A stretch of 64,000 nucleotides of DNA. It comes from Natronoarchaeum mannanilyticum (lineage in GTDB: Archaea; Halobacteriota; Halobacteria; Halobacteriales; Natronoarchaeaceae). The DNA lies in assembly GCF_039522665.1 (NCBI RefSeq), contig NZ_BAAADV010000001.1, positions 186,001 through 250,000 of the forward strand, read 5' to 3'. Under the pieces are notes generated by a model that worked only from the letters and a program-made list of their open reading frames with translations, ran no database searches and was not told the origin of the DNA. Shown piece by piece: positions 1 to 64,000 of the stretch (its first letter is position 1; each line of letters opens with the position of its first letter). Position numbers and translations under genes: made by a program.

Positions 1-335
1 ACGGGCTGGGCGCCGTGACGCCGACCGACGAGTTCGTCGACCTCGAACTCCCCGAGCCGGCGATCGAAGGCGACGCGGTCCGGTGCGAGGTGCTGGTCGT
101 CGACGACTTCGGCAACGCGATCACGAACGTGCCGGGCTACGTGCTGGAGAGCCTCGACGAAGTTCGCGTCGACGGGCGGGCGGTGCCCGCCGTCGAGACG
201 TTCGCCGAGGTGCCGGAAGGCCAGTGGCTCGCGACCGTCGGCAGCCACGGCAACGTCGAACTCGACGTCAATCGCGGCCGAGGCGACGAGGCGTTCGGCG
301 TCGAAGCGGGCGATTCGGTGCGGTTAGAACTCTGA
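1..335 (+). CDS. SAM hydrolase / SAM hydroxide adenosyltransferase family protein, C-terminal part
   Basis: Partial gene: the reading frame is open from base 3 and its start lies left of the window. The visible 110 residues match the C-terminal beta-barrel domain of the SAM-dependent chlorinase/fluorinase-like family (DUF62), whose archaeal members hydrolyse S-adenosylmethionine to adenosine and methionine. The motif DDFGNAIT near residue 31 of the 106-residue segment that begins at base 15 corresponds to the conserved FGN(L/A)xTN turn that helps bind the adenosine part. It converges with the minus-strand small gene that follows, whose stop lies inside its last codons. Family call is good; the exact substrate is inferred. 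Confidence 0.75.
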   Translation, partial: GLGAVTPTDEFVDLELPEPAIEGDAVRCEVLVVDDFGNAITNVPGYVLESLDEVRVDGRAVPAVETFAEVPEGQWLATVGSHGNVELDVNRGRGDEAFGVEAGDSVRLEL

Positions 336-476
336 AATTCTCGGCGTCGAACCGGACCAGACGCCGTGCCGCGCGTCAACCACGAGTTGATAGGTCAGGT
401 ATGCGAAACTGACCAGCACCAGCGCGATCGATCCCCAGACGAGCAGGTCGAACGCGGTCGGGCCGAGCGCGCTCAT
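324..476 (-). CDS. 50-residue single-pass membrane protein coupled to the SSS symporter
   Basis: Translates as 50 residues with one clear hydrophobic helix (residues about 9-32, LLVWGSIALVLVSFAYL) and a short polar tail. Its ATG overlaps the stop of the upstream symporter gene as ATGA (473-476), so translation is almost certainly coupled. Its stop overlaps the convergent SAM hydrolase gene. Small one-helix partners are known for some sodium:solute symporters, so an accessory subunit of that transporter is the natural inference; nothing in the sequence proves it. Short proteins like this are easily missed by gene finders. Confidence 0.6.
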   Translation of the reverse strand: MSALGPTAFDLLVWGSIALVLVSFAYLTYQLVVDARHGVWSGSTPRISEF

Positions 477-2047
477 CGGTTCACCTCCGACGCGGCGGCG
501 TCGGCGTCAGGCGTCGCCCCGCGGTTCGCGTCAGACTCTTCGTCGGCGTCCCGCCCGCCGTCGGTCATCGGCTGCTCGATCTCGCGAATCTCGCGAGCCA
601 GGCCCGCGTGATCGAAGTCGGCGTCGGCGACCCGCGCGGCGACGAGCGTCAGCAGCGCCGAGACGGCTGTCGCACCCACAAACGCGTGCATGAACGACGG
701 TGCGGGCAGCGCTCCGCCGAGCCCCGGAATCGTCGCGAGCGGCCCGCGCAGCGTCGGGAAGAACGCGACGCCGACGGCGAGGCTCGCGAGCGAACTGGCG
801 AGCGCGCCGGTTTCGGTCAGCCGGCTGGAGTACAGTCCTGCGATGAACGGGATAAACGTCGCCGCCGCCAGCAGGTCGGCGGTCAGAAACAGCGAGAGGA
901 CGCTGTACCCCTGCGATCCGATCGCGATCGCGCCCGCCGCGACGACGACGGTCAGCGCCCGGCCGGTCCGCGAGAGCGTCGCGGCGTCCGCATCGATCAG
1001 GCGAGCGAGGTCCGCCGTGACGAGGCTCGCGATGGCGTTGAACATCGTGTCCGCCGAACTGGCGACCAGGAGGACGGCCAGCACCACGACCACCAGCGCG
1101 ACCCACTCGGGGAACGACTCGGCGACCAGCACGAAGAAGGCGACGCTGGCGTTGCCGTCCCCGATCAAACCGAGTCCCGCCGCGGCGACGCCGAACAGTC
1201 CCGACAGCAGGATCAGCGGAACGCTCATCGCCGCGGCGGCGACCAGCGAGCGCCGGAGCGTCGCGTCGTCCTTCGCGGCGTAGACGCGCTGCCACCGACC
1301 CTGGTTGAGCATCCCCGCGCCGAGCACCGCGAACGCGACGTAGATCCCGAACTCGACGCCGGCCGCGTAGCCGGGATCGAGCAGGTGGGCGTTCGCGCTC
1401 GCGATGTCGGCGTGGACCTCGCCGGTGCCGCCGAGCGCGAACAGCGCGCCCGCGAAGCCGACCGCGAGCAGCGGGAGGATCACGAGCGTCTGGACGGTGT
1501 CGGTGACGATCGTCGCCACGAGGCCGCCGTAGGCGGTGTAGACGAGCACGAACCCGCCGATCAGCGCGGCGGTCTGCCAGAGCGGAACCCCTGCGAGCAT
1601 CGCCAGCGCGCCGGCGATACCGGTCATCTCCGCGGCGAGGAACACGAACATGTAGAGCATCGAGACGACCAGCACGTACGCGTACATCCGCGGACCGAAC
1701 CTGACGAGGGCGTACTCGGTGAGCGAGTGACCCTCGGGCATCAGCCGCCGGATGCGGACGCCGACCGGGACGAGCAGGAGCAGCGGGATCGCGCTCCCGA
1801 TCGTGTAGCCGAGTACCGCTGGCAGGCCGCCGAACGCGGCGCCGGCCTCGGCGGGACTCAGCAGGATCCACGCGCCCATCGACGAGGCGACGAGCGTCGC
1901 CGTCGACGCGCCGGTGCCGATCGAGTTGCGCGCCGAGACGTAGTCCTCGACGGTGTCGACCCGACCGCGCGAGTACAGCAGGCCCAGCGCCGTCACCGCG
2001 GCGAGCGTGACGGCGGTGACGCCGAGCGCGAGGGCACTCGTTACCAT
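473..2047 (-). CDS. Sodium:solute symporter (SSS family), probable thiamine-precursor transporter
   Basis: 524 residues with about 13 hydrophobic helices, typical for SSSF/PanF-like symporters. The stretch from residue 60 (SSMGAWILLSPAEAGAAFGG) matches the unwound first core helix region of these transporters, and YTAYGGLVATIVTDTVQT is a classic SSS motif. The start ATG overlaps the tenA stop (TGATG, 2045-2049), so both genes are one transcription unit. Because TenA salvages thiamine degradation products, the likely cargo is a thiamine precursor such as an aminopyrimidine; this is inferred from context, not from the protein alone. Confidence 0.8.
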   Translation of the reverse strand: MVTSALALGVTAVTLAAVTALGLLYSRGRVDTVEDYVSARNSIGTGASTATLVASSMGAWILLSPAEAGAAFGGLPAVLGYTIGSAIPLLLLVPVGVRIRRLMPEGHSLTEYALVRFGPRMYAYVLVVSMLYMFVFLAAEMTGIAGALAMLAGVPLWQTAALIGGFVLVYTAYGGLVATIVTDTVQTLVILPLLAVGFAGALFALGGTGEVHADIASANAHLLDPGYAAGVEFGIYVAFAVLGAGMLNQGRWQRVYAAKDDATLRRSLVAAAAMSVPLILLSGLFGVAAAGLGLIGDGNASVAFFVLVAESFPEWVALVVVVLAVLLVASSADTMFNAIASLVTADLARLIDADAATLSRTGRALTVVVAAGAIAIGSQGYSVLSLFLTADLLAAATFIPFIAGLYSSRLTETGALASSLASLAVGVAFFPTLRGPLATIPGLGGALPAPSFMHAFVGATAVSALLTLVAARVADADFDHAGLAREIREIEQPMTDGGRDADEESDANRGATPDADAAASEVNR

Positions 2048-2709
2048 CAGACGTCCCACCCTTCGCAGGTGTACGCCATCTCCCAGAAGTCGTGCTCCAG
2101 GCGCGCGCTCGTCAGGAACGCCTCGCGCATGGCGTCGCGCTCGCCGGGGAACTCCTCGCCGCAGCGATCGACGAACTCCCGAGCACGGTCGACGGCCGCG
2201 CGGAACTCGTCGCTCGTGTACTTCTCGATGAACGGCGTGTACCGGTGCTCGGCGTCGCCCTGGATCTCGGCCATCCGCTCTGCGACGTCGAGATACCCCT
2301 GCGCGCAGGGGTAGATCGCCGCGGCGATCTCGGCCAGCGAGCCCTCGTGGGCGGTTCGGACGAGGAAATTCGTGTAGGCGACGCAGGTCGGCGCCTTGGC
2401 CGTGGCTTCGAGATCCGCTGGCGTCAGGCCGTACTCGGCGGCGAACTCGCGGTGCAGGTCCATCTCGTCGTTCAGAATTCGGTCGGCGACGCCGAGCAGG
2501 TACGCCATCGTCGCCTCGTCGCGGGCCTTCGTCCCGGCGATGGCGTACGTTCGCGCGTAGTCGAGCAGGTAGCGGTAGTCCTGCCGGACCCACGTCTCGA
2601 ACGCCGCCGGATCGAGCGTTCCCTCGGCGAGTTCCCGCACGAAGGGGTGTTCGTACTGCGCTTGCCAGATCTGTTCGCCCTCGTCGAGCAGTTGGTCGCT
2701 GAACGCCAT
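2047..2709 (-). CDS. tenA: Aminopyrimidine aminohydrolase / thiaminase II (TenA)
   Basis: 220 residues, the usual TenA length. With the ATG at 2709 the active-site residues fall on the same numbers as in Bacillus TenA: Asp44, Tyr47, Tyr112, Cys135 (PCAQGY), Tyr139 and Glu205 (LEHDFWEM). This agreement supports that start over the GTG one codon upstream. TenA hydrolyses amino-HMP (salvage of degraded thiamine) or thiamine itself. It is the first gene of an overlapping operon with a symporter and a small membrane protein. A TATA box lies 29 nt upstream, so the transcript should be leaderless, leaving no room for a THI-box riboswitch. Confidence 0.92.
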   Translation of the reverse strand: MAFSDQLLDEGEQIWQAQYEHPFVRELAEGTLDPAAFETWVRQDYRYLLDYARTYAIAGTKARDEATMAYLLGVADRILNDEMDLHREFAAEYGLTPADLEATAKAPTCVAYTNFLVRTAHEGSLAEIAAAIYPCAQGYLDVAERMAEIQGDAEHRYTPFIEKYTSDEFRAAVDRAREFVDRCGEEFPGERDAMREAFLTSARLEHDFWEMAYTCEGWDV

Positions 2710-2734
2710 CACTCGGGTGAACGCGATCCGGGCG

Positions 2735-2742
2735 TGATATAA
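2735..2742 (-). promoter_or_regulatory. TATA box of the tenA operon
   Basis: On the minus strand this reads TTATATCA. Its centre is 29 nt from the tenA ATG, the spacing expected for a leaderless haloarchaeal transcript. Confidence 0.6.
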
Positions 2743-2790
2743 CTTGCTGATATTAGTTAGTTATAGCACTTCGTTCCGGTGTCGAAGGGG

Positions 2791-2800
2791 AAAATCTATC
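2791..2800 (+). promoter_or_regulatory. TATA-like box of the GNAT gene
   Basis: AAAATCTATC ends 24 nt before the ATG at 2824. It is preceded by GGGG. The spacing supports the internal ATG (2824) rather than the upstream GTG at 2779 as start. Confidence 0.45.
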
Positions 2801-2823
2801 GCGGATCGGTTCGACGGACAGAT

Positions 2824-3312
2824 ATGATCGTTCGCCGCCTCCGTGAGGACGATCTCACCGAACTCGTCGAGGATGTCTGGCACCCCTTCGCCAGGGAGAT
2901 GGCGGAGCTGGACTCGTACAACGCTCTCGTTCCCCGGTACGAGGAGCTGACCGACGAGGCTCGCTCGGAGGCCGTTGCGTACCGACGGGAGCAGTATCAG
3001 GACGACGACCACGCGATATTCCTCGCGGATTGGGACGGGGAAATCGCGGGGTACGCCCACGTCAAGGACAGCGAGACGCCGAAGGTGTTCGCGCGCGGTG
3101 CGGAAGCGAATATCAGCGAAGTGTACGTCGCGCCGGATCATCGAGGGAACGGAATCGCGGGCGAACAGATGGATCGCGCCGAAAAGTGGGCTGACGACCG
3201 CGACTACGAGTACGTCACGCTCTCGGTGAACGCCGACAACGAGACCGCGAGGCAGGTCTACGAGTCGCGGGGCTACGAGCCCCGGCGGCACAAGATGGAC
3301 AAACGGCTATAG
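2824..3312 (+). CDS. GNAT family N-acetyltransferase
   Basis: 162 residues, a standard single-domain GCN5-related acetyltransferase. The acetyl-CoA-binding motif is seen as VYVAPDHRGNGIAGEQMDRA (strand beta4, R/Q-x-x-G-x-G/A loop), followed by the C-terminal NADNETARQVYESRGYE motif. N-terminal MIVRRLREDDLTELVED is a typical family start. Substrate cannot be told from sequence. It is divergent from tenA with a 114-nt gap between the two start codons and is probably transcribed on its own. Confidence 0.85.
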   Translation: MIVRRLREDDLTELVEDVWHPFAREMAELDSYNALVPRYEELTDEARSEAVAYRREQYQDDDHAIFLADWDGEIAGYAHVKDSETPKVFARGAEANISEVYVAPDHRGNGIAGEQMDRAEKWADDRDYEYVTLSVNADNETARQVYESRGYEPRRHKMDKRL

Positions 3313-3441
3313 GTCCGACGTCCAGTCGCGCTTGAGATCTTCCGGTGAGTGGTCATGCGCGTCGGGATGCCGCGACTCCTCGTCGATACAGCCTTCGAGA
3401 ACGTCGATAGCGTCGACGCGGTCACTGTCGCGGTCGGTCAC
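3307..3441 (-). CDS. Possible small acidic protein (44 residues)
   Basis: A GTG-started frame of 44 residues, rich in Asp and Glu, ending HSPEDLKRDWTSDL. The composition is halophilic rather than random. It overlaps the GNAT stop tail to tail by 6 nt. There is no clear TATA box at the right distance and no Shine-Dalgarno sequence, so it could also be a remnant of a longer gene. No function recognised. Confidence 0.25.
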   Translation of the reverse strand: MTDRDSDRVDAIDVLEGCIDEESRHPDAHDHSPEDLKRDWTSDL

Positions 3442-3598
3442 GACTCGGTGTTGTGGCGGACGTCTGGAAAGTGTTTGTCATAGCTGATCGTAGACCGACC
3501 GAAGAAAATAGGAAATTAGAATCTCGCTGAAACGCTCAACCGCTTACTCTGCGGCTACTCGCTGCGGAAAACGGTCCCGCGGCGAGATGCCCGACTGG

Positions 3599-5185
3599 TT
3601 ATTCCGCCGCGATCACGTCGTCGATCCGGGCGATCAGCGTCGCGGCCTCGGTCGCGGACTCGACGGCCTCGTGCTTGACGGCGGCGGGGTCGACCGTGCC
3701 GTGCTCGACGGGGTCGCCGACCTCGCGGGTCTGGCCGTCGACGATCAGGCCCGCGCGGCCTTCGGCTTCGTGCTCGGAGCGCAGGTCGACCAGCGCGTCG
3801 ATCGGATCGAGCCCGGCGTTGGCGGCGAGCGTGCGCGGGACGGCGTCGATCGCGTCCGCGAACGCCTCGACGGCGAGCTGCTTGCGGCCGGAGACGCCCG
3901 CGGACTCGGCGCGGACGCGGTCGGCGATGGCGATCTCCGCGGCGCCGGCCCCGGGGACCACGCCGCCGGAATCGAGCGCCGCGGTGACGACGTCGAGCGC
4001 GTCGCGGACGGCGCGTTCGAGCTCGTCGACGACGTGCTCGGTGCCGCCGCGGACGAACAGGGTGACCGACTCGGCGGCGGCGCCGCCCTCGACGAACACG
4101 AGCTCCTCGTCGCCGTACTTCTCCGTGCGGACGCGCTCGGCGCTGCCGAAGTCCTCGTCTTCCAGATCCTCGAGCGCGCCGACGCGGCGAGCGCCCGTTG
4201 CGCTCGCGATGCCGCGAACGTCGTCGTCCGAAAGGTTCTCGAAGACGAGCACGCCCTCGTCGGCGAGCGTGGAGGCGACCCGGCCGTCGACGTCGTCTGT
4301 AGCGAACACGACGTCGGCGCCCGAGTCGGCGACGGTCTGAGCGACTCCCTTGATTTCCTCCTCTTCGGCGTCCATCGCGGCGGTGAGCTGGTCGACGCTG
4401 TCGACGCTGTACTCGGCGTCGACGTCGCCGGTGCGCACGCCGAGCTCGACGTCGAGCAGGGCGATCGAGGCGTCCTCGACGTCGCCGGGCATCTGCTCGT
4501 TGACGGGTTCCTCGTCGACGAGGATGCCCTCGACGAGCTCGGTCGCGCCGGAGCTGGCGCCGACCTGCGTCTGGATCGAGATGTTGTCGCGGTTCACGCC
4601 CGCGTCGCCGCGGACCTGCTCGACGGCGTCGACGACCGTCCGGGCGAGCGACTCCGCGGTGACGCCGCCGGTACCCTTGCCGGTCATGCTGGACTCGGCG
4701 ACCGCGAGCAGCAGTTCCTCGTCGACGTCGCCCTCCAGCGCGAGTTCGTCGACGGCGTCGTGGGCGATCTCGGCGGCCTCGTGGTACCCCTCGACGACGG
4801 TCGTCGCGTGGACGTCGTCGTCGAACAGGTCCTCGGCCTGGGCGAGCAGCTGGCCCGCGAGGATCGCCGCGGTCGTCGTGCCGTCGCCGACCTCGTTCTC
4901 CTGGGTCTCGGCGACCTCGACGATCATGTCGGCCGCGGGGTGCTCGATGTCCATCTCCTGGAGGATCGTCGCGCCGTCGTTCGTGATCACGACGTCGCCC
5001 GAGTCCGACACCAGCATCTTGTCCATCCCGCGGGGGCCCAGTGTGGTGCGTACGGCCTCGCTGACGGCCTTCCCGGCCGAGATGTTCGAGTCCTGGGCGT
5101 CCTTGCCCGACGTTCGCTGACTGTCCTCGCTCAGAATGAAGAGCGGCTGTCCGCCCATGCGCCGCTGAGAAGCGTTGTCTGCCAT
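3599..5185 (-). CDS. Thermosome subunit (group II chaperonin)
   Basis: 528 residues with the full Cpn60/TCP-1 signature: [12 protein letters not shown] and [10 protein letters not shown] near the N terminus, [13 protein letters not shown] (the ATP-hydrolysis loop with the catalytic Asp), and [14 protein letters not shown] in the second half. It forms double rings that fold cytosolic proteins using a built-in lid. The protein ends [11 protein letters not shown] without the Gly-Gly-Met repeat tail seen on some haloarchaeal subunits, so it resembles the CCT3-type paralog; other subunits would lie elsewhere. Likely heat-induced as in relatives, but no specific heat element was identified. Confidence 0.95.
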
Positions 5186-5213
5186 GTGTTCGGTAAAGTG
5201 TACTTAGCGGTTC

Positions 5214-5222
5214 AATATAAAC
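5214..5222 (-). promoter_or_regulatory. TATA box of the thermosome gene
   Basis: Minus strand GTTTATATT, about 33 nt before the ATG at 5185, preceded by a purine-rich BRE-like AAA. This leaves a 5-8 nt leader. Confidence 0.6.
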
Positions 5223-5336
5223 TTTGCTGTGCCGCTCGCGAGTCGTCCCCGCGCCGTCGTGGACTCTCGGGGCGATCGCGGCGGGGTATCGGCCGAACCG
5301 GTAGCTCAAAATACCCCGATCCGAAAGGGTACGCCG

Positions 5337-6152
5337 ATGCTGGAACTGGAGCACCGGTTCCGGGTGGTCGACGTGCACGCCCGGCTGGACGCCGACAAGG
5401 GAGCGACCGGTCGGTCGATCACGCCCGACACCTTAGAGCGCGAGATGCACCAGGCCGGCGTGGTTCGGTCGGTCGTGTTTCCCGGCCACCGGGCCGGGAC
5501 GGACTACCTGCGGGCGAACAACGCCGTCGCCCGGATGAGCGTCGAGCGACCGTTCATCGCGTTCGCGCGGATCAACGGCCCCCGCGACCCCGGCGAGAGC
5601 GCGACCTCGCAGCTCCGAAACCTCGCGGCCTCGCGGAAGGACCACCACACTGCGCCCGAAGACGTCGAGAAGTACGCCTACGACGATCGCTTTCACGGGT
5701 TCAAGCTCGATCCTGCCCGCGACGGGCTGCCCGACGAGGACGTCCTCGCGGAGCTCGCGGACGTCGGGCTGCCGGTGCTGATCCACGGCGGCGAGGGGTT
5801 CCCGCCCGAGGCGATCGCGGACTCGCTGCTGGGCCACTCGTTCCCCGTGATCGTCGCGCACTTCGGGGGCCACCCGCTCAATCGCGATCTGATGGGCGCG
5901 GCCATCGACATGCTCGACGAGCACGACGACTGCTATCTCGACACCAGCTACGTTCGGTTCCGCGACTACCTCGAACGGGCGCTGCTGGAACATCCCGACC
6001 GCGTGCTGTTCGGCAGCGGCGCCCCTGAGACGCACCCGAACGTCGGCGTCATGGAGATGCTGACGCTGGACGTCTCGGAGGACAAGCTTCGCAGAGTGTT
6101 CAGCGGCAACGCCGAGCGCGTCGTCGACGGGCTGTCGCCCGACGGCGGCTGA
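5337..6152 (+). CDS. Amidohydrolase-fold protein (Amidohydro_2-like)
   Basis: 271 residues of TIM-barrel amidohydrolase type: the barrel strands end in VDVHARLD, HGFKLDP, VLIHGGEG and VAHFGGHPLNRDL, followed by YLDTSYVRF and LFGSGAPETHP. These are the positions of the metal ligands in the PF04909 family. The first motif keeps only one His (DVHAR instead of DxHxH) and the last Asp position reads GSGAP, so the metal site is incomplete. The ATG at 5337 is chosen because family similarity starts there; an upstream GTG frame exists. Substrate unknown. A perfect hairpin follows the stop. Confidence 0.75.
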   Translation: MLELEHRFRVVDVHARLDADKGATGRSITPDTLEREMHQAGVVRSVVFPGHRAGTDYLRANNAVARMSVERPFIAFARINGPRDPGESATSQLRNLAASRKDHHTAPEDVEKYAYDDRFHGFKLDPARDGLPDEDVLAELADVGLPVLIHGGEGFPPEAIADSLLGHSFPVIVAHFGGHPLNRDLMGAAIDMLDEHDDCYLDTSYVRFRDYLERALLEHPDRVLFGSGAPETHPNVGVMEMLTLDVSEDKLRRVFSGNAERVVDGLSPDGG

Positions 6153-6207
6153 TCTACCGTCGAGCGACGCCGAGCGGCGGCATCGCCGCGGATCAACTTC
6201 TCACCGC

Positions 6208-6228
6208 CGTCAGGCCTTCGGCCTGACG
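6208..6228. terminator. Perfect hairpin between convergent genes
   Basis: CGTCAGGCC, loop TTC, GGCCTGACG: a 9-bp perfect stem lying between the stops of the amidohydrolase (+) and glycosyltransferase (-) genes. Being palindromic it can serve both strands. No long T-run follows, so it is called a terminator on position and structure only. Confidence 0.5.
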
Positions 6229-6251
6229 AGGATCGCCTCGCAATGCTCGGT

Positions 6252-7157
6252 TCACCGCCAGTCGTACCGCCGGACGGCCCGGTCGTGGCGCGTCGAGACG
6301 CCGTTGGGATTGCGGCGGGGCGTCTCGTCGGCCTTGCGCGCCCGGAGCCCCGCCGCGACGCCGCCGGTGAGCCCCGAAACCACCTCGCGGCCGGTCCCGA
6401 GCCAGGTCGTCGGGGTGACGTCGCCGCGCGTGACTTCGCGGGCGGCCGACACGGAATCCTTGAGCGCCGACGCGATCGTCGATCGGGCGACGGCGGGGCG
6501 CAGTCCGTAGTTCTTCGCGAGCTGGTAGGCCAGCGACCGGTATCGCGCGCCTAGATCGCGGTCGGGACGCCCGCCGTCGGCGCCGTACTCGCCGCGGACG
6601 CACATGTCGCCGTTCCAGACGACGTCGTACTCCATCGCGGCGAGCCGGTGGGAGGCGTCGCGAGCGCCTTCGGTTTCCAGGTACTCGTCGAACCCGTCGA
6701 GCGCCTCGACCGCCGCGCGATCGAGCGCGACGTTGTCGCCGCTGAAAAACGCGACGTCGCGACCGGCGACGGTGTCGGACGTCTCGCTCTCGGTAGTCAC
6801 GCCCGCGCGCAGGGTCCGGTGGGTCGGCCCCGTGACGACGTCGGCGCCGGCGTCGAGCGACGCCGCGACGGCGTCGCGCCACGACGGCTCGATCGCGAGC
6901 TCGTCGTGGACGAAGGCGACGGCGTCGCCGGTGGCGACCTCTATTCCGGCGTTGCGGGAGACGTTGACGTTCCTGTCGGACAGTTCGACGAGCACGTCGA
7001 CGTCGTCGCGCTCGCGAACCATCCCCGTGGTCCCGTCGGACGAGGGGCCGTTGACGACGATCACCTCGACGTCGGGGGCCCGCTCGGAGAGGGCGTCGAG
7101 ACACCCGGAGAGCTGCTCCCGGGCGTTCAACGTCGGGACCACTACCGAGAGGTCCAT
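6252..7157 (-). CDS. Glycosyltransferase family 2 protein
   Basis: 301 residues. The N terminus MDLSVVVPTLNAREQLSGCL with VEVIVVNGPSSDGT is the GT2 nucleotide-sugar-binding fold, and AFVHDELAI is at the DxD-like metal position. FSGDNVALDRAAVEALDGFDE is the acceptor-side motif. No membrane helix is evident. It would transfer a sugar from an activated donor to a lipid or protein acceptor, plausibly in cell-surface glycosylation; acceptor unknown. The ATG at 7157 is chosen over the upstream GTG because the fold begins directly after it. It lies 52 nt downstream of the methyltransferase and may share its transcript. Confidence 0.85.
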   Translation of the reverse strand: MDLSVVVPTLNAREQLSGCLDALSERAPDVEVIVVNGPSSDGTTGMVRERDDVDVLVELSDRNVNVSRNAGIEVATGDAVAFVHDELAIEPSWRDAVAASLDAGADVVTGPTHRTLRAGVTTESETSDTVAGRDVAFFSGDNVALDRAAVEALDGFDEYLETEGARDASHRLAAMEYDVVWNGDMCVRGEYGADGGRPDRDLGARYRSLAYQLAKNYGLRPAVARSTIASALKDSVSAAREVTRGDVTPTTWLGTGREVVSGLTGGVAAGLRARKADETPRRNPNGVSTRHDRAVRRYDWR

Positions 7158-7209
7158 ACTCCCCGATACTTCCCGCAAACCATAAAAGCATCTCCACCGG
7201 CCGCGCCGG

Positions 7210-7917
7210 TCACTCTACGCTCGCGTGCCAGTAGGAAACCGACGCCGCGGCGTCGCCGCCCGGAGCGCCGCCGAGCGTCGTGTCCAGCGACCGAAGCGGG
7301 CTGGCGAGGACATTGGGAATCTTCCGGTAGAAGCCGTAGGGCAGGAGGAAGTCGTGGGAGTCCTCGACGAGTTCGAGCCCGGCGCCCTCGATCAGGGAGC
7401 CGACCTCCGAGCGGGAGTAGAGCCGCGATCCCATCGGGAGCGCCCAGTTGTACACGCTCCGCGCACTGTAGCGCTTGAACGTGTCGAACATCACCTGATC
7501 GCCGGAGACGCGTCTGATCTCTTCGAGGTAGGCCGCCGGCGTGTCCGCGAGGTGGAAAAACCGCATCGCGACGACGGCGTCGAACTCGTCGTCCTCGAAG
7601 GGGAGCCGCCCGGCGTCGCCGCGCAGGAACTCAACGGCGTCGCCGACGCCGCGTGCTCGGGCCTTCGCGCGGGCCTCCGAGAGCATCTCCGCCGAGATGT
7701 CCAGCCCGACGACGTTGGCGCCGCGTTCGGCGAGCATCACGGTGAACCGACCGGTACCGCAGGCGATCTCGAGGACGTCCTTGCCCTCGACGGGCCCGAT
7801 CGCGTCCAGCACGGCCTCCTTCTCCCGGCGATCGATGAGCCGACCGCCCCGGGAGAAGCGCTTGTCGTCGTACTCTTGGGCGACGTCGGTCGCCTGATAC
7901 CACTCCTGCCCTTTCAC
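7210..7917 (-). CDS. Class I SAM-dependent methyltransferase
   Basis: 235 residues. Motif I VLEIACGTGRFTVMLAERG, acidic residue VVGLDIS, then FLRGDAGRLPFEDDEFDAVVAMRFFH are the standard UbiE/Methyltransf_11 features. The C-terminal part (LLPYGFYRKIPNVLASPLRSLDTTLG) resembles lipid or quinone methyltransferases, but the substrate is not determined. It has its own TATA box 29 nt upstream and lies just ahead of a glycosyltransferase in the same direction, suggesting a two-gene unit. Confidence 0.85.
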   Translation of the reverse strand: MKGQEWYQATDVAQEYDDKRFSRGGRLIDRREKEAVLDAIGPVEGKDVLEIACGTGRFTVMLAERGANVVGLDISAEMLSEARAKARARGVGDAVEFLRGDAGRLPFEDDEFDAVVAMRFFHLADTPAAYLEEIRRVSGDQVMFDTFKRYSARSVYNWALPMGSRLYSRSEVGSLIEGAGLELVEDSHDFLLPYGFYRKIPNVLASPLRSLDTTLGGAPGGDAAASVSYWHASVE

Positions 7918-7940
7918 GCTGCGATTTGCTACCTGCCCCG

Positions 7941-7950
7941 GGGATAAAAC
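7941..7950 (-). promoter_or_regulatory. TATA box of the methyltransferase gene
   Basis: Minus strand GTTTTATCCC, centre 29 nt from the ATG at 7917; predicts a leaderless mRNA. Confidence 0.6.
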
Positions 7951-8270
7951 GATACTGGAAACGATTCGTCACCTCGCGGACCGATCGACCGCGGCCGCGG
8001 CGTGCGCAAGGCCGACTCGTATCGCGCATCGAACCTCGACGATCTGCGAGTATCGTGCAGCTGCGTCGATCCCTCGGGACTCGCGGCACGCTGCGATACA
8101 ATCGACCATTCGCCCACCGTCTCGGACGATAGTCTGAGTGGGCTGTCGGTTTAGGGCGGCTGCGTCCCGCTGGACCGATCTCGGAACGCCAAACTGGGCA
8201 CATCCAGAAAATAGGTATGGCATATATACACTATATATTGTCTCAATTCATATGTCCTCCATATAGCCAA

Positions 8271-8278
8271 GTTTTACC
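8271..8278 (+). promoter_or_regulatory. TATA box of the winged-helix regulator gene
   Basis: GTTTTACC, centre about 28 nt from the ATG at 8303, predicting a leaderless start. Confidence 0.55.
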
Positions 8279-8298
8279 AGCGGTGACGGACCACCGCT
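8279..8298. promoter_or_regulatory. Inverted repeat overlapping the transcription start; candidate operator
   Basis: AGCGGTG, 6-nt spacer, CACCGCT: a perfect 7-bp inverted repeat lying between the TATA box and the ATG of a DNA-binding protein gene. A protein bound here would block initiation, so autorepression is the simplest reading. A role as an RNA hairpin is less likely because almost no leader is transcribed. Confidence 0.45.
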
Positions 8299-8302
8299 GA
8301 GT

Positions 8303-8584
8303 ATGAGCACCACCACGGGCGAGGAACGCGCCGACAGAGTAGAAGAGCCCCTCTCCGACAGCGAGTACCGCGAGCGGCTTCGCGAACTGCCCCCCAGCGC
8401 CAAGCTGATCGCCAAGGTTCTCGAGACGGACGCGCCGCTCTCGCAGGGCCAGCTCGCCGAGGAGTCGCTGTTGCCCGACCGCACGGTCCGGTACGCGCTC
8501 AACCGCCTCGAGGAAGTCGGCCTCGTCGGTTCGCGCTACAGCTTCCGCGACGCCCGGAAGCAGGTCTACTTCCTGCACAACTGA
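8303..8584 (+). CDS. Small winged helix-turn-helix regulator
   Basis: 93 residues. After a 30-residue acidic tail, residues 31-92 form a winged helix: SAKLIAKVLETDAPLSQGQLAEESLLPDRTVRYALNRLEEVGLV is the helix-turn-helix and SRYSFRDARKQVYFLHN the wing. Similar MarR/TrmB-like mini-regulators are common in haloarchaea. No effector domain is present. The inverted repeat at its promoter suggests self-control; its other targets are unknown. Confidence 0.8.
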   Translation: MSTTTGEERADRVEEPLSDSEYRERLRELPPSAKLIAKVLETDAPLSQGQLAEESLLPDRTVRYALNRLEEVGLVGSRYSFRDARKQVYFLHN

Positions 8585-8668
8585 GCCGGCCGTCCCGCCT
8601 CCGGCCGTCCGGCCTCCCACCACCTGCGCTCGCCGCCTTTTTTGCGGACCGGGCGGTACCCCCGCCCG

Positions 8669-9571
8669 ATGGATCGGATCGCCGGCGTCCCGATTCCCGT
8701 CTCGGGACCCGCGCCGACGGGCTCGACCAACGCGTACGTTATCGGCCGATCGGACGCCTTGCTCGTGGATCCGGCCGACGAATCGGACGAACTCGAGCGG
8801 GCGCTCGACCGCCGGTCCCCCGCCGCGGTGCTGGCGACGCACGCTCACCCCGACCACGTCGGCGCGCTAGCGCACTACGCCGACGAGTACGACCTGGACG
8901 TGTACGCCCGATCGGGGTACGAGAAACGATTCGAGCGCGCGACCGGCGTGACGCCCGACGCCGGCGTGCGCGACGGGGACGTAGTCTCGGCCGGCGAATT
9001 CGGCGTCGACGTCACCTCGATGCCGGGACACGCCCCCGACCACGTCGCGCTGACGATCGACGGCGTCGACGCCACCTCGATGCCGGGACACGCCCCCGAT
9101 CACGTCGCGCTGACGATCGACGGCGTCGACGCCACGCCGGGTGACGGCCGACAGGTGCCCACCGAGCGACGAGGCGCTCGCGTCCTGGTCGGCGATCTCG
9201 CCGTCGCCGAAGGAAGTGTGTTCGTCGGCCCACCGGACGGCGACATGCGCGGCTACCTCACCGCGCTTCGGCGTCTACACGCGCGAGCGCCCGGCGAACT
9301 GCTGCCGGGGCACGGCCCGGCGATCGACGACCCCAGGGCGGTCCTGGGCCGTTTGATCGCCCACCGGCTCGATCGCGAGCGGGCGGTGCTGGCCGCCGTC
9401 CGGAACGGACACGAGACGCCCGACGCCGTCGTCGACGCGGCGTACGAGAAGGACCTCTCGGGCGTCCGCGACCTCGCCCGGCGGGCCGTGATCGCCCACC
9501 TCGAAAAGCTCGCCGTCGAGAGCGCGGTCGAGTGGGATGGCGAGCGCGCCCGACCGGTCGGCGATCGTTGA
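8669..9571 (+). CDS. Metallo-beta-lactamase-fold hydrolase with internal tandem duplication
   Basis: 300 residues. The dinuclear metal motif THAHPDHVGAL (residues 57-67) and the later GDLAVAEG and PGHGPAIDD ligands mark an MBL hydrolase of the glyoxalase II / RNase Z-like kind, with a C-terminal winged-helix segment (VVDAAYEKDLSGVRDLARRA) as in LACTB2-like proteins. Residues 112-131 and 132-151 are near-identical copies of one 20-residue unit containing SMPGHAPDH, the segment that supplies the third metal-binding His. Only one copy can occupy the site. The ATG at 8669 fits the family N terminus. Substrate unknown. Confidence 0.85.
   Translation: MDRIAGVPIPVSGPAPTGSTNAYVIGRSDALLVDPADESDELERALDRRSPAAVLATHAHPDHVGALAHYADEYDLDVYARSGYEKRFERATGVTPDAGVRDGDVVSAGEFGVDVTSMPGHAPDHVALTIDGVDATSMPGHAPDHVALTIDGVDATPGDGRQVPTERRGARVLVGDLAVAEGSVFVGPPDGDMRGYLTALRRLHARAPGELLPGHGPAIDDPRAVLGRLIAHRLDRERAVLAAVRNGHETPDAVVDAAYEKDLSGVRDLARRAVIAHLEKLAVESAVEWDGERARPVGDR
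9002..9121 (+). repeat. 60-bp in-frame tandem duplication inside the MBL gene
   Basis: Two adjacent 60-bp copies (9002-9061 and 9062-9121) differ at only two bases, one giving Val to Ala and one silent. The match continues for about 13 bases into a third partial copy. The unit encodes G-V-D-x-T-S-M-P-G-H-A-P-D-H-V-A-L-T-I-D. Confidence 0.95.
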
Positions 9572-9660
9572 TCGCTCCCGCCCGCCCGACCGCCAGCGGT
9601 CCGATCGGCGCCCCGGTCGCCAGCGCGACGCTTTTCCCCGCTCGGGCGCTTCGTCCCGCT

Positions 9661-10404
9661 ATGGAATCGCTCGAAGCCGAACTCGCCCGCGCCCGCGACC
9701 TCGACGTGGCCGACCTGGCCGACGCCATCGAGTCGATCGGCTTCGAGTGTACGCGCTGCGGCGCCTGCTGCAAGGCCGAGGACGACGACCCCCACACCGC
9801 GACCGTGTTCCCCGACGAAGTACGGGAGATCCAGTCCGCCGACGACGGCGAGTACGACTGGCGCGACGTCGCGCGCCCGATGCCGTACGGGCTCGAAGAG
9901 AAAGACGGCGAGGCGGCGGACGACGACGAGAGCGACGGCGACGCCGAGCCGGCGAACGGTGGCGCGGACGGCTCCGACGCCGACGGCGGCCACCTCACCG
10001 GCGAGACGTTCGAGTGGGCGCTCCAGACGACGGAGTGTGGCGACTGCACGTTCTACGAAGAAGCCGAGGACGGCACCGGCGCCTGTTCGGTCCACGATGA
10101 CCGCCCGCTGATCTGCGCGACCTACCCCTTCAGCGTCGCGCTGGCGGGGACGAGCCAGCCGATGGGCGAGGCCGTCGACGAGGCGGGGATGGTCCGGGCC
10201 CACGAGTGCGAGGGGCTGGGCCGGGACATCTCGCGGACGGACGCCGAGGAGTTGGCGGCGACGCTTAAGGAGCGGGCGGTCAGAGAGCTAGAGGAGGCGA
10301 TCGACGTCCGCGACGCCTACGCGCCGGTCGACGCCGAAGATCGCGTGGTGGTTCACGACTCGGAAGGTGCAAAATCGATAGACGGGGCGCCGATCGAAGA
10401 GTGA
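9661..10404 (+). CDS. YkgJ-type cysteine cluster protein
   Basis: 247 residues. FECTRCGACCKAED at residues 29-42 is the YkgJ CxxCxxCC signature; further Cys lie in TTECGDCTFYEE, GACSVHDDRPLICATYPF and HECEGLG, so about nine Cys could hold zinc or an iron-sulphur cluster. An Asp/Gly-rich linker (residues about 85-115) separates the halves. Function of the family is not established; oxidoreductase-associated or metal-binding roles are proposed. The ATG at 9661 is preferred because the conserved part follows immediately. Confidence 0.8.
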   Translation: MESLEAELARARDLDVADLADAIESIGFECTRCGACCKAEDDDPHTATVFPDEVREIQSADDGEYDWRDVARPMPYGLEEKDGEAADDDESDGDAEPANGGADGSDADGGHLTGETFEWALQTTECGDCTFYEEAEDGTGACSVHDDRPLICATYPFSVALAGTSQPMGEAVDEAGMVRAHECEGLGRDISRTDAEELAATLKERAVRELEEAIDVRDAYAPVDAEDRVVVHDSEGAKSIDGAPIEE

Positions 10405-10464
10405 TTCGGTCGCCGGAGCGGGTGCCCCGGTCGCGCACCGAGGACGGACGGGCGACGCCGCGAC

Positions 10465-10863
10465 TCAGAAGGACTCCTCGATGACTTCGCCGACCGCGAA
10501 GTTCGACTTGACTTCCGTCACCTCGACTTTGACGCGCTCGCCGACTTCCGCCCCGGGGACGATGATCACGTACCCTCGCTCGACGCGGGCGATGCCGTCG
10601 CCCTGCTTGCCGATGTCCTCGATCTCGACGTAGCGCGTCTCGCCGATCTCCACCGGCGGTTGCGGTTCCGGCGGCGCCCCGGCGTTCTGCTCCTCGTCGG
10701 ACTCCGCCTCGACCTCCCGCGAGATGAGCGCGACGCGGTAGGTATCGCCCGGGTCGATATCCCCAGTCTCGACCTCGCGACGGGGGATCTCGACGACGTA
10801 GTTGTCGTCGTCGGCTGATACCTCGGCGCTGAACAGACACAGCAGTTTATCAGATATCTCCAA
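10465..10863 (-). CDS. TRAM domain RNA-binding protein
   Basis: 132 residues. The C-terminal 60 residues (YVEIEDIGKQGDGIARVERGYVIIVPGAEVGERVKVEV) are a TRAM domain, a small beta-barrel that binds RNA; stand-alone archaeal TRAM proteins act as RNA chaperones. The N terminus MEISDKLLCLFSAEV is the common haloarchaeal start, but here it is encoded from TTG at 10863. A 16-bp near-copy of the start region, beginning with ATG at 10879, lies directly upstream in another frame. The best TATA-like box (10901-10910) is placed for a start at that ATG, so expression may be altered. Confidence 0.8.
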   Translation of the reverse strand: MEISDKLLCLFSAEVSADDDNYVVEIPRREVETGDIDPGDTYRVALISREVEAESDEEQNAGAPPEPQPPVEIGETRYVEIEDIGKQGDGIARVERGYVIIVPGAEVGERVKVEVTEVKSNFAVGEVIEESF

Positions 10864-10879
10864 TGTCAGATACCTCCAT
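10848..10879 (-). repeat. 16-bp tandem duplication across the TRAM start codon
   Basis: Minus strand copy 1 (10879-10864) ATGGAGGTATCTGACA and copy 2 (10863-10848) TTGGAGATATCTGATA agree at 13 of 16 positions. Since 16 is not a multiple of three, the ATG of copy 1 reads MEVSDIGDI then stop, while the TRAM frame opens at the TTG of copy 2. Confidence 0.8.
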
Positions 10880-10906
10880 TTTCTCCGTGGTAGTCATTCG
10901 TAATAG

Positions 10907-10920
10907 AACTGTCGACAGTT
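10907..10920. promoter_or_regulatory. 14-bp perfect palindrome upstream of the TRAM TATA box
   Basis: AACTGTCGACAGTT is a perfect palindrome adjoining the AGTTCTATTA box on the minus strand (10901-10910), at the BRE side of the promoter. The position suits an operator for a dimeric regulator. The regulator is unknown. Confidence 0.4.
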
Positions 10921-11056
10921 CGTACGCCGGTCACGGGCATCGACGCGCGAGCGACCTGCACCGGCGCTGAAGTGTTAGATTTCCATCCAATCGTCGCGGA
11001 GAGATGGCGCCGAGATCCGCCGTAACCCGTCGTCCCGTCCGAAAATACCGGCTGAC

Positions 11057-11104
11057 CGATCAGTCCGCGCCGCCCGGCTGCCCGGCCGTCGCGAACGCCG
11101 ACAG
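11057..11104 (-). pseudogene. Second copy of the radical-SAM gene 3' end
   Basis: 48 bp that translate on the minus strand as LSAFATAGQPGGAD then stop, against LSAFATAGRTGGAD then stop at the true gene end (11214-11261). 42 of 48 bases agree. Most differences are at third codon positions, so the copy diverged under coding constraint or came from a related allele. Confidence 0.7.
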
Positions 11105-11113
11105 GTGCGACGA

Positions 11114-11183
11114 CCTTTTTCCGGTTCGGGTGGCCTCGCTACGCATCGGCCACCACTCACCGCAAAAAGCTCGGCCAAAAAGG
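11114..11183 (-). repeat. Structured intergenic element, copy 1 (nested inverted repeats)
   Basis: Outer stem CCTTTTT (11114-11120) with AAAAAGG (11177-11183); inner stem GGTGGCC (11129-11135) with GGCCACC (11148-11154). On the minus strand it follows the stop of the radical-SAM gene after a GAGTGAGCG...GAACGAGC arm (11184-11208). The same layout recurs at 20806-20867. It may act as a terminator, since T-runs flank the stem. Confidence 0.7.
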
Positions 11184-11216
11184 CTGCTCGTTCGCTGCGC
11201 TCACTCGCAGTTACGA

Positions 11217-12938
11217 TCAGTCCGCCCCGCCGGTCCGCCCCGCAGTCGCGAACGCCGACAGATCGACGTCCGCATCTATCTCCTCGGGCGACTCGTACGG
11301 CCGATTCACTACGATGTCGCCCGCGCGCTGCTTGCCGATGCCCGGGATCGCGGTGAGCTCGTCCATCGAGGCGTCGTTGAGATCCAGCGGGTGGGGAACG
11401 CCGGTAACAGAGCGGAACCCGTGGTCGACGATCGCGACGTCAATCGTCCGACCGAGTTCGAGCTCGCCGGGGATGCCGACGAGCAGCGGGTAAGTGCCCA
11501 GCTGGCGGCCGAACGTCTTGCCGTCCTGGTGGTACTCCAGGTGGACGTCCGGAAGCCGGGTGCCCGGCGGCGCGAGGCGCTGGAGCATCGGGTTGTCGAT
11601 CTCCTCGCGGACCTCGCGTTTGTACTGCTTGAACAGCTTCTTGTGGTCCTTGGCGATCTCGGCGCCGGTTTCGGACATGTCGGTGCCCGAAAAGGCCATC
11701 ACCTGGCGGATGTTCACGCGGCGCAGCATCAGCCCCTCGTCGTACACGCGCTGGAGGAACCGCTTGTTGTGCTCGAACGTCTCCTCGGTCTCGCCCTTGA
11801 GCCCGTGGACGAGGTTGATGCCAGGGAGCAGTTTCGGGAGCCGATTCGCGGCGTCCGAACCCCAGGAGGGACCAGTTCCCGGTTCCTCGCCGGGGCGCCA
11901 GCCGCCCTCCTCGTTGACGATCCGCACCGCCTCGAGGCACTCGTCGGCGGTGACGTTGAGGTTGTTGTCGCTCATCACGTCCGGATCAGCGGATTCGAGG
12001 CCGAACGCGGCGGTGTCGCCGGGCGTGTTGTGCTCGGCGATGATCCGGATTCCTTCCCTGGCTTTCTCGGGCCACTTTACCACGGTGATCGGGTTCATGT
12101 TGTCGAGGTGGAGCGTCTCCAGGTCGGGCGCCACCTCGCGGATTCCGCCGTACAGCGTTCGCAGCGCGTCGGGATTCGGCGCCTCGCCGTCGCCGCCGTA
12201 CGCGAGGATGTCGGCCTGTCGGCCGAGCCGGTAGTGTTTCACGCCGTGGTCCGAGAGCCGGTCGACCTCGTCGACGACGGACTCGGGCGGCCGGAACGAG
12301 GGGTTGCCGTACAGCGGCTCCGTACAGAACGAACAGCGGTACGGACAGCCCCGCGAGGTCTCCATCTCGGCGATCAGGTACTCGGGGTGGTTCGGGTGCT
12401 GTTCGACGACGAACGCCCCCTTCGCGGCCCAGCGGTCGACCTCCTCGACGTCGCGCATCCGGTCGCCGAACCCCTCCAGCCCGCTCTCGACGAGGTCGTA
12501 GGCGGCGGCCTCGACGTCGCCCTTCGCGACGAAGTCGTAGTCCAGGTCGTCCCGTTCGGTCTCGCTGGCGCCCTCGTTCTGGTCGCCGACGCCGAACTTG
12601 ACGGGCCCACCCATCAGGCAGGTCCCTTTGGCGGTCCAGGCGATCTCGCGGACCTCGTCGGGTTCGGCGGGCGTGCCGCCGACGTACTTGCCGGGGACGG
12701 TCATCCCGCCGAGGTAGCAGGTCAGGTCGGCCTCGGCGACGTCGCGCCACTTCGAGCGGTCGTCCCGGAGCTCGTCGATCGTGTGGTAGGTGATCTGCGC
12801 TTTCGGGACGCCGGCGTCGACGAGCGCGCCGGCGGTAAAGCGCGGGTACGTGGAGATGTACGGCGGGACCCCGAAGTGGGCCGGCTCGTCGACGTAGCCG
12901 TCGACCAGCGTCACGTCGAGATTCGCGGGGTCGGTCAT
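11217..12938 (-). CDS. Radical SAM protein with C-terminal helix-hairpin-helix
   Basis: 573 residues. Cys198, Cys202 and Cys205 (GCPYRCSFC) ligate the SAM-cleaving 4Fe-4S cluster. The first 190 residues look like the cobalamin-binding-like domain of B12-type radical SAM proteins, and residues about 525-550 (MDELTAIPGIGKQRAGDIV) form a DNA/RNA-binding helix-hairpin-helix. The combination matches the archaeal COG1031-type Fe-S oxidoreductases of unknown substrate; a nucleic-acid or tRNA modification is plausible from the HhH. Its last 48 bases are repeated 157 bp further downstream on the other side of a structured element. Confidence 0.88.
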   Translation of the reverse strand: MTDPANLDVTLVDGYVDEPAHFGVPPYISTYPRFTAGALVDAGVPKAQITYHTIDELRDDRSKWRDVAEADLTCYLGGMTVPGKYVGGTPAEPDEVREIAWTAKGTCLMGGPVKFGVGDQNEGASETERDDLDYDFVAKGDVEAAAYDLVESGLEGFGDRMRDVEEVDRWAAKGAFVVEQHPNHPEYLIAEMETSRGCPYRCSFCTEPLYGNPSFRPPESVVDEVDRLSDHGVKHYRLGRQADILAYGGDGEAPNPDALRTLYGGIREVAPDLETLHLDNMNPITVVKWPEKAREGIRIIAEHNTPGDTAAFGLESADPDVMSDNNLNVTADECLEAVRIVNEEGGWRPGEEPGTGPSWGSDAANRLPKLLPGINLVHGLKGETEETFEHNKRFLQRVYDEGLMLRRVNIRQVMAFSGTDMSETGAEIAKDHKKLFKQYKREVREEIDNPMLQRLAPPGTRLPDVHLEYHQDGKTFGRQLGTYPLLVGIPGELELGRTIDVAIVDHGFRSVTGVPHPLDLNDASMDELTAIPGIGKQRAGDIVVNRPYESPEEIDADVDLSAFATAGRTGGAD

Positions 12939-13040
12939 GGAGGCTCGTAGCCGCTCGACGGGGAAAACTGATGCGGATCGGCGGGCCCCGCGGTCGGCGC
13001 CGACGCCGCAATCGAACCGCCGTCACCGGCTGTTGCCAGT

Positions 13041-13050
13041 AGTTATATAC
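13041..13050 (+). promoter_or_regulatory. TATA box of the Tat lipoprotein gene
   Basis: AGTTATATAC, centre about 31 nt before the ATG at 13077; a short or absent leader is predicted. Confidence 0.6.
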
Positions 13051-13076
13051 GTCGCCGGTTGGACCCGCATAGCAGA

Positions 13077-14063
13077 ATGTCAGAGGAGACTACGCGGCGG
13101 GAGCTGCTCGGCGCCGCCGGCGCGCTCGCCGCGACCGGCGCGGCGACGAGCGTCGCCGGATGTTTCGGCGGCGGCGAGGGCGGGAACGACGACGATGACG
13201 AGCAGGCGGATCCGCCGGCGTTCTCGCTCGACTCGTGGCTCGCCGCGCCGGGTGAGGTATCCGGCGGCGAGCACCACTCGGTCGAGTACTTTTCGTTCGA
13301 GGCGCTGCTGGCTGCCGAAAACTCGCTCGCCGAGGGCGCCTACTCCGAGCTGGTCGATCGGACCAACGGGAACGGCTCCGCGCCGTTTCCGCTGCCCTCC
13401 GCGGCCGGAAGCCCGATCGACACGTTCGACGAGTACGTCACGGTCGACAACAACAGCCAGCAGGTGCTGTACGGCGACCACCCCGCCGACGCGATCGGCG
13501 AGGGGCTCGTGGAGAACGTCGGCTTCGAGCGGGCGGGCGAGCACCGGGAGTTCGAACTGTTTCTCAGGGAAGTCCAGAACCAGTCCGCGAACGTCGCCAT
13601 CGGCATCAGCGAGTTCGTGCTGCTGTGGGTCGAGACCGAGTCGCCCGTCGAGGGGCTCCGAACGCTCGCGGACACCCAGACCGACGAGACGCCGCTGTAC
13701 GGCGACGAGAACGACGATCTCGGAGCGGTGCTGGATCACGTCGGCGACGGCGACCGGGTCCTCGCCCAGACGTCCGCCGAGCAGTCCGAAACCGACCTCG
13801 ATGCGCCCGTCTTCGAGGGACAGGTCGGGTACGGGTACGCGCTGGACCTGGAGGGGGACCCGATCGACGAGACGTACGCGATCGTGTTCGCGGACGAATC
13901 CTCGGTCGACGTCGACGCCGTCGAGGAGTGGGTCGGCCAAAACGAGGGCGAGGACGGACGGTTTGCTCCGCACACTTCCGTGTCGACCGAGCAGGACGGC
14001 CGCTCGGTGCTGGTGACGGGATCGCGGGAGACCGCCGATCCCTTCGTCGAACTGTTCGATTAG
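13077..14063 (+). CDS. Tat-exported lipoprotein of unknown function
   Basis: 328 residues. The N terminus TRRELLGAAGALAATGAATSVAGC has the twin-arginine motif, a hydrophobic core and a lipobox ending in Cys at residue 29, so it should be exported folded and lipid-anchored outside the cell. An acidic Gly/Asp linker follows (GGGEGGNDDDDEQ). The remaining part is an acidic alpha/beta protein with no motif I recognise. It is monocistronic, ahead of ftsZ1. Confidence 0.8.
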   Translation: MSEETTRRELLGAAGALAATGAATSVAGCFGGGEGGNDDDDEQADPPAFSLDSWLAAPGEVSGGEHHSVEYFSFEALLAAENSLAEGAYSELVDRTNGNGSAPFPLPSAAGSPIDTFDEYVTVDNNSQQVLYGDHPADAIGEGLVENVGFERAGEHREFELFLREVQNQSANVAIGISEFVLLWVETESPVEGLRTLADTQTDETPLYGDENDDLGAVLDHVGDGDRVLAQTSAEQSETDLDAPVFEGQVGYGYALDLEGDPIDETYAIVFADESSVDVDAVEEWVGQNEGEDGRFAPHTSVSTEQDGRSVLVTGSRETADPFVELFD

Positions 14064-14205
14064 CGGACACGCGGCCCGGACGACGCCGGCGCGGACGGCG
14101 TCGAAAAGCGACCCCCGATCGAACGCTCCGGACGCGATCCCTCCCGGCTATCTGACACTTGAGGGGAAAGGTAATTAACCTCCATCCTGTAACAGTGGGG
14201 CAAGA

Positions 14206-15351
14206 ATGGACTCGATCGTAGACGAAGCCATCGACGAGGCCGAGAACGCGGCCGACGACGCTCCGGCCCACGACGACGGGGCGAGCGACGCCGGCGGGCC
14301 CTCCGGGAAAATGACCGACGACGAACTGAAAGACGTCCTCGAAGATCTCCAGACCAACATCACGGTCGTAGGTTGCGGGGGCGCCGGGGGGAACACCGTC
14401 AACCGGATGGCCGAGGAGGGGATCCACGGCGCCAAGCTCGTGGCCGCCAACACGGACGTCCAGCACCTCGTCGACGTCGAGGCCGACACGAAGATCCTCA
14501 TGGGCGAGGAGAAGACCCGCGGCCGCGGCGCCGGATCGCTCCCCCAGGTCGGCGAGGAGGCCGCGATCGAGAGCCAGGAAGAGATCTACGACGCCGTCGA
14601 CGGCTCCGACATGGTCTTCGTCACCGCCGGGCTCGGCGGCGGCACCGGCACGGGCAGCGCGCCCGTCGTCGCCAAGGCCGCCCGCGAGAGCGGCGCGCTG
14701 ACGATCGCGATCGTCACGACGCCCTTTACCGCGGAGGGCGAGGTTCGGCGCACCAACGCCGAGGCCGGCCTCGAACGCCTGCGGGACGTCGCCGACACGG
14801 TCATCGTCGTCCCGAACGATCGCCTGCTCGACTCGGTGGGCAAGCTCCCCGTCCGCCAGGCGTTCAAGGTATCCGACGAAGTGCTGATGCGATCGGTCAA
14901 GGGCATCACCGAGCTGATCACCAAGCCCGGCCTCGTCAATCTGGACTTCGCCGACGTCCGCACCGTGATGGAGCGGGGCGGCGTCGCGATGATCGGCCTC
15001 GGCGAGTCCGATTCGGACGCCAAAGCGCAGGACTCGGTCAAGACCGCGCTGCGCTCGCCGCTGCTCGACGTCGACATCTCGGGCGCCAACAGCGCGCTCG
15101 TCAACGTCACCGGCGGCTCCGACATGTCCATCGAGGAAGCGGAGGGTGTCGTCGAGGAGATCTACGACCGGATCGACCCCGACGCGCGGATCATCTGGGG
15201 GACCTCGATCGACGAGCAGCTCGAGGGGTCCATGCGCACGATGATCGTCGTTACGGGCGTCGAGTCGCCCCAGATCTACGGTAGCAACACCGAGAGCCAG
15301 CAGGACCAGGAAGCCGCCGACCAGGTCGAGGACATCGACTACGTCGACTGA
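14206..15351 (+). CDS. ftsZ1: Cell division protein FtsZ, FtsZ1 type
   Basis: 381 residues. [19 protein letters not shown] (nucleotide-binding start), the tubulin signature [12 protein letters not shown] at about residues 142-153, and the T7-loop region with [13 protein letters not shown] are all intact, so it should bind GTP and polymerise into the division ring. The N-terminal extension [14 protein letters not shown] is typical of haloarchaeal FtsZ1. In many haloarchaea ftsZ1 is followed directly by secE and nusG; here an oxidoreductase and hyuA-hyuB lie between. A second tubulin-family gene, cetZ, is at 52 kb. Confidence 0.95.
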
Positions 15352-15487
15352 TCGGCCACTCTCCCGTCGACGTCTTCTTCGATTTCTTCCGTCCGGAGCG
15401 ACCGCGGCATCGCCGCAGTGCGCCGACGCCGCTCCGTTTTCGTCCAGTTTCGAGATCGAAACCCCGAGTCGATGGCCGCTGGTCCAG

Positions 15488-15496
15488 CGTTTAACC
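15488..15496 (+). promoter_or_regulatory. TATA box of the FAD oxidoreductase gene
   Basis: CGTTTAACC, centre 28 nt before the ATG at 15520, so the gene is probably started independently of ftsZ1 and leaderless. Confidence 0.55.
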
Positions 15497-15519
15497 GTAC
15501 GCTCGCCGAATGGTGACTC

Positions 15520-16077
15520 ATGACAGACGTAGCAGTCGTCGGCGGCGGTCCCGCCGGCCTCAGCGCGGCACTGTTCACGGCGAAAAACGGCCTCGACACG
15601 GTCGTCTTCGACGGCGACGAGACGTGGATGCACAAGGCCCACCTGTTCAACTACCCCGGAATCGAGAGTATCGACGGATCGGAGTTCATGACGGTCACGC
15701 GCGAGCAGGTGGAGGACCACGGCGCGGACGTCCGCACCGACGAGGAGGCGACCGCGGTCGAGCAGTCCGACGACGGGTTCGCCGTCGAGACAGAGGACGG
15801 CGAGTACGACGCCGACTACGTCGTGCTGGCGACCGGCGCCGACCGATCACTGGCCGAGGAGATCGGCTGCGAGTTCAGCGACGACGACACGGTCGACGTG
15901 AACCTCTCGATGGAGACCAGCGTCGACGGCCTGTACGCGACCGGCGCGATGGTCCGGGCCGAAGAGTGGCAGGCGGTGATCGCGGCGGGCGACGGCGGCG
16001 CCGCCGCGCTGTCGATCCTCAGCGAGGAGAAAGGCGAGCACTACCACGACTTCGACGTGCCGGACGACGCGCCCTGA
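15520..16077 (+). CDS. Short thioredoxin-reductase-like FAD protein lacking the CxxC and NADPH domain
   Basis: 185 residues, against about 310 for TrxB. VAVVGGGPAGLSAALFTAKNG is the FAD-binding Rossmann motif, YVVLATGADRS the GxxG/ATG strand, and VDGLYATGAMVRAEEWQAVIAAGDGGAAALSIL the C-terminal flavin motif. The NADPH-binding domain and the CxxC active site are absent, so it keeps only the FAD half. Such truncated members occur in haloarchaea; electron source and target are unknown. Confidence 0.8.
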   Translation: MTDVAVVGGGPAGLSAALFTAKNGLDTVVFDGDETWMHKAHLFNYPGIESIDGSEFMTVTREQVEDHGADVRTDEEATAVEQSDDGFAVETEDGEYDADYVVLATGADRSLAEEIGCEFSDDDTVDVNLSMETSVDGLYATGAMVRAEEWQAVIAAGDGGAAALSILSEEKGEHYHDFDVPDDAP

Positions 16078-16183
16078 CGCCGATCGGCGACCGGCCGCGA
16101 ACGACGACGCAGTTTTTCGGGCAACGTGAGACACCAGAGCCAGCAACGCCAGTTTGACGAGCCCCCGGTCCGTCCCGGAACGC

Positions 16184-18352
16184 ATGAACGAGAACGCGAG
16201 CAGACCTCCCGACGGCGACCGGACGCTGCGCGTCGGCGTCGACGTCGGCGGGACGTTCACCGACGTGGTGCTGGTCGACGCCGCGGCCGACGCGGCGTCC
16301 GGCGACGACGCCGACGCGGTCCCGAACGGCGGCCGGCTCGTCACCGCGAAAGTACCGACGACGGCCGACCAGAGCGAGGGTGTCATCGAGGGGATTCGGA
16401 AGGCCTGCCGAGCTATGGGGGTCGACCCCGCAGACATCGACCGGTTCCGCCACGCGACGACGGTGACGGTCAACGCGCTCCTGGAGGAAACCGGCGCCCG
16501 GACGGCGCTGGTGACGACCGAGGGGTTCCGCGACGTGCTGGCGATCCGCCGCCAGGATCGCCCGGCGCTGTACGACCTCGACGCCGCGCCGCCCGAGCCG
16601 GTCGTGCCGCGGCGCCGACGCTTCGAGGTCGACGAGCGAGCGACGCCCGAGGGAGTAGAGCGGCCGGTCGACGAGGACGCCGTGCGCGAACTGGCGGCGA
16701 AGCTCCGCGAGCGCGAGGTCGAGAGCGTCGCCGTCGCGTTCCTCCACGCGTACGCCGATCCCGAGAACGAGCGCCGCGCAGCCGAGATCCTCCGCGAGGA
16801 GCTCGACGTTCCCGTTTCAGCGAGCCGCGAGGTGCTCGCGGAGTTCCGGGAGTACGAGCGCACCGCCACGACGGCGCTGGACGCCTACGTCCGGCCGGTC
16901 GTCGACGAGTACCTCGAACGGCTCGTCGAGCGCGCCGACGCCGCGGGCGTGCCGGAACCTCGCGTCATGCAGTCCAACGGCGGCATCGCCGAGGCCGATC
17001 TCGTGCGCGAGCGGGCCGTCACCACCGCGCTCTCGGGACCGGCCGCTGGCGTCGTCGGCGCCGGAGAAATCGCGGAGCGAGCCCGCAACGACTCAGCGAA
17101 CGGTGAAGACGGCGCGCTGGCCGACTACGACGGCGTCGTCACGTTCGACATGGGCGGCACCTCGACCGACGTGAGCCTCGTCCGCGAGGGATCGGCCGAG
17201 CGAACGACCGACGCCGAGATCGGCGGGCGCCCGATCGGGCTGCCCGTGGTCGACGTGACGACCGTCGGCGCCGGCGGCGGCAGCCTCGCGCGAGTCGACG
17301 CCGGCGGCGCGCTCCGGGTGGGTCCCGAATCGGCGGGCGCAGAGCCCGGTCCGGCGTGTTACGGTCGCGGCGGGACCGAGCCGACGGTCACGGACGCCGC
17401 GGTCGTACTGGGCTACGTCGGCGCCGACGCCGATCTGGGCGGGGAGCTGTCGATCGACGCCGACGCCGCCCACGAGGTTCTCGCCGACCTGGCCGACGAG
17501 GCGGGCCTGGAGGACGCCCTCGCCGCCGCCCGCGGCGTCCACGAGGTGGCGGTCGCCGCGACGACGCGGGCGATCCGCTCGGCGACCGTCGAGCGCGGCC
17601 TCGACCCCCGCGAGTTCGCGCTGACGGCCTTCGGCGGCGCCGGGCCGATGCACGCCGCGGCGCTGGCCGAGCAGCTGGGGATCGACGCCATGCTCGTCCC
17701 GCGGGCCTGCGGCGTCCTCTCGGCGTACGGCCTGCTCGCGGCCGACGAGATCCACGACGCCGCCCGGACCCACCGCGCGACGCTGTCGGTCGGGAACGCA
17801 GATAGGAAGGAAAACAGCGTCCCGGACGCCGACGGCGAGACCATCGAGAGTATCTACGCCGAACTCCGCGAGGACGTCCTGGCGTCGACGAGCGATCCCG
17901 GGGCGGCTCGGGTCGAGCGCTCGGCCGACCTCCGGTACGCCGGCCAGAGCTTCGAACTGGAGGTCGACGCCGGCGCGCCGGTCGATCCCGCCGCGCTCGC
18001 CGAGCGGTTCCACGCGGCCCACGAGCGCACTCGGGGCTACCGGATGGACGAGGCGGTCGAACTCGTCACGCTGCGATCCCGAGCCGTGGTGTCCGGGCCC
18101 GACCTCCCGGTCGGGGACGAGTCCGGCGGCGATCCCCTTCGCGGCGAGCGCGAGGTCGCGTTCGGCCAGGAGGGCGGGCGCGTCTCGACGCCGATCTACG
18201 ATCGAGCGGGGCTCGATCCGGGGCGCGAGTTCGACGGCCCCGCGATCGTCGAGCAGGCCGAGAGCACGACGGTCGTCCCGCCGGACTGGCGCGCCGCGGT
18301 TCGCGCGGACGGAACCATGCTACTAACGAGAGGTGATCGTGATGAACGGTGA
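16184..18352 (+). CDS. hyuA: Hydantoinase A / 5-oxoprolinase family, ATP-dependent alpha subunit
   Basis: 722 residues. [17 protein letters not shown] is the ATP-binding ASKHA phosphate loop, [12 protein letters not shown] and [16 protein letters not shown] the other nucleotide motifs, and GGGSLARVD and FGGAGPMHA are strongly conserved in HyuA. With HyuB it opens a cyclic amide (hydantoin or 5-oxoproline type) using ATP. The gene overlaps hyuB by 11 nt. The ATG at 16184 is chosen because homology begins soon after it; a TATA-like CAGTTTGACG lies about 30 nt upstream. Exact substrate not determined. Confidence 0.9.
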
Positions 18353-19979
18353 CGCCGACGAACCGGCCGACGCGAGCGCCGACCTCGACCCCGTCGCGCT
18401 GGAGGTGCTGCGCAACCAGTTAGAGGGGATCGCCGACGAGATGGGCGAGGTGCTCGTGCGGGGCGCGTACTCCCCGAATATCAAGGAGCGCCGGGACTGC
18501 TCGACGGCGCTGTTCGACGCCGACGGCCGGCTGGTCGCGCAGGCCGAGCACATCCCGGTTCACCTCGGGGCGATGCCTGCAGCGGTCGAGGCCGTGCTCG
18601 ACCGCGACCCGGCGCCGGGCGACGCGTTCGTGTTGAACGACCCCTACGCCGGCGGGACGCACCTGCCGGACGTGACGATGGTCTCGACGATCGACAGCGA
18701 CGGCGAGATCCTGGGGTTCGCCGCCTCGCGGGCCCATCACGCCGACGTCGGGGGAATGGCGCCGGGCAGCATGCCGGCGGGCGCGACCGAGATCACGCAG
18801 GAGGGCGTCCGGATCCCGCCGGTTCGGCTGGTCGACGGCGGCGATCGGGTCGACGACGTGCTCGATCTGTTCCTCGCGAACGTCCGGAACCCCGAGCAGC
18901 GCCGGGCGGACCTGCGCGCCCAGCGCGCTGCCAACGACCGAGGCATCGAGCGCCTCGAAGAGCTCGCCGCCGAGCGCGGCGACGAGCGGCTTCGGGCGGC
19001 GTTCGACGCGGTGATCGACTACTCGCGCGAGCGGACGGTCGCCGAGATCGAGGCGCTGCCGGACGGCGAGTACCGCGCCCGAGACGCGCTAGAGGGCGAC
19101 GGCGTCACCGAGGACCCAGTCGAAATCGCCGTGACGGTGACCGTCGACGGCGCCGCTCTCTCCGTGGACTTCGCCGGCACCGACGAGCAGGTCGCGGGCA
19201 ACGTCAACGCGCCGCTGGCGGTCGCCCGGAGCGCCGTCTACTTCGCGGTGCGCTGCGCGACCGATCCCGACGTGCCGCCGAACGAGGGGTGCTACGACCC
19301 GATCTCGGTTTCGGCGCCCGAGGGGTCGGTGCTGAACCCCGAGCCGCCCGCGGCGGTGGTCGGGGGCAACGTCGAGACGAGCCAGCGCGTCGTCGACGTC
19401 GTGTTCGCCGCGCTGGCGGACGCCGCGCCCGAGCGCGTCCCGGCGGGCGGCCAGGGGACGATGAACAACCTCACGATCGGCGCCGGCGGGCGGGAGGGCT
19501 TTACCTACTACGAGACGATCGGCGGCGGCGCGGGCGGTCGACCGTCCGGCGACGGGCTCGACGGCGTCCAGGTCGGGATGACGAACACGCTGAACACGCC
19601 GGTCGAGGCCCTGGAGACCGAGTACCCCCTGCGCGTCGAGCGCTACGCGCTCCGGCCGGACAGCGGCGGCGCGGGCGAGCACCGCGGCGGACTCGGCCTC
19701 GTACGGTCGGTGCGCGTCCTCGCGGACGCCACCGTCTCGCTGCTGACCGAGCGGCGCCGGACCGCGCCGAGCGGCGTCGCCGGCGGCGAGGACGGGTTGC
19801 CCGGCCGAAACCTGATCGACGGCGAGCCGGTGCCGGCCAAGGCCACGCGGGAGGTCGACGCTGGGACGACGGTCACCGTCGAGACGCCGGGCGGCGGCGG
19901 GTACGGCGACTCGGGCGATCGACCGCCGGAGGCGATCGAGCGCGACGCCGCCGACGGGCTGGTCGATCGGGAGGAGTGA
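18342..19979 (+). CDS. hyuB: Hydantoinase B / 5-oxoprolinase family, beta subunit
   Basis: 545 residues with family motifs [64 protein letters not shown] and, near the end, TPGGGGYGD. HyuB carries the hydrolytic site that works with HyuA. The ATG at 18342 is preferred over GTG at 18333 because GAGGTGAT at 18328-18335 makes a good Shine-Dalgarno at the right distance, fitting its position as an overlapping second gene. A perfect 11-bp hairpin follows 19 nt after the stop. Confidence 0.9.
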
Positions 19980-19997
19980 GTTCACGCCACACGATTG

Positions 19998-20028
19998 GCA
20001 GCCCGAGCGGTCGAACTGCTCGGGCTGC
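19998..20028. terminator. Perfect 11-bp hairpin between hyuB and secE
   Basis: GCAGCCCGAGC, 9-nt loop GGTCGAACT, GCTCGGGCTGC. It sits 19 nt after the hyuB stop and 48 nt before the secE start and is followed by TTGTAG rather than a long T-run. Likely ends hyu transcription or marks a processing site before the secE-nusG unit. Confidence 0.55.
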
Positions 20029-20076
20029 TTGTAGAAAGATAGAAAAAGCCCCATCTGCAAGGATCGGACAGAAACT

Positions 20077-20292
20077 ATGGACGTTCCACTTGACCTCACG
20101 TCGTACGTGCGGGTGCTCAAGATGGCGAGCACGCCGGCGTGGGACGAGTTCTCACAGGTCGCCAAGATCGCCGGCGCCGGCATCCTGCTGATCGGGCTGG
20201 TCGGCTTCCTCATCGCATCCTTCATGTTCCACCTCGTGCCGCCCTACGAGGCGGGCTCGGTGATCGGACTGGCCGCGCCGCTGGGGGTCTAA
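20077..20292 (+). CDS. secE: SecE / Sec61 gamma translocase subunit
   Basis: 71 residues with an amphipathic N-terminal helix ([24 protein letters not shown]) and one long transmembrane helix ([21 protein letters not shown]), exactly the Sec61-gamma pattern. With SecY and Sec61 beta it forms the protein-conducting channel. The next gene, nusG/spt5, starts 6 nt after its stop, so the two are co-transcribed, the usual archaeal order. Confidence 0.93.
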
Positions 20293-20297
20293 CAGCC

Positions 20298-20735
20298 GTG
20301 CCGATGTACGCCGTCAAGACGACCGCGAGCCAGGAGCGGACGGTCGCGGACATGATCATGAACCGCGAGGTCGACGACATCCACGCCGCCCTCGCGCCGG
20401 ACTCGCTGACCAGCTACGTGATGGTCGAGGCCGAGGACGACGCCGTCCTCTCGCGGGTCCTCGAGGAGATTCCCCACGCCCGCGACATCGTCCCCGGCGA
20501 GAGCTCTATCTCGGAGGTCGAGCACTTCCTCTCGCCGACGCCGGACGTCGAGGGCATCGCGGAGGGCGACATCGTCGAGCTCATCGCCGGCCCGTTCAAG
20601 GGCGAGAAGGCCCAGGTCCAGCGCATCGACGAGGGCAAGGATCAGGTCACGGTGGAGCTCTACGAGGCGACCGTCCCGATTCCGGTCACCGTTCGAGGCG
20701 ACCAGATCCGCGTGCTGGACTCGGAAGAGCGATAA
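20298..20735 (+). CDS. nusG: Transcription elongation factor Spt5 (NusG)
   Basis: 145 residues from [20 protein letters not shown] starts the NGN domain that binds the RNA polymerase clamp; residues about 88-140 ([27 protein letters not shown]) are the KOW domain. The GTG at 20298 is preferred to the ATG two codons later because haloarchaeal Spt5 proteins usually begin two residues before YAVKTT. Partner Spt4 is not in the window. A structured intergenic element follows the stop. Confidence 0.93.
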
Positions 20736-20805
20736 CGTAGAACGTCCGGCGGCGAAGCCGTCGGTTCGCTGCGAGCGAACGGAGTGAGCGAGCAGAGTTT
20801 TTCGC

Positions 20806-20867
20806 CCACGTTTTTGCGCCGAGCGGTAGCCGAGCGTAGCGAGGCTACCCGAGGTGGAAAAACGTGG
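20806..20867 (+). repeat. Structured intergenic element, copy 2 (nested inverted repeats)
   Basis: Outer stem CCACGTTTTT (20806-20815) with AAAAACGTGG (20858-20867), inner stem GGTAGCC (20825-20831) with GGCTACC (20843-20849). It follows nusG after an arm CGAGCGAACGGAGTGAGCGA (20772-20791). Compared with copy 1 the inner stem has G to A on one side and C to T on the other, keeping the pairing. Confidence 0.7.
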
Positions 20868-20885
20868 TAGGGGAAAAGGTCGTAT

Positions 20886-21182
20886 TTAGAGTTCGGCGTC
20901 GTTCAGCCGGTCGACGACCTCCTGGAGGTCGGCTTCGGCCTCGATCTCGTCTTTGATCTCCTCGCGCTGACGGACTTCCTCGGAGTCGGCGCCGTAGGCG
21001 CGGACGTACTCCGCGCGGGTGTGCTCGTTGAACGCGTGGCGGATCGCGAGGTAGCCGTCCGGGACGACAACGCCGCAGACTTTGCACTCGCGGCGCGTGT
21101 GCTCGTTCGTCTGGTGGACGACCGCGTCCTCGACCGCGTCGAAGGTCTCCCCGCAGTCGTCGATGCCGCAGGCCCAGGTCAT
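20886..21182 (-). CDS. Small zinc-finger protein (two C2H2-like fingers)
   Basis: 98 residues. Finger 1 is WACGIDDCGETF...HQTNEH (Cys5, Cys10, then a His pair), finger 2 is CKVCGVVVPDG...RHAFNEH. The C-terminal 35 residues are a charged helix. Small zinc-finger proteins of this type are numerous in haloarchaea, with mostly unknown roles in regulation or protein contacts. It converges with nusG across the structured element. Confidence 0.75.
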   Translation of the reverse strand: MTWACGIDDCGETFDAVEDAVVHQTNEHTRRECKVCGVVVPDGYLAIRHAFNEHTRAEYVRAYGADSEEVRQREEIKDEIEAEADLQEVVDRLNDAEL

Positions 21183-21304
21183 CGTTGCCGATGCTTTCGC
21201 CGGCGATCCTAAAACTGTTCCGCCGCGGCGGCGGGAAACCGGTCGAGTCCGGCGACCGGTCCGGAATCAGAACCCATATTGTGACCTGTCGAGAATCCGA
21301 GCGC

Positions 21305-22066
21305 GTGAGTGAGGAGGGTTCCCGGGTCGACATGCACGTCAAGGTGCTCGACGACGGCGTCGTCGAGCGCTCGAAGGCCCGGGGGATCGACGTGCTGGTG
21401 TACGCGCCCCACTTCGAGCGACTGCCGACGATCCGGCAGCGTGCCGAGCGCCACAGCGACGGCGAGCTGCTGGTCGTTCCCGCCAGAGAGATCTTCGCCG
21501 AAGCCTGGCGTGAGCGCAAGCACGTCCTGGCGATCGGTCTCGACGACCCGGTTCCCGACTTCGTGACGCTGGAGGGTGCGATGGACGAGCTCCGGCGTCA
21601 GGACGCCGCCGCCGTCGTCCCGCATCCGGAGTTCCTGTCGGTCGGGATGTCACGGCACGACGTTCGACGGTACGCCGACGTCGTGGACGCCGTCGAGGTG
21701 TACAACCTCAAGCACTGGCCCCACCACACGCGCCGCGCCCGCCAGATCGCCGAATCGGTCGAGAAGCCGACGTTCGCGTCGTCGTACGCTCACATGCGCC
21801 GGACCGTCGGCGAGGCCTGGACGGAGTTCGATCGGGCGATCGACGACGAGCAGGACCTGATCGAGGCGCTCCGCGAGGGCGCACCGCGGGACGTCCACTG
21901 TCGTAGCGGCGTCGAGTACAGCCTGGCGTCGGCGGCCGAGTTCGCGCACCTGGGGTGGGAAAACTCCTGGAAGAAGGTCGATCGCATTTTGCTGTCCGGC
22001 CGGGAGCCGACGCATCCGCGACACGAAGCGTACGACGGTCGGTTCGACGACGTCGCGGTGTACTGA
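21305..22066 (+). CDS. PHP domain-like protein
   Basis: 253 residues from GTG. VDMHVKVLDDGVV, IDVLVYAPHFERL, LLVVPAREIF, VVPHPEFLSVGM and FASSYAHMRRTVGE follow the strand order of PHP phosphoesterases, though the first motif has one His only. The GTG at 21305 lies about 30 nt after a TATA-like CCATATTGT (21272-21280), which favours it over the ATG at 21332. Haloarchaeal relatives are annotated as PHP-associated metal-dependent proteins; phosphoesterase activity is an inference. Confidence 0.75.
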   Translation: MSEEGSRVDMHVKVLDDGVVERSKARGIDVLVYAPHFERLPTIRQRAERHSDGELLVVPAREIFAEAWRERKHVLAIGLDDPVPDFVTLEGAMDELRRQDAAAVVPHPEFLSVGMSRHDVRRYADVVDAVEVYNLKHWPHHTRRARQIAESVEKPTFASSYAHMRRTVGEAWTEFDRAIDDEQDLIEALREGAPRDVHCRSGVEYSLASAAEFAHLGWENSWKKVDRILLSGREPTHPRHEAYDGRFDDVAVY

Positions 22067-22072
22067 GCGGGC

Positions 22073-22558
22073 TCAGAGACCGACGGACTGGCGAGCCATG
22101 TCGACCGCACCGAGCGGCAGCCGGGAGACCACAAGCGCGATCAGCGCGAGCTCGGCGCCGGTCACGAGCGCGGTGACGATCGTCGCCCGTTCGCTGCTGA
22201 CGTTGACGCCGATCGGGAGGCCGAACTCCTTCTTCCAGACCGGATAGAACAGCGCGATGCCGCGCTTGCTGCCCGCCACGTCGAGGACGTAGTGGGTCAG
22301 GATGCCGAGCCAGACGTACTGCAGGTTCCCGAAGTAGTAGGGGAAGGCGAGAAATCCGACGAGGATCGGCAGGTTGTGGAGCGTCTTCCGGTGCTTGCCG
22401 AAGGCGGTGTCGACGTCGGGGAACAAGGCGCCGAGTACGACGGGGGCACCCACCTCGAGGATTCGGAGAAACGTCGTCTCGTCGCCGGCCGGTTCGAGAA
22501 TGTAGCCGAGACCGATGCTCAACAGCACGGCGTTCAGAACGTGACCTTCTTTGTTCAT
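22073..22558 (-). CDS. YdjM-type membrane-bound metal-dependent hydrolase family protein
   Basis: 161 residues from the ATG at 22558 (an ATG at 22582 would add eight). MNKEGHVLNAVLL carries the conserved His near the N terminus, GALFPDVDTAFGKHRKTLHNLPIL the DxD and HRxxxH motifs, and ILTHYVLD the last His, all typical of the LexA-regulated YdjM/PF04307 family. Four to five membrane helices. It is converging with the PHP gene, 6 nt between stops. Substrate unknown. Confidence 0.8.
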   Translation of the reverse strand: MNKEGHVLNAVLLSIGLGYILEPAGDETTFLRILEVGAPVVLGALFPDVDTAFGKHRKTLHNLPILVGFLAFPYYFGNLQYVWLGILTHYVLDVAGSKRGIALFYPVWKKEFGLPIGVNVSSERATIVTALVTGAELALIALVVSRLPLGAVDMARQSVGL

Positions 22559-22677
22559 GAGATGAGGTAAGTACCCTCTCATGAGAACTCCCGATAGATG
22601 GTACTTTCCCTTGAGCTACAATCATTCGCCGAAGACAGATCAGACGTCGAAGCTATCCGGTGTCGCGATCTTCCCGA

Positions 22678-23274
22678 TCACCCCGGCCGTTCGGCGGCCG
22701 TCTCGACTTCCGCGAACAGGTCCGCGAGCGCTCGTCGGACCGCTCGCTCTCGAATCTCCGCGCGGTCGCCGTCGAACTCGTAGCGCTCGACGGTCGCGTA
22801 CGACGACTCGGATCCCCACGGCCCGGCGTACGCGACACCCACGTACACCGTGCCGACCGGCGTCTCCTCAGTGCCGCCGTCCGGTCCGGCGACGCCGGTG
22901 ACGCCGACGCCCCAGGTCGTGTCCGACGTGTCGCGGACGCCGCGGGCCATCTGGCGCGCGACCGGTTCGCTGACGGCGCCGCGCTCGTCGAGGGCCTCGC
23001 GGGTGACGCCGAGCAACTGTCGCTTCGCCCCGTAGGCGTACGTGACCAGCGACCGGTCGAAGTAGTCGCTGGAGCCCGGCACCGAGGTCAGCTCGGCTCC
23101 GATCAGTCCGCCGGTGCAGGACTCGGCGACCGCCACGGTCGCGTCGGCGTCCCGCAGCGCGTCGCCGAGCCGCTGGACGATCGGCGCCTCCTCGCCCGGT
23201 CGGTCGGCGTGTTCGGCTGATTCCCCGGCGGCATCGTCGCCGCTTTCCGCCGCGCCGTCCTGGTTCGAGGCCAT
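22678..23274 (-). CDS. CinA C-terminal domain protein, nicotinamide-nucleotide amidase
   Basis: 198 residues. TVAVAESCTGGLIGAELTSVPGSSDYFDRSLVTYAYGAK and VGVTGVAGPDGGTEETPVGTVYVGVA are the signature motifs of the PncC-like domain that deamidates NMN to nicotinate mononucleotide in NAD recycling. An acidic 35-residue N-terminal tail precedes it. The frame stays open far upstream but homology starts after the ATG at 23274. It lies head-to-head with the aminotransferase. Confidence 0.87.
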   Translation of the reverse strand: MASNQDGAAESGDDAAGESAEHADRPGEEAPIVQRLGDALRDADATVAVAESCTGGLIGAELTSVPGSSDYFDRSLVTYAYGAKRQLLGVTREALDERGAVSEPVARQMARGVRDTSDTTWGVGVTGVAGPDGGTEETPVGTVYVGVAYAGPWGSESSYATVERYEFDGDRAEIRERAVRRALADLFAEVETAAERPG

Positions 23275-23394
23275 ACCGAGTGGTCTCGCCGCGGCCGCTT
23301 GAATGTCGGGGCGCCGACCGGGGCGACGGCGACCGCGCCCCGCCGGCCGTTCGGTCCCGAAAGAATCACTGTGCCCGCCGCGCACCTGCCGGGT

Positions 23395-24495
23395 ATGGAC
23401 TACGAGCGGCCGCTGTTCTTCCGCGTCATGCAGTACGCGGCCCGGGCCGATCGCGACGTCGTCGGCATGGTCAGCGGCAACCCCGACTGGGAGCCGCCGG
23501 CCGCGCTCCGCGACGGGCTTCGGGCGTACGCCGACGCCGACCCCGAAGCGTTCCAGTACCCGCCCAGCGAGGGGCTGACGAAGCTGCGGGCCGAGATCGC
23601 CGAGCGCCGCGGCGTCGACGTCGATCGGGTGATCGTCACCAACGGCACCGGCGAGGCGAACTACCTCGCGATGGCGTCGGCGCTGGATCGGGGCGCGGGC
23701 GACGAGATACTGCTGACCGACCCCGTCTACCCCTACTACCCGGGCAAGACCGAACTGCTCGGCGGCACCCAGCGGTACGTCCCGGCCGACGAGGACGGCC
23801 AGCTCGACCCCGCTGCGGTCCGCGAACGGGCGAGCGAGGACACCGCGGCGATCCTGGTGAACACGCCGAACAACCCGACCGGCGCGGTGTACGACGAAGC
23901 GACGATGCGCGACCTCGTCGCGATCGCCGAGGCCAACGACGCGCTGCTGCTCAGCGACGAGGTGTACGACCACTTCGACTACTCTGGCCGGTTCGCCAGC
24001 GCGCTCGGCGTCGACTCCGAGCATCGGATCGTCACGAACGCGTTCTCGAAGTCGATGGCGATCACCGGCTTTCGCGTTGGCTACGCCGTCTTTCCCGAAG
24101 AGCTGGTCGACGCCGCCAAGACTCGCCACATGCTGGTCAACGTCGCTGGGAGCCGCCCGGCCCAGCAAGCTGTCCTGACGGCCCTGCAAGAGACCGATCC
24201 CGCCTACTACGAAGCCAACCGGGAACTGATGGCCGAGCGCGTCGAGACGTTCACCGCCGCGCTCGACGACGCCGGCGCGGAGTACACGACGCCCGACGGC
24301 GGCTTCTACGTGCTCGCGCGCTTCGAGGACTTCCCGGGCACGCTGGCAAACGTCGAGCGACTGATCGACGAGGCCGGCGTCGCGGGGATGCCGGGCGACG
24401 CCTTCGGCACGGCGCGCGAGGATTGGCTCCGGTTCGCGCTGGTAACGCCGCGCGTCGAGGAGGCCGCCGATCGGCTGGCGGAGTTTTTCGGATAG
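23395..24495 (+). CDS. PLP-dependent aminotransferase, class I/II
   Basis: 366 residues. VTNGTGEANYLAM, NTPNNPTGAVYDE (Asn160 region), LLSDEVYDHFDY (Asp188 for the pyridine nitrogen) and NAFSKSMAITGFRVGY with Lys219 as Schiff-base lysine give a complete fold-type I active site. Similar to aspartate/aromatic aminotransferases of archaea; amino donor not determinable. The ATG at 23395 follows directly on the conserved start; upstream reading frame is spurious. Confidence 0.9.
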   Translation: MDYERPLFFRVMQYAARADRDVVGMVSGNPDWEPPAALRDGLRAYADADPEAFQYPPSEGLTKLRAEIAERRGVDVDRVIVTNGTGEANYLAMASALDRGAGDEILLTDPVYPYYPGKTELLGGTQRYVPADEDGQLDPAAVRERASEDTAAILVNTPNNPTGAVYDEATMRDLVAIAEANDALLLSDEVYDHFDYSGRFASALGVDSEHRIVTNAFSKSMAITGFRVGYAVFPEELVDAAKTRHMLVNVAGSRPAQQAVLTALQETDPAYYEANRELMAERVETFTAALDDAGAEYTTPDGGFYVLARFEDFPGTLANVERLIDEAGVAGMPGDAFGTAREDWLRFALVTPRVEEAADRLAEFFG

Positions 24496-24498
24496 CGA

Positions 24499-25089
24499 TC
24501 ACTCGGAGTTGCCACCGACGTCGGCCGATTCGTCGCGGATGTCGCCTCCGACATTCAGCTCGTACAGCCGGCCGACGAGAACCAGCACGAACAGCAGATA
24601 GTGGACGAGAACGACGTACGAGAGGATCGCGAAGACGTCCATACTCACAAACGCCCGGTACAGAGCGCTCGAATAGTACAGATCTCCGACGTAGCGTACC
24701 GAGGAGCCGACGGCGGTCCGAAGCGAGAGGTCCAGAAGCCCGACGGCAACGTAGGCGATCCCGACGAGGATCACGTACCCGAGCACTGTCCGCAGTCGGG
24801 TGATGTCGTCGACGTCCGACCGATCCGACGCCGCCGTCGGGAGACCGGATAGAGCGACGAGCGACAGAACGGCAAATCCGGTTCCCGTCACGACGACCAG
24901 CAAGAAGTCTCTCGCGAAGTAGATCCAGTCCGGAGCGAGTAGTCCGTAGAAAACGCCCGCGAACACCGGGAACCCGATGAATACGAGATAGACGCGAGCC
25001 CGGGCCACGGCGCCGTCACCGCGAGCCTCGTCGACCAGCAGCTCGTAGTTGTGCTCCACGAGCCGCCCGACGGTTCGGAAGGCGTTCAT
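24499..25089 (-). CDS. Multi-pass membrane protein, paralog A
   Basis: 196 residues with about four to five hydrophobic helices (VYLVFIGFPVFAGVFYGLL, FLLVVVTGTGFAVLSLVAL, TVLGYVILVGIAYVAVGLLDL, VVLVHYLLFVLVLVGRL). No known family was recognised. It is clearly paralogous to the next upstream gene: both begin with R-L-V-x-H-N-Y-E-L-L-x-D-E and end with VLVHYLLF...VVGRLY. Its ATG overlaps the stop of that gene (ATGA), so the two are translated together. Confidence 0.75.
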   Translation of the reverse strand: MNAFRTVGRLVEHNYELLVDEARGDGAVARARVYLVFIGFPVFAGVFYGLLAPDWIYFARDFLLVVVTGTGFAVLSLVALSGLPTAASDRSDVDDITRLRTVLGYVILVGIAYVAVGLLDLSLRTAVGSSVRYVGDLYYSSALYRAFVSMDVFAILSYVVLVHYLLFVLVLVGRLYELNVGGDIRDESADVGGNSE

Positions 25090-25643
25090 CGATCCACCTC
25101 GCTCGTCGGCGATCGCCCGGCGTCGTCGACAGCCGCCCGATACAATCGCCCCACGACGACCAGCGCGAACAGGAGGTAGTGAACGAGCATCACGTGTGAG
25201 ACGAGAGCGACGAGCCCCAGATCCACGGCCGCCCGAAAGAGAGCGCTCGAGTGGTACAGAGAACTACTGCTCATGAACGTGACCTCGAAGAACGAAACGA
25301 AGAGATAGCCGATCCCGGCGAGAACCAGATAGGCGAGAGCGGCGTGGAGTCGGGTCGTCACGTCCTCGTCGAGTCGGGCCGTCCGACTGACGGGGAGACT
25401 GTAAAGAAACACGGCCGAGAGGAGAGCAAATCCCGTGAGCACCGCGACTGCGAGAACGAATTCGTGGGCAAATCCACCCGGGTCCTGGTCCAGCACCCGG
25501 TACAGGATGCCGGCGACAACCGGACAGGCGACAAACACGAGCAAAACGAGCGCACGCGATGACCGTCCCTCCCCGCCGACCTCGTCGAACAACAGCTCGT
25601 AATTGTGCGCTACGAGTCGCCGAACGCTTTGGAAGACTCTCAC
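25086..25643 (-). CDS. Multi-pass membrane protein, paralog B
   Basis: 185 residues from GTG at 25643, chosen because a Shine-Dalgarno GAGGTGA lies 8 nt upstream and the start then aligns with paralog A. Helices include LVLLVFVACPVVAGILYRVL, FVLAVAVLTGFALLSAVFL, ALAYLVLAGIGYLFVSFFEV and LVHYLLFALVVVGRLY. Function unknown. A tandem duplication with later divergence, kept as an overlapping pair, suggests they form a hetero-oligomer. Confidence 0.72.
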   Translation of the reverse strand: MRVFQSVRRLVAHNYELLFDEVGGEGRSSRALVLLVFVACPVVAGILYRVLDQDPGGFAHEFVLAVAVLTGFALLSAVFLYSLPVSRTARLDEDVTTRLHAALAYLVLAGIGYLFVSFFEVTFMSSSSLYHSSALFRAAVDLGLVALVSHVMLVHYLLFALVVVGRLYRAAVDDAGRSPTSEVDR

Positions 25644-25857
25644 CGGCTCACCTCGACGGATCGGCTCATCCCGTCGTCTCGTCTGATGGCCGATCGGCTC
25701 GTGTCCTTCGCTCGGTGGCGTCCGGCCGCGCTCGGCGACATCATCGTCTAGGCCGAATAACACGAGTTGCATATGGGTTTTGCGGTGGCGACGGTCTGCC
25801 AGCGAGCAGCACCGATGAGAACACATGTTTGAGGATCGGCATCAAATGCCTCCGTAG

Positions 25858-26850
25858 ATGTCCAGCGTGGCGCCTCAGATCGCCGTCCTCGCCCTCACCG
25901 TCGTCGGGCTGGCCGTCGGCGCCCGGCTGTTCGTCGACGCCGCGGTCCGGTTCGCCCGGCGCTTCGGCCTCTCGGAGTTCGTCATCGGGCTGACGATCGT
26001 CGGGATCGGGACCTCCGCGCCCGAGTTGGTCGTCTCGGCCGACGCGGCGCTGATCGGCCGTGGCGACCTGGCGGTCGGTAACGTGATCGGGTCGAACATC
26101 TTCAACCTCGCGCTGATTCTCGGCGGCCTCGCGCTGTTCGGCGCGATCCCGGTCGACCGATCGGCGGTGCGCCGCGACGGCGCCGCGCTCGTGCTCGCGA
26201 CGGCGATCGGCGGCGTCGTCCTGCTCGACGCGACGGTCGCCCGCGCGGAAGGAGTTGCGATGGTCGCCTGCATGGTCGCATACATCGCGTACCTGCTGGG
26301 TACCGGCGACGAGGCGGCGTCCGAACCGGGCGACGGGTCGAGCGCGTCGTCGACCGCCCGCAACGTGGCCGAATCGACACCGCCGGGCGGGCTGGCTCGC
26401 GGACCGACGCGATGGTCGCGGACCGCGGCCGAACTGGCCGCGGGGTTGGCGCTGGTGCTCGCCAGCGGCCACTTCATGGTCGAGTCGGCGTCGGCGCTCG
26501 CGCTGGCGGCCGGGATCTCCGAACTCGTCGTCGGCGAGACGATCGTCGCGGCGGGCACGTCGACGCCGGAACTCGCCGTCTCGCTCGTCGCGGTGCGCCG
26601 CGGGCGCGTCGGCGTCTCGGTCGGGAACATCCTCGGGAGCAACGTGTTCAACCTGCTCGGCATCCTCGGCGTCGCGGCGATCGTCCGACCGCTGGCGGCG
26701 AGTCCGGCGGTGCTGACGGGCGTCGCGTGGCTGGCGGCGATCACCGTCGCGGCCGTCGCGGCGCTGTGGACCGGCCGCCGGCTCTCACGTCCCGAGGGCG
26801 GGCTGCTCGCGCTCTCGGAACTGGTCCGGTGGGGCAGCGACCTGTTGTAA
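25858..26850 (+). CDS. Calcium/sodium antiporter (CaCA superfamily)
   Basis: 330 residues, ten predicted helices in two inverted repeats. The alpha-repeat motifs GIGTSAPELVVSADAAL and AAGTSTPELAVSLVAV, each followed by GNVIGSNIFNLALILG or GNILGSNVFNLLGILG, provide the cation-binding glutamates. A hydrophilic loop (residues about 145-185) separates the halves. It should exchange Na+ against Ca2+ across the cell membrane. The adjacent DUF47 protein is on the other strand. Confidence 0.92.
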   Translation: MSSVAPQIAVLALTVVGLAVGARLFVDAAVRFARRFGLSEFVIGLTIVGIGTSAPELVVSADAALIGRGDLAVGNVIGSNIFNLALILGGLALFGAIPVDRSAVRRDGAALVLATAIGGVVLLDATVARAEGVAMVACMVAYIAYLLGTGDEAASEPGDGSSASSTARNVAESTPPGGLARGPTRWSRTAAELAAGLALVLASGHFMVESASALALAAGISELVVGETIVAAGTSTPELAVSLVAVRRGRVGVSVGNILGSNVFNLLGILGVAAIVRPLAASPAVLTGVAWLAAITVAAVAALWTGRRLSRPEGGLLALSELVRWGSDLL

Positions 26851-26884
26851 CAAAGCTCGGATCGGCGAGCGACCGCGGCTGCGA

Positions 26885-27538
26885 CTACGCGCCGTCGTCC
26901 GACGGACTCTGCCCCCGGTCGTACAGTAACCGGTCGGCGGCGTCCTCGACGGCGTTGGGAATCTCGTCGAACGTCGTGACGAACTCCTTGAGCAGCAGCG
27001 GATCGTCGACCCGCGGATCGTGGAACAACCGGTCGAGAAGTTCGTACTTGCGCTCGTCGCATTCGCGTTCGAGCGTCCGGACGCGTTGGCACCGGCCGCT
27101 GATCCGATCGCCCGATCGAAGCAGCATCTCTTCGTCGATGGCGTCGACGAACAGCTCAGTCGCTTTGCTAGTCGTGCGAGCCATATCCAGCAGTGCGCCG
27201 TCCACGGAGACGGGCAGGTCGGGACGGATCGCCGCCAGCTCTTTGGCGAAGCACTCCGCTCGGGAGACGATCCGATCCGCGTCGTCGAGCAACTGAAGCG
27301 TCCGGCCGGCGGACGAGCCCGCGGCGTCGGTCGTGACCAGTTCGTGTCGGAGTCCCCGCACCAGCGAGTCGCACCGCGATTCGATGGCGTCGATCCGGTC
27401 GACAGTTTCGGCGAACGCCTCGTCGTCCCGGCGATACTGGCTCATCAGCGTCGGCAGTAAGTTGACGCACTCTCGCACCGACTCGAAGAACGCCCGCAAC
27501 CGCTCGTTGTCGTCCGTCACCCAGTCTTGCGATGCCAT
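26885..27538 (-). CDS. DUF47 / PhoU-like helical protein
   Basis: 217 residues, almost entirely helical: two three-helix-like halves with heptads such as VNLLPTLMSQYRRDDEAFAETVDRIDAIESRCDSLVRGLRHEL and a final FVTTFDEIPNAVEDAADRLLY motif typical of DUF47 (TIGR00153). Such proteins usually accompany phosphate or other ion transporters and control them. Here the neighbour is a CaCA exchanger, convergent, so a regulatory link is only suggested. Confidence 0.82.
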   Translation of the reverse strand: MASQDWVTDDNERLRAFFESVRECVNLLPTLMSQYRRDDEAFAETVDRIDAIESRCDSLVRGLRHELVTTDAAGSSAGRTLQLLDDADRIVSRAECFAKELAAIRPDLPVSVDGALLDMARTTSKATELFVDAIDEEMLLRSGDRISGRCQRVRTLERECDERKYELLDRLFHDPRVDDPLLLKEFVTTFDEIPNAVEDAADRLLYDRGQSPSDDGA

Positions 27539-27667
27539 ACGTTCGGACTGAACCCGGGATCGTAAACCGTTGCTATGAGCGGTGCGTGTCGCTCGGTAGC
27601 GGTACGTAGGCGACAGCCGGTGATCCCGACCGACGAGTACACAAGTCCCTGGCCGATACCCTCGGGC

Positions 27668-28933
27668 ATGAACTCGCTGGACGTCGAGCCCGTCGATAAC
27701 GTGGACGACGATACCGAGTACCTGCCGGATGACGAGCCGGACCGCTCCGACCAGGACGACGACCCCCGAATCGACGTCGGGGCGGTCGACGACCTCTCGC
27801 CGGACGCGCCCGACTACGTGCTGTACGGCGGGAAGGGCGGCGTCGGCAAGACGACGATGGCCGCGGCGACCGCGCTGACCAGCGCCGAGTCGGGCGCGGC
27901 GACGCTGGTCGTCTCGACCGACCCGGCGCACTCGCTGTCGGACACGTTCGAGACCGACATCTCGCCCCGCCCCGAGCGCATCCGCGAGGACGTGCCGCTG
28001 TGGGCCGCCGAGATCGACCCCGACGACGCGATGGCCGAGACCGCCTCGGCGTTCGGGATGGGCGGGCAGTCCGACGAGAGCGGCCGGTCGGGCGCCGACG
28101 ACGCGACCGGCCAGGCGGATCCCTTCGGGACGGAGGGACAGGCCGGCGGTGCAGGACAGGCCGGCGGCGCGGGACAGGCCGGCGACACGGGCCCGATGGG
28201 CGGTGCCGGCGGCGGCCCGATGGGCGGTCTGGGCGAGATGCTCGGCGGCGACGGCCCGATGGACGCGCTGATGGGCGGTGCGATGCCGGGCGCCGACGAG
28301 GCCGCGGCGATGCAGCTGCTCGTCGAGTACATGGACGATCCGCGGTTCGATCGCGTCGTCGTCGACACGGCGCCGACCGGTCACACGCTGCGCCTGCTCG
28401 AACTGCCCGAGATCATGGACACGATGGTCGGCCGGATGGTCGCCTTTCGGGAGCGCATCGGCGGGATGGTCGACGGCATCAAGGGGATGTTCGGCGGGCA
28501 GGATCCGACCGACGAGGAGGGGATCGACGACCTCCGCGAGCTCCAGGATCGCATCGAGAAGCTCCGCGGGACGCTGCGAGACCCCGCCAAGACCGACTTC
28601 CGCGTCGTGATGGTGCCCGAGGAGATGAGCGTCGTCGAGAGCCAGCGGCTCGTGAGCCAACTCGACGAGTTCGAGATCCCCGTCGGAACGGTCGTCGTCA
28701 ACAAGGTGATGGAGAACCTCGCCGACGTGACCGACGACGTCGACACCTCGCAGTTCGTCTCGCCGAATCTGGAGTCCTGCGAGTTCTGCCAGCGCCGCTG
28801 GGACGTCCAGCAGGACGCGCTGGCGTCCGCGCAGGACCTGTTCCGCGGCCACGACATCAAGCGCGTTCCGCTATTCGCCGACGAAGTTCGGGGCGAGCGA
28901 ATGTTGCGGATCGTCGCGCGCTGTCTCGATTAG
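27668..28933 (+). CDS. Get3/ArsA family ATPase with glycine-rich insert
   Basis: 421 residues. After an acidic 48-residue extension come GGKGGVGKTT (P-loop, residues 54-63), VSTDPAHSLSDTF (switch I), DTAPTGHTLRLLELPE (switch II) and CEFCQRRW (CxxC zinc motif of Get3). This favours a Get3-like tail-anchored-protein targeting factor over an arsenite pump; no ArsB is nearby. Between switch I and II lies a Gly/Ala/Met insert (residues about 136-215) with GQAGGA repeats and several GGPMGG/MGG motifs, inside the client-binding helical region. Confidence 0.9.
   Translation: MNSLDVEPVDNVDDDTEYLPDDEPDRSDQDDDPRIDVGAVDDLSPDAPDYVLYGGKGGVGKTTMAAATALTSAESGAATLVVSTDPAHSLSDTFETDISPRPERIREDVPLWAAEIDPDDAMAETASAFGMGGQSDESGRSGADDATGQADPFGTEGQAGGAGQAGGAGQAGDTGPMGGAGGGPMGGLGEMLGGDGPMDALMGGAMPGADEAAAMQLLVEYMDDPRFDRVVVDTAPTGHTLRLLELPEIMDTMVGRMVAFRERIGGMVDGIKGMFGGQDPTDEEGIDDLRELQDRIEKLRGTLRDPAKTDFRVVMVPEEMSVVESQRLVSQLDEFEIPVGTVVVNKVMENLADVTDDVDTSQFVSPNLESCEFCQRRWDVQQDALASAQDLFRGHDIKRVPLFADEVRGERMLRIVARCLD
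28136..28186 (+). repeat. 18-bp repeats encoding GQAGGA in the Get3-like gene
   Basis: Two full 18-bp units (28136-28153, 28154-28171) and one partial unit (28172-28186), encoding G-Q-A-G-G-A twice and G-Q-A-G-D. Such units easily expand or contract. Confidence 0.75.
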
Positions 28934-28944
28934 GGCGAACCCAC

Positions 28945-29826
28945 TCAGACGAGCCGTCGGACGACGCCGTACAGCCGGTCGCGCACCGAGTCCGGGAGGA
29001 AGCGGGCGTAGTCGCCGTACTTCGCGACCGGGCCGACCGGATACCGCGCGGGCGGCGAGGTCCGGGTCGCCGAGTCGAGGATGGCTTCCGCGACCGTCTC
29101 GGCGGACACGGCGCCGACGCCGCCCCCGCCGAGGATCTGGGTGTCTTCCATCACGTCGTAGAACCACTCGTAGGCGCCCGACCGCTCGGTGTTCGACTCC
29201 GCGGCGTCGACCACCCGGTCCTCGAACTGCGTGTCGACCGGACCGGGTTCGATCACCACCACGTCCACGCCGAAGGGATCGAGTTCGGCCCGGAGCGCGT
29301 CGCTGATCGCCTCCAGCGCGAACTTCGAGCCGCTGTAGACGCCGCTGCCGGGGTAGGACAGACGGCCGGCGACGCTGGAGACGTTGATTATCGTCCCCGT
29401 CTTGCGCTCGCGCATGTGTGGCGCGACGGCGCGGATCAGTCGATGAGGGCCGTAGACGTTCACGTCGAACTGCTCGTGGACGACCTCGGTCGGGAGTTCC
29501 TCGACCGGGCCCATCTGTCCGTAGCCCGCGTTGTTCACGAGACAGTCCACGCGGCCCGTCTCGGAGATGACGCGCTCGACGACCGATCGACACTGGTGTT
29601 CGTCCGTCACGTCCAACTCGGCCGTCTCGCAGCCCGCTTCGTCGAGCGCGGCGATGTCCTCGACGTCGCGGGCGGTGGCGTACACCGTCCAGCCGTCGTC
29701 GAGGAACGCCAGCGCGCTCTCGCGTCCGATCCCCGAGGAGCAGCCGGTGATCAGGACGGTCTTGCGGACGCTCTCTCCCGACCGGCGCTCCTCGCCGGTC
29801 GTCTCGTCGGATTCCGTGTCGGCCAT
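28945..29826 (-). CDS. Short-chain dehydrogenase/reductase (SDR)
   Basis: 293 residues. VLITGCSSGIGRESAL is the TGxxxGxG cofactor motif, LVNNAGYGQMGP the NNAG motif, INVSSVAGRLSYPGSGVYSGSKFALEA contains the catalytic Ser, Tyr-x-x-x-Lys. A 20-residue acidic tail precedes the fold. Substrate unknown; resembles classical SDRs acting on lipids or retinol-like compounds. The C-terminal RYPVGPVAKYGDYARFLPD is typical for this subgroup. Convergent with the Get3-like gene. Confidence 0.88.
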   Translation of the reverse strand: MADTESDETTGEERRSGESVRKTVLITGCSSGIGRESALAFLDDGWTVYATARDVEDIAALDEAGCETAELDVTDEHQCRSVVERVISETGRVDCLVNNAGYGQMGPVEELPTEVVHEQFDVNVYGPHRLIRAVAPHMRERKTGTIINVSSVAGRLSYPGSGVYSGSKFALEAISDALRAELDPFGVDVVVIEPGPVDTQFEDRVVDAAESNTERSGAYEWFYDVMEDTQILGGGGVGAVSAETVAEAILDSATRTSPPARYPVGPVAKYGDYARFLPDSVRDRLYGVVRRLV

Positions 29827-29901
29827 ACTGAAACGTTCAGGGCCCGAGCAAAAAAGCGTGTGCGAAACGGCGACGACGGTCGTGGTTGTTGCAGGCCGTA
29901 C

Positions 29902-30675
29902 TCAGGCGTCGAGCAGCGACTTCGCCTCCTCGGCGTAGGCGTCGGCGCGCCGCGTGGGTTCGGGGAGTTTGTAGCCGCTGGTCAGCGCCAGCACGAGGTC
30001 GGTCGCGGCGTCGGCGTCGACGCGGTGGCCGGGGCTGACGATCAGCGGGTTGATCGACTGACTGCCGGACTCGTACTGGCGCGTCTGGACGGCGTGGCCG
30101 ATGACGGTGCCGTTCGGCGCCGTGACGTCGGCGTCCGATTCGATCGGGACGCGGGCGCCCTCCACCAGATCGTCCGTGGCGTCGACCGGCGTGCCACAGA
30201 GCAGGCTCTTGGCGACGCCGACGCTGGGCACGTCGAAGACGACGCCCATGTGGGTCGCGATGCCGGCCTCGCGAAAGTGGATCCGGCCGCTCCCGTCGAA
30301 CAGGACGAGATCCGGTTCGGCGCTCAACTCCTCGAAGGCGTCGACGATCGGCCCGCCCTCGCGAAAGGACAGCAGGCCCGGAATGTAAGGGATCGACAGG
30401 TCGGTGACGGCGTAGACCTGCTCGACGACCTCGCCGCCCCGCGAGACGACGATCGCGCTGATCGCCCGGTCGTCGAGAAAGGACTGGTCGACGCCGGCGA
30501 CCAGCGGCGGTTCCTCACCAGGCATCGAGAGCGGCCCCTCGGTGATGACGGCTGGGTCGAAGGAGAGGTCGTTCTCAAAGACTGCCTCGTCAGCGATCTC
30601 GCGCTGGAGCGACTCCATCTCCTCGCGGGAGAGCCCGGGGTCGGGAAGCAGGTCGGGGCGTTTGACTGAAACCAT
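29902..30675 (-). CDS. nfi: Endonuclease V (deoxyinosine 3' endonuclease)
   Basis: 257 residues. VAGVDQSFLDDRA (first catalytic Asp), YIPGLLSFREGGP (wedge and inosine pocket), LVLFDGSGRIHFREAGIATHMGVVFDVPSVGVAKSLL are the conserved blocks of EndoV. It cuts DNA (or RNA) one nucleotide 3' of inosine and so initiates repair of deaminated adenine. The archaeal type with a 40-residue N-terminal helix is seen here. It is followed in the same direction by the SDR gene 75 nt later. Confidence 0.92.
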   Translation of the reverse strand: MVSVKRPDLLPDPGLSREEMESLQREIADEAVFENDLSFDPAVITEGPLSMPGEEPPLVAGVDQSFLDDRAISAIVVSRGGEVVEQVYAVTDLSIPYIPGLLSFREGGPIVDAFEELSAEPDLVLFDGSGRIHFREAGIATHMGVVFDVPSVGVAKSLLCGTPVDATDDLVEGARVPIESDADVTAPNGTVIGHAVQTRQYESGSQSINPLIVSPGHRVDADAATDLVLALTSGYKLPEPTRRADAYAEEAKSLLDA

Positions 30676-30704
30676 GAGTGGCGAATAAAATCGGCTGCTG
30701 GGCG

Positions 30705-31628
30705 TCAGAATCGGCCGCGTCCGGGGCCGCCGGGGCCGCCGGGGCCGCCGGGGCCGCCCGGGCCGCCACCGCCGCCGAATCGCACCTGATTCGGCGTCCT
30801 GATCTCGTTTTTCACGCGGCTGCCGTACAGCAAGCCGATCGCCAGCCCGATCAGGTGTGCGAGGTGGCCGACGCCGGGAGCGATCCCGGCGCCGATTCCC
30901 AGCACCGAGTAGCCTGCGTAGAACACGGTGAGCACCCAGACCGGCACCGGAAGCACCATCCAGATGTACACCTTCAGGTCGGGGTTCAGGATCGTCAGGA
31001 CGCCCATCAGGGCGAGCGCGGCGCCGCTGGCGCCGAGGCCGAACGAAACCTCCCCCATCGCGAGCGCGATGAGGGTCTGGCCCAGCCCGGCGAGGACGCC
31101 GCTGACGATGAACAGGATCGCGAAGTCGCGCGAGCCGATGTAGTCCTCGACCAGCCGGCCGAAGAAGTAGATGATGATGCTATTGATCGCGATGTGGCCG
31201 AAGCCGCCGTGGGCGAACACCGAGATCACCCACGTCCAGACGTACTCGATGTGGATCGTGTTCACCGAGAACACGGCGGGCCAGTATCTGCTGACGTTCA
31301 GCGTCGCTTCGGCGACCAACTGCGCCATGAACGTCAGCCACATCAGCACGAGGAACACGAACGTCATGTTCCCGCGGAAGTAGCCCAGCGGGCCGCCGGG
31401 GCCGGTGTCGATACCGATCCGATCGGCGATGCTCTTCGACCGCCCGCCCTGGTTCTGGACGCTGTCGTCGAAGCCGCTGTCGAAGACGCCGTCCGGGTCG
31501 TTCCACTGGTCCAGCCCCGGACAGTCGTGATTCTCGGGTAGGCGGTGTTTCGAGCAGAACGTGCCGCCGCACTGGTTGCAGTTGTACGGCATATTCTCGT
31601 CCCGCCCACACTGGTCACACGTCGCCAT
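30705..31628 (-). CDS. Rhomboid intramembrane protease with N-terminal AN1-type zinc finger
   Basis: 307 residues. Residues 1-37 (MATCDQCGRDENMPYNCNQCGGTFCSKHRLPENHDC) are an AN1-like zinc finger. The rhomboid core follows: FAHGGFGHIAINSIIIYFFGRLVEDYIG, the catalytic Ser in GLGASGAALALMG and the His in GVGHLAHLIGLAIG. The C terminus is GGGGGPGGPGGPGG..RGRF. It should cut membrane proteins within the bilayer, with the finger in the cytosol. The gene is separated by 29 nt from endonuclease V downstream. Confidence 0.9.
   Translation of the reverse strand: MATCDQCGRDENMPYNCNQCGGTFCSKHRLPENHDCPGLDQWNDPDGVFDSGFDDSVQNQGGRSKSIADRIGIDTGPGGPLGYFRGNMTFVFLVLMWLTFMAQLVAEATLNVSRYWPAVFSVNTIHIEYVWTWVISVFAHGGFGHIAINSIIIYFFGRLVEDYIGSRDFAILFIVSGVLAGLGQTLIALAMGEVSFGLGASGAALALMGVLTILNPDLKVYIWMVLPVPVWVLTVFYAGYSVLGIGAGIAPGVGHLAHLIGLAIGLLYGSRVKNEIRTPNQVRFGGGGGPGGPGGPGGPGGPGRGRF
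30718..30770 (-). repeat. 9-bp repeats encoding the Gly-Gly-Pro tail of the rhomboid
   Basis: A run of GGGGCCGCC-type units on the plus strand, giving GGP triplets at the protein C terminus. Low complexity and prone to slippage. Confidence 0.7.
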
Positions 31629-32049
31629 TTGTCGAGGGTTCGGGGGGAGGTCCAAAGGGGCTTGCGGTCCGCTGTGGTATTTTCCGGGGCTTCGGCTCGA
31701 GGAACGAGCGACCTGTCGGCGGGTCCCGTCGAGGTTCTCGGCCGTCGGATCGAACGGATTCACCTCGACCAGAGTCGGCCCGTTCGCGATACCTGCGGCG
31801 GATATCCGTATCACGTTCGGAGAGTGCGCTCCCAAAAGCCCCAACCGCTCCTGGCCGGAATCGAACCCATCTATCAGTAGTTGTCGTCGGAGCTACTTCG
31901 TTGAGAACTGATACTGGAGATTTCCCATCGGCCGGAGTTACAGCGACGCATTCGGTCCGATGACTATCCGTGTGATATTGAACGCCAATTACCATCTGGA
32001 CCAATAGATAAATATGAAAGGCATACATAGATATATGTAATAGATAATC
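31629..32049. other. 421-bp region without a clear gene, bordering the low-GC island
   Basis: The left part (31630-31840) has normal GC and one gene-like stretch on the minus strand (RISAAGIANGPTLVEVNPFDPT) with no credible start, possibly a remnant. At 31849-31869 is a tRNA T-arm-like fragment. From about 31880 the GC content falls and continues low into the next gene. TATA-like AGATAAATATG at 32007-32017 may serve that gene. Confidence 0.5.
31849..31869 (-). other. tRNA T-arm-like fragment
   Basis: The minus strand reads TGGGTTCGATTCCGGCCAGG, resembling a T-stem and TTCGA loop followed by the acceptor 3' side. No D-arm or anticodon arm precedes it and the stem is imperfect. tRNA 3' ends are common attachment sites of archaeal mobile DNA, so a remnant att site is possible. 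Confidence 0.3.
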
Positions 32050-32619
32050 ATGAAGGTACAGGACGGCGATCAAAACGGGGGTTCGTTAGAGGAAGATATA
32101 CAGTTGATAGTTCAATTTAGAGAGTTTAACGTAGATACCGCTGCAGAACTCACGAATAGCATCAAAACCACGCTCCAATCGTTACTCTCGGATCAGATCG
32201 CCACCATTGAAGAAACTCCACGAGACAATTCAAAAGATTTACTCATAAATGAGGAGATAGCTATCAAAATATTCACGCAGTTTTCACAAACTGAGGTGGC
32301 AATCGTTAGCCGCAATTACAAATCCGAGTCTTCGGTCCCCACGATCTATATCGGCAATAACCTACCAGGCCGTCAGTACGATCAATGGAGACATATCCAG
32401 TCGAAATACAGCGGGTCTAACTCAATCAGCTCGTGCTCGTTCGTTACTTTCACCACAGAAGAATCCCAGAAGGAGGTGAGTCGAAACCCCTCACTTGAAC
32501 AAGAGTACAACAAAATATTCCTCTATATGTTCGTTTCCGCTATCGTACTGACGCTCTCATTTATAGCTTGGTACATATTCACCGTAGGAGTCCCCGCTAT
32601 TCCTGCCCCGTACTGGTAG
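32050..32619 (+). CDS. Orphan low-GC protein with C-terminal membrane anchor
   Basis: 189 residues. Codon use is AT-rich (many AAA, ATA, AAT codons), unlike every neighbour. The soluble part (residues 1-155) is an alpha/beta protein starting MKVQDGDQNGGSLEEDIQLIVQF, with no family that I recognise; residues 157-180 (FLYMFVSAIVLTLSFIAWYIFTVG) are a single transmembrane helix at the C-terminal end. Not markedly acidic. Together with the flanking low-GC DNA this points to horizontal transfer, perhaps a passenger of a lost element or a defence gene. Function unknown. Confidence 0.7.
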   Translation: MKVQDGDQNGGSLEEDIQLIVQFREFNVDTAAELTNSIKTTLQSLLSDQIATIEETPRDNSKDLLINEEIAIKIFTQFSQTEVAIVSRNYKSESSVPTIYIGNNLPGRQYDQWRHIQSKYSGSNSISSCSFVTFTTEESQKEVSRNPSLEQEYNKIFLYMFVSAIVLTLSFIAWYIFTVGVPAIPAPYW

Positions 32620-32780
32620 GACCACTCCATACTCCACGGAAGCGGTCGCGAGCATTCTCGCACGGATTCTACCCGGGGATCGAACGAAGAGTGCTTCGAC
32701 AGATCGAATCGCTCCCTTCCGTCGCTAACGAACGTGATCCGCTCCGAATCAATCCATCCCTGCGTTCGCGTCGCTAGTTG

Positions 32781-32789
32781 GTTTTTTCA
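32781..32789 (+). promoter_or_regulatory. TATA-like box of the DUF5788-polX operon
   Basis: GTTTTTTCA, centre about 28 nt before the GTG at 32813; supports that GTG as a leaderless start over the GTG at 32792. Confidence 0.5.
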
Positions 32790-32812
32790 CCGTGCAGCCC
32801 CCACCTACGGCC

Positions 32813-33277
32813 GTGAAGGAGTACGAGCGCAAGCAGCTCATCGAGCGCCTCGACCGGGAGGGCGCCACGGTGGGCGCGGAGATACCGGAGCGCATCGACG
32901 TCCAGGGCGAGCAGGTCGAGCTGCGGGAGTTCGTCTTCGAGATCAAGCGCCGGGACACGATCCCGCCCGGCGAGCGCGAGCGGGTCGATCGGGCGAAGAA
33001 GAACCTGCGACGCGAGCGCCTGGAGCGCCGCCAGAAGATCGAGGAGGGCGACATCACGTTCGAGGAGGGCGAGCGCCTCGTGCGGTCGATCGTCGGCATC
33101 GACCGGGCGCTCAACGGGTTAGAGAGCCTCGGCCCGACCGACCTCGAACGAGAACAGCAGGCGCAGGAGGCCGCCGACCGGAAGCGCTGGATGTCGTTCC
33201 TCAAGCAGGCGCTGGGCCACGAGGACGCCAGCTCCGGACGCCTCGGCGGGGGCGCCGGACGGGGGCGCGGCGGATGA
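32813..33277 (+). CDS. DUF5788 family protein
   Basis: 154 residues from GTG. Highly charged, mostly helical: KEYERKQLIERLDREGATVGAEIPERI, then GERERVDRAKKNLRRERLERRQKIEEGDITFEEGERLVRSIVGIDRALNGLESLG, then DRKRWMSFLKQALGHED, with a Gly/Arg tail. The block order matches a haloarchaeal family of unknown function. Its stop overlaps the PolX start (ATGA), a coupling that hints at a role beside DNA repair. Confidence 0.72.
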   Translation: MKEYERKQLIERLDREGATVGAEIPERIDVQGEQVELREFVFEIKRRDTIPPGERERVDRAKKNLRRERLERRQKIEEGDITFEEGERLVRSIVGIDRALNGLESLGPTDLEREQQAQEAADRKRWMSFLKQALGHEDASSGRLGGGAGRGRGG

Positions 33278-35025
33278 CGACCGACGACGCGGTCGCCGGC
33301 GCCCTCGAAGAGATGGCCGACCTGCTGGAGGCCAAGGACGTGGCGTACAAACCGAGAGCCTATCGCAAGGCCGCGGAGAACATCCGAGACCATCCCGCCT
33401 CGGTCGCCGACCTCGCCGCTGAAGATCCCGACCAGCTGGACGACATCGACGGCGTCGGCGACGCCATCGCGGACAAGATCGTCGAGTACGTCGAGACGGG
33501 CACGATCGGCGAGTTGGAGGAACTGCGCGACGAACTCCCCGTCGAGATGGGGGCGCTCACGCGCGTCGAGGGCGTCGGCCCGAAGACGGTGGGGACGCTG
33601 TACCGCGAGCTCGGCGTCCGGACGCTCGCCGACCTCGACCGAGCGGCCCGCGAGGAAAAGATTCAGGAGGTGTCGGGCTTCGGCGCCAAGACCGAACAGA
33701 ACATCCTGGAGAACATCGAGTTCGCGAAGTCCGCCCGCGAGCGCGAGCTGCTGGGCGACGGCCGACCGCTCGCCGACGCCCTGCTGAACCACCTCCGAGC
33801 CCGCGAGACGGTCGAGCGCTGCGAGGTCGCGGGCTCGATCCGGCGCTGGAAAGCCACGGTGGGCGACGTCGACGTGCTCGCCGCGAGCGAAGACGGCGAG
33901 GCCGTCGTCGAGGCCTTCAGCGACTGGGAGCGCGTCGAGGACGTGATCGAGGCCGGCGAGCACAAGGCCAGCGTCCGCGCGGGCGGCGGCGTCCGCGTCG
34001 ACCTGCGCGTCGTCGTCCCCGAGGAGTTCGGCAGCGCGCTCCAGTACTTCACGGGGAGCAAGGACCACAACGTCACCCTGCGAAACTACGCGCTCGACCG
34101 GGACGTCAAGCTCAACGAGTACGGCGCGTTCGACATCTCCGACGTCGAAGATCCCGATAGCGGCCAGCGCGTCGGCGAGCGCATCGGCGGCGAGACCGAG
34201 GAGAGCATGTACGACGCGCTCGGGCTGCCTCAGATGCCGCCGGAGCTCCGCGAGGATCTCGGCGAGATCGAGGCCGCCGCCGAGGGCGACCTGCCCGACC
34301 TCGTGACCCAGAACGAGATCCGGAGCGACCTGCACACCCACAGCGACTGGTCCGACGGCGGCTACGCGATCGAGGAGATGGTCGCCGCGGCCGCCGAGTT
34401 CGGCCACGACTACCTCGCGGTGACCGACCACGCCAGCGGGCCCGGCATCTTCGGCGACACCGGCCTGGACGACGACGAACTGCTGGAGCAGATCGACGTC
34501 GTGCGCGAGGTCGCCGAAGACGCCGAGATCGACGTGCTGACCGGCGTCGAGGCGAACATCGACGCCGAGGGCGACCTCTCGACCGGCGACGACGTGCTCG
34601 ACGAGCTCGACGTCGTGATCGCGTCGCCCCACAGCGCGCTCGACGCCGGTATCGACGAGGCAACCGACCGCCTCGTCAGGGCGGTCGAACACCCGTCGGT
34701 GGACGTGCTGGGTCATCCCCACGGCCGGCTGCTCAACCAGCGCTCGGGACTGGATCTGGACGTGCCGGAACTCGCCGCCGCCGCGGCCGAAGCGGGGACC
34801 GCCCTGGAGATCAACAGCAACCCCGCGCGCCTCGACCTCTGGGGCCGGACGGTCAAAGCGGCGATCGACGAGGGCGCCGCGATCGCCGTCAACACCGACG
34901 CCCACAGCCCCGGCGAGTTCGAGCACGTCCGCTACGGCGTCCACACCGCGCGTCGCGGCTGGGCCGAACAGGACGACGTGCTCAACGCCTGGTCGGTCGA
35001 GGAACTGCGCGAGTTCCTCCACTGA
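33274..35025 (+). CDS. polX: DNA polymerase X family with PHP nuclease domain
   Basis: 583 residues. Residues 1-140 hold helix-hairpin-helix motifs (LDDIDGVGDAIADKI, LTRVEGVGPKTVGTLY, VSGFGAKTEQNI). The palm has GSIRR at about 187 and GDVDVL, with DLRVV as the third carboxylate. From residue about 350 a PHP domain follows: RSDLHTHSDWSDG, VTDHASG, ASPHSAL, GHPHGRL and NTDAHS, giving a full set of metal ligands for 3'-5' exonuclease or AP-endonuclease action. It fills short gaps in base excision repair. The start overlaps the previous stop. Confidence 0.95.
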   Translation: MTTDDAVAGALEEMADLLEAKDVAYKPRAYRKAAENIRDHPASVADLAAEDPDQLDDIDGVGDAIADKIVEYVETGTIGELEELRDELPVEMGALTRVEGVGPKTVGTLYRELGVRTLADLDRAAREEKIQEVSGFGAKTEQNILENIEFAKSARERELLGDGRPLADALLNHLRARETVERCEVAGSIRRWKATVGDVDVLAASEDGEAVVEAFSDWERVEDVIEAGEHKASVRAGGGVRVDLRVVVPEEFGSALQYFTGSKDHNVTLRNYALDRDVKLNEYGAFDISDVEDPDSGQRVGERIGGETEESMYDALGLPQMPPELREDLGEIEAAAEGDLPDLVTQNEIRSDLHTHSDWSDGGYAIEEMVAAAAEFGHDYLAVTDHASGPGIFGDTGLDDDELLEQIDVVREVAEDAEIDVLTGVEANIDAEGDLSTGDDVLDELDVVIASPHSALDAGIDEATDRLVRAVEHPSVDVLGHPHGRLLNQRSGLDLDVPELAAAAAEAGTALEINSNPARLDLWGRTVKAAIDEGAAIAVNTDAHSPGEFEHVRYGVHTARRGWAEQDDVLNAWSVEELREFLH

Positions 35026-35036
35026 GAGCCCGGTCG

Positions 35037-35519
35037 ATGGCTCGCATCCTCCTGGACGCGATGTGCGGCGGCCTGCGCGGGTTTCTCCGGATGTGCGGGC
35101 ACGACGCCGCGTACGCTCTCGATCGCGGTGTCGAGGAGGACAAAGCCGTCCTCACCATTGCAGACGCCGAAGATCGAACGGTCGTTACGCGCGACGAGCG
35201 ACTCGCCGCCCGCGCCGACGACGCCATCCTGCTGACCGAGCGCGAGCCGGTCGACCAACTCGTCGAACTCGCCGCCGCGGGACTCGACCTGACGCTCGAC
35301 GCCGAACCGTCGCGCTGCGGGCGGTGCAACGGTCGACTGGAGCGCGTCGCGGAGGGCGACGCCAACGATGCCGACCGCACCGCCCGCCCCGACTACGTCC
35401 CGGACGATACCGACGACCTGTGGCGCTGTGCGAGCTGCGGACAGTACTTCTGGAAGGGAAGCCACTGGGAGCGCGTCGAGCGGACGCTCGCGGAGGTTCG
35501 AGGGCGTGCGGAAGAATAG
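35037..35519 (+). CDS. Mut7-C RNase domain protein with zinc ribbon
   Basis: 160 residues. RILLDAMCGGLRGFLRMCGHDAAYA is the Mut7-C (PIN-like) start with the first acidic residue, and TVVTRDERLAARA the second acidic motif. A zinc ribbon follows: CGRCNGRLERV (CxxC) and WRCASCGQYFWKGSHWERV (CxxC). The family is predicted to be a metal-dependent RNase. It begins 11 nt after polX and is probably in the same operon. Confidence 0.88.
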   Translation: MARILLDAMCGGLRGFLRMCGHDAAYALDRGVEEDKAVLTIADAEDRTVVTRDERLAARADDAILLTEREPVDQLVELAAAGLDLTLDAEPSRCGRCNGRLERVAEGDANDADRTARPDYVPDDTDDLWRCASCGQYFWKGSHWERVERTLAEVRGRAEE

Positions 35520-35536
35520 CTGCTGTCGAGGCCCGA

Positions 35537-36571
35537 TCAGCTGTTGGGCTCCCACTCCTCGCAGGCGTCCATGTCGTCCATGACGGTGCCGTGGTAGCCG
35601 CAGTAGGGCTGCATCCCCTCGCTCGATCGCTCGTACCGGAAGTGCTCGCAGTTGCCGCAGTACCGATCCGCCAGATCGCGGTTCTGGTTCGTGCCGTCGG
35701 CGTCGGACTGCTCGTCGAGCGGGAACGAGACGTCCGCGCTCGTCGCGCCGCCGTCGCTCGCCGTCCCGCCGCGGGTCGCGCCGTACGCGCCCCTGCCGTC
35801 GCGGCGGCCGTTCGATCCGGTCCCGGTCGTGTCGCCCGCGGTCGATCCGGACCGGTTCGACGCGCCCCCCGCCGTCGATCGGTCCGCGCTCGATCGCCCG
35901 CTCGAACGTCCCGACTGGCCGGTCGATCGCCCGCGGCCGCCACTGTCGGAACGGGCGCTCCCCGGCCGATTCGTCTGGGTCTCGACGTCGCCGTCCGGCG
36001 TCCCGCCGAGCATGCCGACGCCGCCGAGGCCGCCGTCCTGAACTTCGGAGCGGTCGACTTCGACGACTCTGGTTTCGCCCTCCTCGGTGGTGTACTGCAC
36101 CGAGACGGTTCCGCCGGGGGAGTTTCGCTCCTTGAAGTTGGCGATGCCGACGAACAGGCAGCCCAGCGTCGAGATCACGCCCAGGAAGTAGACGCCGATC
36201 ACGACGAGCGTCAGGTTCTGGCCGTAGCCGTCCCAGTGGGCGGGGTAGGCGTACCAGAACAGCGCGACGCCCAGTAGCGTGACGCTGGATCCGATGACGG
36301 CGGCCGCGCGAAGCCGCGCGCTGGCCGGCAGGACGGTCGAGACGCCGACGAAGATGGCGGGGACGCCCAGGCCCGCCAGCAGGCCGGCGTAGCGGTACGG
36401 TGCGAACTGGCCGTCGATGCCCACGAGCGAAGCGAGGCCGGTCGTCGCGACGAGCATCCCCACGACGGTCACCACCGCGCCCGCGAGGAACAGGCCCGTG
36501 CCGAGGTAGAGCCGCCGGACGTTCCGGACCTCCCCGACGTGGCCCTCGTAAACGTCAGCGAGGCTGGTCAT
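35537..36571 (-). CDS. Membrane protein with disordered linker and C-terminal Cys motif (DUF7139-like)
   Basis: 344 residues. Four hydrophobic helices (residues about 22-48, 60-80, 88-108, 118-145), then an approximately 140-residue Ser/Gly/Arg/Thr-rich linker, and a conserved tail RYCGNCEHFRYERSSEGMQPYCGYHGTVMDDMDACEEW with four Cys and two His that can bind zinc or an Fe-S cluster. The tail recalls high-potential iron protein-like or zinc finger folds. Function unknown; family appears restricted to haloarchaea as far as I know. Confidence 0.75.
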   Translation of the reverse strand: MTSLADVYEGHVGEVRNVRRLYLGTGLFLAGAVVTVVGMLVATTGLASLVGIDGQFAPYRYAGLLAGLGVPAIFVGVSTVLPASARLRAAAVIGSSVTLLGVALFWYAYPAHWDGYGQNLTLVVIGVYFLGVISTLGCLFVGIANFKERNSPGGTVSVQYTTEEGETRVVEVDRSEVQDGGLGGVGMLGGTPDGDVETQTNRPGSARSDSGGRGRSTGQSGRSSGRSSADRSTAGGASNRSGSTAGDTTGTGSNGRRDGRGAYGATRGGTASDGGATSADVSFPLDEQSDADGTNQNRDLADRYCGNCEHFRYERSSEGMQPYCGYHGTVMDDMDACEEWEPNS

Positions 36572-36593
36572 GCTCGACGCATTGTTGCTCCGG

Positions 36594-36604
36594 GTACATA
36601 ACAC
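36594..36604 (-). promoter_or_regulatory. TATA box of the membrane protein gene at 36571
   Basis: Minus strand GTGTTATGTAC, centre about 29 nt from the ATG; leaderless transcript predicted and the internal ATG supported as start. Confidence 0.55.
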
Positions 36605-36771
36605 TACGTCAGACGCTCACTCGCCCGCGGCGCCGTCGCGTATTGGCCGAGGGCGTCGATCCTGAAACAAAACCGGCGCGAGCGGTCGAATCGCCCCCTC
36701 GGGCGGCCGAACGCCGATCCGGCGAGCCGAGAATCGTACCCGCTCGGCGCCGTCGCCGAGGTGGAGAAACG

Positions 36772-36783
36772 AAAAGCATAATC
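36772..36783 (+). promoter_or_regulatory. TATA-like box of the DUF5789 gene
   Basis: AAAAGCATAATC, centre 29 nt before the ATG at 36807. Confidence 0.5.
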
Positions 36784-36806
36784 GCCGCCCCGACGAAGCC
36801 GACCAC

Positions 36807-37097
36807 ATGTCAGACGACGCCGAGGAGGACGAGGAGGAGTCGCCCGCCGTCGAACTCGGCGAGCGCACGCCGGTCGAGGGCGCGCCGCTCGCGCGGGTCG
36901 CCTCCCGACTCGAGTGGCCGATCCAGAAGAGCGAGGTCGTCCGCAAGGAGGGCGACGTCGCGATCCGGACCCCCGACGGCCCGCAAGAACTGAGCGACGT
37001 GCTCGACGACGTGGAGACGACGTACTTCTCGCGGCGACAGGAGTTCGTCGACGACGTCGAGGGCGTCGTCGGCACCGGCCCCGTCCAGACGAGCTGA
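36807..37097 (+). CDS. DUF5789 family small acidic protein
   Basis: 96 residues. An acidic start (SDDAEEDEEE) is followed by LGERTPVEGAPLARVASRLEWPIQKSEVVRKEGDVAIRTPDGPQELSDVLDDVE, TYFSRRQEFVDDV. The pattern fits a haloarchaeal family without known function that folds as a small alpha/beta unit. It lies 12 nt before the CPBP gene in the same direction, so both probably form one operon. Confidence 0.72.
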   Translation: MSDDAEEDEEESPAVELGERTPVEGAPLARVASRLEWPIQKSEVVRKEGDVAIRTPDGPQELSDVLDDVETTYFSRRQEFVDDVEGVVGTGPVQTS

Positions 37098-37109
37098 GAC
37101 TCACCGTTC

Positions 37110-37793
37110 GTGACGAGTTTCACCCGAACCGCTCGCAGCCGCGTCGAAGCGCTCACCTGGGTCCAGCGGGCGTTCCTCGGAGCGGCGCTGATCCTCTTTG
37201 CCTACGTGCGTTGGCAGACCGACACGCTCGACGAGCGGGTCGTCCACGACGTCCTCCTGTACATCGTCGGCCCGCTCGCGCTGGGCCTGACTCACGGTCG
37301 GCGTATCGGCTGGACGGTGGATCGGACGGCGGTCCGCAACACCGTCCTGCTCGCGCTGTTCGTGCTCCCCTTCTACGTCGTCGGCTCGTCGCTCCCCTCG
37401 ATCCGGACGTTCTACCCGCTCTGGGAGACGACGCTGGCGCCCGGCGACTTTCTCCCCCACGCGATCAAGTTGTTCCTGCTCGCGCTGGCGACCGAGACGT
37501 ACTTCCGGGGGCTGCTCTGCGTCGGCGTCCGCGATCTGGGCCCGAAGGCGGTGTTCGTCAGCCCCGTCGTCTACGCGCTGTTGCACTCGGGGAAGCCGCC
37601 GATCGAGCTGGCGCTGTCGGGGCCGACCGACGTGCTGTTCGGCGCCGTCGACTACGCCAGCGACTCGATCCTGCCCTCCGTCGTCGCCCACGGCTGCGGG
37701 CTGGTGCTGCTCGACTACCTCGTGCTTCGTCCGCCCGTGTTCCCGCCCGAGGCCGTGTTGCGCTGGCTGCGGTGGGTGCCGGTGCCGCTCTGA
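37110..37793 (+). CDS. CPBP-family (CAAX protease-like) membrane protein
   Basis: 227 residues from GTG, seven to eight helices. The glutamate motif reads ATETYFRGLLCVGVRD, which has Glu-Thr instead of the usual Glu-Glu before the xxxR; the second motif is YALLHSG and the third VVAHGCGLVLLD. Hydrolytic competence is therefore uncertain. The family includes intramembrane glutamic proteases (Abi, Rce1-like). The start follows the DUF5789 stop by 12 nt. Confidence 0.75.
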   Translation: MTSFTRTARSRVEALTWVQRAFLGAALILFAYVRWQTDTLDERVVHDVLLYIVGPLALGLTHGRRIGWTVDRTAVRNTVLLALFVLPFYVVGSSLPSIRTFYPLWETTLAPGDFLPHAIKLFLLALATETYFRGLLCVGVRDLGPKAVFVSPVVYALLHSGKPPIELALSGPTDVLFGAVDYASDSILPSVVAHGCGLVLLDYLVLRPPVFPPEAVLRWLRWVPVPL

Positions 37794-37820
37794 GAACGCA
37801 TTCAAAAACGGTCGAGCCGC

Positions 37821-38189
37821 CTACTCCGGCTCGAACTGCCCCTGCTTCAGCCCGCGGCGCACCGGTTCGTGCTCGGCGTCGGTCGGCGGCGGCGCCGTCA
37901 CGAGCGTCGCCTCCAGTCCCGCGTCGCCGGCTTTGATCCCCCGGTCCTCGTCGGCCGGCACGACGACGACGTCGCCCTGCTCGACCGAACGGTCCTCGTC
38001 GCCGTCGCGGACGATCCCCGAGCCCTCGACGATCGTGACGACCAGGTCGCTGCTCGGCGCGTGGACCGGGATGAACTGCTCGGGCCGGAAGAACCCGAGG
38101 ACGACCTTCACCCGGTCGTTCCTGTAGACTGGTTGCGCTGAAAAGCCCTCCTCGAACTCTCGCTCGGCGTCGAAGTCGGTCGCGACCAT
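37821..38189 (-). CDS. Cupin domain protein
   Basis: 122 residues forming one small beta-barrel: VVLGFFRPEQFIPVHAPSSDLVVTIVEGSGIV (motif 1 with His) and VEQGDVVVVPADEDRGIKA (motif 2). The metal-ligand set is incomplete (only one His in motif 1 and none in motif 2), so it may bind a small ligand rather than be an enzyme. Its start at 38189 follows from the conserved MVATDFDAEREFEEGF. Function unknown. Confidence 0.8.
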   Translation of the reverse strand: MVATDFDAEREFEEGFSAQPVYRNDRVKVVLGFFRPEQFIPVHAPSSDLVVTIVEGSGIVRDGDEDRSVEQGDVVVVPADEDRGIKAGDAGLEATLVTAPPPTDAEHEPVRRGLKQGQFEPE

Positions 38190-38338
38190 ACCCGACACTC
38201 GGGGCCTGCCGTCGGTAGGGGTTCGGGGGAAGATGTTCGGCAGCCCTCGGGTTGGCAAAGCGGCGCCGTCACAGCGGCGTCCCGACGCCGCAACGGGGGG
38301 CGCCGCCGCTGGAACCGAAGGTCGCCGACGGACGCCGA

Positions 38339-38998
38339 TCACCGCCGTTGGCGCATCGGCGCCGGCGCCTCCTCGCCGGCGCCCGCGAACTCCTTGACGA
38401 TCTTCTCCTCGGCGCGGTGGAGCGTCTCGCTGATCGTCGAGGGCGCCATGTCCAGCTGCTCCGCGAGCTCGGTCAGCGTACACTCTCGGGGCGTGTCGTA
38501 GTAGCCCCGCTCGATCGCCTCGTCGACCAGCTCGGACTGGGTGTCGGTCAGCAGCTGGCGCAGGTCGACGTTCTGCTGGACGTGGTGGACCTCGAAGGGG
38601 ATGCCCAGCTCTTCAAATAGCGTCGCGAGCTCCGAGAGCCGCTCGTGGGGCGCCGTGATCTCCCAGTCGAGTTCGCCGTTCGAGATCGTGAAGGGGAGCT
38701 GGATCGGGATGCCGGTGCGCTGGATCGGCACGAGCAGGAGCGGCTCCGTGGTGCGGAACTGCACCAGGGCGCGCCCGTCGTGAACCTCGAACACCTCGAC
38801 GGCGGTGACCGACGCCTCGGCGCGCATCGCCTCGACGATCGACTCGGCGTCGGGGTGCAGGATCTCGACGTGGCCGACGCCGACGTCGTCGTCCGGTAGC
38901 GCCGCCAGTACGCGGATCTCCGCCTCGGGGTTGGCCCGCGAGAGGTCGCCGATCCAGACCCCCTCGGGCAGTGTGATGGTAAAGGCCGCCGTCGCCAT
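38339..38998 (-). CDS. Bacterio-opsin activator-type HTH regulator
   Basis: 219 residues. The first 150 residues form the N-terminal domain common to haloarchaeal Bat-like regulators; residues about 155-210 (TDTQSELVDEAIERGYYDTPRECTLTELAEQLDMAPSTISETLHRAEEKIVKEF) are the HTH_10 helix-turn-helix. No GAF or PAS sensor domain is present, so it belongs to the short members of the family. Probably regulates transcription; targets unknown. Confidence 0.87.
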   Translation of the reverse strand: MATAAFTITLPEGVWIGDLSRANPEAEIRVLAALPDDDVGVGHVEILHPDAESIVEAMRAEASVTAVEVFEVHDGRALVQFRTTEPLLLVPIQRTGIPIQLPFTISNGELDWEITAPHERLSELATLFEELGIPFEVHHVQQNVDLRQLLTDTQSELVDEAIERGYYDTPRECTLTELAEQLDMAPSTISETLHRAEEKIVKEFAGAGEEAPAPMRQRR

Positions 38999-39095
38999 TG
39001 GTATCGCACCTAGTCGGCGACACAATGCGTAGCCTCGGCCGAACGTGTTCGGTCGGGATGCGGGGGTCGACGTCCGTCGCCGGGGGCTGCCGGCG

Positions 39096-39329
39096 TCAGC
39101 CGCCCCGGGCTCGCCGCCCCAGATTGCGAAGCCGCAGCGGCAGGTTCGACAGCGCCGTCGCGACGCGCTCGTGTGGCGCCTCGGGGACGCGTTCGAGCGA
39201 CCAGCCGAAGTCCTCGCAGTCGTGATCCGCCCGCAGGTGGTCGGCCACCGCCGAGACGGAGTCGCGCTCGTACCCGCAGCGCGCGCAGCGGAATCTCACG
39301 CTCGACCGTCGGCGCCGCTTCCGCGTCAC
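39096..39329 (-). CDS. Small zinc-finger protein (C2H2-like)
   Basis: 77 residues. RFRCARCGYERDSVSAVADHLRADHDC gives a CxxC...HxxxxH finger; the rest is basic, with KRRRRSS at the start and RLRNLGRRARGG at the end, unusual for a halophile and suited to nucleic-acid binding. No TATA box is obvious. Supported mainly by the intact finger. Confidence 0.55.
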   Translation of the reverse strand: MTRKRRRRSSVRFRCARCGYERDSVSAVADHLRADHDCEDFGWSLERVPEAPHERVATALSNLPLRLRNLGRRARGG

Positions 39330-39433
39330 TCTGATCCCGAATATGTCCGGGCGTCGAGGACGGACGCGTCGCCGGACGCTACGCGAACATGTTGGGGGAC
39401 AGCGCTACCCGGCGAGCGAACTCACTTTCGGGT

Positions 39434-40048
39434 ATGGCGGGCTTCCCATCGCCGTTCGGCGGCGGCGACGACGACGCGCTGTTCGACGGGTACGACGAGT
39501 TCGTCCCGGAGCACGTCCCGGATCCGGGGCCGTTTATCGAAGAACAGGACGTCCTGACGGACGAGGACCATCTCGCGTTCCACGAGATCACCCGGGAGTT
39601 GTTCGAGGAGCGCACGGTGTACGACATGACGTTCAACTACAACCTCGCCCGGCTGAACCTCGACACTCGACACACCACGGCGGGCTACCGCTACGCCGAG
39701 GAGACGGCGCCCGACGCCGACGTTCTCGAGGCGGGCGACCGGTCGGTGCTCCGCGCGGAGTTCACGCCGACGACGCCCTTTTGCCCGCAGACGCACACGC
39801 TGACGATCGGCTCGTTCCGGGCCTGGAACGGCCTCGCCGAGCGCCACGACTACGATCTGGTGCGGGTGCGCGCCGCGCCGATGCACCACCAGAGCGTGGC
39901 GATCAACGAACAACTGGAGAATCTCGAAGCGGAGTTCATCGAGACGGGCGAGGTGCCGGAGGGCGACGGAACTGACGGCCTCGGCGCGATGCCCGAGGAC
40001 GATTCGATCGACGATGACGCCGTTCCGGGGCCGAGCGCGCCGTTCTGA
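39434..40048 (+). CDS. Conserved hypothetical protein
   Basis: 204 residues from the ATG at 39434. Acidic Gly/Pro-rich N terminus (MAGFPSPFGGGDDDALFDGYDEF), then a folded core: FEERTVYDMTFNYNLARLNLDTRHTTAGYRY, and PTTPFCPQTHTLTIGSFRAWNGLAERHDYDLVRVRAAPMHHQSVAINEQL. The PTTPFCPQTHTL segment with Cys and His resembles the Cys motif of MIP18/DUF59-type proteins, but this is a weak likeness. Function unknown. Confidence 0.7.
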   Translation: MAGFPSPFGGGDDDALFDGYDEFVPEHVPDPGPFIEEQDVLTDEDHLAFHEITRELFEERTVYDMTFNYNLARLNLDTRHTTAGYRYAEETAPDADVLEAGDRSVLRAEFTPTTPFCPQTHTLTIGSFRAWNGLAERHDYDLVRVRAAPMHHQSVAINEQLENLEAEFIETGEVPEGDGTDGLGAMPEDDSIDDDAVPGPSAPF

Positions 40049-40090
40049 ACGCTGCCCCTCACCGGTTGCACTCTCGCGTCTCCTCGATAG

Positions 40091-40402
40091 TCAGTGGATT
40101 CTGCCTGAAACGCCGTTCCGCCGATCACGCCACACCGACAGGAGCGCCAACCCAAAGAACGTCATAAATCCGCCGAGCAGCAGAACCGCGGCCGTGAGTC
40201 CGACGAGACGGGGAATCGGAACGAGTGAGCCCGCGTATACACCGATTGTCAGCTGAAATGCGAACCAGCAGAGAAAGCTTGCGAGAAAATAGTACCAGCT
40301 CCGGTGTGGATTGGCGTAGGCCCTGATCAGCAACAGCGAGATGACGCCGAGCACCGGTACTGCGAGATTCACGAGGGTCGTTTCTCCACCGATCCAATCC
40401 AT
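40091..40402 (-). CDS. Small membrane protein (three helices)
   Basis: 103 residues with helices LVNLAVPVLGVISLLLIRAY, YYFLASFLCWFAFQLTIGVYAG and LVGLTAAVLLLGGFMTFFGLALLSV, then WRDRRNGVSGRIH. Not recognised. It begins 27 nt after the stop of the oxidase-like gene and could be co-transcribed with it. Confidence 0.65.
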   Translation of the reverse strand: MDWIGGETTLVNLAVPVLGVISLLLIRAYANPHRSWYYFLASFLCWFAFQLTIGVYAGSLVPIPRLVGLTAAVLLLGGFMTFFGLALLSVWRDRRNGVSGRIH

Positions 40403-40429
40403 CGTCCTGCCAATTCAGGAACGAATCTC

Positions 40430-41830
40430 TTATCGGTTGTGCTCGGACGCGGCGGCAGCTTCGGCGTCCGCCTCACCGCCATTGGTCCCGACGCCGAACA
40501 GCAGCCCGCGGAACGTGTGCGGGCCGTGCTCGTACAGGACCAGCACGACGTTCACGACAAACACGCTGGCGCCCAGCGTCGCGAGGACGCCGCCGACCGG
40601 CACCAGCCAGTCGGGCGCCGCCAGCGCCGCGGCGCCGAGCGCGCCGCCCGCGAGCCACTCGGAGACCGAGATCGCCGCGAAGCCGACAAACAGCAGCGCG
40701 AAGTCGGCCGCCGCGAGCCGGTCGTCGTACAGATCGTCGATCATCGGCACGTCCTCGAACCCAAGCAGGTCGCTGTACCGGTGGACCCAGACGATAAAGG
40801 GGACGACGTGGTACACCGTCCCGAGCACGACGAAGCCGACGACGCCGAACGCCAGCAGGTGAGCGGCGCCGGGCGCGCCGAAGCGCACCGCGGGATCGAG
40901 CGGCGTCCGGAGCCACGCCGGCAGCGTCGCGAGCGCCCACAGCGCCATCGCCGGCGCGGCGACGGCGTACCGCGAGAGCATCGGCGTCCACTCGACGCGC
41001 GTCTCGTAGAGCCGCTGCGCGAGGATGCCGGCGACGCCCAGCAGACTTAGGGCGACGAGCGCGCCGCCGAGACGAGCCAGCGGTGCTGACGCGAGCAGCC
41101 GGCCGGCCGCGAGTGTCAGGACGCCGAAGGGGTAGGCGACCTCCTCGAACCGCCGAATTTTGAGGTCGACGCCGCGGAGCTCGGTCTGGGTGAACATCGT
41201 CGCGAGCTGGTAGAGCGCGCCGATCACGGTCGTCAGGACGGCGCCGAACACCGCTAGCGTGGCGTGGGCCGCGACGACGCCGCCCCGGTCGATCCCGCGC
41301 TCGAACAGGAAGGGATTCGCGAAATCCAGCGCGAGGACGAATCCGAGCAGCGTGAGTAGGACGAAGAATCCGAGGGCGGCCGCGAAGTGGCGCTCGGTGA
41401 CGTCGTAGTCCTCGACCGCCGCGAGCGTCCGGCCGACGTTGTACGCGAACGTCCAGAACCCCAGCAGCATCAGCCCGCCGAACCAGGGAAGCAGAGCGGG
41501 ACGCCACTGCAGGAGGCCGACGACGAATCCGACGAGGCCGACGACGACCAGCCAGAGCTGGGCGACCGCGAGGCGCCGGGAGTGCAGCTCGACGCCGGAC
41601 CAGACCGGCACGAACTGGGTCATCGCGCCCATGATCGTCACGCAGACCCAGCCCGCCAGCAGCAGGTGGACGTGGGCGAGCGACGCCATTCCGGGGACGT
41701 TTCCGCGCGCAGCGCCGACGCCCAGCGCCGTCCCCGCCAGCAGAAAGGCCAGCGCGACGACGAAGTGGCGCAGCGGCACGGTCATCGGGGGCTGCCGGTC
41801 GGTGTCTACGTTCCCGGGGACGGCGCTCAT
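40430..41830 (-). CDS. Heme-copper oxidase subunit I-like / NnrS-like membrane protein
   Basis: 466 residues, about 12 helices. His residues sit in HVHLLLAGWVCVTIMGAMTQFVPVWSG, VAAHATLAVFGAVLTTVIGALYQLATMF and HLLAFGVVGFVVLGTVYHVVPFIVWVHRYSD, positions that recall the heme ligands of cbb3/NorB-type subunits. The full set for a copper centre is not visible, so it may bind heme only. Start uncertain: ATG at 41830 is chosen, with ATG at 41875 and 41929 as alternatives. No other oxidase subunit is next to it. Confidence 0.65.
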   Translation of the reverse strand: MSAVPGNVDTDRQPPMTVPLRHFVVALAFLLAGTALGVGAARGNVPGMASLAHVHLLLAGWVCVTIMGAMTQFVPVWSGVELHSRRLAVAQLWLVVVGLVGFVVGLLQWRPALLPWFGGLMLLGFWTFAYNVGRTLAAVEDYDVTERHFAAALGFFVLLTLLGFVLALDFANPFLFERGIDRGGVVAAHATLAVFGAVLTTVIGALYQLATMFTQTELRGVDLKIRRFEEVAYPFGVLTLAAGRLLASAPLARLGGALVALSLLGVAGILAQRLYETRVEWTPMLSRYAVAAPAMALWALATLPAWLRTPLDPAVRFGAPGAAHLLAFGVVGFVVLGTVYHVVPFIVWVHRYSDLLGFEDVPMIDDLYDDRLAAADFALLFVGFAAISVSEWLAGGALGAAALAAPDWLVPVGGVLATLGASVFVVNVVLVLYEHGPHTFRGLLFGVGTNGGEADAEAAAASEHNR

Positions 41831-42013
41831 GCCCGCCTCTAGCGTCCGGATTTCCGTCCGGGTGGCCCCGAACATATTCGGCGCAGCTCGTCCGGTCGTC
41901 AACATCGTCGCGGTGCCCGTCTTCGGCATCGAGACGCCGACGCGGAGCCGACTGCGATCCTCGCGTCGGCGTCACCGCGCATCCTTTTGACGGTTGCCGA
42001 CCAACCAGCAGTC

Positions 42014-42466
42014 ATGAGTCTGCCCATCGACCCCCAGAAGCTGACCGAGGAGGACGTCGGCGAGAAGCGCGCGACCCTGGAGATGGACCACGAGGACGCC
42101 GTCGAGTTCGTCCGCGAGACCTGCGAGGACGTCGGCTTCGGAATCCCCGTGGAGTTCTCGCCCTCCGAGCTGCTCAACGAGAAGGTCGACGCCGACCGGG
42201 ACCCCTACTACGTGCTCGGCGCGTGCAACCCCGCCGTCGCGGATCGGGCGCTCGACGTCACGAAGTCGATCGGCGGCCTGTTTCCCTGCAACGTGATCAT
42301 CTGGGAGGAAGAGCCGGGCAAGCAGGTCGTGTACCACGTTTCGATCATGCGGATCGCCCGGCTGACCGGGCTGGCACCCGAGGAGAGCGAGGAGTGGGAC
42401 GCGATACTGGAGGACACCGGCGAGCTGGCCGAGGAGCTGTTCGAGAAACTCGAATCGGCGGCCTGA
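42014..42466 (+). CDS. DUF302 family protein
   Basis: 150 residues: ATLEMDHEDAVEFVRETCEDVGFGIPVEFSPSELLNEKV, DPYYVLGACNPAVADRALDVTKSIGGLFPCNVIIWEEEPGKQVVYHVSIMRIARLTGL. These are the conserved segments of DUF302 (PF03625), a small alpha/beta fold found beside redox and metal-related genes. The Cys pair (ACNP and FPCN) is conserved in the family. Divergent from the oxidase-like gene. Biochemical role unknown. Confidence 0.85.
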   Translation: MSLPIDPQKLTEEDVGEKRATLEMDHEDAVEFVRETCEDVGFGIPVEFSPSELLNEKVDADRDPYYVLGACNPAVADRALDVTKSIGGLFPCNVIIWEEEPGKQVVYHVSIMRIARLTGLAPEESEEWDAILEDTGELAEELFEKLESAA

Positions 42467-42469
42467 GTC

Positions 42470-43114
42470 TCACTCGAACGTCGCGACGAGCTTGCCGTCG
42501 TCCAGTAGTTCCGGAAGCTGTTCGACCAGCCCGCGGGGGTCGGCGCCCTGCTCGTCAGGCACTTGGGCTCTGGCCGTCCCGGTCTCGTCGACGCCGTACA
42601 CCACGCCGCGAAACCCCAGATCGGCGGCCCACTCGATTCCGTCCTCGGTGACGCCGCTGCTCGCGCCGCCGGCGTAGTAGAGGTAGACGGCGGTGGCTTC
42701 GCCGTCCAAGTCGAGCGCCTCGCTGTTTTCGACGCTGTACGCGACCTCGAGAATGGCGTCCGAACTCTCGCAGATCGCGTCGTGTCGCACGTACGCCGCC
42801 TCGAACGATTCGACGTAGTCGAGGACGGCCTCGTCGTCGAACGACGACGGCGGGTCGGGATAGGGGATCGTTTCGGCGGTTTCTCTCTGCTCGGTTTCGT
42901 CGCCGCGATTCACGGTGACGGTTTCTGACTCGCGTTCACACTCCGGTCGGGTCGGTTCTCCCCCGAAGTGGTCTCGGATACTGTCGGAGGTCCAGTCGCC
43001 GTCTTCTCCGCTATCACCGTTTTCCGAGCCAGGAGCGGTGGCGTCGCCTAGACAGCCGGCGAGCGCAGCCGTCGCTGTGCCGGCGGCGGCGGTCATGAGG
43101 GTTCGCCGTTTCAT
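42470..43114 (-). CDS. Predicted lipoprotein, secreted
   Basis: 214 residues. MKRRTLMTAAAGTATAALAGC has adjacent arginines, a hydrophobic stretch and a lipobox with Cys at residue 21, so Tat export and lipidation are likely. After an acidic linker comes a domain with one internal Cys pair (PECERE, AICESSD) and VAYSVENSEALDLDGEATAVYLYYAG. Function not recognised. Its stop is 3 nt from that of the DUF302 gene on the other strand. Confidence 0.75.
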   Translation of the reverse strand: MKRRTLMTAAAGTATAALAGCLGDATAPGSENGDSGEDGDWTSDSIRDHFGGEPTRPECERESETVTVNRGDETEQRETAETIPYPDPPSSFDDEAVLDYVESFEAAYVRHDAICESSDAILEVAYSVENSEALDLDGEATAVYLYYAGGASSGVTEDGIEWAADLGFRGVVYGVDETGTARAQVPDEQGADPRGLVEQLPELLDDGKLVATFE

Positions 43115-43258
43115 ACCACTACGTTTCTCGGCCGGCGTATAAGGCGTGATGTTGGGTGAAACGGGCGCTGTAGTCTCCCGGGCGTTAGTCAAGGCGTCTC
43201 CAGGCAGTCGAACTGACTTCTCCGACCACGGTAACGCTTATGCAGGTGTGGGTACAAC

Positions 43259-43268
43259 GTAATTACAG
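43259..43268. promoter_or_regulatory. AT-rich palindrome before the RHH antitoxin gene
   Basis: GTAATTACAG contains the perfect 8-bp palindrome GTAATTAC, 14 nt upstream of the ATG at 43283. RHH antitoxins normally bind such short palindromes near their own promoter. Confidence 0.35.
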
Positions 43269-43282
43269 AGGGTGCGAACGGG

Positions 43283-43585
43283 ATGGGAACGAGACACGTC
43301 AACTTCCGGCTGCCCGACGAACTGCTAGAGAAAGCCGACGTCGCCGCCGAAGTCACTCACAAAAATCGGACGGAGATCGTCACCGAAGCGCTCCGGGAGT
43401 ACCTCAATACGGTCGAGGACGACGAGGCGTTCCGCGAGGCGGTCGTCGAACTGTATCTGGACGACGAGATCGAATTCTCGACCCTGAAGGAGTTCGTCGG
43501 CCGGCAGGACGCCGAAGCCGTTCGATCCTCGAAGGCGCTGCTTGACCAGGGCGAGGAATTGGCCGAGGAGCTCGCTGACCTGTAG
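43283..43585 (+). CDS. Ribbon-helix-helix antitoxin-like protein
   Basis: 100 residues. MGTRHVNFRLPDELLEKADVAAEVTHKNRTEIVTEALREYL is a ribbon-helix-helix DNA-binding domain; the remaining 58 residues are an acidic helical tail (FSTLKEFVGRQDAEAVRSSKALLDQGEELAEELADL) suited to wrapping the toxin. Its TAG is directly followed by the ATG of a PIN-domain gene, the standard antitoxin-toxin order. It likely represses its own operon. Confidence 0.82.
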   Translation: MGTRHVNFRLPDELLEKADVAAEVTHKNRTEIVTEALREYLNTVEDDEAFREAVVELYLDDEIEFSTLKEFVGRQDAEAVRSSKALLDQGEELAEELADL

Positions 43586-44089
43586 ATGATCGTCGCCGAC
43601 ACGAGCGCCCTGCTCTCGCTGGCTACCGGCGAGATCGTCGAAACCGTTCTCGACGAGTTCGATGTCTATACCACCGAACGCATCGTCGAAGAACTCGAAG
43701 AAACTGGGGAGTACGACGACGAGCACGGCGCGGCCGCGCGGACGGTCCTCGACTGTCGAGACCGCCTGACCGTCTGCACTGTCGACGACCCGCGCGTCAC
43801 GTCCACGCGAATCGACGCAGGCGAAGCGAGCTGTGCGGCGCTCGTCGACGAGCGCGACGCCGACTTTCTGGTGACCGACGACCTTCGCGCGCTTCCCGAG
43901 TTACAGCCCCTCGTCGACGCGAAAGTCGCCATCTCGCCGATCGTCCTCCGGGCGCTCGTCGAGCGCGGCGTCCTCGACGGCGACGAGGCCAGAACCCGGT
44001 TAGAGACGATCGCGGAACAACGGGACTGGCTCGGCGCGCCGATCTTCCGGCGCGCCGAGCAGCTGTTCGAGGATCTGGACGACGAGTAG
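43586..44089 (+). CDS. PIN-domain-like toxin (ribonuclease)
   Basis: 167 residues. MIVADTSALLSLATGEI has the first catalytic Asp, TERIVEELEET the conserved Glu, and EASCAALVDERDADFLVTDDLRALPELQPL the later acidic residues, as in PIN/DUF3368-like nucleases. With the upstream RHH protein it forms a type II toxin-antitoxin pair. The target would be RNA, which cannot be specified. The C-terminal 40 residues extend beyond the usual PIN fold. Confidence 0.82.
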   Translation: MIVADTSALLSLATGEIVETVLDEFDVYTTERIVEELEETGEYDDEHGAAARTVLDCRDRLTVCTVDDPRVTSTRIDAGEASCAALVDERDADFLVTDDLRALPELQPLVDAKVAISPIVLRALVERGVLDGDEARTRLETIAEQRDWLGAPIFRRAEQLFEDLDDE

Positions 44090-44101
44090 TGGCCAGTCCG
44101 C

Positions 44102-45409
44102 TCAGAAGTCGGTCAGCTGTGCCTGCAACCCCGCAACCATATCCGATTTCCGCCGGAGGTCGGCGATCGAGACCGGCAGCCGCGGGCCGAGCCCCTTGAT
44201 CGCGTCGTGGAAGCTCTCCGCCGTCGCGTACTCCCCCGCAAGCTCCGGCGGCGTCTCCGGGCCGGCGGGCGACTCGCGGCCGGCGTCGGGGTCGAACGCG
44301 TTCCGGACGCTCTCGCGGATCTGCCAGACGCCGACGGGCGCCCAGTAGTCGTCGGTGACCTCCCGAAGCACGATGCACTTGGCCTGGCGGTCCTCGTCGA
44401 CGAGGTGTTCGAGGACGCCCAGCCGGGAAGCGTAGTACGCGCCGGCGGTCTCGTCGACGTAGCCGGTCCGGCCCTCGTACCCCTCCGAGGCGCTGGACAT
44501 CCAGTAGCCGGTGTCGGTGTTTGGGTTCCAGACGCTGCCCGGCGCCTTCATCTCGACCAGCTCGAACTCCCACTGACCGGGAGAAAGAACGATCCAGAAC
44601 CGGTTGCCCATGAACTCGTTGTACCAGACCTGCGTCTCGTCGATCGACGGCGAGTTTCGAATCTTGCCACGCAGGTACTGGCCGATCGTGTCGTCGACCG
44701 CGGTGATCGACCAGCGCGTCGGGACGAGCTTGCGATTTTCCCCCTGTCCGAGCGCGCCGGCCGAAAGGATCTTGTTGATGTCGTACACGTCGAACCCGCG
44801 CCGGTAGAGGTACGTCATCGCGCCCTGAGCCTGCCAGTCGTCGTCTTCCAACGTCTTCTTGACCGGTCGCGGGACGTAGGGGTTCTCCGTGAGATCGACC
44901 GACTCGGCCGAGACGTTCGGCCCGGTCGGCGCGGCGATCTCGTCGACGTCCATGTCCAGTTCGGGCCGGCCGTCCAGTCCGATCTCGACGTCGACCGGGC
45001 GATCGGCGATGGCGACCTCGCGCTGGGCGCCGACAAAGCCGTCCCAGACGTCCTCGACGTCGACTTTCGAGCGTCGCTGGGAGTTCATCAGCCCCGTCCG
45101 GCGCTGGAACACGTCGTCGATCGAGTACCCCTGCTGGTACCAGTTCCCGTCGGTGACGTAGTCCTCGGCGTCCTCCTCGTCGCCGACCGGCGAGAGCACG
45201 CCCGTCGAGACGTCCGGGTAGCCCGATCGGCCCACGAAGATCGAGGGCGACGTCGAGCCGACCAGCGAGTCGCCCGTCACCACGTCGTCGAAGCGGTCCT
45301 CGACGCGGTCGATGTAGTCGGTGATCTCGTAGGACTTCTCCTCGGCCAGGCGCCGCCGCTCGGCGGCCTCGTCGTACCCCAGTCCCTCGACGAACTCGTC
45401 GAGCCGCAT
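44102..45409 (-). CDS. nreA: DNA repair protein NreA (PCNA-interacting)
   Basis: 435 residues, matching the archaeal NreA family: STSPSIFVGRSGYPDVSTGVLSP, WYQQGYSIDDVFQRRTGLMNSQRRSKVDV, KILSAGALGQGENRKLVPTRWSITAVDD and WIVLSPGQWEFELVEMKAPGSVW are its conserved blocks. The C terminus QAQLTDF (Gln429, Leu432, Phe435) is a PCNA-interacting peptide of QxxLxxF type. In relatives NreA works at PCNA in DNA damage tolerance, for example after mitomycin C. It converges with the toxin gene 12 nt away. Confidence 0.92.
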   Translation of the reverse strand: MRLDEFVEGLGYDEAAERRRLAEEKSYEITDYIDRVEDRFDDVVTGDSLVGSTSPSIFVGRSGYPDVSTGVLSPVGDEEDAEDYVTDGNWYQQGYSIDDVFQRRTGLMNSQRRSKVDVEDVWDGFVGAQREVAIADRPVDVEIGLDGRPELDMDVDEIAAPTGPNVSAESVDLTENPYVPRPVKKTLEDDDWQAQGAMTYLYRRGFDVYDINKILSAGALGQGENRKLVPTRWSITAVDDTIGQYLRGKIRNSPSIDETQVWYNEFMGNRFWIVLSPGQWEFELVEMKAPGSVWNPNTDTGYWMSSASEGYEGRTGYVDETAGAYYASRLGVLEHLVDEDRQAKCIVLREVTDDYWAPVGVWQIRESVRNAFDPDAGRESPAGPETPPELAGEYATAESFHDAIKGLGPRLPVSIADLRRKSDMVAGLQAQLTDF

Positions 45410-45482
45410 TCGCCCGTAGTTGGGGCGTGGCGACTATGAATGTTCGTTTCGCGACATCGATCTGAACCGGGTGTCCGCAAAG

Positions 45483-45494
45483 TTATTAGATATA
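45483..45494 (+). promoter_or_regulatory. TATA box of the secreted protein gene
   Basis: TTATTAGATATA, about 25 nt before the GTG at 45513, which is thus supported as a leaderless start. Confidence 0.5.
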
Positions 45495-45512
45495 GAACAT
45501 AAACGTCGGCCC

Positions 45513-46049
45513 GTGAGACGAGCCCTCCTGCTCGCGGTAGTACTCGTGGTCGCAGCCGCCGGGATGTCGCTGGCCGGCGCGGGACCGTTCCAGGGCGATC
45601 CGGATCCGGACCGCCCGCCGGCGATCGGGTCGTTCGAGATCACCGATCGCGGCTGTCAGGACGAGGTCCGCGAGTTCGCTAGCTCGAACAGCGCCGGCGA
45701 CGGCGACGGCGTCGACGCCGGAACGATCGACACGGACTCGCCCGAGACGGAGCTATCCGCGGAGATGCGTCGGACCTCGCCGGAGAGCGCGGCGGTCGTT
45801 ACCTACCGGATCGACCTGCGAACGCACGAGCCCGCCGGCGCGAACGAGAGCTGCGCCGGCCGCATCGCGTATCGGGTCGAGTACGACGCGCCCGTCAGCG
45901 AGGCCGCCGTCGGTCATCGAGTCGCACTGACCGTCGACGGTCGGACCAAAAGCTGCGGCGGGAGCACGTCCGGCCCGGACTTGGGCTGTCACCGACTGAT
46001 GACCGAGACGACGACCCACTACACGAACGCGTCCGACGCCGCGGCGTGA
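45513..46049 (+). CDS. Secreted protein of unknown function
   Basis: 178 residues from GTG. RRALLLAVVLVVAAAGMSLAGAG is a Sec-type signal peptide or N-terminal anchor. The mature part has four to five Cys (RGCQDE, ESCAGR, KSCGG, LGCHR) that could form disulphides outside the cell, and a beta-rich sequence (YRIDLRTHEP, IAYRVEYDAPV, HRVALTVDG). Not recognised. Divergent from nreA. Confidence 0.65.
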   Translation: MRRALLLAVVLVVAAAGMSLAGAGPFQGDPDPDRPPAIGSFEITDRGCQDEVREFASSNSAGDGDGVDAGTIDTDSPETELSAEMRRTSPESAAVVTYRIDLRTHEPAGANESCAGRIAYRVEYDAPVSEAAVGHRVALTVDGRTKSCGGSTSGPDLGCHRLMTETTTHYTNASDAAA

Positions 46050-46194
46050 GCGGGGCGACGCCGAACCTCGGGCATTGACGCCGAAACTGAGCGGCGCGAC
46101 GCCGACGCGGACTCGGTGCAAGACGACACCGAACCGGCCCGAACGCCAGCGGGTGCTACGAAGCGGGAAAGCCGCGAGGAAAGCGGGAGCGGAA

Positions 46195-47160
46195 CTAGCT
46201 GTGGATGCCCATCGCCTCGATCTGCTCCTGGTAGCGGTTCCGGATCGTGACTTCCGTCACCTGAGCGACGTCGGCGACTTCGCGCTGGGTCTTCTTCTCG
46301 TTGCACAGCAGCGAGGCGGCGTAGATGGCCGCGGCGGCGTAGCCGGTCGGGGATTTGCCGGAGAGGAGCCCTTCCTCGGCCGTGGTCTCGATGATCTCGT
46401 TGGCCTTCGTCTGGACTTCCTCGGAGAGTTCGAGTTCAGAACAGAACCGCGGGACGTACTTCTTCGGGTCGACGGGTTTCATCTCCAGGCCGAGTTCCTG
46501 GGAGATGTATCGATACGTACGGCCGATTTCCTTCCGTTCGACGCGGGAGACTTCCGAGATCTCTTCGAGGCTGCGCGGGATGCCTTCCTTGCGGCAGGCG
46601 GCGTACAGCGCCGAGGTGGCGACGCCCTCGATCGAGCGTCCCCGAATCAGGTCCTCCTTGAGCGCGCGCCGATAGATGACCGACGCGACCTCGCGTACCG
46701 AGCGGGGCACCCCCAGCGCGGAGGCCATGCGGTCGATCTCGCTGAGCGCGAACTGCAGGTTGCGCTCGCCGGCGTCCTTGGTCCTGATGCGCTCTTGCCA
46801 CTTGCGCAGGCGGTGCATCTGGCTGCGCTTCTTCGAGGAGATCGAGCGACCGTAGGCGTCCTTGTCCTTCCAGTCGATCGTCGTCGTCAGGCCCTTGTCG
46901 TGCATCGTCTGCGTCGTCGGCGCGCCGACGCGCGACTTCTCCTGACGCTCCTGATGATTAAAGGCGCGCCACTCCGGACCCGGGTCGATCTTCTCCTCCT
47001 CGACCACGAGGCCGCAGTCGTTACAGACGAGTTCGCCCCTGTCGGAGCTCTTGACGAGGTTGTCGGAATCACACTCCGGACATTCCCGGACCCCCTCTTC
47101 CTCCTCGTCTCCTTGCTCCGTCTCGTGTTCGCGCTCCCGCTGGCGGGTGGACCGTGTCAT
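46195..47160 (-). CDS. tfb: Transcription initiation factor TFB
   Basis: 321 residues. The N-terminal zinc ribbon [24 protein letters not shown] binds RNA polymerase, the B-finger region [21 protein letters not shown] follows, then two cyclin folds (about residues 125-215 and 220-315) that bind TBP and the BRE. The final GIHS and [13 protein letters not shown] match the DNA-reading helix of the second repeat. Haloarchaea have several TFB paralogs; which one this is cannot be said. rnhA is transcribed divergently. Confidence 0.95.
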
Positions 47161-47187
47161 CGCACTTTTATAGTAGTATCACGGACA

Positions 47188-47197
47188 CACTTAAACC
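47188..47197 (-). promoter_or_regulatory. TATA box of tfb
   Basis: Minus strand GGTTTAAGTG, centre about 32 nt from the ATG. A second, stronger-looking CTATAAAAGTG (47164-47174) lies only 4 to 14 nt before the ATG, too close to start a full-length message. Confidence 0.5.
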
Positions 47198-47302
47198 CTC
47201 GGTCGGGTGCGTTCGACCGCCGTTTCGTCGGGATCGGTCTGACGGCCCGAATCGCAAGACTACGGCGTGTTGCCGGCGGTAACGGCCGTCCCAAAACGGA
47301 AA

Positions 47303-47314
47303 CACATATATTCC
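47303..47314 (+). promoter_or_regulatory. TATA box of rnhA
   Basis: CACATATATTCC, centre 28 nt before the ATG at 47336; leaderless transcript predicted. Confidence 0.6.
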
Positions 47315-47321
47315 GGATAGC

Positions 47322-47336
47322 TTGACCTACGGTCAA
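47322..47336. promoter_or_regulatory. Inverted repeat at the rnhA start
   Basis: TTGACC, spacer TAC, GGTCAA. This perfect 6-bp inverted repeat ends on the A of the ATG and covers the predicted transcription start, a place where a bound protein would repress. Confidence 0.4.
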
Positions 47337-47929
47337 TGCCGACGATCGAATGCGACGCGGAGCGAGCCCGCGAGCGGCTTCGCGACGCCGGCGTCGAGGT
47401 CGAGGACGGCAACACCGACCACGAGCGCTGGCGCGCGTCGCGGGGCGACGCCACCGCGGTCGCCTACGACGGGAAAGTCGTGATCCAGGGGTCGAACCCG
47501 CAGGACGTGGAGGCGATCCTGCGCGAGGAGGGCGGGCGCGCCCACGTCTACTTCGACGGGGCGAGCCGGGGGAACCCCGGCCCCGCGGCGGTCGGCTGGG
47601 CGATCGTCAACAGCGACGGCATCGTCGCCGAAGGGGGCGAACGCATCGGCGAGACGACCAACAATCGCGCGGAGTACGAGGCGCTCGCGCGCGCCCTCGA
47701 AATGGCCCGCGACTACGGCTTCGACGAGGTCGACGTGCGGGGCGACTCGGAGCTGATCGTCAAGCAGGTCAACGGCGCGTGGTCCGCGAACGACCCGGGG
47801 ATGCAGGAACGGCGCGTGCGCGTCCGATCGTTGCTCGAGGAGTTCGACTCCTGGTCGCTCGAACACGTACCGCGGGAGATAAACGAGCGCGCCGACGAGA
47901 TGGCCAACGAAGCGCTGGACGGCAACTGA
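47336..47929 (+). CDS. rnhA: Ribonuclease HI
   Basis: 197 residues. An archaeal N-terminal domain of about 65 residues precedes the RNase H fold. All four catalytic acids are present: Asp74 (YFDGASRGNPG), Glu113 (NNRAEYEAL), Asp137 (VRGDSELIVKQVNG) and Asp187 (ERADEMANEAL). It degrades RNA in RNA-DNA hybrids, for example at Okazaki primers. Divergent from tfb and followed 19 nt later by its operon partner. Confidence 0.95.
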   Translation: MPTIECDAERARERLRDAGVEVEDGNTDHERWRASRGDATAVAYDGKVVIQGSNPQDVEAILREEGGRAHVYFDGASRGNPGPAAVGWAIVNSDGIVAEGGERIGETTNNRAEYEALARALEMARDYGFDEVDVRGDSELIVKQVNGAWSANDPGMQERRVRVRSLLEEFDSWSLEHVPREINERADEMANEALDGN

Positions 47930-47948
47930 CCGCCCGCGATCCACTACG

Positions 47949-48503
47949 ATGTCAGAACTACCGGACGACGTCAGCGAGGAGGTCGAGCGACTCACTCGGC
48001 TCGCCCGCGAAGCCGTCGACGCCGACGAGGCCGCGGCGTACCGACGCCGCCGCGAGGATCGACTCGACGAGCACGGGTTCACCGCCAGGGTCCGCGAGGA
48101 CGACGACGGCGACGTGCTCGTCTTGCATCCCGAGGAGTGGATCGACGACGGCGACATCCACCCCGACCGCATCGAGGACACCGGCCGGGCCGTCGAGATC
48201 CGGCTCGAAGGGGTCGGCGACCCGGACGAGTGGGACGAGGTCCGCGAGCACAACGACCGGATCGTCGAGCAGGTTCGCGAGGCCCACGGCGACGTCCACG
48301 GCGACAACGCCGCGGCGTTCGCCGACTTCATGCACAATCACCTCGCGAAACCCGTCGAGTCGGCGACCGCCGAGGAGATTCGAACTTTCCGCTCGGAGTA
48401 CTTCCCGCGCAACGCCTGGCCTACGGAGGAGCAGCTCGCCGTCCTCGATCGGTCGATAGAAGTAGTGTTCGAAACCGCCGACGCCCGCGTCCCCGAGTTC
48501 TAA
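47949..48503 (+). CDS. Conserved rnhA-operon protein (haloarchaeal, unknown function)
   Basis: 184 residues, strongly acidic and mainly helical: VSEEVERLTRLAREAVDADEAAAYRRRREDRLDEHGFTARVREDDDGDVLVLHPEEWIDDG, VREHNDRIVEQVREAHGDVHGDNAAAFADFMHNHL, IRTFRSEYFPRNAWPTEEQLAVLDRS. Related proteins in haloarchaea follow rnhA as here, and a function in nucleic-acid metabolism is guessed from that. It ends overlapping the stop of the convergent PadR gene by 2 nt. Confidence 0.78.
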   Translation: MSELPDDVSEEVERLTRLAREAVDADEAAAYRRRREDRLDEHGFTARVREDDDGDVLVLHPEEWIDDGDIHPDRIEDTGRAVEIRLEGVGDPDEWDEVREHNDRIVEQVREAHGDVHGDNAAAFADFMHNHLAKPVESATAEEIRTFRSEYFPRNAWPTEEQLAVLDRSIEVVFETADARVPEF

Positions 48504-48856
48504 AGCTGGTCGTCGACGATCGTCCGGACGTCCTCGGCCCGGTCATCGTCGGTGACGACCTTCGAGAGCGCCCACTCGAACTGGTCGAACACCGCCGCCT
48601 CGCCCTCGTCGGTGAGCTCGTACTGGTTGGTGCGCTTGTCGAGTTCGCTCTTCTCGACGAAGCCCAGCTCGACGAGTTCGTCGAGGTTCGGGTACAGGCG
48701 CCCGTGGTTCACTTCGCCGCCGTAGTACTCCTCCAGCTCCCGCTTGATCGCGAGCCCGTACATCGGCTCCTTCGAGAGGATGATCAGTATATTTCGCTGG
48801 AACGCGGTCAGGTCGCGCGCGGCCTCCGCTTCCGTGATTGTCCGTGCCTCTGACAT
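48500..48856 (-). CDS. PadR family transcriptional regulator
   Basis: 118 residues. DLTAFQRNILIILSKEPMYGLAIKRELEEYYGGEVNHGRLYPNLDELVELGFVEKSELDKRTNQYELTDEGEAAV is a complete PadR winged helix with the typical GRLYPNLDELVE motif, and a short C-terminal dimerisation helix follows. The ATG at 48856 fits a TATA box 29 nt upstream. Target genes unknown. Confidence 0.9.
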   Translation of the reverse strand: MSEARTITEAEAARDLTAFQRNILIILSKEPMYGLAIKRELEEYYGGEVNHGRLYPNLDELVELGFVEKSELDKRTNQYELTDEGEAAVFDQFEWALSKVVTDDDRAEDVRTIVDDQL

Positions 48857-48880
48857 GGCTGGCTGTGTGAATGAAGCCAG

Positions 48881-48890
48881 GATATTTAAC
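48881..48890 (-). promoter_or_regulatory. TATA box of the PadR gene
   Basis: Minus strand GTTAAATATC, centre 29-30 nt before the ATG at 48856. Confidence 0.6.
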
Positions 48891-49065
48891 ACTTCTTAAC
48901 TATTCTCCGATATTGTTGCGTAATATACAGCGCAGCGGCTCTCGAACCGACGGACTGCGAGCCGGCACGCCGGACACGCCGCTGTGATTCCAGCGCTACG
49001 CCCGTCCCCGACGTCGTCGCAATGCCGAAAATGCTTTTTGGCCGCCTCGCCGATCCGTACCTGCA

Positions 49066-49611
49066 ATGACGAACCTCTGGGAAGATCTGGAAACCGGACC
49101 GAACCCGCCGGAAGAGATCTACGCCGTCGTGGAGTGTCTCAAGGGCGAGCGCAACAAGTACGAGTACGACAAGGACGTGCCCGGCGTCGTGCTCGACCGC
49201 GTGCTGCACTCGAACGTCCACTACCCCTCGGACTACGGGTTCATCCCGCGGTCGTACTACGACGACGAGGACCCCTTCGACGTGCTCGTGCTCGTCGAGG
49301 ACCAGACGTTCCCCGGCTGCGTGATCGAGGCCCGCCCCGTCGCCCTGATGAAGATGGACGACGACGGCGAGCAGGACGACAAGGTCATCGCCGTCCCCAC
49401 CGAGGACCCCCGCTACGACCACGTCGAGGGGCTGGAGGATCTCTCGGACCAGCAGCTCGACGAGATCGAGGAGTTCTTCGAGACCTACAAGAATCTCGAG
49501 GCGGGCAAGGAAGTCGAGACGCTCGGCTGGGAGGACAAGGAGTCGGCCAAGGAGGCCATCGAGCACGCGATGGACCTCTACGACGAGAACTTCGACAGCC
49601 CGCGTAACTGA
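49066..49611 (+). CDS. ppa: Inorganic pyrophosphatase (family I)
   Basis: 181 residues. NVHYPSDYGFIPRSYYDDEDPFDVLVLVE contains the D-x-D-P-x-D metal site, and VIAVPTEDPRYDHVEGLEDLSD and FFETYKNLEAGK complete the soluble family I pattern. It hydrolyses the pyrophosphate made in polymer synthesis in the cytosol. It is very acidic, as typical for halophiles. A GCTTTTTCG run just after the stop may end the transcript. Confidence 0.95.
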   Translation: MTNLWEDLETGPNPPEEIYAVVECLKGERNKYEYDKDVPGVVLDRVLHSNVHYPSDYGFIPRSYYDDEDPFDVLVLVEDQTFPGCVIEARPVALMKMDDDGEQDDKVIAVPTEDPRYDHVEGLEDLSDQQLDEIEEFFETYKNLEAGKEVETLGWEDKESAKEAIEHAMDLYDENFDSPRN

Positions 49612-49844
49612 CGGCGTCCGCGCTTTTTCGATCTGCGCTTTTGGCGGTTGCTTCGTTCGAGTTGGCGCCGCGCAGCGGCGTCTCCGGCGCCGACATCGGA
49701 AAGCGTCGCGGCAACGTCGACGCCGCGGTTCGGCGCGACGCCGCTCTCGAACCGGCGATACCCGGCGATAATACTCGGCCGCTCGGCTCATGTGTTATGA
49801 TCATGGGTAATCTTTTGGGCGTCGCGGGCCTACTACGATATGAG

Positions 49845-49964
49845 ATGGCAACGAGAACGCCTCCGTCGGACGATCGTCGCGAGGACGGCCCCAGCGTCGG
49901 AATGGCCCACCCCACAGTCGTCCCGGTCAACTTCGACCCCGAGGCGACGGACGACGAGGAGTGA
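49845..49964 (+). CDS. Small protein (39 residues), possible
   Basis: MATRTPPSDDRREDGPSVGMAHPTVVPVNFDPEATDDEE is acidic and looks coding. A TATA-like GTAATCTTTTGG (49808-49819) stands about 30 nt before the ATG. The frame is open further upstream but lacks halophile-like composition there. No function recognised. Confidence 0.4.
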   Translation: MATRTPPSDDRREDGPSVGMAHPTVVPVNFDPEATDDEE

Positions 49965-50045
49965 CTGTCTTCCGAACGCCAGGGGTGCCAACGGTTGGCG
50001 TACCACCGGGGGAACCTTTCTTTACCACACCCACACTCTTCCGGT

Positions 50046-50330
50046 ATGGGACGACCGTCTGACGGCGAGCTAACGCCAGCCGACGTCGATTTCTACTACC
50101 ACCAGCAGGTCATCGACGTCTGGCAGGCAGTACACGCCTGCGTGTCGACTTCCTCGGAGGAAGATCGATTCGAGAGCGTCTGCGGGTTGACGTCCGGGCA
50201 CGTTCACGATCTCGATGACGCGTCAGTGTATGACTCCCTGAGTACCGCGCTCGGCTGCGATTGCAACCCCTGTGCCCTCTGTAGAGAGTCGGGTGCGTTC
50301 GACGTTCGCGACGGCGGCAACGGCGAGTGA
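50046..50330 (+). CDS. Small Cys-rich protein of unknown function
   Basis: 94 residues. GELTPADVDFYYHQQVIDVWQAVHACVSTSSEEDRFESVCGLTSGHVHDLDDASVYDSLSTALGCDCNPCALCRES ends with a CxCxxCxxC cluster that, with the two earlier Cys, could bind zinc or an Fe-S cluster. A TATA-like TTTCTTTACC (50018-50027) precedes the ATG by about 25 nt. No family recognised. Confidence 0.6.
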   Translation: MGRPSDGELTPADVDFYYHQQVIDVWQAVHACVSTSSEEDRFESVCGLTSGHVHDLDDASVYDSLSTALGCDCNPCALCRESGAFDVRDGGNGE

Positions 50331-50488
50331 TCCGCTGACTCGTGGGGCGTCTGCGGCGTCGGGCGGTGAGCTGCGAACCGGAGGGGCGATTTGCGACGGT
50401 CCCCGCAAATTGTGCCGGAATCCGCGACGATCGGCGGTTCCGGCCGCCGAAAAGAAGGTTCTTGTATCCGGTCGCTCAAGGGGGCAAC

Positions 50489-51829
50489 ATGGGTCTCTTC
50501 GATCGGTTGCGCGGCGACGACGCCCCGCGCGTCGCCTTCTTCGGCATCGACGGCGTGCCGTACAGTTTGCTCGCGGACCACTACGACGAATTCGAGAACT
50601 TCGCGGCGCTGGCCGACGAGGGCGCCGCCGGGCCGATTGACAGCATCGTCCCGCCCGAATCCTCGGCGTGCTGGCCGAGCCTGACGACCGGGAAGAACCC
50701 CGGCGAGACGGGCGTCTACGGGTTCCAGGACCGCGAGGTCGGCTCCTACGACACGTACGTTCCGATGGGCCGGGACGTTCAGGCCGACCGGGTCTGGGAC
50801 ATCGCGACCGAGGAAGGACGGGACGCGACGGTGATGAACGTCCCCGTCACGTTCCCGCCCCAGCGCAACGTCCAGCGGATGGTCTCGGGCTTCCTTTCGC
50901 CGGGCATCGAGAAGGCCGCCTACCCCGAAGATCTCGCGGAGTATCTGGAGGGTATCGACTACAAGATCGACGCCAACGCCAAGCTCGGCCACTCCGAGGA
51001 CAAATCGGAGTTCATCGAGAACGCCCACGAGACGCTCGACGCGCGCTTCGAAGCGTTCTCGAACTACATCGAGCAGGACGACTGGGATCTGTTCTTCGGC
51101 GTCTTCATGACGACCGACCGGGTCAACCACTTCCTGTTCGAGCACTACGAGAAGGACGGCGAGTACAAGGAGGAGTTCCTCGACTTCTACCGCAAGCTCG
51201 ACGACTACATCGGCCAGCTGCGCGAGCAGCTCGACGACGACACCACGATGGTCGTCGCCTCCGACCACGGGTTCACGACCCTGGAGCACGAGGTCCACTT
51301 CAACGCCTGGCTCCAGGAGGAGGGGTGGCTCGACTTCGAGGACGACGACCACGAGGAACTGGGCGACATCTCCGAGGACACCACGGCGTACTCGCTGATC
51401 CCCGGCCGATTCTACATCAACCTCGAAGGGCGGGAGCCCCGCGGGAGCGTCCCCGAGGAGGACTACGAGGAGGTCCGCCAGGAGCTCAAAGAGGAGCTCG
51501 AAGCGCTCGAAGGCCCCCACGGGCCGGTCGCGGACCGCGTGGTCGAAAAGGAAGACGCGTTCCGCGGCGACCACGACGACATCGCGCCGGACCTGGTCGT
51601 GATCCCGAACCACGGCTACGATCTCAAGGCCGGCTTCAAGGGCCACGACGACGTGTTCGGCAAGGGCCCGCGCAACGGGATGCACAGCTTCGATAACGCC
51701 TGCCTGTTCGTCGACGACGCCGACGCGACGATCAAGGAGGCCGACCTGTTCGACATCACGCCGACGCTGCTGGACCTGCTCGACATCGAGTACGGGCGGG
51801 CCGACTTCGACGGCGCGACGCTGCTGTAG
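50489..51829 (+). CDS. Alkaline phosphatase superfamily / type I phosphodiesterase-like protein
   Basis: 446 residues. VAFFGIDGVPYSLL gives the first metal Asp, PPESSACWPSLTTGKNPG the nucleophile loop (Ser/Thr), and MTTDRVNHFLFEHY and VVASDHGFTTLEHEVHFN the remaining metal ligands (Asp, His; Asp-His; His). GMHSFDNACLFV and ADLFDITPTLLDLLDI close the fold. It should hydrolyse phosphoesters or nucleotide pyrophosphate bonds, or transfer phosphoglycerol-type groups; substrate unknown. No signal peptide, so cytosolic. Confidence 0.88.
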   Translation: MGLFDRLRGDDAPRVAFFGIDGVPYSLLADHYDEFENFAALADEGAAGPIDSIVPPESSACWPSLTTGKNPGETGVYGFQDREVGSYDTYVPMGRDVQADRVWDIATEEGRDATVMNVPVTFPPQRNVQRMVSGFLSPGIEKAAYPEDLAEYLEGIDYKIDANAKLGHSEDKSEFIENAHETLDARFEAFSNYIEQDDWDLFFGVFMTTDRVNHFLFEHYEKDGEYKEEFLDFYRKLDDYIGQLREQLDDDTTMVVASDHGFTTLEHEVHFNAWLQEEGWLDFEDDDHEELGDISEDTTAYSLIPGRFYINLEGREPRGSVPEEDYEEVRQELKEELEALEGPHGPVADRVVEKEDAFRGDHDDIAPDLVVIPNHGYDLKAGFKGHDDVFGKGPRNGMHSFDNACLFVDDADATIKEADLFDITPTLLDLLDIEYGRADFDGATLL

Positions 51830-52001
51830 GCCGCGATCTCGATTCTGCCGATTCTCGATCGACCGACCAGCGGCGTCGTCACCGAACCAGTGCATCCAGC
51901 CCGACTAACGGCGTCGCTCGACGCCGAAGCCGACGCGTCGAAATTCTGTAGCGGCCGGATGCCGACCCCCCGGCCGAATCAGTCGACGCCGAAATCCGGC
52001 G

Positions 52002-53081
52002 TCAGAACAATCCGTCGAGCTCGTCGTTCTGGAACTGCTCGGCGGGATCGCGGTCCGGTTCGTTTTCGGCCTTCTGGGCCTGCTTGGCCCGCTCCATGAA
52101 CGCGTCGATCCGGTCGGAGCGCTCGACGCCGCCGAGCAGCACCAGCGCGGCGAGCTGGTCGGATTCCAGCGGGAAGTCGCCGCCCCGGACCTGCAGGCTG
52201 CCCGTCTCGTCCTCGACCAGCCGGCGGGCGCGCTCGACGCCTTTGCGGGGGATGGCCTCGGGCTTGCCGGCGACGACCAGCAGCGCGGCGTCGGCCGTGT
52301 TCGCGTCGGGGAGGCTCGTCCCGGTAAAGAGCGCCTTCCGGGCCGTGCTCGTGACGGTGTTGATGTTGTCTGCGCTGTCGTCGCTGGCGGCGGCGCTGGC
52401 GTAGCCCAGCGCGGCGATGCCGCCCTCGCGCAAGGTGTTGATCACCTCGCTGGAGTCGACGACGCTCTCGCCGACGCCCTCAGTCGCTTCGCCCGAGGCC
52501 AGCAGCAGGCCGACGCGGCGCGCGATCTCCTGGTTGATGGCGTCGAACGCCCCCTCGACGCTCTCGCCGGCGTCGTGCCAGGCGTCGTTGTCGATCAACA
52601 GCGTCGCGTCGGCCTCCCGAGCGAGCGTCATGAGCGAGCGGCCGGCGTTGGCCTGGTAGAGCGACCCCTCGTCGCGGCCCGGCAAGATGCCCAGCGCGTA
52701 GACGGGAACGCTGTACACGCGGGAGAGCTCCCGTGCGAGCACGGGCGCGCCGCCGCTACCGGTTCCCCCGCCCAGCCCGGCGACGACGAAGATCGCCTCG
52801 GCTTCGGCGGTGATCCGGCCGTCGAGCGACCCCATCACCTGATCGACGTCGGACTGCATCACCTCGGCGCCGAGTTCGTTGTCGCCGCCCACACCGTGGC
52901 CTTTCACCCTGTCCTGGCCGATCAGCACCGTGTCGAGCGAGAGCGACTGGAGGTCCGCCTCCGCGCTGTTGACCGCGAGCGCGCCCCGCACCGCCCCGAA
53001 CTCCATGCGGTCGTCGAACGCGGCGATGGCCTCGGTCACCTTGCCACCGGCCTGTCCGACGCCGACGAGAGCGACTTTCAT
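52002..53081 (-). CDS. cetZ: CetZ tubulin-like protein
   Basis: 359 residues. MKVALVGVGQAGGKVTEAIAAFD, NSAEADLQSL, VKGHGVGGDNELGAEVM and the tubulin signature GLGGGTGSG at about residues 102-110 identify the CetZ group. CetZ1 controls cell shape and motility in Haloferax; this paralog cannot be assigned more closely. The short C-terminal peptide FQNDELDGLF after an acidic-basic linker may be a contact motif. Its promoter region is shared with the divergent pilus-like operon. Confidence 0.92.
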   Translation of the reverse strand: MKVALVGVGQAGGKVTEAIAAFDDRMEFGAVRGALAVNSAEADLQSLSLDTVLIGQDRVKGHGVGGDNELGAEVMQSDVDQVMGSLDGRITAEAEAIFVVAGLGGGTGSGGAPVLARELSRVYSVPVYALGILPGRDEGSLYQANAGRSLMTLAREADATLLIDNDAWHDAGESVEGAFDAINQEIARRVGLLLASGEATEGVGESVVDSSEVINTLREGGIAALGYASAAASDDSADNINTVTSTARKALFTGTSLPDANTADAALLVVAGKPEAIPRKGVERARRLVEDETGSLQVRGGDFPLESDQLAALVLLGGVERSDRIDAFMERAKQAQKAENEPDRDPAEQFQNDELDGLF

Positions 53082-53208
53082 ACAGTTGCCATTTCCGCCC
53101 GCCGGCATCAACCTTGTGCTACGCCCCCTCGCGGCGACGCCCTCCGAGACGACGCTACCCCACCGGACACGACACCCTTTTGACGGATCGGACGGCGATG
53201 CGGGCTCC

Positions 53209-53979
53209 GTGACAGATATCGACGCGATCGAGGAGCGACTCAGAGCCGTCGAGCGGGCGGTCGCCGACGGAGAGGTGGAGCTCTCGGACTCGACGGGGGA
53301 ACTGGAGTCGCGCATCGACGAACTGGAATCGACCACGACCGAACTCGAATCCGGTCTCCAGGCGGTCCGCGGGTACGTCGGCCGGGTCAAGTCGGTCGAC
53401 GACGAGATCGAGCAACGGGCCGACGCAGCCGCGACGGCCGTCGACGACGTGGAGGATCGGGTCGCGGCGCTGGAGCGGCGTCTCGACGGCGAGGGCGCCG
53501 ACGCCGACGACGCCGAGCCGGCGCCTGATGAGGACCAGCGCCATTCCGACGGCGTCGATCAGCGGGGCCACGACGAAGCCCGCCGTGCCCAACAACGCGA
53601 CCGTGCCGAGGTCGCCGCGTCCGGCGATCAGCGGAGTCGTGACAGTAACTCGGCGTCCCGTGGGCGACCGGAGCGACGAGCGACGCGTCGGCGTCCTGAC
53701 GAGCCTGCGAGTCAGGGCACAGTGAGCGAAGCTCAGCGGCGTCCCGCCGCCGCAGCGTCCCAGCCGGCTCGGGCGCACCCACAGACCGACCCCGACACTC
53801 ACGACCGGAACTCCGGGTGCCCGCACTGCGGCGCCGTTGCGAGCCAATCGGGCGGAAGCGATCACGAGCGGACGACACGACGACCCCGGACGGTCGACGT
53901 CGACGACTCGCCCGACGGCGACCCGGTCGACGACGTCGACGAGCGGAGCGTCGTCGCCCGGCTCAGGGACGCGCTGTGA
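53209..53979 (+). CDS. Coiled-coil protein, first gene of a pilus-like operon (DUF7310-like)
   Basis: 256 residues from GTG. Residues 1-95 form a heptad-rich coiled coil (IDAIEERLRAVERAVADGEVELSDSTGELESRIDELESTTTELESGLQ). The middle is Gln/Arg/Asp-rich and disordered. The C-terminal part has a CPHCG zinc-type motif and ends SVVARLRDAL. The start lies 27-30 nt after CCTTTTGAC (53176-53184). Its stop overlaps the next start as GTGA. Probably a structural or regulatory partner of the secretion ATPase; no direct proof. Confidence 0.72.
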   Translation: MTDIDAIEERLRAVERAVADGEVELSDSTGELESRIDELESTTTELESGLQAVRGYVGRVKSVDDEIEQRADAAATAVDDVEDRVAALERRLDGEGADADDAEPAPDEDQRHSDGVDQRGHDEARRAQQRDRAEVAASGDQRSRDSNSASRGRPERRATRRRPDEPASQGTVSEAQRRPAAAASQPARAHPQTDPDTHDRNSGCPHCGAVASQSGGSDHERTTRRPRTVDVDDSPDGDPVDDVDERSVVARLRDAL

Positions 53980-54443
53980 TCCGGCGGACGCTGCTAGCCG
54001 CCCTGCTATCGACCGCACTGGCGGCCGCGGCGACGCCGGGAATCGACCACGCGCGGGTGCGACGCTCGAACGGCCGGATCGAGTCGGTCGTCGCGTCGGT
54101 CGAGGCCGCCGCGCGCTCGCTGGCGGGCGACGAGGCGGTTCCGGCGGGCCGTCCGGGCGCCCGCCGAGTCGTCACAGTTACCCTGCCCGGCGCGGCGTGG
54201 GACGAAGCCGCGGTCGACGGCGTGCGTCTCGCAACCCCCGCGGAGCGCACGCTGACGCTGCGCTACCGGATCGCTGGCGGCGGTCGGCGCAGCCGGACGA
54301 TCCGCTTTCCGGAACCGGTGCAGACCGCCGACGGAAATCCGATCGATCTCGATGGCGACGGCCCCCACGAGCTCGCGCTCTCGCTGCGAGGAGACGAGCG
54401 TCGCCGCCGAATCCTCGTCGAGCGCGTTTCGGCGGGCGCGTAG
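53976..54443 (+). CDS. Exported protein, second gene of the pilus-like operon (DUF7311-like)
   Basis: 155 residues from GTG. IRRTLLAALLSTALAAAATPGID is a signal peptide or signal-anchor. The rest is a beta-rich domain (RRVVTVTLPGAAWDEAAVDGVRLAT, TLTLRYRIAGGG, HELALSLRGDERRRRILVERV). Start overlaps the previous stop (GTGA). Probably faces the outside near the secretion machinery. No enzymatic motif is seen. Confidence 0.7.
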   Translation: MIRRTLLAALLSTALAAAATPGIDHARVRRSNGRIESVVASVEAAARSLAGDEAVPAGRPGARRVVTVTLPGAAWDEAAVDGVRLATPAERTLTLRYRIAGGGRRSRTIRFPEPVQTADGNPIDLDGDGPHELALSLRGDERRRRILVERVSAGA

Positions 54444-54465
54444 TCGGTCTGGCGCCGCGGCCCCA

Positions 54466-54474
54466 GGTTTATCC
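54466..54474 (+). promoter_or_regulatory. TATA box within the pilus-like operon
   Basis: GGTTTATCC, centre about 29 nt before the ATG at 54499, so the ATPase gene may have its own leaderless transcript and that ATG is preferred to the one at 54478. Confidence 0.5.
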
Positions 54475-54498
54475 CGGATGTCGCGGCGAGAGCGGGCC

Positions 54499-56592
54499 AT
54501 GCGGGAGCTACTCGACCGACTTCGAGGTGGGGACGCCGATTCGGAGGGCTACTGCGACTGTCGCCCGGCGTTCGATGACGAGGCGCTCGCGGTCGACGCC
54601 GAGGACTGTGCGGGCGCCGGCGCGCTCGCCGAGAGCGAGGCGTGTCGCGCGACGGTCGTCGACGCGCTGACCGAGCAGGACGCCGAGCGCGTGGTGACCC
54701 GCTCTGGGGGCATGGAGCGGGCCTACGAGGACGGCGCGGCGGCCCTGCTGGTCGCCGCCGGCCGATTCGCCGAGCGCATCGCGTTCCGCGACGAGCGGCT
54801 TGCCGAGCGAGCGCGGCGCGACCCGCTGCGGGCCAGCCGGGACGCCGAAGCGCGGACCGCGACGATCGCGACCGTGGCCGCCGAGACCGGACTCGCCGCG
54901 GTCGCCGAGTCGGTCGACGGCTACGAGACGGCGCTGCGGCCCTACGTCGGGCCGACCGTCGCGAGCGCGCGAGTGGCGGCGCGGCCGCCGGCGAACGGCC
55001 GGCTCGTCGAGACCAGATCACTCGCTACGAGGAGCGACGCCGATACCGGGAGCGATGTCGACGCCGGGGGCGAGCCCGGCACCGGCGGCGATGCCGACGC
55101 CGGGGGCGAGCCCGGCACCGGCGGCGATGCCGACGCCGGGGGCGAGCCCGGCACCGGCGGCGATGCCGACTCCGGCAGCGAGGCGCGGATCTACGAGCGA
55201 CCGGGCGGCGACCGCACCTACCACTTGCTGCCGGCGGCGTGGCGGCTTGACGCCGACTCGCAGGCGACGCTCGCGGCGGCCTACCGGCTGCTCGCGACCG
55301 GCGGGGTCGACGGCGAGGAGCGCGCCCCTGGCCGGGCCGTCCGGCGCGTTGCGGCCGAGAACGACCCGGTCACCGAGCTGACTGCGATCCTCGAAAAACA
55401 CACGCGGGGGTTCGGCGCCGTCTCCGATCTGCTGTCCGATCCCGCCGTCTCGGACGTGTTCGCGACCGCGCCCGTCGAGGAGAACCCGGTGCGCGTGCTG
55501 TTCGACGGCGATCGGCTGGCGACGAACGTCCGGCTCACGGACGGCGGCGCCGCAGCGCTGGCGTCGCGGTTCCGCCGCGCAAGCGGTCGCGCGTTCTCCA
55601 GAGCCAGCCCGACGCTCGCCGCGACGGCCGACGCCGGCGGTGACCGATCGGTGCGGGTTGCGGGCGTCACCGAGCCGGTCAGCGACGGCGAGGCGTTCGT
55701 CTTCCGCGATCAGGCCGACGAGCCGCTGACGATCCCGGCGCTCGTCGCGAACGGCACGCTCCCGTCCGACGCCGCCGCGCTGCTGTCGGTCGCCGTCGAG
55801 CGCGCCTGTGCGGGCCTGATCGCCGGGACGCGCGGCGCGGGCAAGACGACGCTGCTGGGCGCGCTGCTGTGGGAGCTCCCGCCGACGACGCGAACCGTCG
55901 CGATCGAGGACACGCCGGAACTACCCGTCGAGGCGCTCCGGGCGACCGACCGGGACGTCCAGCAGCTCACCACCGCGGTCGACGCCGACGACGGGCCCGG
56001 CATCACGCCGACCGCGGCGCTCAGGACGGCGCTCCGGCTGGGCGAGGGCGCGCTCGTGCTCGGCGAAGTGCGCGGCGAGGAGGCGCAGGTGCTCTACGAG
56101 GCGATGCGCGTCGGCGCCAGCGGCAGCGCCGTCCTCGGGACGATCCACGGCGACGGCGGCGCGTCGGTCCGCGAGCGCGTCGTCGCCGACCTCGACGTGC
56201 CCGAGTCCTCGTTTGCGGTCACCGATCTCGTCGTGACAGTCGGCGTCTACGAGGGACCGGACGGGCGCGCCCGCCGCGTCGAGCGGATCGAGGAGGTGCT
56301 CGACCGCGAGGACGGCGTCGAGTTCGCTCCGCTGTACGAACTCGACGACGGCGAGCTCCGTCCGACGGGTCGGATCGACCGCGGCGAAAGTCGGTTGATC
56401 GACCGACTCCGAAGCTCCAACGAGTCCTACGCCGCGGTCCGCGAGCTACTGGAGAGCCGCGAGACCGAACTCGCCCGCCTCGCTCGCGAGGACTGCACGC
56501 GTCCGGTCGACGTCGCGCGCGAGTACGGCGTCCGCCGGCGCGGCGTCAAAGGCGGCGACGAGCGGCGGGCCGACAACGAGGCGGCCGAGTGA
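54499..56592 (+). CDS. Type II/IV secretion system ATPase (pilus/archaellum-type)
   Basis: 697 residues. Near the N terminus is a CDCRPAF Cys motif, then a variable region with three 12-residue repeats (residues about 188-223). The ATPase part has [11 protein letters not shown], Walker [10 protein letters not shown] (about 443-451), the Asp box IEDTPELPV, Walker [14 protein letters not shown] (about 519-531) and the His box GTIHGDGG. It would drive assembly of a type IV pilus-like fibre. Overlaps the next gene by 1 nt (TGATG). The start at 54499 follows from the TATA spacing. Confidence 0.9.
55060..55167 (+). repeat. Three exact 36-bp tandem repeats in the secretion ATPase gene
   Basis: Copies 55060-55095, 55096-55131 and 55132-55167 appear identical and each encodes [12 protein letters not shown]. 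They fall in a loop between the N-terminal and ATPase domains. Repeat number probably varies between strains. Confidence 0.9.
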
Positions 56593-58412
56593 TGCTCGCT
56601 CGATTGCTCCGGACGCTCGCCCGGTTGTCCCCGACAGGCGTAAGTGACGACGGCCCGGGAGCCGCTCCGCGAGCAGCGACGAACGGCGATCCGTCACCGG
56701 GCACGGACGGAACCGGTTTCGGCGTCGCGTCCGCGAGCCAGCGCGCGGACGACGAGTCCGACGCCAGCCCAGAACTCCGGCGGTCGCTCTCGTTCCTCGA
56801 CCTTTCGGTCGACGCCGGAACCGTCGTCGAGGCGGGCTACGGCGCCGCGGTAGTGATCAGCGTCGCGCTCGCCCCAACTGTTCTCCTCGCACCGCCCGCG
56901 TTCCGGCCCGCCGCCGTCCTGTTCGTGCTGGTCGCCGCTCTCGGCGTCACGCACGCCGTCCACCGGCTACCGGCCGTGCTGGCGGCCGCCAGGCGAGCGC
57001 TGGCCCTCGGCGCGGCGCCGAGCGTCGTCGGCCGGGCCGTGCTCCGGATGCGCGTCACGCCGACCGCCGAGTCGGCCGCCGCGTTCGCCGCAGAGACGGG
57101 GGACGGTCCGCTCGCGGATAGTCTCGCGACCCACGTCAGCCGCGCCGAGGGGACCGCGGGATCGGGGCTCGATCGGTTCGCCGCCGAGTGGGAGCGGTGG
57201 TTCCCCGAACTGGGACGGGCGGTGACGCTGCTCGACGCCGCCGCGACGGCTCAACCGGGGGAGCGATCGCGCGCGCTCGACCGGTCGCTCCGGGCCGTCC
57301 TCGACGGGACGCGCGACCGGATGGCACGGTTCGCCGGGACGATCCGGGAGCCGACGACCGCGCTGTACGCGTTCGGCGTCCTACTCCCGCTGGCGCTGAT
57401 CGCCGTCGCGCCGGCCGCGCGGCTCGCCGGGATACCCATCTCTCCGGCGGTACTGATAGCGCTGTACTGCGTCGCGCTGCCGGGCGTCGTGTTCGCAGGG
57501 GCGTGCTGGCTCCTGCTCAGGCGTCCGGTCGCGTTCCCGCCGCCGCCCGTCGACCGCTCGCATCCCGACGTGACCGGCGGGCGCTGGCGGCCGGTCGCGG
57601 TCGGCGTCGGAGCGGCCGGCGGCGGTGCCGCGCTCGCGACAGCTGCACCGGGAGTCGGAACCTGGGCCGCCGCGCTGGCGGCGACCGGCTGCGGCGTCGG
57701 CGCCGGGCTGGCGTGGTGGTATCGGCCGATCACGAGCGTCAGGGATCACGCGCGCGAGGTCGATGAGGGGCTGCCGGACGCGCTGTACCTCGTCGGCCGC
57801 GGAGTCAGGAACGGCGCCGCCGTCGAGACGGCGATCGAGCGGGCCGGCGCTCGCCTCGACGGCGCGACCGGCGCGGTGCTGGCCGACGCCGCGCGACGCC
57901 AGCGCCAGCTTCGGATCGGCGTCCGGACGTCCTTTCTGGGCGACCGCGGCGCGCTCGCGGACGTGCCGAGTCCCCGCGCCCGAAGCACGGCGTCGCTGCT
58001 GGCGCTGGCGGCTCGCGAGGGCAGGCCCGCAGGAACGGCGATCGTTTCGATGGCGGGCCACCTCGAAGAGCTCCAGTCGGTCGAGGCCGACGCCCGCCGC
58101 GAACTGGCGACGATCACCGGCACGCTCCGGAGCACCGCGACGATCTTCGGTCCGCTGGTCGCCGGTGTCACCGTCGCGCTGTCCGATCGGATGGCGGCGC
58201 TGGGCGACGGCGCCGAGGCCGTGCCGACCGCGGTGCTGGGGCCTGTCGTCGGGTTCTACGTGCTGGCGCTGGCGGCGATCCTGACGGCGCTGGCGATCGG
58301 ACTCGAACGCGGGCTCGACCGCGCGCTCGTCGGCTACCGCGTCGGCGGCGCCGTGCTTTCCGCGACCTGCATCTACCTCGCGGCGTTCGTCGCCGCGGGG
58401 CTGGCGGTCTGA
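56592..58412 (+). CDS. TadC-like type II secretion platform protein (T2SSF family)
   Basis: 606 residues, with a Gly/Asp-rich soluble N terminus (about 70 residues) and two T2SSF-type halves. Membrane helices: VVISVALAPTVLLAP and AAVLFVLVAALGVTHAV; TALYAFGVLLPLALIAVAPA and VLIALYCVALPGVVFAGACWLLL; near the end FGPLVAGVTVAL and VVGFYVLALAAILTALAIGL. It forms the membrane base on which the ATPase acts. The start overlaps the ATPase stop. No pilin or prepilin peptidase gene follows within the window. Confidence 0.85.
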   Translation: MLARLLRTLARLSPTGVSDDGPGAAPRAATNGDPSPGTDGTGFGVASASQRADDESDASPELRRSLSFLDLSVDAGTVVEAGYGAAVVISVALAPTVLLAPPAFRPAAVLFVLVAALGVTHAVHRLPAVLAAARRALALGAAPSVVGRAVLRMRVTPTAESAAAFAAETGDGPLADSLATHVSRAEGTAGSGLDRFAAEWERWFPELGRAVTLLDAAATAQPGERSRALDRSLRAVLDGTRDRMARFAGTIREPTTALYAFGVLLPLALIAVAPAARLAGIPISPAVLIALYCVALPGVVFAGACWLLLRRPVAFPPPPVDRSHPDVTGGRWRPVAVGVGAAGGGAALATAAPGVGTWAAALAATGCGVGAGLAWWYRPITSVRDHAREVDEGLPDALYLVGRGVRNGAAVETAIERAGARLDGATGAVLADAARRQRQLRIGVRTSFLGDRGALADVPSPRARSTASLLALAAREGRPAGTAIVSMAGHLEELQSVEADARRELATITGTLRSTATIFGPLVAGVTVALSDRMAALGDGAEAVPTAVLGPVVGFYVLALAAILTALAIGLERGLDRALVGYRVGGAVLSATCIYLAAFVAAGLAV

Positions 58413-58605
58413 ACCCCTGACGGCGACCGAGTCCACAGTGCAGTGGGTAGCGACGAACGAATGACGAGATGCTGCGATCGCTACCGGCGTGAGAGGCCGG
58501 CGATGGACCGGGGGATCGTGTCTCCCGTCTTCGAGAACGGAACCTCCGGGAACTCTCGTCGCGTCCGGGACGTCGGTGGCATCTCCGTCCGGAGAGAAAG
58601 GTCGC

Positions 58606-58615
58606 AGTTTTACTT
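58606..58615 (+). promoter_or_regulatory. TATA box of the acetamidase gene
   Basis: AGTTTTACTT, centre 29 nt before the ATG at 58640. Confidence 0.55.
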
Positions 58616-58639
58616 GCTCTCGTGCGATACGTTCCCACG

Positions 58640-59545
58640 ATGTCCCGCACGACAGTCTCGCACGAGGACGGCGTAATATACGAGTTCGCACCCGACATGG
58701 AGGCAGTCTACGAGGCCGAACCGGGCGAACGGCTGACGATCGCCACTCGCGACAGCCTCGACGGCGCGGTCCAGAGCGAGGACGACGTGATCGAGGAGGT
58801 GCCGGCGGAGGTCAACGCCGCGACGGGGCCGATCGCCGTCGAGGGCGCCCGGCCCGGCGACGTCCTGGCGGTCGGAATCGAGGACGTCCGTGTCGCCGAG
58901 GATCAGGGGCGCGCGATCACGATCGAGGGGTTCGGCCTGCTCCAGGACCACCCGGACGTGGAGGCGCCGCGAACGCGGATGACGCCGGTCGAGGACGGGA
59001 CGATCCGCTTCGACGACCTGTCGGTGCCCATCGATCCGGTGGTCGGCACCATCGGCGTCGCCCCCGCCGAGGAGTCGTACACGACGCTCGTCCCCCACGA
59101 CCACGGCGGGAACCTCGACACGACCGACGTGACGATCGGGAACACGATCTACTTCCCCGTGTTCCGGGACGGCGCGATGCTCGCGATGGGCGACTGCAAG
59201 GCCGCGATGGCCGACGGCGAGATGTGCGGCACCGGCGCGGAGATCGCGACCGACATCGACGTCACGGTCGACGTGCTGTCCGACCCCGACGTTGCGATCG
59301 ATCGGCCGGTCGTCGAGACGCCCGACGCCTGGAAAGCGCTCGCCAGCGCCGAGACCGCGGAGGAAGCCTGCGAGCGCGCCAATCTGGACGCGATGGCGCT
59401 GCTCGAAGCCGAGCACGGGTTCGACGCCACCGACGCGCACCTGTTTTCGAGCCTCGTCGGCGGCCTCGAGATCAGCCAGGTGGTCGATCCGCTGGTGACC
59501 GTCCGAAACGCGATCCCCAAGGAGTACCTGTCGGAGCCGTTCTGA
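58640..59545 (+). CDS. Acetamidase/formamidase family protein
   Basis: 301 residues. GPIAVEGARPGDVLAVGIEDV, PHDHGGNLDTTDVTIGNTIYFPVFRDGAMLAMGDCKAAMADGEMCGTGAE are the FmdA/AmdA core with the His, Asp and Cys residues of the site. It should release ammonia from a short amide such as formamide or acetamide in the cytosol. Its promoter has standard leaderless spacing. It converges with an aldo/keto reductase. The hydantoinase genes at 16-20 kb are another amide hydrolase in the window, but no link is shown. Confidence 0.9.
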   Translation: MSRTTVSHEDGVIYEFAPDMEAVYEAEPGERLTIATRDSLDGAVQSEDDVIEEVPAEVNAATGPIAVEGARPGDVLAVGIEDVRVAEDQGRAITIEGFGLLQDHPDVEAPRTRMTPVEDGTIRFDDLSVPIDPVVGTIGVAPAEESYTTLVPHDHGGNLDTTDVTIGNTIYFPVFRDGAMLAMGDCKAAMADGEMCGTGAEIATDIDVTVDVLSDPDVAIDRPVVETPDAWKALASAETAEEACERANLDAMALLEAEHGFDATDAHLFSSLVGGLEISQVVDPLVTVRNAIPKEYLSEPF

Positions 59546-59569
59546 ACGACGCCCGATACGCCGGTTCGA

Positions 59570-60409
59570 CTACTTCGAGATTCCGTAGACGTCCCGCGTC
59601 CAGTCCTTCTTGCGGGTGTCGTACACCGCCTGATCGCGGTCGAGATCGTCCAGCCGCTCGCGGTCGGCCTCGTCGAGCTCCCAGTCGAACAGCTCGAAGT
59701 TCTCGCGGATGTGCTCGGGCGAGCCCGACTTGGGGATGACGACGACGTCGTTCTCCAGGGCCCACCGGAGCACGATCTGGGCGGGCGTCTTCTCGTACCG
59801 CTCGGCCAGTTCCTGGACGGTGTCGTCGCCCAGCACCTCGGTCCGGGCCAGCGGCGCGGCAGCCTCGACGACCGTGTCGGTCTCTCGGATGGTCTCCACC
59901 CAGTCGGGCCGCTGGAGCCACGGGTGGTGCTCGATCTGGTTGACGGCGATCGGCACGTCCGAGACGTGGTTCGCCGCACTGAGCTGGTAGGGGCTGAAGT
60001 TCGAGACGCCGACGTTCCGGACCTTCCCCTCATCGTGGAGCTGCGCCATGGCGTCCAGCGTCTCGCGCAGCGACACCGCGGGGTTGGGCCAGTGGATCAG
60101 GTACAGGTCCAGGTAGTCGGTGCCGAGCTTTTCGAGCGATTCCTCGCAGGAGCGGCGCACCGACTCGTACTCGAGGTTCTTCGGAAGCACCTTCGAGGTG
60201 AGGAACACGTCGTCCCGATCGTAGTCGGCGAGCACCTCGCCGATCTCCGCCTCGTTCATGTACCCCTCGGCCGTGTCGACGTGGGCGTAGCCGGCGTCCA
60301 GCGCCGCTCGGACGCCCTCCTGAACCGTGTCGCCCCCGATGTCCCACGTTCCGTAGCCGACCATCGGCATCTCGTCGCCGCTCGGTAGCGTCACTGTCGG
60401 TGCAGTCAT
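59570..60409 (-). CDS. Aldo/keto reductase
   Basis: 279 residues, with the complete catalytic tetrad Asp45, Tyr50 (VDTAEGYMNE), Lys73 (LTSKVLP) and His106 (LIHWPNP). VGVSNFSPYQL, PIAVNQIEHHPWLQ and VVIPKSGSPEHIRENFELFDWEL bind NADPH. It reduces aldehydes or ketones to alcohols; substrate undetermined. A TATA-like CGGTTAGGGC lies about 28 nt upstream. Confidence 0.93.
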   Translation of the reverse strand: MTAPTVTLPSGDEMPMVGYGTWDIGGDTVQEGVRAALDAGYAHVDTAEGYMNEAEIGEVLADYDRDDVFLTSKVLPKNLEYESVRRSCEESLEKLGTDYLDLYLIHWPNPAVSLRETLDAMAQLHDEGKVRNVGVSNFSPYQLSAANHVSDVPIAVNQIEHHPWLQRPDWVETIRETDTVVEAAAPLARTEVLGDDTVQELAERYEKTPAQIVLRWALENDVVVIPKSGSPEHIRENFELFDWELDEADRERLDDLDRDQAVYDTRKKDWTRDVYGISK

Positions 60410-60516
60410 GGTCGAACAGAGGAGCGGTTCGCCCTAACCGCTAGGGGTTCCGGCACGCTCGTCGGGGAGTCGGAACGGCGACGAGCACGATCGTCCTCCG
60501 GTGCCGACGCCGGAGC

Positions 60517-60963
60517 TCAGTCTGCGTGCCGGACGATGTGAACGTCGTAGCGCGGGTCCTCCGAGAGCGGGTTGCCGACGCTGGTCAGCGGCGTCGAGAC
60601 GCGCCCGGCGTTCTCGCTGCCGACGAAGATGATCGACGCCCGCAGATCGGCGGCGACCTGCCGGATCGTCCGGGTGACGTCGGTCGTCAGCGTCGCCCGG
60701 TAGTCGGTCTCCTCGGTCTCCTCGCAGCGGAACCGCGCCTCGGGCGAGACGTCCTCGACCTGCTGGCGGAGGCGCGTACAGATCATCTCGGTGTCGAACT
60801 GCTCGCCGGCGTCGAGCCAGCCCCGGTCGCGGGCGAACTCGGCGTCCGGCGGGATCACCGCCAGCGCGACGACGTCCTCGCCGGTGAACTCGCCGAACTC
60901 CGTCGCACGATCGAGCGCCGCCGCCGAGAGCTCCGAGCCGTCGAACGGCACCAGGAGAGTCAT
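60517..60963 (-). CDS. Universal stress protein (UspA family)
   Basis: 148 residues. LLVPFDGSELSAAALDRATEFGEFTGEDVVALAVIP is the UspA N-terminal strand-helix; near the end IIFVGSENAGRVSTPLTSVGNPLSEDPRYDVHIVRHAD takes the place of the Gly-rich nucleotide loop, whose spacing differs from the ATP-binding consensus. Probably a stress-response dimer of unknown partner. The ATG at 60963 has a TATA box 27 nt upstream. Confidence 0.87.
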   Translation of the reverse strand: MTLLVPFDGSELSAAALDRATEFGEFTGEDVVALAVIPPDAEFARDRGWLDAGEQFDTEMICTRLRQQVEDVSPEARFRCEETEETDYRATLTTDVTRTIRQVAADLRASIIFVGSENAGRVSTPLTSVGNPLSEDPRYDVHIVRHAD

Positions 60964-60983
60964 GGTTGCACGCTCGTCGGGGC

Positions 60984-60995
60984 GGATGTTAATCC
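60984..60995 (-). promoter_or_regulatory. TATA box of the uspA-like gene
   Basis: The minus strand reads GGATTAACATCC, 27 nt before the ATG, and is itself nearly palindromic. Confidence 0.55.
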
Positions 60996-61079
60996 TTTCC
61001 ACGGCTGGAGTGCCGGGTCGCACGTGCCGTCTCGCCTGCGCCGCCTCGTCGAGCGCGCCACTTCGTCGCCCGCGCCGCC

Positions 61080-62624
61080 TCAATCCTCACGCTCGCGGAC
61101 GGTCCCGCCCGAGAGCCCCGCCCACTCGACGCGGTAGCCCAGTTCCGCGAGCGCCGCGCTGGCGTCGTCGACGCCCGCCTCGTCGAGCGCGGCTTCGGCG
61201 TCAGCGTAGTCCATCCCCGCCGCGATCTCGCCGGCGAGGGCGTCCAGCACGGCGGGGCGGATCAGCGTGCGCCCGACCAGCTCGTGCTCGGGGAACGCCT
61301 TCCCCTCGATCGCAGCCTCGCTGACGCCGCGGCGCGCCGCGAGGGCGTCGATCCCGATCACGTCCTCATCGGGGACGAGTTCGTCCGGCAGGTCGGCTGC
61401 GCTCGCCGCCACGAGGTCGTCCTCGTAGCTCCTGAGCGCGTCCCGGACGTCCTTGATCCGGACAGTCTCCGAGTAGGGGATCGCTCGGTGGTCGCGGGCC
61501 TCGATCCGCTCGCCCGCGCCGAGGCTCTCGTCGACGGCGACCAGCAGCTCCTCGTCGTCGACGTCGTCTAGCTTTTCGAGCTTCGACTCGACGTACTCCG
61601 GCGTCCAGAAGCCCATGATCTCGAAATAGATCGTGAAATCCGCGTGGCGATACTCGAAGGCGAAGTCCGGGATCATGACGCTCGCGCCCGCGGCGAGGGG
61701 CTCGGGCTCGCGAGTGAGATCCCAGTCCAAGTCCAGCGACTCGAATCGGGTCGCAAAATCGGCCTCGACGCCGCTGTCGTAGCTCACGTCGGCCACCGGC
61801 TCGACGCCGGGCACCCGCACCGGATCGGCGTCGGACAGGCGCAGCTCGCGCTCGGTGCCTCGGTCGTCGATCGTCGCCGTCAGCTCCCACTCGTCGGCCT
61901 TCGCGATCGTTCGGAGCAATCGAGCGAAGCGAGTGCCGTACCGGCGGGTCGCCCGGAACAGCCGGTCCGGGCCGGTGACGACGACCTCGCGGGCGCTGCC
62001 GGACCCCGCTCTGCCGCTCGACGCCGCCTCGTCCTCGGCCTTCCGCACTTCGTACATCAGCCGCAGCCGCTTGACGGCCGAGACCAGCGCCTTCGGATCA
62101 GACGAGCGCACGCGGATCTCGGTCGCATCGAACAGGGCCGTCTGGGCCAGCGACAGGTTGTACTGTGCTAACAGTTCGTCGGGATCCCAGCGCGCGTCGA
62201 CCGCGTCGAGCACCTGCCGCGGTTCGAGGTCGGCGTACAGCGACCGCTCGACGGACTCGGCGTCGGCGCCCAGCGTATCTGCGGCCCGGTCGAGCGCCCG
62301 CTCCCGTTCGGTCGGCGTGACGACGCCCTCGGCCTCGGCGGCCGCGAACGCCGCGGTGCGGGCGCGCTCGGGCTCGATCGGCGCGCGCGTCTCGAAGGTC
62401 GCCTCGCGTTCGAGCAGCTTCGCGAACCCCCGGACCAGCTTGAAGTCCTCGGCGTCGCGTTCGAGGTCGGAAAGCGCAGCGGTCAACTCCTCTCGGCGAT
62501 GGCCGACGTGGCCCTGGTACGTGCCGAGGACCTTTGCGGCCAGCGGGCGGTGGCGTCGCTCGGCGAACTGCGGGTGGTAGCCCCCACCGGCCCGCGAGAC
62601 GCGCAGCAGGTCCTTGGTCAGCAT
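61080..62624 (-). CDS. DUF790 nuclease (Bax1-like)
   Basis: 514 residues. MLTKDLLRVSRAGGGYHPQFAERRHRPLAAKVLGTYQ is the family start, and VMIPDFAFEYRHADFTIYFEIMGFWTPEYVESKLEKL is the PD-(D/E)xK nuclease core (Asp, Glu and Lys visible). Bax1 in other archaea is the nuclease partner of the XPB helicase in DNA repair and is often next to it; XPB is not beside it here. The C-terminal region has helix-rich repeats (IDALAARRGVSEAAIEGKAF). A TATA-like GTTTTTGG is about 28-30 nt upstream. Confidence 0.9.
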   Translation of the reverse strand: MLTKDLLRVSRAGGGYHPQFAERRHRPLAAKVLGTYQGHVGHRREELTAALSDLERDAEDFKLVRGFAKLLEREATFETRAPIEPERARTAAFAAAEAEGVVTPTERERALDRAADTLGADAESVERSLYADLEPRQVLDAVDARWDPDELLAQYNLSLAQTALFDATEIRVRSSDPKALVSAVKRLRLMYEVRKAEDEAASSGRAGSGSAREVVVTGPDRLFRATRRYGTRFARLLRTIAKADEWELTATIDDRGTERELRLSDADPVRVPGVEPVADVSYDSGVEADFATRFESLDLDWDLTREPEPLAAGASVMIPDFAFEYRHADFTIYFEIMGFWTPEYVESKLEKLDDVDDEELLVAVDESLGAGERIEARDHRAIPYSETVRIKDVRDALRSYEDDLVAASAADLPDELVPDEDVIGIDALAARRGVSEAAIEGKAFPEHELVGRTLIRPAVLDALAGEIAAGMDYADAEAALDEAGVDDASAALAELGYRVEWAGLSGGTVRERED

Positions 62625-62672
62625 CGGTTCGATGTCGGCAGCGGCAAGCCAAAAACTACACGACGAGCGACC

Positions 62673-63302
62673 CTACTCGGCCGCCGGTTCCTCGAACTCG
62701 CGGAACACCGCGCGGAAGTCCCGGTCTTCGAAGCGGTACAGCGTCGTCTCGAGATCCTCCTCGATCTCCTCGATCCGCCGCTGGAGCCGCTCGTAGGCGT
62801 CGCTCTGCTGGAGTTCGGCGTCGGTGACGTGTTTCTCGAGCACCGAGCGCTTCGAGACGTTCGCGAAGTACTCCTGGAGCCCGTCACGGTACTTCGTCCG
62901 ATCGAGCAGGCGCTCGATCGCCTCGACGAGATCCTCGCTGTCGACGGGTTTGACGAGGTACTCGTCGAACCCCATCTCGATGGTGTCGATGCTGGGGTCG
63001 ACCGCCGTGACGATCGCCACCGGGCACTCGGCGCCCCGTTCCCGCAGTGCGGACAGCACCTCGTCGCCAGAGACGTCGGGCATCCGACGATCGAGCAGCA
63101 CCACGTCGACCTCGGCGTCCCACGCCGCCAGCGCGGCCTCGCCGCCGTCGGCGACGCTCACGCGGTAGCTGTCGTCGAGCCACGAGGTGTACAGTTCGGC
63201 GACCTGCGGCTCGTCCTCGACGATCAGCACGTCGACGGGCGGGCCGTCGTCCGCCTGCTCGGACGGGCTGTCGTCGCCGCCGGCCGTCGGTCGATCGCTC
63301 AT
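62673..63302 (-). CDS. HalX-domain response regulator
   Basis: 209 residues. After a 20-residue acidic tail, residues 23-135 form a receiver domain: VLIVEDEPQV, phospho-acceptor Asp71 in VVLLDRRMPD, and DEYLVKP with the conserved Lys. The HalX domain follows (KYRDGLQEYFANVSKRSVLEKHVTDAELQQSDAYERLQRRIEEIEEDL), typical for haloarchaea, with no DNA-binding domain. It should receive a phosphate from a histidine kinase located elsewhere. Its ATG overlaps the stop of a 29-codon upstream ORF. Confidence 0.93.
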   Translation of the reverse strand: MSDRPTAGGDDSPSEQADDGPPVDVLIVEDEPQVAELYTSWLDDSYRVSVADGGEAALAAWDAEVDVVLLDRRMPDVSGDEVLSALRERGAECPVAIVTAVDPSIDTIEMGFDEYLVKPVDSEDLVEAIERLLDRTKYRDGLQEYFANVSKRSVLEKHVTDAELQQSDAYERLQRRIEEIEEDLETTLYRFEDRDFRAVFREFEEPAAE

Positions 63303-63388
63303 GGCCCGCGCTCGACGCGGGCGGTCGGTCGCCCGTCGTCTCCCGGGATCGGTCGTCGGCCCGCGCGACTCGCTCCGGTGGCGCTCAT
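63299..63388 (-). CDS. Possible 29-residue leader ORF coupled to the HalX gene
   Basis: ATG at 63388 opens 29 codons (MSATGASRAGRRPIPGDDGR and onward) and its TGA overlaps the HalX ATG as ATGA. The only good TATA box upstream, GCTATAACG (63419-63427), is about 35 nt before this ATG, so transcripts would begin just before it and ribosomes would meet this ORF first. The peptide is basic, unlike halophile proteins, so a regulatory leader is more likely than a functional protein. Confidence 0.4.
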   Translation of the reverse strand: MSATGASRAGRRPIPGDDGRPTARVERGP

Positions 63389-63418
63389 GCTACAACGGTG
63401 GTGACGTTACGCACGGCC

Positions 63419-63427
63419 CGTTATAGC
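63419..63427 (-). promoter_or_regulatory. TATA box of the leader ORF - HalX unit
   Basis: Minus strand GCTATAACG, about 35 nt before the leader ATG and 121 nt before the HalX ATG. Confidence 0.5.
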
Positions 63428-63468
63428 TCTGGCGGCGATTCGACGCCCCTACGGCGTTGACCCGGGCA

Positions 63469-64000
63469 TCAGCCGGCGAGAAACGCCGCGAGCAACTCGT
63501 TGAACGCCGCCGTGCGCTCCCTGGGTGGCCAGTGCCCGCAGTCCGAGAGCAGTTCGAGACGGGCGTCAGGAATCCCCGACGCGGCGTTGCGCGACCACTG
63601 CGGGGGAAACACCGGATCGTCGGCGCCGTGGACGACCAGCGTCTCCGCGGCGACGTCGTCGAGCCGGTGGGAGTAGTCGGTGCGAAAGCCCGAGCGCCGG
63701 ACCTCGTGGCGGCGCCACCGGCGGTAGGCTTTGCCCACCTGCGGGTGCTGGAGCAGCCGGTAGTACTCGTCGACGACGGGTCCCGAGAGCGAATCGAGAT
63801 CAGCGACGATTCCCCTGAGGCTCTGCTTGGCGAGCGTGCGGTTGCGCTTGAGGAGCGACAGCGAGAGCTCGTTGAGTTTGGGAGCTCGGGAGAGCGCGTA
63901 CGTCGCCATCCCGTTGGGCAGCTCGCGGCCAAGCCCGTAGCTGTCGACCAGCGCGAGCTTCCTGACCCGATCGGGCTCGCGGAGGGCGTAGCCCAGCCCG
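63469..64000 (-). CDS. Alpha/beta hydrolase, C-terminal part
   Basis: Partial: the frame continues past the right edge, so the start and the nucleophile elbow are outside except for the following GLGYALREPDRVRKLALVDSYGL segment. Within the window are ETLVVHGADDPVFPPQW with the catalytic Asp and LLSDCGHWPPRERTAAFNELLAAFL with the catalytic His. Typical of MhpC-like hydrolases. Substrate unknown. Confidence 0.85.
   Translation of the reverse strand, partial: GLGYALREPDRVRKLALVDSYGLGRELPNGMATYALSRAPKLNELSLSLLKRNRTLAKQSLRGIVADLDSLSGPVVDEYYRLLQHPQVGKAYRRWRRHEVRRSGFRTDYSHRLDDVAAETLVVHGADDPVFPPQWSRNAASGIPDARLELLSDCGHWPPRERTAAFNELLAAFLAG

Follow-up and report, generated by a model that had tools for sequence, protein, structure and literature searches.

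Position and fold of the two window copies

The window, a stretch of 64,000 nucleotides from Natronoarchaeum mannanilyticum (contig NZ_BAAADV010000001.1, positions 186,001–250,000), holds two copies of a short structured element, each situated behind a protein-coding gene. Copy 1 (11183–11111, minus strand) lies behind a gene for a radical SAM/helix-hairpin-helix protein (11217–12938, minus strand; Pfam PF04055 and PF00633) that ends at 11217. Copy 2 (20796–20867, plus strand) lies behind the gene of the NGN-KOW transcription elongation factor Spt5 (20289–20735, plus strand; PF03439 and PF00467), which ends at 20735, and is followed by a convergent gene encoding a DUF7565 protein (20886–21182, minus strand; PF24446). 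A structured element present twice had been reported in a first-pass annotation of the window and was borne out: the copies are 88% alike over 73 aligned columns, and both fold far better than their dinucleotide shuffles (z of −4.8 and −6.1, with none of 200 shuffles as good).

Hairpin I of copy 1 (11184–11210, minus strand), delineated from sequence and fold as CTGC-GA-GT-GA-GC[GCA]GC-GA-AC-GA-GCAG, has the stop codon directly before it and the first T5 run (11177–11181, minus strand), whose next base is G, directly after it. Hairpin II (11111–11173, minus strand) comprises the second T5 run (11164–11168), an A5 run (11116–11120) and the right end GGTCG (11111–11115), and is built from an outer T5/A5 stem, a GAG/CGA internal loop and a covarying inner stem, GGTGGCC/GGCCACC. 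Copy 2 additionally carries hairpin 0, CCGGCGGCGAAGCCGTCGG followed by TTCGC (20746–20764, plus strand), which was likewise assigned from sequence and fold and constitutes the left, optional portion of the full-length form. Its hairpin I, CTGC-GA-GC-GA-AC[GGA]GT-GA-GC-GA-GCAG (20769–20795, plus strand; sequence and fold), precedes a first T5 run (20798–20802, plus strand) with C as the next base (T5C). Its hairpin II (20806–20867, plus strand) contains the second T5 run (20811–20815), the A5 run (20858–20862), the right end CGTGG (20863–20867) and the covarying inner stem GGTAGCC/GGCTACC.

The exchange of G-C for A-T on both sides of the inner stem had thus been read correctly in the first-pass annotation. 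The outer stem described there is better assigned to another T run: each copy has two T5 runs, and the best fold joins the second one (11164–11168 and 20811–20815), which adjoins a G-G mismatch, to the A5 run. Further double changes between the copies, G-C/C-G at columns 12–72 and 15–69, are found in the lower stem. The GAGTGAGCG/GAACG arm, which had been counted as part of the same structure, is present but forms a separate hairpin before the first T5. As for the shared loop, it spans 11–12 nt, and the 11-mer alone is no commoner than chance at one mismatch, whereas the whole element is.

Two minor features of the window are recorded here. Behind copy 2, GGGGAAAAGGTCG (20871–20883) constitutes a second instance of the right end of the element (A-run plus GGTCG), as also occurs in loci L013, L065 and L072; it is possibly an extra T tract for the convergent gene or the relic of an older copy. 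Elsewhere, a metallo-hydrolase-like ORF (8642–9571) has a near-exact internal tandem repeat at about 9020–9140, in which SMPGHAPDHVALTIDGVDAT occurs twice.

Distribution of the family

A covariance model built from the two window copies (R1) yielded 19 matches in this genome, with E-values from 4e-22 to 3e-5, and 15 copies in a congener. A second model, refined from 35 copies (R2), found 4–31 copies per genome in nine genomes of the taxonomic family and, at a class-wide cut-off of E ≤ 1e-8, at least one copy in 88 of 116 Halobacteria genomes and in 39 of 46 genera. The covariance-model scan that the first-pass annotation had put forward as a check therefore returned many more copies behind genes, both in this genome and across Halobacteria. 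With one mismatch at most, the genome has 17 instances of the core T5-NGCCSASN-T5, every one inside an element, and the reversed-pattern control gave 0. When 84,980 prokaryote genomes were scanned with a pattern, at least 120 stretches were retrieved; among the matches listed, 118 were from Halobacteria and two from Bacteroidales, the latter presumed to be chance. The pattern of copy 1, at 3 mismatches, matched itself alone.

The element family had no match in viral contigs and was found in none of the phages, and among plasmids copies are carried by five haloarchaeal replicons. Within the window, Rfam gave 0 matches above the gathering threshold, and no description of the family was found in the open-access literature, to which the search was confined. 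We regard the element as a previously unlisted, terminator-like hairpin family of Halobacteria, absent from Rfam and without an earlier description found in open-access literature.

At two pairs of apparently orthologous gene ends in two congeners (L022/L035 and L024/L034), the elements differ in their stems or in spacer type, with GGTCG as against GGTGG and the whole lower stem swapped, which suggests that the element was replaced in place.

Structure and covariation

Read from the stop codon, the order of the element is an optional hairpin 0, hairpin I, T5, GCCSAS (NGCCSASN), hairpin II with its outer T5/A5 stem, and GGTSG. Among 33 distinct copies, 89.5% of cells were paired and 13 of 24 pairs had changes on both sides, with a covariation score of 0.294 against 0.073 for shuffled data; 0 of 500 shuffles reached this. 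When the partner was shifted by 1–3 columns, 1–6 double-change pairs were left, compared with 13 unshifted. The alignment was fitted to the structure of the model, which favours pairing, yet the double changes sit in freely varying columns. The contention of the first-pass annotation that covariation implies selection on pairing was a thin argument with two copies and holds with 33.

Within the hairpins, the Watson-Crick parts vary freely while the 5′-GA..GA-3′ steps are fixed. GAG/CGA flanks the stem of hairpin II in 128 of 130 copies, a count in part imposed by the search pattern, and GA..GA lies just inside hairpin I in 61 of the 92 copies in which its stem is clear. Most loops are GNA or GA-NN-GNA-NN-GA. 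The GA..GA steps are presumably sheared tandem G-A pairs, and the GNA loops presumably very stable mini-hairpins. The recurring combination of covarying stems, fixed GA..GA steps and GNA caps may serve as a motif that is recognised in DNA or RNA. A classic k-turn was considered for the internal loop and rejected, the loop having a one-nucleotide bulge beside a G-C pair.

The full-length form of hairpin 0, AGCATCCG..CGGTTCAC, recurs in other copies. Its strict pattern had five matches in the genome, three of them in elements and the other two without this hairpin. Ahead of the first T5, 92 of 128 copies have a hairpin arm of at least 5 bp, compared with 22% of random positions; in 77 of 128 copies, compared with 2% of random positions, the arm immediately preceding it measures at least 7 bp.

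A putative bidirectional terminator

In a Haloferax volcanii reporter, T5C terminated 95% of transcripts and a hairpin 59% (PMC7237163). In the present family, the base after a T5 or T6 run is C in 103 of 129 copies when the sense strand is read, and in 112 of 129 when the opposite strand is; on the sense strand, window copy 2 reads T5C and copy 1 reads T5G. Many copies occupy the gap between convergent stop codons. Among elements lacking a duplicated gene end (described below), the stop codon of a convergent gene lies within 5 nt of the right end in 26 of 63, as against 0 of 60 of those with a duplication (p = 1e-9), these counts being approximate with mechanical ORF calls. Copy 2 is of the convergent kind: the 150 nt between the stop codons of Spt5 and DUF7565 are nearly all element.

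Because of the T5C motif and the placement at gene ends, we infer that the element functions in termination on both strands, which lends weight to the terminator guess of the first-pass annotation. Transcripts of the upstream gene would stop at one of the two T tracts, the first or the second, and those of a convergent gene at the opposite-strand T5C; the hairpins would pause RNA polymerase or protect the RNA end. Overall, the element is probably a bidirectional terminator of Halobacteria that has two or three hairpins and T5C on both strands, is positioned behind stop codons and belongs to a spreading family. It represents a class-wide, terminator-like archaeal family with strong covariation, in a domain where terminator structure is poorly defined.

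The T-stretch (T5C) terminators of H. volcanii resemble it in having T5C behind the stop codon, in the usual 3′-UTR range (PMC7237163). The element differs in its two T tracts, its fixed 8-nt spacer and a T5/A5 hairpin that serves both strands, as well as in its covarying hairpins and signs of mobility; the consulted passages of PMC7237163 treat T stretches and hairpins as separate and contain no repeated family of this form. With the hairpin-plus-T-run intrinsic terminator it shares a stable GC hairpin immediately before the T run (77 of 128 copies at ≥7 bp).

The near-invariant GAG/CGA internal loop and the GNA loops beside covarying stems also resemble a recognised RNA motif, as would befit a 3′-UTR RNA to which a protein binds, or which shields the end of the mRNA, as a stabiliser or processing signal, with termination taking place elsewhere. 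For an RNA made from one strand, however, T tracts conserved on both strands and an element that abuts convergent stop codons would be needless, and we consider this reading unlikely.

Duplicated gene ends

Behind 60 of the 123 elements with flanks, window copy 1 included, the 3′ end of the upstream gene occurs once more. At copy 1, self-BLAST matched the 3′ end of the radical SAM gene including its stop codon (LSAFATAGRTGGAD*; 11214–11271, minus strand) to a second copy behind the element, hereafter tail-prime (LSAFATAGQPGGAD*; 11057–11115, minus strand), with 85% identity; the start of the tail-prime overlaps GGTCG, and the junction reads GGTCG-TCG-C. The corresponding frequency was 9 of 235 at random positions (p = 5e-24, this and the other p-values being indicative because the sample is not phylogenetically independent) and 5 of 247 at other gene ends. 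One of these five ends at the stop and is an element missed by the search pattern; after its removal, 4 of 246 remained, none ending at the stop.

The second tail starts sharply, 0–6 nt after GGTSG in most loci; the end of the duplication lies no more than 6 nt from the stop codon in most of the 42 loci with an assignable frame and, likewise, in most single-copy loci. In single copies its length is variable, from about 20 to 200 bp, and the tails are up to 100% identical. In 16 of 26 clear cases, the second tail has one extra pyrimidine, always immediately behind its third nucleotide. Arrays with n elements have n+1 tails, as in L032 (unit of 144 nt) and L040 (unit of 156 nt), where the units are perfect. 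Other arrays consist of four elements 154 nt apart (G064:C2:819411–819942) and of three elements (L158).

Over all duplicated loci, the tails differ by 50 synonymous and 27 non-synonymous changes, a synonymous share above that which a simple site-count model predicts for a decaying copy next to a constrained one (p = 2e-4); in L029, a prolyl-tRNA synthetase, six of seven codon differences are synonymous. Mismatches climb from the right junction to the stop, from 6.6 over 10.6 to 15.9% (p = 8e-8), a rise that could come partly from weaker constraint at C-termini. Both the synonymous bias and the rise are as expected if the host sequence near the junction was duplicated and the stop-near part of the front tail came from another lineage.

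The idea that the tail-prime keeps the beginning or the promoter of the following gene intact was rejected: it fits L020 (probably HisF), which has an ATGA overlap with the next gene, but fails for copy 1, where the next gene starts about 250 nt further on, and for L021 (probably ETF alpha), which seemingly faces a convergent gene.

Empty sites and probable foreign tails

Relatives hold empty sites. In congener G001, the orthologues of L011 (copy 1), L016 and L020 have a single tail and no element, and in G007 and G008 the stop codons of Spt5 and DUF7565 touch, with the element absent (L210 and L211). Together with the duplicated gene ends at the insertions, these sites lend support to the miniature mobile element that the first-pass annotation had offered as another possibility.

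At some loci the front tail resembles that of another lineage and the displaced tail is native. The isoleucyl-tRNA synthetase (IleRS) gene of L018 (G000:C1:1142746–1145809) keeps the sequence type of the genus until about 60 nt into the duplicated stretch, beyond which it continues as VEDGHRKTWDVEGTEMEIAIAPV.., similar to Haloarcula amylolytica, while the displaced tail, NGNRKTWEVEGVEMTLAVEPL.., is congener-like. By these similarities, the C-terminus of this IleRS clearly appears to be a chimera to which two lineages contributed, the original C-terminus now lying cut off behind the element. For TiaS in G001, the displaced tail has 3 differences from the congener, compared with 6 for the tail before the element, and the front tail has 4 differences from genus g2, compared with 7 for the displaced tail; here the case for a native displaced tail and a front tail from another genus is weaker, the differences being few. 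At window copy 1, the polarity, that is, which of the tails would be foreign, is only suggestive. Gene conversion in polyploid haloarchaea could have kept tails alike and blurred the foreign copy, a caveat to any such polarity.

The same junction is found for the radical SAM gene in this genome and in G007, and for TiaS in G001, G002 and G003. Such sharing across genera fits descent with losses or transfer of tail-element-tail units, rather than a new insertion each time. The family offers a readable record of short gene-end pieces moving between genera.

Proposed mode of spread

Given the duplicated tails and the arrival of some elements with a foreign gene end, the family looks like a stop signal spreading by recombination. 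The element would arrive in a genome attached to the end of an orthologue that stems from another lineage, and recombination within the conserved gene would replace the tail of the host gene. The right end GGTSG would become linked to the host gene roughly 20–200 nt before its stop codon, and the tail that the host had originally would remain as the displaced copy. This duplicate tail would give the element gene-specific homology on both sides and so would permit transfer to further species by homologous recombination, whatever the downstream gene, as well as clean loss or the building of arrays.

Elements of the tyrosine-integrase type that insert at a gene 3′ end bring in a tail that makes the gene whole again, while the tail of the host ends up on the far side. 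The present element is like them in that the incoming tail appears to replace the gene end, clearly for IleRS and more weakly for TiaS. It differs in its size of about 100–170 bp, in having no integrase, for which it is too short, and in its many unrelated target genes; a search for larger, autonomous versions within 8 kb, with genes lying between the tails, turned up one weak case.

In its most far-reaching form, which we advance tentatively as a possibility, the proposal is that the family represents a class of non-coding mobile element of a new kind, in which a hairpin terminator would capture the end of the gene that hosts it. The tail-element-tail units would then home, through homologous recombination, to that gene in other species and thereby swap C-termini and terminators across Halobacteria, and a dedicated activity would make the right junction and the extra pyrimidine. 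If this gene-tail mechanism were true, terminators would spread in the manner of homing elements, and essential proteins, aminoacyl-tRNA synthetases among them, would have their C-termini rewritten.

A non-autonomous transposable element, mobilised by a transposase in trans, would account for the precise right end 0–6 nt after GGTSG, the recurring left end AGCATCCG..CGGTTCAC, the multicopy state, the empty sites and the tails of up to 100% identity. It would have to produce unusually long and variable target duplications, whereas those made by transposases are generally short and of fixed length, and its stop-codon placement would arise because only gene-restoring insertions survive. No terminal inverted repeats were seen in the element, the duplication ends at the stop codon itself and not anywhere in the spacer, and neither diverged synonymous tails nor a chimeric IleRS is expected from simple target duplication, so that we hold this origin to be fairly unlikely.

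Still less probable, in our estimation, is a target-primed insertion. In such an event, an RNA or single-stranded DNA would anneal to the host gene through its gene tail and would be the template from which the right end is copied. The right end coincides with the base of hairpin II, the host stretch by the junction is identical and the stop-proximal part more diverged (also in IleRS), and the single extra pyrimidine at a fixed distance has an enzymatic look. However, no reverse transcriptase or nicking enzyme was linked to the element family, and tails of another lineage would need foreign RNA or single-stranded DNA.

Local tandem duplication of a gene end and terminator by slippage at hairpins, without movement between genes, would suit the perfect-unit arrays (L032, L040) and the four regularly spaced copies of G064, but it is very improbable in view of the bare tail, rather than a tail-element unit, that comes last in single copies and in the inspected arrays (save for G005 at ETF, with a degenerate second element), the empty sites in relatives, the similar elements behind unrelated genes, and the tails of two lineages within one locus (IleRS and TiaS).

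Relation to known repeats

Among described repeats, the SMRs, MITEs and PATEs of Haloquadratum walsbyi (PMC3119063) are, like the element, short, non-coding, multicopy and haloarchaeal. PATEs have palindromes near their ends, MITEs and SMRs have terminal inverted repeats, and SMRs and PATEs cause no target duplications (PMC3119063). In contrast to SMRs and PATEs, 60 of 123 element copies are flanked by direct repeats of gene ends; in contrast to MITEs and SMRs, the element ends, AGCATCCG.. and ..AAAAAGGTSG, are not inverted repeats of each other, as judged by eye; and in contrast to the fixed short target duplication of MITEs, the duplications here measure about 20 to 200 bp, are variable and are anchored at stop codons. 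The element departs from defining features of all three groups. Bacterial REP/BIME sequences (PMC2817692, PMC12306157) are also intergenic palindromes and also occur in arrays; the element differs from them in sequence and in its T tracts and gene-end duplications.

The pairs of tail and tail-prime further led us to consider a diversity-generating retroelement; the hosts identified here are housekeeping genes, and the changes are mainly synonymous.
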